DNA of 20,296 bases from a virus, in IMG/VR virus record IMGVR_UViG_3300028412_000030, positions 1 through 20,296 of that record. One strand, 5' to 3'. Positions within the stretch are counted from its first letter, which is position 1, and every line of letters starts with the position of its first letter. Positions 1-20,296 of the stretch are shown here, in pieces. The notes under the pieces are model-generated. The model was not told where the DNA came from. It saw nothing but the letters and a program-made list of their open reading frames with translations, and ran no database searches. A program made the position numbers and the translations under genes.

Positions 1-21
1 GGGGCGTTCGGTGTGGTTCAT
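1..21 (-). CDS. 5' end of an unidentified leftward gene (partial)
   Basis: Only seven codons lie in the window (reading MNHTERP on the minus strand), so no function can be given. The start is supported by a near-ideal Shine-Dalgarno sequence, GAAGGAGAC, at 34-26 on the minus strand, five to seven bases before the ATG. The preceding leftward gene stops at 38, so the two would form a tightly spaced leftward operon transcribed away from the terminase genes. What is seen is only the start signal; that the frame continues is inferred. Confidence 0.5.
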
Positions 22-37
22 GTCTGTCTCCTTCGGG

Positions 38-274
38 TTAGCCACGGTGCGCCGTGGCAAGGGTTTCATGGGGAAAGCGGGGCGCAGTCCCGAGATACAG
101 GCGCGCGGCCAGATCCTCGATCATCGTGTAGCGCGTAGGCACGCCCCAATGCCCCGAGGCAGGTGAGCGGCCCGCGATCATGCAGCCGACAAATGTTGTC
201 AGGCGGCCATTCTCATTGCGGTAGCGAGCCTTCGACCAGTTCACGATGCGGAGGTAGCGGTCTGACTTTTCCAT
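38..274 (-). CDS. Hypothetical 78-residue phage protein, leftward
   Basis: A small protein of unknown function on the minus strand. The ATG at 274-272 is preceded by AAGGA at 287-283 with an eight-base gap, a good ribosome site that fixes the start. The sequence has a mixed, globular-looking composition, with basic residues near the N-terminus and a central stretch containing GVPTRYTMIEDLA, rather than the Arg/Pro/Ala-rich look of antisense shadow frames. No signal peptide, membrane segment or recognised domain is visible. It ends 16 bases before the next leftward start, consistent with co-transcription. Because it is divergent from the late genes it may belong to an early or regulatory cluster; that is inference. 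It could still be a spurious frame, but two consecutive good ribosome sites argue against this. Confidence 0.6.
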   Translation of the reverse strand: MEKSDRYLRIVNWSKARYRNENGRLTTFVGCMIAGRSPASGHWGVPTRYTMIEDLAARLYLGTAPRFPHETLATAHRG

Positions 275-308
275 CGGTCTCGTCCTTCATGTTCGTCCGT
301 GTAATTGC

Positions 309-338
309 AGGATGCAATATATTGGCAATGATAGTCAA
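309..338 (-). promoter_or_regulatory. Weak candidate promoter for the leftward genes
   Basis: On the minus strand TTGACT (338-333) matches five of six bases of the sigma70 -35 box. Eighteen bases downstream lies CATCCT, which matches TATAAT at only three positions. The implied transcription start would be roughly 30 bases before the ATG at 274, a sensible leader length. Alphaproteobacterial promoters often have a conserved -35 and a poor -10, but this remains a weak call from pattern alone. Confidence 0.25.
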
Positions 339-484
339 CCCTATAGTTGCAGAAAAATCCAATCAAATCAGGGCGCGTCAAACCAACTGAAAAGTTACGA
401 CGCACGAAAAACGTAGATATTTTTTCAAAACGACTGATTTCAGGCCCTTTGCAACCTGTTGATACTAAATGCCGATTTGAGGCT

Positions 485-521
485 GGGTTAAGGGTAGGGT
501 TAAGGGTAGGGTTAAGCCCTA
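485..521 (+). repeat. Telomere-like 12-mer direct repeat with five GGG runs
   Basis: The unit GGGTTAAGGGTA occurs at 485-496 and 497-508, and a third copy (GGGTTAAG) at 509-516 is cut short. The array has five GGG runs separated alternately by four and two bases, which meets the usual pattern for an intramolecular G-quadruplex. The truncated third copy runs into CCCTA, making an imperfect inverted repeat TAGGGTTAAGCCCTA at 507-521 that caps the array. Iterated sites next to a small terminase gene are a common form of packaging recognition site, but no function can be shown from sequence. Confidence 0.85.
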
Positions 522-527
522 GAGTCC

Positions 528-544
528 AGAAGCTAGAAGCTAGA
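528..544 (+). repeat. 7-mer direct repeat AGAAGCT, 2.4 copies
   Basis: AGAAGCT is repeated head to tail at 528-534 and 535-541 and followed by AGA at 542-544. It starts seven bases after the capped 12-mer array. The tetranucleotide CTAG, generally scarce in proteobacterial DNA, occurs three times nearby (519-522, 533-536 and 540-543), at spacings of 14 and 7 bases. Confidence 0.7.
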
Positions 545-547
545 TAT

Positions 548-573
548 GGTGGTGGTGGTGGTGACGCGCGCGT
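548..573 (+). repeat. (GGT)5 tract followed by a CG-alternating palindrome
   Basis: Five GGT triplets run from 548 to 562, directly followed by GACGCGCGCGTG, which contains the ten-base palindrome ACGCGCGCGT at 564-573. The GG pairs could form a two-tier quadruplex and the alternating purine-pyrimidine stretch is of the kind that can adopt Z-form. These structural possibilities are inferred from base pattern only. Confidence 0.65.
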
Positions 574-678
574 GAGACCACAACCCCTTGCGCTGTCGCC
601 GCATCGCTGGCTATCGACTGACGCCCCCGATTGTGCTATCTGATTGCCATTGCATCATTGTGCGACTGGACGAGTAGA

Positions 679-1548
679 ATGGCCCCCAAGAAACCCACGC
701 CGTCGAAATCAGAACGGACCAAGCACGCCAAGCGATATGCCCCGTCTGGATTGACCTGGGGCCGTGAGCGTTTCTGCCTCGAATACGTGAAAGACCACAA
801 CGGAGCCCGATCCGCACGAGACGCCGGATACAACAAGTCAGGGGCCCGAGCGATCGCCCATGAGCTTTTGACGTTCCACGACGTGAGGGGTCGCATCAGC
901 GAACTGGAAGGCGAGATCGCGCAGAAGCTCAGGATCGAACACCACGACGTCCTCAAGCGCCTCTGGGAAACCGCAACCGGCGACGTGAACGACATCGTCC
1001 GTGTCGAACGTCGATGCTGCCGTCACTGCTATGGCGAGCAACACGAATACCAGTGGCGCACCGAGCGCGAATACAAGCGCGCCGTCGACCAGTTCCTGAA
1101 ACACGAGTCTGGCGGCGATGTCCATGTGATGATCGAACTCGGCGAGAAGATCGACGCCGGCGGTCGCATCCCCAACATGCCCGAGAACGCCGGGGGCTAT
1201 GGGTTCGACGCCAGGCTCGAGCCGCATCCCGATTGCCCCGAGTGCAACGGCGAAGGCGTCGAGACCGTCCAGATATCCGACACCCGCGGCGCAGTCTCGC
1301 ATCCGCTCTACGATGGCGTGAAGCAGACCAAAGAAGGCATCGAGATCAAGATCGCCGACCGCGCCAAGGCCCTCGAGCACGTCGCCCGGCATCTCAAGTT
1401 CTTCAACGACAGCGTGGACCTGAACGTCAGCGAGGAACTGCTGCAGGCCGCGCGGAACATCAATGCCGCTTCACCGCCTCTCGACCCGAAGTATGCGCAG
1501 GCCAACCGCCACCGGCTGTTTCCCGAAGACCATGAGGATGGCGACTGA
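679..1548 (+). CDS. terS: Terminase small subunit with Cys-rich insertion
   Basis: Small subunit of the DNA-packaging terminase. It recognises phage DNA and brings it to the large subunit. The N-terminal part (about residues 30-100) has the helix-turn-helix style of the Terminase_2 family: FCLEYVKDHNGARSARDAGY, then conserved helices ending in KLRIEHHDVLKRL. The protein is 289 residues, longer than typical for the family, because of an insertion with cysteine pairs: C113, C114 and C117 in RCCRHCYGE, and C186/C189 in CPECNGEGVE, resembling a zinc ribbon. The C-terminal part (IADRAKALEHVARHLKFF) is the usual oligomerisation-type helix. I chose the ATG at 679 over an in-frame TTG at 631 because the extra residues look unlike protein of this family and GGACGAG lies at 668-674. 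It overlaps the next gene by one base and precedes terL by one gene, as expected. Confidence 0.88.
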   Translation: MAPKKPTPSKSERTKHAKRYAPSGLTWGRERFCLEYVKDHNGARSARDAGYNKSGARAIAHELLTFHDVRGRISELEGEIAQKLRIEHHDVLKRLWETATGDVNDIVRVERRCCRHCYGEQHEYQWRTEREYKRAVDQFLKHESGGDVHVMIELGEKIDAGGRIPNMPENAGGYGFDARLEPHPDCPECNGEGVETVQISDTRGAVSHPLYDGVKQTKEGIEIKIADRAKALEHVARHLKFFNDSVDLNVSEELLQAARNINAASPPLDPKYAQANRHRLFPEDHEDGD

Positions 1549-1883
1549 TGCGAGGCACGCGGGACCAGATCAACGAGGATTTCTGGCGTTTCCACGAGGC
1601 GCATCCCGAGGTCTACGCGTTCTTCGATCGCTTCACGCGCCAACTGCTGCGCGCAGGCTACGCCAACGGCTCGGCCAAGGCCGTATGCGAGCGCCTGAGA
1701 TGGGAAACCATGTTTGCGCCGTACACGGGGCGGGTGAAGCTCAACAACAACTACACGAGCCGCTATGCGCGCCTCTGGGAGCACAACAACCCGCAGCACA
1801 AGGGGTTCTTTCGCCAGCGCGCCCTCAATCCCGTCTCGGCCAACTCTGTGCGCGTGCCGCAGGATGAGCAGCGGCCAGGCTGA
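1548..1883 (+). CDS. Hypothetical protein between terminase subunits
   Basis: A 111-residue protein of unknown function. It is aromatic- and Arg/Asn-rich, with the pattern AVCERLRWETMF, then VKLNNNYTSRYARLWE and KGFFRQRALN. From memory of phage genomes, small proteins with this RW / NNxxxxYAR / FFxxR pattern occur beside terminases and nucleases in many phages, but no function is established that I can name. There is no membrane segment or signal peptide. The ATG overlaps the terS stop (TGATG), with GAGG at 1534-1537 as ribosome site, and its own stop overlaps the terL start, so the three are translationally coupled. The position suggests a packaging accessory role; that is inference. Confidence 0.8.
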   Translation: MRGTRDQINEDFWRFHEAHPEVYAFFDRFTRQLLRAGYANGSAKAVCERLRWETMFAPYTGRVKLNNNYTSRYARLWEHNNPQHKGFFRQRALNPVSANSVRVPQDEQRPG

Positions 1884-4348
1884 TGACCGTGCAGGCGCAT
1901 AAATCCCACCAAGGGGCTTTCCCCGCAGAGATCGAGGCGGCCGCAGACATTGCGCAGCTGCCCGATCCTCTGCCGATCGACTATGTGCCGCGCAACGACA
2001 CCGAGATGCTGGCCTGCCTCAAGGATCCCTTCTGGCGGATATGCTCAGGCCAGCTTTACAAGATCATGACCAAGGATGACGAGCACCAAGAAGGCGCCGT
2101 CATACCGTTCAAGCCGAACCTCGTGCAGCGCATGTTCCTCGCAGACCTGCACACGCGGAACGTGATTCTTAAAGCCCGTCAGATGGGGTTTTGTCTGGAT
2201 TGCGAAACGCGTGTTCTGACCGCCGATTTGCAGTGGGTCCGCATCGACACCCTTCAACCTGGTGACGAGGTCATTGGCGTCGATGAACATGTGCCAGGCG
2301 GCCGTGGCGCGGCCCGAAAGATGCGCACGGCAACGGTGCAAGCATGCAAAAAGGTTCGGCGCTACGGATATCGCGTCCAGTTTGCGGATGGCCGGGCAGT
2401 CGTTTGCACGGATCAACACCCATGGCTGGCTCGCAGTGGAGTGAAAAGGCAACCGTTCTGGCGGGCAATGGACCGGAAGGCGCCGAACGCAGAGCGCAAT
2501 CTAACCGTAGGGCATCAGGTGCGCTCTATCTGCGTGCCATGGGAAGCCGGACAGTTCGAAGATGGATGGTTTGGCGGCATGATTGATGGGGAAGGCAGTC
2601 TGTCGCTGCCGTCTCGGTCTGGTGCGTCGGTATGCGTGTCGCAGCGCCCCGGACCCGTATGGGATCGCATGGTCTCGTATGCGCAGGACAGGCAGTACCA
2701 CTATCGCATTGAACACGATGAAGGGCAGCGCGAGTCCAAGCACGGCACAACGCCGGTTCCCAAGCTGGTGTTCAGCCGCACGAATGAATTGTTTCGTCTG
2801 ATCGGAGAGACACGCCCGACGCGCGGATTGCAGCGCAGCTTCCGGTTTTGGGAGGGCAAGGAAATGCCCGGCAAGAGGAACATGGACAACGCCGCTTGGA
2901 ACGAGATCGTCTCCATCGAGCCGGTCGGTGAGGTCGACATGATCGCGCTGGAGACCAGCACCGGCACGTTCATCGCCGAGGGGATGGTCAGCCACAACAC
3001 GACGGTGATCGTGATCTCATTCACCGATCACGCCATCTTCAACGACAACCAGAGGTGCGGGATCATCGCGCAGTCGCTGCCGCATGCGGAATCGTTCTTC
3101 CGCGACAAGGCGAAGTTCGCTTACGACAACCTGCCGCAGATCGTGAAAGACCTCTATCCGATCCAGACGAGCAACACGAGCGAGATCCTTTTCAAGAACA
3201 ACTCGTCGATCCGCGTTGCCACGTCCATGCGGTCAGGCACGATCCACCGCCTGCACGTCTCGGAGATGGGCAAGATCGCCGCCGAGCATCCGGGCAAGGC
3301 CGTCGAGATCGTCACCGGTTCGCTGGCCGCAGTACCGGCATCGGGCATCGCCAGCATTGAAAGCACCGCAGAGGGGCAGGAAGGCGAGTTCCACAAGATA
3401 GCAACCCGCGCCGAGCGCCGCGCCCTCGATCCGCGCCCGCTTGCGCCGAAGGAAATGAAGTTTCACTTCTTCGCATGGCACGATCTGCCGGAATACCAGA
3501 CCGATCCGCGCCATGTGCGCATTGCGCCCGAATGGCACGATTACTTCGATCAGGTCGAGATCGAGCGCAACAAGCGCCTGATCCTGCCGCAGCGCGCCTG
3601 GTACATCATGACGCTCGAAAACGAGCAGAACGGCGACACCGAAAAGATGTGGCGGGAATACCCGTCGACGCCCGCCGAGTGCTGGCAGCAAAGCACGCAG
3701 GGCACATGGTACGCCCCGCAGATCGCTGCAGCGCGCGCGCAAGGCCGCATCTGCCAGATCCCACACGTCAACAACGTCCCTGTGCATACCTTCTGGGACA
3801 TCGGCGCAGGCGACGGCACGGGTATCTGGGCCATGCAGGACGTCGGCACGCGCCACCGCTTCATTCGCTACTTCGAGGATTGGGCGCAAGGCTACGGGCA
3901 TTTCGTGCGCCTGCTGCGCGAAACCGGCTGGAACTTCGGGGTGCATTACCTGCCGCACGACGCCAACCACGAGCGCCAGATGGAAAACCGCGTCGCCAGC
4001 CCGTTGATGCTGCTGCAGGAGATCGCCCCGGACTGGAATTTCCAGATCGTCCCGCGCGTCGATCACATCACCAACGGCATCCAGATGGTGCGCGACAAGT
4101 TCCCCGAAGCCTGGTTCAACGTCGATGGCTCGGGCGCAGACTGCGAAGCCGGGCTGAAACACGTCGAGCTCTACAAGAAGAAATGGAACGCGCGCCTTGG
4201 CGTGTTCTCGGACGAACCCGAAAAACTGGATGGACATTCCGAAGCCGCGGACGCGCTGCGCCAGTGGGCGCAAGGCTATGACCCTGCACTGTTCTCAGGT
4301 GCGACCCGGCCCAAGCGCCGGCGGCAAGGAGGCGCATTGACCGTATGA
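1883..4348 (+). CDS. terL: Terminase large subunit precursor containing an intein
   Basis: ATP-driven DNA-packaging motor and headful/cos nuclease. The 821-residue precursor has an intein at residues 104-372; removing it leaves 552 residues, a normal size. The N-extein ends KARQMGF and the C-extein resumes TTVIVISF, which rejoin into the ATP-binding loop ARQMGFTT. The Walker B-like segment is LHVSEMGK (residues 457-464, acidic Glu461), typical of this terminase branch. The C-terminal RNase H-like nuclease shows its acidic residues in FWDIGAGDG (Asp639), LPHDANHER (Asp693) and GHSEAADAL (His785, Asp790). The start overlaps the upstream stop (TGATG). The stop overlaps the next ATG. Without splicing the ATP-binding loop would be broken by 269 residues, so the motor should depend on the intein. 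The assignment is very secure; splicing activity is inferred from conserved residues. Confidence 0.95.
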   Translation: MTVQAHKSHQGAFPAEIEAAADIAQLPDPLPIDYVPRNDTEMLACLKDPFWRICSGQLYKIMTKDDEHQEGAVIPFKPNLVQRMFLADLHTRNVILKARQMGFCLDCETRVLTADLQWVRIDTLQPGDEVIGVDEHVPGGRGAARKMRTATVQACKKVRRYGYRVQFADGRAVVCTDQHPWLARSGVKRQPFWRAMDRKAPNAERNLTVGHQVRSICVPWEAGQFEDGWFGGMIDGEGSLSLPSRSGASVCVSQRPGPVWDRMVSYAQDRQYHYRIEHDEGQRESKHGTTPVPKLVFSRTNELFRLIGETRPTRGLQRSFRFWEGKEMPGKRNMDNAAWNEIVSIEPVGEVDMIALETSTGTFIAEGMVSHNTTVIVISFTDHAIFNDNQRCGIIAQSLPHAESFFRDKAKFAYDNLPQIVKDLYPIQTSNTSEILFKNNSSIRVATSMRSGTIHRLHVSEMGKIAAEHPGKAVEIVTGSLAAVPASGIASIESTAEGQEGEFHKIATRAERRALDPRPLAPKEMKFHFFAWHDLPEYQTDPRHVRIAPEWHDYFDQVEIERNKRLILPQRAWYIMTLENEQNGDTEKMWREYPSTPAECWQQSTQGTWYAPQIAAARAQGRICQIPHVNNVPVHTFWDIGAGDGTGIWAMQDVGTRHRFIRYFEDWAQGYGHFVRLLRETGWNFGVHYLPHDANHERQMENRVASPLMLLQEIAPDWNFQIVPRVDHITNGIQMVRDKFPEAWFNVDGSGADCEAGLKHVELYKKKWNARLGVFSDEPEKLDGHSEAADALRQWAQGYDPALFSGATRPKRRRQGGALTV
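2192..2998 (+). mobile_element. Intein in terL with a LAGLIDADG-type endonuclease remnant
   Basis: A 269-residue in-frame protein-splicing element (precursor residues 104-372). Splicing block A is CLDCETRVLTADL with Cys1; block B is CTDQHPWL with the TxxH pair Thr176 and His179; block F/G is the run ending FIAEGMVSHN, with penultimate His and terminal Asn; the +1 extein residue is Thr. All residues needed for a class 1 intein are therefore present. Between blocks B and F lies about 150 residues with one clear LAGLIDADG-like motif, GGMIDGEGS (acidic Asp235 and Glu237), followed by VCVSQRPGPVWDRM. I see no clear second motif, so the homing enzyme may be a single-motif type or decayed. Base composition looks less GC-biased than the exteins by eye, which fits acquisition by homing. 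Confidence 0.93.
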
Positions 4349-4782
4349 CCGATTCAGAGCCCATTCTCGACCTCGACCTGCGCCACAAGACGCTGGTGCG
4401 CGGCGATATCACCGTGATCTTCACCTGGCTGCTGTCCAACCAGCGCCCGTGCATGGTTCTCGTACCGACGAAGATCATGCCCACGCATGAGCGCACCATG
4501 CCCTGCATCGTGCCGCTCGATATCGCCTTCGCATGGGACGAGGTCACAGGCGACGCCGCCGAGACCGCCGCCATGAGCTTTCAGTTCGCCGCCGGTCTCG
4601 GGATGAACCCCATGGAGATGCGCAACGTGATCAAGGTCACGTCCGTCGTGCGCGATTGCCTCGGCGACCTGCTGCGCATGCCGATGTTCCCCGCAGATCA
4701 GCGGGAAGTCGTCGCCGACGTGCTGATCACCGACACGGACACAGGCAAAACGACCGAAGCGGAGGCCGTGGACCATGTTTGA
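4345..4782 (+). CDS. Hypothetical protein between terL and portal
   Basis: A 145-residue protein I do not recognise. It begins with an acidic segment, then a beta-rich stretch (TLVRGDITVIFTWLL) and a longer middle region with WDEVTGDAAETAAMSFQFAAGLGMNP, which reads as a compact soluble domain; there is no membrane segment. The start ATG overlaps the terL stop (ATGA) and AAGGAGG at 4327-4333 serves as ribosome site. Its end overlaps the portal start by eight bases. Tight coupling on both sides places it in the packaging module; a role in packaging or portal assembly is only an inference from position. Confidence 0.8.
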   Translation: MTDSEPILDLDLRHKTLVRGDITVIFTWLLSNQRPCMVLVPTKIMPTHERTMPCIVPLDIAFAWDEVTGDAAETAAMSFQFAAGLGMNPMEMRNVIKVTSVVRDCLGDLLRMPMFPADQREVVADVLITDTDTGKTTEAEAVDHV

Positions 4783-7114
4783 AACCGAAGATCAGCCCGA
4801 GAACCGCAATCACATCACGTCCAGGCGGAAGCGCAATGCCGATCCGCTCGACCGCATGGATTTCGGCGGCGGCATTGACGAGAAGCGCGTCCAGCGCCTC
4901 GGGAAGTCCAAGGATCTCGACAGCCCGCGCGCCCGCGATCTCTTCACCAATTTCATGGGGCATTACCGGCGCGAGATCGAGCGCCAGGGCGAGAACCGCA
5001 ACGAAATGGGGCTCGACGAGGATTTCTACGACGGCGACCAGTGGGACGCGGAAGACAAGGCGACGCTCGAGGCCCGCGGCCAGCACCCTCTGGTCTACAA
5101 CGTCATCTCGACCACTGTGAACTGGATGCTGGGCACCGAAAAGCGGGGCCGCACGGATTACAAGATCCTGCCCCGGCGCGAGGAAGGCGGCAAAGCAGCC
5201 GAGCGCAAGAGCCAGCTTCTCAAGTACCTGTCCGACGTCAACAAGTCAGAGTTCCATGTCAGCCGCGCGTTCAAGGATACCGTAATCCCCGGGCTTGGCT
5301 GGATCGAGTCCGGCATCCAGGAGGATGACGAGGGCGAAGCGATCTATGACCGCTACGAAACATGGCGGAACATGATCTATGACAGCATGGCGACCGAGAT
5401 GGACCTGTCCGATGGCCGGTATCTTTTTCGGACCAAATGGGTCGATGTCGATATCGCCAAGACCATGTTTCCCGAGCGCAAGGCAGTCATTGACCGATCG
5501 GCCAGCACGGCGCTGACCTATACCGCCAGCCTCGACGGCGCCGGGGATGAGCAGATGGACGCCGCCGAAGAAGAATGGAGCCACACCAACGTCCATGGCG
5601 GCTATGACGGGCATATCTCGGAGCGCGCGCGTGTCCGCTTGATCGAGGGCTGGGTGCGCATCCCGACCGAAGAGCGGTTCATGCGCGGCGGGCAATTCGG
5701 CGGTGAGATATTCGACCCGCGCAGCCGCGGCCACCGCGCCGAGATCGAGCGCAACCGCGCATCGGTGCTGACCAAGGTGCGCATGCGCATGCATGTGGTC
5801 ATCATGGCCGAGGATGGCTTGCTCTACATGGCAAAGAGCCCATACCGCCACAACCAGTTCCCGTTCACGCCGATCTGGTGCTACCGCCGCGGCAAGAACA
5901 ACCTGCCATATGGCGTGGTGCGCGCGATGCGCGGGCCGCAGGAGGATATTAACAAGCGCGCGTCCAAGGCCCTGCATATCCTGTCCAGCAACAAGACCGT
6001 GATGGACAAGGGCGCCGTCGACGATCTCGACGAGTTCCAGGAAGAGATCGCCCGCGCCGACGCGACCATCGTGAAGAATCCGGGCAAGTATCTGGAGTTC
6101 AATGTCGACCGCGAGCTTGCCCCCGCGCATCTTGACCTCATGAGCCGGTCGATCGAGATGATCCAGCAGCTATCCGGGATCACCGACGAGAACCTTGGCC
6201 GCACCACCAACGCCACCTCGGGCAAGGCAATCATCGCGCGTCAGGATCAGGGGTCGCTGGCCACCGCGTCGATCTTCGACAACCTGCGGCTCGCCCGGCA
6301 GGCGCACGGGGCCAAGATGCTGTCTCTCGTCGAGCAGTTCATGTCGGAGGAACGCCAGTTCCGCATCACCAACATGCGCGGCAACCCGGAGTTTCCCAAG
6401 GTCAACGAGATGGACCCGGAGACCGGCGCCATCCTGCCCGAAAGCGATATCGTCAGAACCAAGGCCGACTTCATCATCAGTGAGGAAGACTGGAAGGCCA
6501 CCATGCGCCAATCGCAGGTCGACCAGCTGATCGAGTTCATGACGCAACTCGGGTCAGTGAGCCCGGAACTGGTCATGTCGTTGCTCGATCTCGTCGTCGA
6601 AGTGATGGACCTGCCGCAGCAGGAAGAACTGGTGAAGCGAATCCGCAAGATCACCGGGCAGGAAGACCCCGACGCCGATCCGAACAACCCCGACGAGGAA
6701 ACCATCAAGCGGAACCAGCAGAAAGAGGCCGAGGCCGAGATGCAAGGCCGCCTTGCCAATGCCGAGGTCGAGACCAAGGAGGCCGAGGCGAAGAAGAAGG
6801 CTGCCGAAGCCGAAAAGACCGGGGCCGAGGGCGCCAAGGTCATCGCCAACATTCGCGAGATCCTTTCGAAAGTCGCCGGTCAGAACGTCGAGACGCAGAT
6901 CAAGGCGATGGAGGCCGCCGCACAGATCCTCGGTTCGCCCGCGCTCAACAGCGTGGCCGACAGCGTGCTGGACGAGTCCGGGTATCAGCCCGGGCCCGCC
7001 GGGCAGGGACAAGGCGCCCCGATGTCCCAACCGCCTCAACCCGCGCCGCAGCCGGCACCGCAGCAGATGCAGCCGCCTGCCCCGCAACCCGCCGACCCGA
7101 TGGGCACCTACTAG
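4775..7114 (+). CDS. Portal protein, P22-like
   Basis: Forms the dodecameric ring at one head vertex through which DNA enters and leaves and to which the tail attaches. The 779-residue protein has hallmarks of the P22-like portal family: an early FYDGDQW element (about residue 87), then HPLVYNVISTTVNWMLGTEK followed by RTDYKILPR, and a later QQLSGITDENLGR segment. The size fits the larger P22-type portals. Residues about 640-700 are rich in Ala, Glu and Lys and should form the long alpha-helical barrel/coiled coil seen in P22. The last 40 residues are a Pro/Gln-rich low-complexity tail. GGAG at 4761-4764 precedes the ATG. It lies downstream of terL and upstream of the scaffold, the standard order. 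Confidence 0.92.
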   Translation: MFETEDQPENRNHITSRRKRNADPLDRMDFGGGIDEKRVQRLGKSKDLDSPRARDLFTNFMGHYRREIERQGENRNEMGLDEDFYDGDQWDAEDKATLEARGQHPLVYNVISTTVNWMLGTEKRGRTDYKILPRREEGGKAAERKSQLLKYLSDVNKSEFHVSRAFKDTVIPGLGWIESGIQEDDEGEAIYDRYETWRNMIYDSMATEMDLSDGRYLFRTKWVDVDIAKTMFPERKAVIDRSASTALTYTASLDGAGDEQMDAAEEEWSHTNVHGGYDGHISERARVRLIEGWVRIPTEERFMRGGQFGGEIFDPRSRGHRAEIERNRASVLTKVRMRMHVVIMAEDGLLYMAKSPYRHNQFPFTPIWCYRRGKNNLPYGVVRAMRGPQEDINKRASKALHILSSNKTVMDKGAVDDLDEFQEEIARADATIVKNPGKYLEFNVDRELAPAHLDLMSRSIEMIQQLSGITDENLGRTTNATSGKAIIARQDQGSLATASIFDNLRLARQAHGAKMLSLVEQFMSEERQFRITNMRGNPEFPKVNEMDPETGAILPESDIVRTKADFIISEEDWKATMRQSQVDQLIEFMTQLGSVSPELVMSLLDLVVEVMDLPQQEELVKRIRKITGQEDPDADPNNPDEETIKRNQQKEAEAEMQGRLANAEVETKEAEAKKKAAEAEKTGAEGAKVIANIREILSKVAGQNVETQIKAMEAAAQILGSPALNSVADSVLDESGYQPGPAGQGQGAPMSQPPQPAPQPAPQQMQPPAPQPADPMGTY

Positions 7115-7162
7115 CCCCGGACCACCAACCCAACTTGTCGCATGATGTGAAAGGATACGACC

Positions 7163-7645
7163 ATGGGATTTACGCCAGCCCCGAAGATCGCCACCGCGAG
7201 CAAAGCCGCCGCCACGGGGATCTCCATGTCTCTCAGTGAAGGCAGCAAGACGCGGCTGGCAGTCGTGCGCCTCACGTTCAACGCAGAAGCGCAGAACCGC
7301 CTGTTCGGACGCGCCATCAACCCCGAGACGGACCGCATGGAGCTTCTCATCGGTCGCGGGCAGGACGAGGGCCGCGCACAGATCCGCCTCTGCGCAGAAG
7401 GCGACAACGTGATCAAGCGCGGGATCAAGGGCTCCGTCAGCGTGCGCGTCGGGCGATGGGATCTTCTGCCCGAGGGGAAATACCCCGGCAGCGCGTGCAG
7501 GGAGATCGGCGACCCGGAGAAGCAGGGCGACCAAATCGCCGTTCTTCTCATGCTGCCCGATTGGGCCAGCCCGATGAAGCGGCAGATCGCGGCCAAGCAC
7601 GGCATGAGCGCCAAGCGCCATTCGGCGGAAGGTGGCGCGAAATGA
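7163..7645 (+). CDS. Hypothetical protein downstream of portal
   Basis: A 160-residue protein of unknown function. After a Lys/Ala/Ser-rich N-terminus it has alternating hydrophobic strands (TRLAVVRLTFN, ELLIGRGQD, GSVSVRVGRWDLLP), suggesting a small beta-rich fold, and a basic C-terminus. No catalytic motif, signal peptide or membrane helix is visible. AAGGA at 7151-7155 gives the start, and the stop overlaps the next gene as ATGA, so the next product is translationally coupled. The 48-base gap before it is the first real spacer since terS. It sits between portal and scaffold, where podoviruses often have small accessory genes; nothing more can be claimed. Confidence 0.78.
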   Translation: MGFTPAPKIATASKAAATGISMSLSEGSKTRLAVVRLTFNAEAQNRLFGRAINPETDRMELLIGRGQDEGRAQIRLCAEGDNVIKRGIKGSVSVRVGRWDLLPEGKYPGSACREIGDPEKQGDQIAVLLMLPDWASPMKRQIAAKHGMSAKRHSAEGGAK

Positions 7646-8001
7646 GCGACCACGACGACAAGATCGTGAGCCTGACCGGCGATCCGGTGCACTTCAATGC
7701 GCCGGAGGGGCAACTGTTCTCCCCCTCGGATGTCATGGAGGGCACCATGGCATCCGAACCCGTCGAGCTTCTGACGATCGCGCGCCGGCACGACGGGTCT
7801 ATGATCGTGCATGGCACGCACAACATCGCTGCGGCAAACGGCGGGTACATCGTCGAGGAAGGGGCGAAAGACCCCCGGTGCTATCCCGACCGTCGGCACG
7901 CTTTCACCGACGCGACGGACCTGCTGGAAGCCCTGCCCGAGATCCTTGGGCTGGATGGGCTGGCCGTTCAGGTGCGGCGCCTGGCTTATCCCGCCGAGTG
8001 A
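7642..8001 (+). CDS. Hypothetical protein, coupled to the preceding gene
   Basis: A 119-residue acidic protein that I do not recognise. Its middle reads as a beta-rich domain (PVELLTIARRHDGSMIVHG, then NGGYIVEEG), with an Asp/Leu-rich helix near the end (DATDLLEALPEIL). I start it at the ATG at 7642, which overlaps the upstream stop and has GGAAGG at 7627-7632. A longer version of the frame from 7456 lies wholly inside the upstream gene and its extra residues look non-coding. It has no signal peptide or membrane segment. It is followed by a 63-base gap before the scaffold gene. Confidence 0.72.
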   Translation: MSDHDDKIVSLTGDPVHFNAPEGQLFSPSDVMEGTMASEPVELLTIARRHDGSMIVHGTHNIAAANGGYIVEEGAKDPRCYPDRRHAFTDATDLLEALPEILGLDGLAVQVRRLAYPAE

Positions 8002-8008
8002 ACTTCCG

Positions 8009-8035
8009 TTGACGTGTTTTCTCGCGGCCTAGACG
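8009..8035 (+). promoter_or_regulatory. Weak candidate promoter before the scaffold gene
   Basis: In the 63-base gap, TTGACG (8009-8014) matches five of six bases of the sigma70 -35 box, and TAGACG (8030-8035) is a poor -10 after 15 bases. This is one of few places in the late operon with room for a promoter. The call rests on the -35 alone and may be chance. Confidence 0.2.
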
Positions 8036-8064
8036 ACCTCTGACCAACGAAAGGAGCCAACACC

Positions 8065-9057
8065 ATGGCAAACGACAAAGACGACGATCTCGAACTTCTC
8101 ACCGACGAAGAGCGCGCGGCGCTTGAGGCTGACGAAGGCGAGGAAATCGACGGCAGCGCATCGCTGACCGGCGAAGACACCCAGCAATGGGTCGACAATG
8201 GCTGGGCGCGCGAGCATGCGCACAAGGATGACTCTGCCGAAGACGTCGAGGCGCAGGCCGCGTCCGGTGACGAAAGCGACGAGGATGGTTCCGACGAGGA
8301 CGCTGAAGGCGCGGACGCCGCCGCCGAGGATGATCCTGAGCCGGAAAAGGCCGCCGAGCCTGACGCCGCTGCGCCGCAGCCGCGCGATCCCAAGCAGGTG
8401 CAGACGCCGCAGCACGACGCGCAGATGAAAGACCTGCGCGACAAGCGCACCGACCTGTTCCAGAAGTTCAACGATGGCGAGATCGACGAGCAGGAGTTTG
8501 CGGAGCAGGAAGGCGAGATCCAGACGCAGGCCGAGTCCATCATCGAGGAACGCGCGACCTACCGCCAGCGCGTCGCCGCCGAAGAAACGCAATGGGACAA
8601 TGCCGTCGCGAGCTACTTCAAGGCGTTCCCCGACCTCAAGGCCGACCAGGCGGTGATGTCGGCCCTCGACGCCGAGGTGAAAGACGTCACCAGCAACCCG
8701 GCCTACTCCAAGCTCAGTTTCGAGCAACAGCTTTCCCTGGCGCATCGCCGGCTTGAAGCTACCGCCGAAGACCTTGGTCTGTCCAACGTGCCGCCCAGCA
8801 AGAAGGCGGCGAAGAAAGACCCCGCGCCGCAGCAGAAGAAGGCCGCGAAGAAGGAAGAGGACGGCAAGGAGCTTCATACACCGCCGCAGACCCTCGCCCG
8901 CGTGCCGGCGTCCAAGGTCAGCGACGAGGGGGACAGCAAGTTCGCATATCTGCAGCGCATGATGAACGACCGAAACGCGCATCCCGACGATATCGAGGCC
9001 GAGATCGCCAAGTTGTCGGACGCTGAGCGGGACGAGTTCTCTTCGGCGAACCTCTGA
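8065..9057 (+). CDS. Putative capsid scaffolding protein
   Basis: A 330-residue, highly charged protein in the place expected for the scaffold that guides procapsid assembly. Residues 1-105 are extremely Asp/Glu/Ala-rich and low in complexity. Residues about 118-190 form a helical, coiled-coil-like region (MKDLRDKRTDLFQKFNDGEI, then EQEGEIQTQAESIIEER). Residues 245-268 carry a basic patch with the motif KKAAKK twice (246-251 and 258-263), and the C-terminus is a short helical segment (AEIAKLSDAERDEF). Scaffolds of other phages also combine helical, acidic and basic C-terminal parts, the last contacting capsid protein. AAGGAG at 8050-8055 is a strong ribosome site, fitting a product needed in large amounts. 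Assignment rests on composition and gene order, not on a diagnostic motif. Confidence 0.75.
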   Translation: MANDKDDDLELLTDEERAALEADEGEEIDGSASLTGEDTQQWVDNGWAREHAHKDDSAEDVEAQAASGDESDEDGSDEDAEGADAAAEDDPEPEKAAEPDAAAPQPRDPKQVQTPQHDAQMKDLRDKRTDLFQKFNDGEIDEQEFAEQEGEIQTQAESIIEERATYRQRVAAEETQWDNAVASYFKAFPDLKADQAVMSALDAEVKDVTSNPAYSKLSFEQQLSLAHRRLEATAEDLGLSNVPPSKKAAKKDPAPQQKKAAKKEEDGKELHTPPQTLARVPASKVSDEGDSKFAYLQRMMNDRNAHPDDIEAEIAKLSDAERDEFSSANL

Positions 9058-9089
9058 CCCTCAAGCCCCTGCCATAAGGACACGCCCGC

Positions 9090-9296
9090 ATGCTGGTTTT
9101 GAAGTTGAAGAAGAGTGACGTGGTGCGCATCGGCGACATAACCTTGGAAATCAAGGACGCCGGCGCCGGGCGTGTCCGCATCGCCTTCGGGGCCCCGGAT
9201 CATGTGTCGATCCGCAATGAACCCGGTGATCCAGAAGAGATCGACGCGTGCGGCGATGACCCACCCCGCGCGGTGATAATCGGGCCGGCAGACTAG
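9090..9296 (+). CDS. csrA: CsrA-like RNA-binding translational regulator
   Basis: A 68-residue protein matching the carbon storage regulator CsrA/RsmA, a small dimeric protein that binds GGA motifs in mRNA leaders and alters translation or stability. Diagnostic features are the N-terminal MLVLKLKKSDVVRIGD, aligning with CsrA beta-1 and the following IGD, and VRIAFGAPDHVSI, aligning with the VRIGVNAPKEVSV segment. Leu4, important for RNA contact in E. coli CsrA, is kept. The position of Arg44 appears as Asn43, with Arg42 one place earlier in the His43 position, so the RNA-binding edge is altered. The Arg6/Arg7 pair is also replaced (Leu6, Lys7). After residue 45 the C-terminus is acidic and unlike bacterial CsrA. 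AAGGA at 9076-9080 is the ribosome site and a strong terminator directly follows. Family assignment is good; RNA specificity is unknown. Confidence 0.85.
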   Translation: MLVLKLKKSDVVRIGDITLEIKDAGAGRVRIAFGAPDHVSIRNEPGDPEEIDACGDDPPRAVIIGPAD

Positions 9297-9319
9297 GGGG
9301 CGCAAAGCCCCCTTTTTTT
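9296..9319 (+). terminator. Strong intrinsic terminator after csrA
   Basis: GGGGGC (9296-9301) pairs perfectly with GCCCCC (9307-9312) around a five-base loop GCAAA and is followed by seven T residues (9313-9319). The stem begins at the last base of the csrA stop codon. This is a textbook Rho-independent terminator and would cut most transcription just before the major capsid gene. Confidence 0.92.
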
Positions 9320-9401
9320 CGGACACAACATATGGTATGCAAGACGCACGCTAGGCGCATGATGTGCTTATGCAGGTCTCAAACCCGCATGAGGAATCGT
9401 T

Positions 9402-10496
9402 ATGCCCCAAACCATCATCCCCTTTGGCGACGTCAAGGCCCAGAAGAAATGGTCCTCGAATCTCGCCGTCGACTCCGTCAAAAAGAGCTACTTTTCCAAG
9501 AAGTTCATTGGCAAGGGCGAAAACAACGTCATCGAACAGAAGACGGATCTCGAAACCGAGCAGGGCGAGCGCATCAGCTTTGACCTGTCCGTGCAGCTGC
9601 GCGGCAAGCCGACCAGCGGTGACAACCGCGTGAAAGGCAAGGAAGAGAGCCTCAAGTTCTACACCGACGAGGTCATCATCGACCAGCTGCGGCACTCGGT
9701 CTCCGCCGGTGGCCGGATGACGCGCAAGCGCACCGCGCACGACATGCGCACCACGGGCCGCAACCGTCTCGGCGATTACTGGTCGAAATACATGGACGAG
9801 CTGATGTTCATCTATCTGTCCGGCGTCCGCGGCATCAACCAGGAGTTCATCGAGGACACCGACTATGCCGGCCACGCAGGCAACGCCCTGCAGACACCCG
9901 ATGCGCAGCACATGATTTACGGCGGCTCGGCCGTGTCGAAAGCGACGATCACCAATTCGGACAAGATGAGCCGGAAGCTGATCGAGCGCGCCGTCACCAA
10001 GGCCCGCATGATGCGCGCCACCGACCCCGATACCGCCAACATGATGCCGGTCAGTGTCGAGGGCGAGGATCGCTACGTCACGGTCATGTCTCCCAACCAA
10101 GAGCAGGACATGCGCACCGAGGAAGGGTCGGGCTGGCTCGAGATCCAGAAGGCCGCCGCTGCGGCCGAGGGTCGCAACAACCCGATCTTCAAGGGTGGTC
10201 TCGGGATGATCAACAACGTGATCCTGCACAGCCACGAGCGCGTGATCCGCTTCGACGACTACGGGACCGGCAGCGACCTTCCCGCCGCACGTGGGCTTTT
10301 CATGGGTCGCCAAGCGGCCGTCTGCGCCTACGGCACGACCGCAGGCCAGCGGTACATGTGGAAGGAAGAGGTCGACGATTACGACAACACGCCGAGCATC
10401 GCCTGCGGTACGATTGTCGGCCTGAAGAAGACCCGGTTCAACGGGCGCGACTTCGGGGTGATGGCGATCGACACCTACGCCAAGCCCGAGAACTAA
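9402..10496 (+). CDS. Major capsid protein, N4-gp56 family
   Basis: The 364-residue main building block of the icosahedral head, matching the N4-gp56 family of HK97-fold capsid proteins. Supporting stretches are the N-terminal KKSYFSKKFIGKGENNVIEQ, the segment TEQGERISFDLSVQLRGKPT, the DEVIIDQLRHSV helix, ARMMRATDPDTANMMPV, and the C-terminal GGLGMINNVILHSHERVI followed by ARGLFMGRQAAVCAYG. No pro-domain is evident, as usual when a separate scaffold exists. GAGGA at 9391-9395 lies before the ATG. An 80-base spacer with a terminator at its start separates it from csrA, so a separate promoter, or read-through, is needed to give the high expression of a capsid gene. I see no clear sigma70 promoter in that spacer. 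Confidence 0.93.
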   Translation: MPQTIIPFGDVKAQKKWSSNLAVDSVKKSYFSKKFIGKGENNVIEQKTDLETEQGERISFDLSVQLRGKPTSGDNRVKGKEESLKFYTDEVIIDQLRHSVSAGGRMTRKRTAHDMRTTGRNRLGDYWSKYMDELMFIYLSGVRGINQEFIEDTDYAGHAGNALQTPDAQHMIYGGSAVSKATITNSDKMSRKLIERAVTKARMMRATDPDTANMMPVSVEGEDRYVTVMSPNQEQDMRTEEGSGWLEIQKAAAAAEGRNNPIFKGGLGMINNVILHSHERVIRFDDYGTGSDLPAARGLFMGRQAAVCAYGTTAGQRYMWKEEVDDYDNTPSIACGTIVGLKKTRFNGRDFGVMAIDTYAKPEN

Positions 10497-10505
10497 AGAC
10501 CGACG

Positions 10506-10525
10506 CGGGCGCCTCCGGGCGCCCG
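10506..10525 (+). other. Stable GC hairpin after the capsid gene
   Basis: CGGGCGCC (10506-10513) and GGCGCCCG (10518-10525) form a perfect eight-base-pair stem with loop TCCG. No T run follows, so it is not a standard terminator. A hairpin ten bases after the capsid stop could protect the 3' end of the capsid message or partly reduce downstream transcription. The palindrome CTGACGTCAG lies at 10534-10543 before the next ribosome site. Confidence 0.6.
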
Positions 10526-10564
10526 TGCCGCCCCTGACGTCAGCCTGAAACAAAGGATAGACCC

Positions 10565-11005
10565 ATGCTGAAACAGAACGACTTCGCATATGGTCGCGCC
10601 AATCAACCCGTGGGCTATTCCTCGGGCCTCGTCTGCGCCGCCATTCTGACCTACGACTTCCCTGTCGACTTCACCAGCGCGGATGACGTGCTCGAAATCG
10701 GCTTCGTGCCGGGCGGGGCCCAGATCGTCGGCGCCACGCTGATCGGCGAAGGTCTCGGGGCCATCACCGCAGATATTGGCGTGCTCGACGGCGAAGCGGG
10801 GTCCACCGATTCCGGCCGCGCGCTGACCACCGATCTGATCTTCGATGGCGTGTCCGTCAACGACAACGAGGCCCCTGCCACCGTACTGGACTGCCTCGCC
10901 GTCGGGCGCACCAACGACCACCGCGGGCTGGGCGTGACCCTGAGCGGCAATGTGACCGTCGGTTCCGGCAAGAAACTGACCGTCGTCCTTCATTACGTCC
11001 ACTGA
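10565..11005 (+). CDS. Probable head decoration or capsid-associated protein
   Basis: A 146-residue protein directly after the major capsid gene. It is rich in Gly, Ala, Val, Thr and short beta-like strands (LTYDFPVDF, VLEIGFVPGGAQIVGATLIG, GVTLSGNVTV, KLTVVLHYVH), with no charged low-complexity region or membrane segment. Small beta proteins in this position in N4-gp56-type phages are commonly structural, so a decoration or head-stabilising role is likely, but I recognise no diagnostic motif. AAAGGAT at 10552-10558 is the ribosome site. It stands in its own interval bounded by two hairpins (10506-10525 and 11021-11042), which would allow its message level to be set separately from the capsid gene. 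Confidence 0.7.
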   Translation: MLKQNDFAYGRANQPVGYSSGLVCAAILTYDFPVDFTSADDVLEIGFVPGGAQIVGATLIGEGLGAITADIGVLDGEAGSTDSGRALTTDLIFDGVSVNDNEAPATVLDCLAVGRTNDHRGLGVTLSGNVTVGSGKKLTVVLHYVH

Positions 11006-11020
11006 TCTCGGACGCGATCT

Positions 11021-11045
11021 GGCCGTCCCTCGCGGGGCGGCCTTT
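11021..11045 (+). terminator. Terminator-like hairpin with short T run
   Basis: GGCCGTCCC (11021-11029) pairs with GGGGCGGCC (11034-11042) around TCGC, a nine-pair stem with one G-U pair. Only three T residues follow (11043-11045), then CCCC. It could terminate partially and so reduce transcription of tail genes relative to the capsid genes. The stem is clear; terminator strength is uncertain. Confidence 0.5.
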
Positions 11046-11068
11046 CCCCATTCCAGGAGTCCAGCAAG

Positions 11069-11536
11069 ATGCTGATCATCTCGAAAATCGAGCGCGTCGG
11101 CGGTACCCGCGTCAGCCTTGACGGCGCCGAATACCTCTTCGAAGAGCGCGAGGCCGGCGGCCCGCATATCTGCGACGTCGAGAACGACGCGCACGCGAAG
11201 CGCCTTCTGTCCATCCCCGAGGGGTTTGCCGCGGCTGATGGCTCATTCCCCATGCGCGCCGTCGCGGCTGATGCCGAAACCACGTTTCTGGCGACGCCGG
11301 TTGATGAACCGCAGCCCGACGACACCGCGCCCGAAGGCGATGGGATCGAATCCGTGGACGATGAAAGCGACGACGTTCAGGACACAGCGCCCGAGGATGA
11401 CGGGCTCGACGATTACGACGAGGGCTCGCTTGCACAGGCATACCGCGACGAGTTCATGCAGAAGCCGCACCACAAGATGAAGAGCGACCGCATCATCCGC
11501 GAGATCCGTGAGGCCCGCGCCGCGCGGGCCAACTGA
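11069..11536 (+). CDS. Hypothetical acidic protein of the head-tail region
   Basis: A 155-residue protein in three parts. Residues 1-55 look like a small beta domain (MLIISKIERVGGTRVSL, DGAEYLFEE, PHICDVENDAHAKRLLSIPE). Residues about 78-118 are an Asp/Glu-rich linker. Residues 119-155 form a basic helical tail (AYRDEFMQKPHHKMKSDRII, then REIREARAARAN). The first part resembles small conserved phage structural proteins lying between capsid and adaptor genes, but I cannot name a family. AGGAG at 11055-11059 is the ribosome site. The layout suggests a virion or assembly component with a flexible joint; this is inference. Confidence 0.72.
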   Translation: MLIISKIERVGGTRVSLDGAEYLFEEREAGGPHICDVENDAHAKRLLSIPEGFAAADGSFPMRAVAADAETTFLATPVDEPQPDDTAPEGDGIESVDDESDDVQDTAPEDDGLDDYDEGSLAQAYRDEFMQKPHHKMKSDRIIREIREARAARAN

Positions 11537-11547
11537 GGGACGGCGCC

Positions 11548-12240
11548 ATGCCGGCCCTGATCGCAAAGGACGTGCTCGAGCGCGCGCAGACCTTTCTGCA
11601 AGACCCCGACGCCGTGCGGTGGCCGATTCTCGAACTGGCCACCGCGCTCAATGACGCGCTCTTGGAAATCTGCCTGGTCAAGCCATCCGCCTGCGCGGAG
11701 ACGGTCATCCTCAACCTGCAGCCCGGCACTTTGCAGAAGCTCGAGGCCGATCAGGCGCAGTTCCTGCGCGCCGTTTGCAACATCACCAGCGCGGCAGAGG
11801 CGCCGCGCGCCGCCGGCCCGGCCATCACACCGATCGAGCGCGACGCCTTGGACAACCAAATCCCCGGCTGGCACGCCGCCGCCACCTACCCGCGCACGTC
11901 GCTGGTGCAGCACGTCATCACCGACCCGATGAATCCGACCGACTTCTACGTGTTCCCGGGCAATGACGGCACCGGGCGCATGGAGGCCATGGTTGCGGTC
12001 ACGCCGACGCTGATCACCATCCCGGGCGACCCGACCGACCTTGCCAGCTACACCGACGAGATCGACCTGAACCCGGTCTACAAGAGCGTGCTTATCGACT
12101 TCATCCTCTACCAAGCCTTCGCCAAGGACATGCAGCTTGCGGGCTCCAGCCAGCGCGCAATGGCATATTACCAGTCCTTCATGACCAAACTCGGCGCGCG
12201 GCGCCAGATCGAGGCCGTGGCGACACCCGACACGACCTGA
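11548..12240 (+). CDS. Putative head-tail adaptor protein (DUF6682-like)
   Basis: A 230-residue protein resembling the phage adaptor family annotated as DUF6682. Features are the N-terminal helix with VRWPILELATALNDALLEIC, then LNLQPGTLQKLEADQAQFLR followed by VCNITS, a central WHAAATYPRTSLVQHVITD, and DPMNPTDFYVFPGNDGTG. The C-terminal half has helices ending SSQRAMAYYQSFMTKLGA, a pattern shared with connector proteins that bind below the portal. Such proteins extend the portal ring and receive the tail. GAGGGA at 11535-11540 precedes the ATG, overlapping the end of the previous gene. Family resemblance is from memory of conserved motifs; a profile comparison would settle it. Confidence 0.72.
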   Translation: MPALIAKDVLERAQTFLQDPDAVRWPILELATALNDALLEICLVKPSACAETVILNLQPGTLQKLEADQAQFLRAVCNITSAAEAPRAAGPAITPIERDALDNQIPGWHAAATYPRTSLVQHVITDPMNPTDFYVFPGNDGTGRMEAMVAVTPTLITIPGDPTDLASYTDEIDLNPVYKSVLIDFILYQAFAKDMQLAGSSQRAMAYYQSFMTKLGARRQIEAVATPDTT

Positions 12241-12261
12241 CACCAGACAGGAGGCCCCGCC

Positions 12262-12924
12262 ATGGCAACCCCCATGACCAACCTGACCACCTTCCTGCAT
12301 CTGGTGAACCCGCACGCTCCGGGTGCCGCCTCCCAACAGATGCTGCAAGCGTTGCGGCAATCAGCGATCGAGTTCTGCGAGCGCACGCGATGCTGGCGCC
12401 ACCGGGCCGAGATCGACCTGACCGAACAGGGTCAGGCCATTGTCGCGCCGGATGAGTCCGAGATCCATGAGATCGAGCGCGCCGAGTTCAACGATATGCG
12501 CCTGACGCCCGTGCAGTTTGACGATGTGCCGTTCGAGGACATCGACACCAGCGCCGGCACCACGCCGGCCATGATCACGCAGGAGATGTTCAACCAGGTG
12601 TCGATCGTGCCCTTCGAGGCCGGGACATTGAAGGTTTCGCTGATCCTCAAGCCGCGCCACGGTGACGACATGCAGATCGGCGCGGACGGGTTTCTGCAGA
12701 ACGCCTATGACAGCGTGCCGGCGTTCCTGCACTCGCGCTATTCGGAAACCATCGCCGCCGGCGCCATTGCGCGCCTTCTCGTCATGCCGCAGCAGCCGTT
12801 CACCAACCCGGATCTTGCCATGCTGCATGGCCGGCGCTTCGACCAGGGCGTCGACAATGCCAACGGCGCTCGCGTGCGCGGGCAGCACCGCGCCCGGCCG
12901 CGTTCGCGCGCGGCGTTCTTCTGA
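12262..12924 (+). CDS. Putative head-tail connector protein
   Basis: A 220-residue protein with the pattern QSAIEFCERTRCWRHRAEID near the N-terminus, a beta middle part (GTLKVSLILKPRHGDD), and a helical part AFLHSRYSETIAAGAIARLL. The last 25 residues are Arg-rich and end in AFF. The FCERTxxW pattern occurs in conserved phage structural proteins that sit next to adaptor genes, which supports a place in the connector or tail stem. AGGAGG at 12249-12254 is an ideal ribosome site. It lies 21 bases after the adaptor candidate and 11 before the next gene, in one operon. I cannot name the exact family; function rests on motif memory and context. Confidence 0.65.
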   Translation: MATPMTNLTTFLHLVNPHAPGAASQQMLQALRQSAIEFCERTRCWRHRAEIDLTEQGQAIVAPDESEIHEIERAEFNDMRLTPVQFDDVPFEDIDTSAGTTPAMITQEMFNQVSIVPFEAGTLKVSLILKPRHGDDMQIGADGFLQNAYDSVPAFLHSRYSETIAAGAIARLLVMPQQPFTNPDLAMLHGRRFDQGVDNANGARVRGQHRARPRSRAAFF

Positions 12925-12935
12925 GGGAGTGAACC

Positions 12936-14525
12936 ATGCGCATGCGCCTCAACACCTTCCAAGGCGAATACCCGCGGCTCTACAAGACGCTGTTGCCCGA
13001 GGGCGCCGCACAGGTCGCGCTAGACACCAACCACGAGCGCGGCACCATCAAGGCGCTGCATGACGATCTGGCGCTGCATGACGCCGGGGCGACGCCGCCG
13101 GTGGATTTCTACCTGCATAACGGCGCGACATGGCTGACCTTCGACAAGAATGTCGACGTGGTGCCGGGGCCGGTGGCCGATGACCGGCTTTACATCACGC
13201 GCGAGAACGACGTCCCGATCGTCAAGGTCATGAGTGATGGCGGGGCCGAGTATCCGCTTGCTTTGCCAACCCCGCCCGCGCCGCCGATCACGTCCATCGC
13301 CACCGATTCCGGCGCGACGCAAGAGTCCGAAGTGCTGTTCGTCTATACGTGGGTCTCGAGCCTCGACGAAGAGAGCATTCCGAGCCCGCCCAGCACGCCG
13401 CTTGCCGTGCCCGATGGCAGCACGGTCGAGATCAGCCTGATCGACCAGCCGCCGAGTGGGAGCCGGATCAATCGCGTGCGCATCTACCGCAGCCAAACGA
13501 CCGCGCTGGGCGCGACCGAGTTCTTTTTCGTGAAGGAACTCGAGGCCGCGACCAACCTCTATGTGAACGACCTCGACACCGATCCTCTGCAAGAATTGCT
13601 CGCGAGCGCCAATTACGACCCGCCGGTCGACGATCTCCGCGGCATCACAGGCATGCAATCGGGGATGATAGCCGCGTTCGCCGGCAAATCGCTCTATTTC
13701 TGCGAGCCGTACAGGCCGCATGCGTGGCCGCTGAGTTACGAGTTGATCAGCGAAAACCCGATCGTCGGCTTGGCCGCGTTCGGCTCAATGCTGGCCGTCC
13801 TGACGACGGGCGAGCCCTATGTCGTCCAAGGCACCGCGCCCGAGAACCTGATCATGGAAAAGATCGAGCAGAGCGCGCCATGCGTGTCCAAGGATGGCAT
13901 TGTCGATCTTGGCTATGCGGCAGCCTATCCCAGCACGGACGGGCTGATCACCTTGTCGCAGTCGGGCGGCGCGCAGAACATCACCCGCGGCCTGTTCGAG
14001 CGCGACCAATGGCGCGAATTCCGGCCCGAGACGTTCAGCGCCGGGCGACGCGATGGATCCTACGTGTTCAGCTTTGACCCGGGCGACGGCGGCGGACGAC
14101 AGACGGCGATGATCGCCTTAAGCGCGGACCAGCCGAGCTACATTCGCACGTCCAACGGCGCGGAAAAGCTGCGCTTTGACGTCTATACCGGCAACCTGCA
14201 TTTCATCGACGGGTCCGCGATCATCCAGGAGTTCGCCAGCAGCCAAGCCGGCTACATCGCGGCCGATTGGCAATCGTCGCAGTTTCACCTGCCGACCCTG
14301 ACGAGTTTCGGCGTGCTTCTTGTCGAGGGCGATGCTCTGGATGACCCGTCCGCGTTTGAGGCGATCGTCTACCGCGACGGGCAGGAACACACCACGATCA
14401 CCAAGATGAACGAGCCCTGCCGGCTCAAGGACGGGCTCGGGCGCCGCTGGTCGGTGAGGGTCAAGGGCAAGGTCGAGATTAGCCGGATCACCCTGGCGGG
14501 CGAAGTCACAGAGATATGGGGCTGA
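12936..14525 (+). CDS. Tail/stabilisation structural protein
   Basis: A 529-residue virion protein. The N-terminus (MRMRLNTFQGEYPRLYKTLL) and the central core with GMIAAFAGKSLYFCEPYRPH, then GLAAFGSMLAVLTTGEPYVV, SAPCVSKDGIVDLGYAAAY and STDGLITLS, are a conserved block found in short-tailed phages as a tail or stabilisation protein; repeated strand patterns suggest a beta-propeller-like fold. Residues about 110-195 (PPAPPITSIATDSG onward, with VLFVYTWVSSLDEESIPSPP) look like a fibronectin type III-like module. GAGGGA at 12924-12929 is the ribosome site. A second in-frame ATG two codons later is an equally possible start. Its place between connector candidates and fibre fits a tail-tube or nozzle role; the exact role is inferred. 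Confidence 0.8.
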   Translation: MRMRLNTFQGEYPRLYKTLLPEGAAQVALDTNHERGTIKALHDDLALHDAGATPPVDFYLHNGATWLTFDKNVDVVPGPVADDRLYITRENDVPIVKVMSDGGAEYPLALPTPPAPPITSIATDSGATQESEVLFVYTWVSSLDEESIPSPPSTPLAVPDGSTVEISLIDQPPSGSRINRVRIYRSQTTALGATEFFFVKELEAATNLYVNDLDTDPLQELLASANYDPPVDDLRGITGMQSGMIAAFAGKSLYFCEPYRPHAWPLSYELISENPIVGLAAFGSMLAVLTTGEPYVVQGTAPENLIMEKIEQSAPCVSKDGIVDLGYAAAYPSTDGLITLSQSGGAQNITRGLFERDQWREFRPETFSAGRRDGSYVFSFDPGDGGGRQTAMIALSADQPSYIRTSNGAEKLRFDVYTGNLHFIDGSAIIQEFASSQAGYIAADWQSSQFHLPTLTSFGVLLVEGDALDDPSAFEAIVYRDGQEHTTITKMNEPCRLKDGLGRRWSVRVKGKVEISRITLAGEVTEIWG

Positions 14526-14528
14526 CGC

Positions 14529-17500
14529 ATGTTCAAGGGACGCAACACACGAGACCTTGAAACACTCGCGGGCCGCCGCGGTAACACCGGGCAGCGCGCG
14601 GTGCTTTGGGACGAGATCGACCAGATTACCCGGCGCGTCGCGCAGAGTTTCACCGATGGCGGCGTCAGTACCGGCGGCGGATCGGCTGGCGCAATAGACG
14701 AGTCCGCGCTCGAAGACTATATCGCCAACACCAGCCCGAGCGTGCAGCAGATCAACCAGACGATTGACAGCACGACCACTTTCATCGGCAACCTGACCGC
14801 CGACGCGCGCGCCACCCTGCCGGATCTGGATCAGGCCATCACCGATGCGCGTAACGACGCGCTGGATGCGGTCAACGTCGCACAGGGCGAGATCGACACG
14901 CTGACCGGCGCTTACACCGGGACGCTGCCCGATCTGGAAGCGGCGATCACCGCCGCGCGTAACGACGCGACTGCGCAGATCGACACCGCAGAAACCGGGC
15001 TTCAATCCCAGATCAATGGCGTCAGCGCCGACCTGACGAACAACTATTACACGATCGCTCAGTCCGACAGCGCAATCAGCAGCGCGGTCACAACGCTCGA
15101 AAGTTCTCTGCAGACGGAGATCAACAACATTATCGCAGCCGGTGATGGGTCCGAGACAGTTCAGACCTTGAGCGCCCGGCTAGACGCGGACTTTTTCACG
15201 AAGACCGAGACAAACACCGCAATCAGCGCCGCAACGACCAGCCTTGAAGCCTCGCTGCAGACCGATATCTCCGAGGTCGCCGAGACGTTTCCCAACTTCG
15301 ATTTCTCGCAGGGGATTACTGGCTGGCGGGGCAAGGCAATCGACCAGGGCAGCTACAGCATTGTGACCGGCCCGGAGTTCATTGGCGGGCAGGCGTTCCG
15401 CCAGGTGGGCGTCCTCAACAGCACCAACTTCCTGGCGCCGGTCGACAGCCGGAAAACCGTCATCGACACAGCCCGCGCATATCGCGTTAAGGCCCGTTTT
15501 CGCGTGGTGGGAACTGTCCCAAGCGAGATCTTCTTTGTCATCCGCTTTGAGGACGTGAACGGCGACTACATTTCCGACTACTTTCCCGCCGGCTTCGGGC
15601 TCGGAGTTAACAACACCCCCGTCCAGAACAATGGCGCGTGGGTGTCGGTTTCAATAATGAGCGGCATCGGGACAGACAATCCGTTTCCAGCGGGCGCGTT
15701 CAAAGCCTATCCCCAAATATCTCTTGGCAATCAGCAGGGGCCTGATTCTATTGTCGAACTGGATGAACTAGCCCTGCTGGAGGTGACCGATAGCCGGGAG
15801 GTCGCTGCAACTCTGGAGCAAAACTATCTGACGATCGCGGAAACCGATCAGGCGATCTCCACCGCGACCACCGCGCTCCAGTCCAGCCTTGAGAGCCAGA
15901 TCGGCACGCTGAACGCGACGCTGACGGAAGATTACTTTACCTCGGCCGACACGACGCAGGCAATCAGCGCCGCTCAGGCGACCTTGCAATCGAACATTGA
16001 TACGGTCTCCGCAAACCTGACAAGCGAGCAGGCGACGCGTGCGAACGCTGACAGCGCGCTCACCACCAGCCTGAACACACTGACGACGCGCGTCGGAAGC
16101 GCAGAGGCGGAGATCGCCGGCGAGCAGATCGCCCGGTCTGATGCGGACAGCGCGCTCGCATCCGATATCTCGACGGTTTCCGCCAACCTCGCCACAACCG
16201 ACGCCTCGGTGACGCAGACCGCCAACGCAGTTGCAACTATCGAGAGTTTCGCCGGAGCGACATACACGCTGCGCGCGTTGGCCGGGGCCGCCGAGGGCGT
16301 GCTGGAACTTGTCGCCGCTGATGACCCGATAAACGGGCCGACTTCTGCGCTGCGCATCGACGTGACGCAGGTGAACATTGAAGGCCGCTTAAACGCCGAT
16401 TGGATCACCGGCGGTTTCATTCGCGCCAACCAGATGAAAATTGACGACCTTCTGTTTCTCGACTCTGGTAGTGCCGGATTTTCCATCGACAAAACAAGTG
16501 CTTATGATGTTAACAGCGATGGCATCTACATGGGCCGCACAAACGAATTGGATGGCTCCATCGGGTTCGGTTTGGCGTTTTCCAAGACCGATGATATCAC
16601 AGGGCTTCGCCAATCCATAGAAGCGACCCGGCGCAACGGAGTGCGGCTGTTCAACGCCAACCATTACCGCACCCTGTCCGTGCCGCTCAATCCCCTGCTC
16701 TACACCGATCCGCAAACTGTAGACCTGACCGGTTACAGCCGGGTCGATATCTTTCTGGTCGGCGGTGGCGCGGGCGGCAACGCCGGCGACCTCGACGGGC
16801 AGGGCACAGCCGGCGGTGACACTGTTGTCGTGCTGAAAGATGGCGCGACGGTGATTGAAACCTGGACCGCAGTGGGCGGGCAGCCGGAGGTTGAATCCGT
16901 GCGGAATCGTGCCCCCGCAACGCGCGGAGAGTCGAGCCCGTGGGGCACCGGCGGCGCGGCCGGTGCCAATTTGTCCTACGAGACGTATGATCAAAATGTC
17001 GCCGGCGGCGAGGGTGACACTAGGCTCGCAACGCGTCCAGTCGATGAAACGTCCGGCGGTAATGCAACGGGATACGGCGCAGGCGGCGGGGGCGGCGGCG
17101 CAAGTCAACCGCAAGACGGCGGCGGCTTGGGCGGTCAATCAAGCCCACTCGTTTCCATTGTTGGCTACGATATTTCAGGCATGTCTGCGCCCACGTTGGA
17201 AATTACGGATATTGGCGCTGCCGGGCTTGGTGCCAGCGGATCCGCATCGGGAGGGGGTGGCTCGCCTGGTCGGGTCCAAGTTGCAGAGAGCAACAGCGAG
17301 GACATCCCCGCTGATGTCATCCCGCTTTTGGCAACACAGAAAGGCTCCGCCAGCAGCCACGGTCCGTTTCCGGATTATGGCGCTGGCTTCTGGGTGTTTC
17401 ACACATTGGATGGAACCTCTTTGAACATGGGGAAAATTGAACTTGATGAGTCTGGCGGCGAAGTGATAGCCACAACCAGCGATTATATCTCTTTGGTTTC

Positions 17501-17579
17501 CGCAAAGACGCCTGACGTCATTATCCCGGCTGGAATTTCCAAAACAATCAGGTTTTTGTTCTTCAAAATGGGGCCCTGA
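14529..17579 (+). CDS. Large repeat-rich tail fibre / receptor-binding protein
   Basis: A 1016-residue trimeric-fibre-like protein. Residues 1-45 probably anchor it to the tail. Residues 60-250 and 430-570 are Ala/Thr/Ser/Asp-rich heptad-like helices. They carry a 26-residue repeat four times (starting at 173, 222, 433 and 469) with the pattern YxTxAxTxxAISxAxTxL, and a second repeat LPDLxxAITxARND at 97 and 133. Residues about 254-420 form a separate module starting FPNFDFSQGITGWRG and ending VELDELALLEV, the outline of a jelly-roll carbohydrate-binding-type domain. Residues 600-700 resemble a tail-protein shaft (INGPTSALRIDVTQVNIEGR). Residues about 745-915 are strongly Gly-rich, including six glycines in a row, as in phage adhesin tips. 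It probably binds host surface sugars or protein. Glycine-tip and sugar-binding roles are inferred from pattern. Confidence 0.85.
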   Translation: MFKGRNTRDLETLAGRRGNTGQRAVLWDEIDQITRRVAQSFTDGGVSTGGGSAGAIDESALEDYIANTSPSVQQINQTIDSTTTFIGNLTADARATLPDLDQAITDARNDALDAVNVAQGEIDTLTGAYTGTLPDLEAAITAARNDATAQIDTAETGLQSQINGVSADLTNNYYTIAQSDSAISSAVTTLESSLQTEINNIIAAGDGSETVQTLSARLDADFFTKTETNTAISAATTSLEASLQTDISEVAETFPNFDFSQGITGWRGKAIDQGSYSIVTGPEFIGGQAFRQVGVLNSTNFLAPVDSRKTVIDTARAYRVKARFRVVGTVPSEIFFVIRFEDVNGDYISDYFPAGFGLGVNNTPVQNNGAWVSVSIMSGIGTDNPFPAGAFKAYPQISLGNQQGPDSIVELDELALLEVTDSREVAATLEQNYLTIAETDQAISTATTALQSSLESQIGTLNATLTEDYFTSADTTQAISAAQATLQSNIDTVSANLTSEQATRANADSALTTSLNTLTTRVGSAEAEIAGEQIARSDADSALASDISTVSANLATTDASVTQTANAVATIESFAGATYTLRALAGAAEGVLELVAADDPINGPTSALRIDVTQVNIEGRLNADWITGGFIRANQMKIDDLLFLDSGSAGFSIDKTSAYDVNSDGIYMGRTNELDGSIGFGLAFSKTDDITGLRQSIEATRRNGVRLFNANHYRTLSVPLNPLLYTDPQTVDLTGYSRVDIFLVGGGAGGNAGDLDGQGTAGGDTVVVLKDGATVIETWTAVGGQPEVESVRNRAPATRGESSPWGTGGAAGANLSYETYDQNVAGGEGDTRLATRPVDETSGGNATGYGAGGGGGGASQPQDGGGLGGQSSPLVSIVGYDISGMSAPTLEITDIGAAGLGASGSASGGGGSPGRVQVAESNSEDIPADVIPLLATQKGSASSHGPFPDYGAGFWVFHTLDGTSLNMGKIELDESGGEVIATTSDYISLVSAKTPDVIIPAGISKTIRFLFFKMGP
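14817..14969 (+). repeat. Two-copy internal repeat in the fibre gene
   Basis: The fibre residues LPDLDQAITDARNDA (97-111) and LPDLEAAITAARNDA (133-147) are near-identical and 36 residues apart, and the DNA GCGCGTAACGACGCG is shared exactly. Conservation at the DNA level suggests a fairly recent duplication, or recombination between copies. Confidence 0.75.
15045..16010 (+). repeat. Four dispersed copies of a 26-residue fibre motif
   Basis: Copies lie at 15045-15122, 15192-15269, 15825-15902 and 15933-16010. Each begins with two aromatic or hydrophobic residues and Thr, followed by AIS-x-A and a Leu-rich end (for example YYTIAQSDSAISSAVTTLES). The four are more diverged at DNA level than in protein. 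The putative sugar-binding module sits between the second and third copies. Confidence 0.75.
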
Positions 17580-17581
17580 CC

Positions 17582-18106
17582 ATGCTGATTTACTATGCCT
17601 CGGACAACGGGAATGTTCTGTTCACAGTCGACGGCGACCCGGACGCGCCGCCGCCGGGTGATTACATCAACGTACCCGACGACACGCCGATCACCCCTCT
17701 GGAAGCGTTTGAAGTGTCCGGTGGGGCGCTTTTCGACCGCGTAGTGCCGGTGATGCCCGACCATGTGGATGCAGAGATTGAGCGACGCTTGCGCATGGGT
17801 ACGGGAATTGCCGTAACGGGTATTGGCGACATTCCGGTGCAGGGCCGCGATCGGGACATGGCCATATTCCCCAACCTGCGGGACAGCGCGAAGGAATTGC
17901 AGGAAGCCGGCATAACGGCCGCTGTCCTGCCCTTTCGCGACCGGGACAATGTCACGCACATGCTGACGCCGACGCAGATGCTGGAACTGGTCTCGGGTGC
18001 GCGCATGGCAGCGCAGGCGCTTTACAGCGCAATGTGGGATCTCAAGGACGCCAACCCGATACCGCAAGATTACACCGATGACAGCTACTGGCCGGTTTCA
18101 TCCTGA
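17582..18106 (+). CDS. DUF4376-like fibre-associated protein
   Basis: A 174-residue protein directly after the fibre gene. The C-terminal part shows the DUF4376-type pattern: VDAEIERRLRMG, then IPVQGRDRDMAIFPNL, VLPFRDRDNVTHMLTPTQML and the ending WDLKDANPIPQDYTDDSYWP. The N-terminal third (MLIYYASDNGNVLFTVDGDP) is beta-like. Proteins of this kind commonly follow tail fibre genes and are thought to help fibre assembly or to form part of the tail; the molecular role is not established. It starts three bases after the fibre stop and its own stop overlaps the next ATG (TGATG), so translation is coupled on its downstream side. Confidence 0.75.
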   Translation: MLIYYASDNGNVLFTVDGDPDAPPPGDYINVPDDTPITPLEAFEVSGGALFDRVVPVMPDHVDAEIERRLRMGTGIAVTGIGDIPVQGRDRDMAIFPNLRDSAKELQEAGITAAVLPFRDRDNVTHMLTPTQMLELVSGARMAAQALYSAMWDLKDANPIPQDYTDDSYWPVSS

Positions 18107-18732
18107 TGCAGCTCGCGTGCCGTCTTCTCATGTTTTCCGGGGGTCTGGATAGCACATACGTCCTCAAGAAGTTCCTGACGGAAACTGACGGCGTCATCTG
18201 CGTGCATCACATTCACTTGGCAAACCCGGATCGCAGGGGCGAGGCCGAAACCAAAGCCTGCCAAGCCATCATCGACTATTGCAAAGCCAATTATCGCACG
18301 TTTTTCTACAGCGAATCCAACATCGACCGAACCGGCATGACAGGTTTTTTCGGGTTCGACGTGATGACCGTCTCTTTCGAAGCCGGAATCGCCGCGGTCA
18401 ATTTCAAGAACACAATGGGCGTCATGCCGACAGAATGGTACTTTGGCGAGTGCCTTGAAGATCTCGACAGCCCGTACCAGAAGATGAAGAACCGGGCCCA
18501 TTGCTTGAGGTCAGCCATGCAGGCCGGATGCTGGCCCGAGAAACCGCCGCAGCTGAAAACGATTCCTTGGCCGACGAAATTGCAAACCATGCAATACCTC
18601 GCGCCCGACCTGGTCGATATGTGCTGGACGTGCCGCAATCCCAGGTCGTCAATCACTGGCCGCTACGGCTTTCGCGAGTGTGGCCGCTGCCATACCTGCA
18701 AGATGGTCAATTCCACGAGACGCGACCTGTAA
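18106..18732 (+). CDS. QueC-like PP-loop ATPase (7-cyano-7-deazaguanine synthase-like)
   Basis: A 208-residue enzyme of the PP-loop ATP pyrophosphatase superfamily. The ATP-binding loop FSGGLDST is at residues 10-17, close to the N-terminus as in QueC. The C-terminus has a zinc-type cysteine cluster, C173 and C176 in CWTCRNP and C192, C195 and C198 in ECGRCHTC, matching the QueC-style CxxCxxC plus an upstream cysteine. QueC converts carboxy-deazaguanine to preQ0, the precursor of queuosine and of 7-deazaguanine DNA modifications found in several phages. The middle is diverged, so the substrate may differ. It is translationally coupled to the tail gene before it. No queD, queE, folE or DNA transglycosylase gene is in the window, so a pathway cannot be shown here. 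Confidence 0.75.
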   Translation: MQLACRLLMFSGGLDSTYVLKKFLTETDGVICVHHIHLANPDRRGEAETKACQAIIDYCKANYRTFFYSESNIDRTGMTGFFGFDVMTVSFEAGIAAVNFKNTMGVMPTEWYFGECLEDLDSPYQKMKNRAHCLRSAMQAGCWPEKPPQLKTIPWPTKLQTMQYLAPDLVDMCWTCRNPRSSITGRYGFRECGRCHTCKMVNSTRRDL

Positions 18733-18835
18733 CGCTTCATCTTCTATTCTGCGCGCAGATGTGGTATTCGTGGCGCATCACCGCGCAAGATGTGTGGCCC
18801 GAAAGTCTTGGAACAGGCGAAAGGCCCGATATCTC

Positions 18836-19297
18836 ATGCCGCTTCCCTCGCAAATGTTGAACGATCTGGCGCTCGAATGGGCTCGCGGCGATGACGAGGC
18901 GGCGCGGTTTCTCGTGAACGTCATGCACATGGTCCGGCTTGCCGACGACATTGCCGACGAGGACACCATGGATCCGGTCGGTGATATGTCCAACCTTCTG
19001 ATCAGAGCATGGCTCGAACACGCCACCAACCCGTTTTTCCAGCGCCACAGCGCGGCTTTGGGTGCCAGCATGATGAACGGCGTTCTCATGTGGGACATGA
19101 GCGAGCATTGGCGCCACAGCAGTAATCGCAAGACGCGTATGTTCGGCTTCGTGGGGCGCGAGGCCATCGAACAGGTCGCCTATACCGTCGCCTTCATCTG
19201 CGGCGGATACGATCACGCCAAGGACGTCGCGCAGCAAATTCAGGAATTGAGCCATCAGGCTTCGTCCGAAACCTTTGAACAGTGGGAGGTCGAATAA
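18836..19297 (+). CDS. Hypothetical helical protein before the last tail gene
   Basis: A 153-residue, apparently all-helical protein of unknown function. Sequence landmarks are LALEWARGDDEAARFLVNVM, then VRLADDIADED (about residues 33-43), NPFFQRHSAALG, and a closing helix with ICGGYDHAKDVAQQIQEL. Similar proteins appear among phage tail operons as conserved hypotheticals. I start it at the ATG at 18836, preceded by AAGG at 18821-18824; a longer frame from 18680 would overlap the QueC-like gene and its added residues look out of frame. The TAA stop overlaps the next ATG. The DDIADED run recalls the DDxxD metal site of isoprenoid synthases, but the protein is far too short and lacks a second motif. 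Confidence 0.72.
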   Translation: MPLPSQMLNDLALEWARGDDEAARFLVNVMHMVRLADDIADEDTMDPVGDMSNLLIRAWLEHATNPFFQRHSAALGASMMNGVLMWDMSEHWRHSSNRKTRMFGFVGREAIEQVAYTVAFICGGYDHAKDVAQQIQELSHQASSETFEQWEVE

Positions 19298-20296
19298 TGG
19301 GCATGTATGGCGGCGGTGGAAGCGCACCTGACCCAGATCCGAACATTGGCAAGGCCGCGATGAAATCGGCGCAGATCGGCGAGGACTATCTCGGCTTCAT
19401 GAAGGAGCAGGCCGCGGTTTCGAACCGGTGGGCGGCTGACGACCGCGAACGCTACAAGACCGTGTTTGAGCCGATGCAGGACCAGTACATCACCGACGCG
19501 ATGGCCGGGCCGGATTATTCCGAAGTCGACGCCGCGGTCGAGCGCGCGGGCGCGGACGCGCGCCGGCAGTTCAGCCTTGCCCAAGGGCAGGAAGAGCGCC
19601 GGCTGGCCGCGTCCGGGGTCAACCCGGCGGCTGGCCGATCGACAGAGGCCACGCGGCGGTCTGAATTGACTGAGGCCCTTGGCACGACCGGCGCGCGCAA
19701 CACCACGCGCCTGCAACAGCGCAACCGGGCCGAGGACAAGAACGACGCCGAGGTCGCCAACGCGATCAACATGGGATCCGGCATGGCCGTGAACCCGGCC
19801 ACCTCGCTGGGGCTATCCAACAACGCCACCTCGCAGGGGTTCAGCGGCGCCATGCAGGGCTACGGCCAGCAGGGGCAGCTTCTCAACACGCAATACAACA
19901 ATCAGCTTCAATCGTGGCAGGCCGACCAGCAGCAGAGCAGTTCCATGATGGGCGGCCTCGGGTCGCTGGCCGGGCTCGGTATTTCGATGATGTCGTCCAA
20001 GGATTACAAGGAGGACAAGCGCCCGGCGCGCGGCGTGCTCGATGTCGCCAATAGCATGCCGGTCGAGGAATGGTCCTACAAGAAGGGCATCGCCGACGAG
20101 GGGAAGCATATCGGCCCCTATGCCGAGGATTTCCAAGCGGCCACGGGCAAGGGCGACGGCAAGTCGATTCCGATGCAGGACATGATGGGCGTCACCCTGG
20201 GCGCGGTTCAGGAACTGTCCCGCAAGGTCGACAAGCTGGAAGGCGGCAAGGGCCCGAAGAAGCGCAGCGTCATGGACCGTGAGATGACCGAGGGCA
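19297..20296 (+). CDS. Tail protein with S74-like chaperone domain (3' end missing)
   Basis: The frame is open from the ATG at 19297 to the right edge without a stop, giving 333 residues so far. The first 230 residues are Gly/Ala/Gln-rich and helical (EDYLGFMKEQAAVSNRW, RRLAASGVNPAAGRS, repeated Gln runs) and resemble the extended parts of podovirus tail or ejection proteins. A hydrophobic glycine segment at about 220-232 (MMGGLGSLAGLGISMM) precedes a C-terminal domain: SSKDYKEDKRP, VEEWSYKKGIADEGKHIGPY, AEDF and GAVQELSRKVDKLE. This matches the S74 intramolecular-chaperone pattern, with Ser232/Lys237-type spacing visible as SSKDYK (Ser five residues before Lys). GGGAGG at 19284-19289 precedes the ATG. 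In other phages this domain helps trimers fold and then cuts itself off; cleavage here is inferred. Confidence 0.75.
   Translation, partial: MGMYGGGGSAPDPDPNIGKAAMKSAQIGEDYLGFMKEQAAVSNRWAADDRERYKTVFEPMQDQYITDAMAGPDYSEVDAAVERAGADARRQFSLAQGQEERRLAASGVNPAAGRSTEATRRSELTEALGTTGARNTTRLQQRNRAEDKNDAEVANAINMGSGMAVNPATSLGLSNNATSQGFSGAMQGYGQQGQLLNTQYNNQLQSWQADQQQSSSMMGGLGSLAGLGISMMSSKDYKEDKRPARGVLDVANSMPVEEWSYKKGIADEGKHIGPYAEDFQAATGKGDGKSIPMQDMMGVTLGAVQELSRKVDKLEGGKGPKKRSVMDREMTEG

Follow-up and report, generated by a model that had tools for sequence, protein, structure and literature searches.

A non-coding copy of an initiator-gene element precedes the small terminase gene of a phage

The repeat array just upstream of the small terminase gene of this phage is, by sequence comparison, a non-coding copy of a DNA element that lies within the phage's own replication-initiator gene, which makes it most likely a second place for the replication protein to bind, shortly ahead of the packaging genes. 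The window, that is the whole stretch of DNA analyzed, is a virus record of 20,296 bases that holds, in order, a short non-coding region, terS, terL (with an intein), and portal, head and tail genes. We think it rather probable that positions 485–573, together with an A+T-rich flank at 281–480, form a non-coding second copy of a replication-origin element, acting as a late origin or as a fork barrier.

The terS-upstream element

Tandem Repeats Finder, run on the window, reported 2.7 copies of a 12-bp period at 485–516 with 100% match. The letters are GGGTTAAGGGTA at 485–496 and again at 497–508, GGGTTAAG at 509–516, and then CCCTA up to 521; five GGG runs are present, and the inverted repeat TAGGG-TTAAG-CCCTA occupies 507–521. 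An earlier note made from the letters had described this array, its five GGG runs and its inverted repeat, all of which were borne out. The array 12-mer, with up to two mismatches allowed, is seen three times in the window against 0.21 expected per shuffled window. On the plus strand, 485–521 can be laid out as three 12-bp iterons, GGTTAAGGGTAG, GGTTAAGGGTAG and GGTTAAGCCCTA, with cores at 486, 498 and 510, whose spacing and core match those of the Rep-gene linkers described below. Two further plus-strand parts of the same element were overlooked in the earlier note: 7-bp repeats at 521–544 (AGAGTCC AGAAGCT AGAAGCT AGA), the counterpart of the CCAGAAG module of Rep-gene linkers, and a TGG run (547–563) followed by GACGCG (547–573 overall), also present in the Rep-gene linker of the same phage.

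The A+T-rich stretch at 281–480 adjoins the iterons, has 33–45% GC against 62% for the window, and is among the lowest-GC 80-bp windows of our ~45 kb map; it may serve as an unwinding element. The surroundings had been called AT-rich, which holds for this upstream side and fails downstream, where 561–640 has 60–70% GC. Just upstream of the stretch, variants of the same phage differ by an indel of about 470 bp (window 262–272 vs. 4124–4592 of contig L005). Within it, the inverted repeat ATTGCAGGATGCAATATA (304–321) is a possible operator; it is 18/18 identical in the related phage L370 (5607–5624), at the corresponding place at the far end of the intergenic region.

The first late-region gene is terS (679–1548, plus strand; phrog_51 at 2.6e-35, Pfam Terminase_2 at 6.3e-27), whose start, ATG at 679, lies 162 bp beyond array position 516, in agreement with the figure of about 160 bases given before. 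An open reading frame at 347–643 that spans the array was considered as a gene and rejected, substitutions being spread over all codon positions with no coding signal. Elsewhere in the window, the terL intein is in-frame (1883–4348, TerL residues about 103–372; NCBIfam intein model at 1e-17 over residues 103–372), while L370 TerL has no intein, and the product of 18106–18732 is QueC-like (phrog_1550, 3e-13; NCBIfam QueC, weak) and could be tied to DNA or tRNA base modification.

Other contigs of the phage and its Rep protein

The array is unchanged in two further contigs that belong to this phage, their TerS being 100% identical; a third begins too late to cover it. Three near-identical contigs differ at too few positions for the constancy of the array to be significant (P = 0.28). 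The longer of the two contigs with the array, G001 (29,168 bases), reaches about 26 kb upstream of terS, so that the left arm becomes visible. There it encodes a RecT recombinase, an exonuclease-family protein and a DUF1064/Holliday-resolvase-family protein, and directly after the gene for the last of these comes that of a 310-aa protein, here called Rep.

Over 127 residues Rep shares 40% identity with a protein labelled in PHROGs as a replication initiation protein, and Rep itself has a weak “replisome organizer” PHROG match (E 0.0068). In both Pseudanabaena phage Pam1 and Paracoccus phage Pkon1, the gene of a Rep homologue comes immediately after that of the replicative helicase. The N-terminal part of Rep is predicted confidently (pLDDT 88–98, residues 11–110), and the best fold matches of this predicted domain are plasmid replication initiators (PDB 4pta, 5kbj and 4pql), one of them a Rep-DNA complex. 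With E-values of 3e-3 to 1.1e-2 and TM-scores below 0.5, these matches are suggestive of a weak resemblance in fold to the iteron-binding initiators of plasmids, not of membership in their family.

The element as a copy of the Rep-gene linker

In G001 the Rep gene, 6.9 kb upstream of the array, contains the same composite. The Rep-gene linker reads GGCTGGGATAACCCAAGGGATAACCCCGAGGTTAAGCCCCAGAAGCCAGAGTCCAGAGTCCAGAAGGTTGGTGGTGGTGGTGACGCG and its window counterpart GGCTGGGTTAAGGGTAGGGTTAAGGGTAGGGTTAAGCCCTAGAGTCCAGAAGCTAGAAGCTAGATATGGTGGTGGTGGTGGTGACGCG, and the two are collinear throughout: three GG(A/T)TAA units at 12-bp spacing, GGTTAAGCCC, the 7-mers, the TGG run and GACGCG. When window 481–575 was aligned locally to the ~45 kb map, the best match was the Rep-gene linker, with a score of 59 against 25 at the next place, and none of 5000 dinucleotide shuffles reached 59. 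With the TGG run removed, the score was 29, reached by 2 of 5000 shuffles, and the linker was still the best place. Tiling of the map gave the window-linker pair as the strongest self-match, once tiles at the splice of two contig variants were set aside. The viral collection has seven stretches with the exact 20-mer, of which two come from this phage and the other five fall within the Rep-gene linkers of other phages.

A second lineage

Among distinct phages the nearest is L370 (TerS 60%, portal 73% identical), whose Rep belongs to another family, DUF1376. The GGWTAA array was not found in its terS-upstream region. When that region was compared with about 18 kb of L370 DNA upstream of terS, its best self-match was the Rep linker of L370, with a score of 54 against a null maximum of 35. 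In the viral collection the core 17-mer is confined to five stretches; two of them are the L370 Rep gene and the L370 terS-upstream site, and a third is the DUF1376 Rep linker of another phage. The two elements have the same orientation; counted from terS, that of L370 spans −214 to −147 and that of the window about −198 to −106. Thus each phage has upstream of terS an element matching its own type of Rep, so that a difference in Rep type goes with a difference in the element at this orthologous place. Alignment of related phages, which had been proposed as a check on the array, accordingly gave two answers: the array is kept exactly in two contigs of the same phage, and L370 has an element of different sequence.

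The L370 terS-upstream element is 62/68 identical to the DUF1376 linker of another phage and 38/44 to its own linker, so the history of this copy includes exchange. This could be taken to mean that such copies are recombination scars, Rep-gene fragments left behind by module exchange and now functionless, and the second copy is indeed missing from most of the Rep-family phages sampled, so it is not essential in general. A scar seems unlikely to us, as two related phages with differing linker types have the copy at the same place in the same orientation, and as three iterons stand in exact 12-bp register where no coding constraint holds them, the frame at 347–643 having no coding signal. The arrangement is known from these two lineages only.

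Association with Rep rather than TerS

A scan for GGWTAAN6GGWTAA covered 50 whole contigs, of which 49 had been selected by Rep or its linker and one is a fragment of this phage; the pattern was found in 39 (reversed control, 0). Within each contig the matches cluster at the Rep gene; this phage alone has a second cluster, 6.9 kb away. A relative of TerS, and a weak one, is present in only one of the 50. Conversely, at 28 loci with TerS relatives (some of them redundant), neither iterons nor a G4 motif were found upstream of terS in any.

SPP1 and other headful phages have pac sites near terS, and an iterated sequence to which TerS binds to start packaging was the use to which the array had first been put, as a packaging or replication mark. 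TerS of the Terminase_2 family and an array 162 bp before its gene are what such a site would lead one to expect, and TerS-bound pac sites are likewise iterated sequences close to terS. Here the sequence goes with the Rep family and not with the TerS family, as seen from the 0 of 28 TerS loci set against the 39 of 50 contigs chosen by Rep. A pac site at the array is therefore highly improbable, and it is the replication half of the proposed mark that survives; a pac site may still lie elsewhere in the region. Absence of the array from related phages, named beforehand as the outcome that would speak against terminase binding, is what was observed among these TerS relatives.

In other TerS relatives, Roseovarius prophages among them, the DNA upstream of terS did not match a Rep linker significantly; a TerS match was lacking in five of the regions fetched. 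Self-matches above the null were found in this test for L406 and L411, neither of them in a recognizable Rep gene. For R. halotolerans the Rep could not be compared, because the DNA upstream of terS resembles host genes. Its prophage (L037) has CATAGTCATAGTCATA repeats and a hairpin, AGATACCTTCGGTATCT, upstream of terS at about 4831–4870, a layout that resembles the window element; a matching Rep gene is absent from the contig.

The G-runs of the array had suggested a telomere-like repeat with quadruplex potential. The five GGG runs do fit the canonical motif, the only such motifs in the window starting at 485 and 492, and the short inverted repeat at 507–521 could form a hairpin. An element acting through G-runs or through RNA structure is nevertheless hardly credible. 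The canonical G-strand motif is present in only 3 of 56 initiator linkers and absent from the other 53 and from the phage's own Rep linker, so that the quadruplex potential seems incidental to the G-rich make-up of the iterons; the RNA folds no better than shuffled sequences do (z 0.13), and there is no terminator and no Rfam match. The likeness to telomeres appears coincidental on present evidence.

Selection on Rep-gene linkers

We collected 80 Rep-family loci and applied a synonymous-codon test to 50 linkers, the null being obtained by swapping codons for synonymous ones at each phage's own usage. GGWTAA pairs at 12-bp spacing numbered 53 (1.7 expected), occurrences of GGWTAAS 98 (14.6 expected) and those of CCAGA 158 (43 expected). 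This excess of iterons and CCAGA over the synonymous expectation indicates selection on the DNA itself, as for an in-gene origin like that of lambda. In 21 of 48 cases, against 5 expected, the 7-mers are followed by a hairpin whose stem is 6 or longer.

In many replication genes of phages the 7-mer module also stands behind quite different iterons, among them GTTCAACGG, CCTAATAGG and GTCACG. The resulting picture is of a modular origin-like element, in which variable iterons are followed by CCAGAAG 7-mers and often by a hairpin (L050–L102, L131–L208, L419 at 33873, L420 at 12993). A limited text search of the literature gave, among the results listed, no phage paper describing the CCAGAAG module. 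Pam1 and Pkon1 have the 7-mer module within the Rep gene, and no second copy of 7-mers or iterons near terS. A triple-iteron scan of viral contigs gave, among the matches listed, many simple hexamer or DnaA-box-like repeats. Tandem TGTGGATAACTC at 12-bp spacing, like the DnaA box complement (TTATCCACA), was noted in L249, L251, L253, L263, L265 and others, several of these repeats lying inside replication-type open frames of other phages.

Comparison with known origins

Phage SPP1 has two origins whose direct repeats are bound by gp38: oriL, which lies within gene 38, and oriR, 12–13 kb away in a late segment that is non-coding; an A+T-rich region is found at both (PMC6316719, PMC3485210). According to the current model, the fork is stalled by gp38 at oriR, after which concatemer synthesis is initiated by recombination proteins (PMC6316719, PMC3485210). 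Our phage shares with SPP1 direct repeats within the initiator gene, a second, non-coding copy in the late region, and encoded recombination proteins; an A+T-rich region beside the repeats is clear at the non-coding copy (281–480). It differs in its iterons and host group, in the 6.9 kb between copies, and in the placing of the second copy about 160–200 bp before terS. The likeness is one of layout, and does not establish kinship of Rep to gp38. In lambda, ori consists of tandem iterons in the linker of initiator gene O (PMC7466680). The Rep-gene copy here likewise has tandem iterons in the initiator-gene linker, conserved as DNA; lambda has four longer iterons and an in-gene A+T-rich tract, whereas here there are CCAGAAG 7-mers and, besides, a second non-coding copy.

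Given this SPP1-like anatomy and comparable recombination proteins, we read 281–573 as a second Rep-binding origin or fork barrier. We count in favor the RecT, exonuclease-family and Holliday-resolvase-family proteins of the left arm, the A+T-rich flank and the weak plasmid-initiator fold of Rep. The first origin copy would be that inside the Rep gene, 6.9 kb upstream, as lambda ori is in gene O, and Rep would bind the three 12-bp GGWTAA iterons. The copy where the late genes begin would then act as a late origin or a Rep-bound fork barrier, and we infer that, in the manner proposed for SPP1 oriR, it may switch replication from the theta mode to the formation of concatemers next to the packaging genes. 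The cumulative GC skew at the site is near its maximum and not its minimum, and so does not favor an origin there.

The same copy evidence would serve a regulatory site, with iterons in the late-operon leader by which Rep times terS and late transcription to replication and no origin activity. In two lineages the element precedes the first late gene by about 160–200 bp, a position that would suit such a role. This is possible but rather unlikely: a scan limited to the sigma-70 type found no promoter-like site, and the whole composite of 7-mers and A+T-rich flank exceeds what a simple operator needs.

Implications

A wider proposal, which we put forward as possible though doubtful, is that this phage group keeps a Rep-matched second origin immediately upstream of terS, swapped together with Rep, which would tie the switch to concatemers to the start of packaging. 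The element would then follow a widespread and apparently undescribed grammar, in which initiator-specific iterons precede a constant CCAGAAG module, which would serve unrelated phage initiators as a common site of landing or unwinding, and then often a hairpin. The constant 7-mer module with its interchangeable iterons may help to locate origins where initiators are annotated only as hypothetical or DUF1376. If the second-origin reading is true, a proteobacterial-type phage would join SPP1 in having one origin within a gene and another in the late region, the latter here adjoining the terminase gene, and the phage switch from circle-to-circle to concatemer replication would become testable in a second system.
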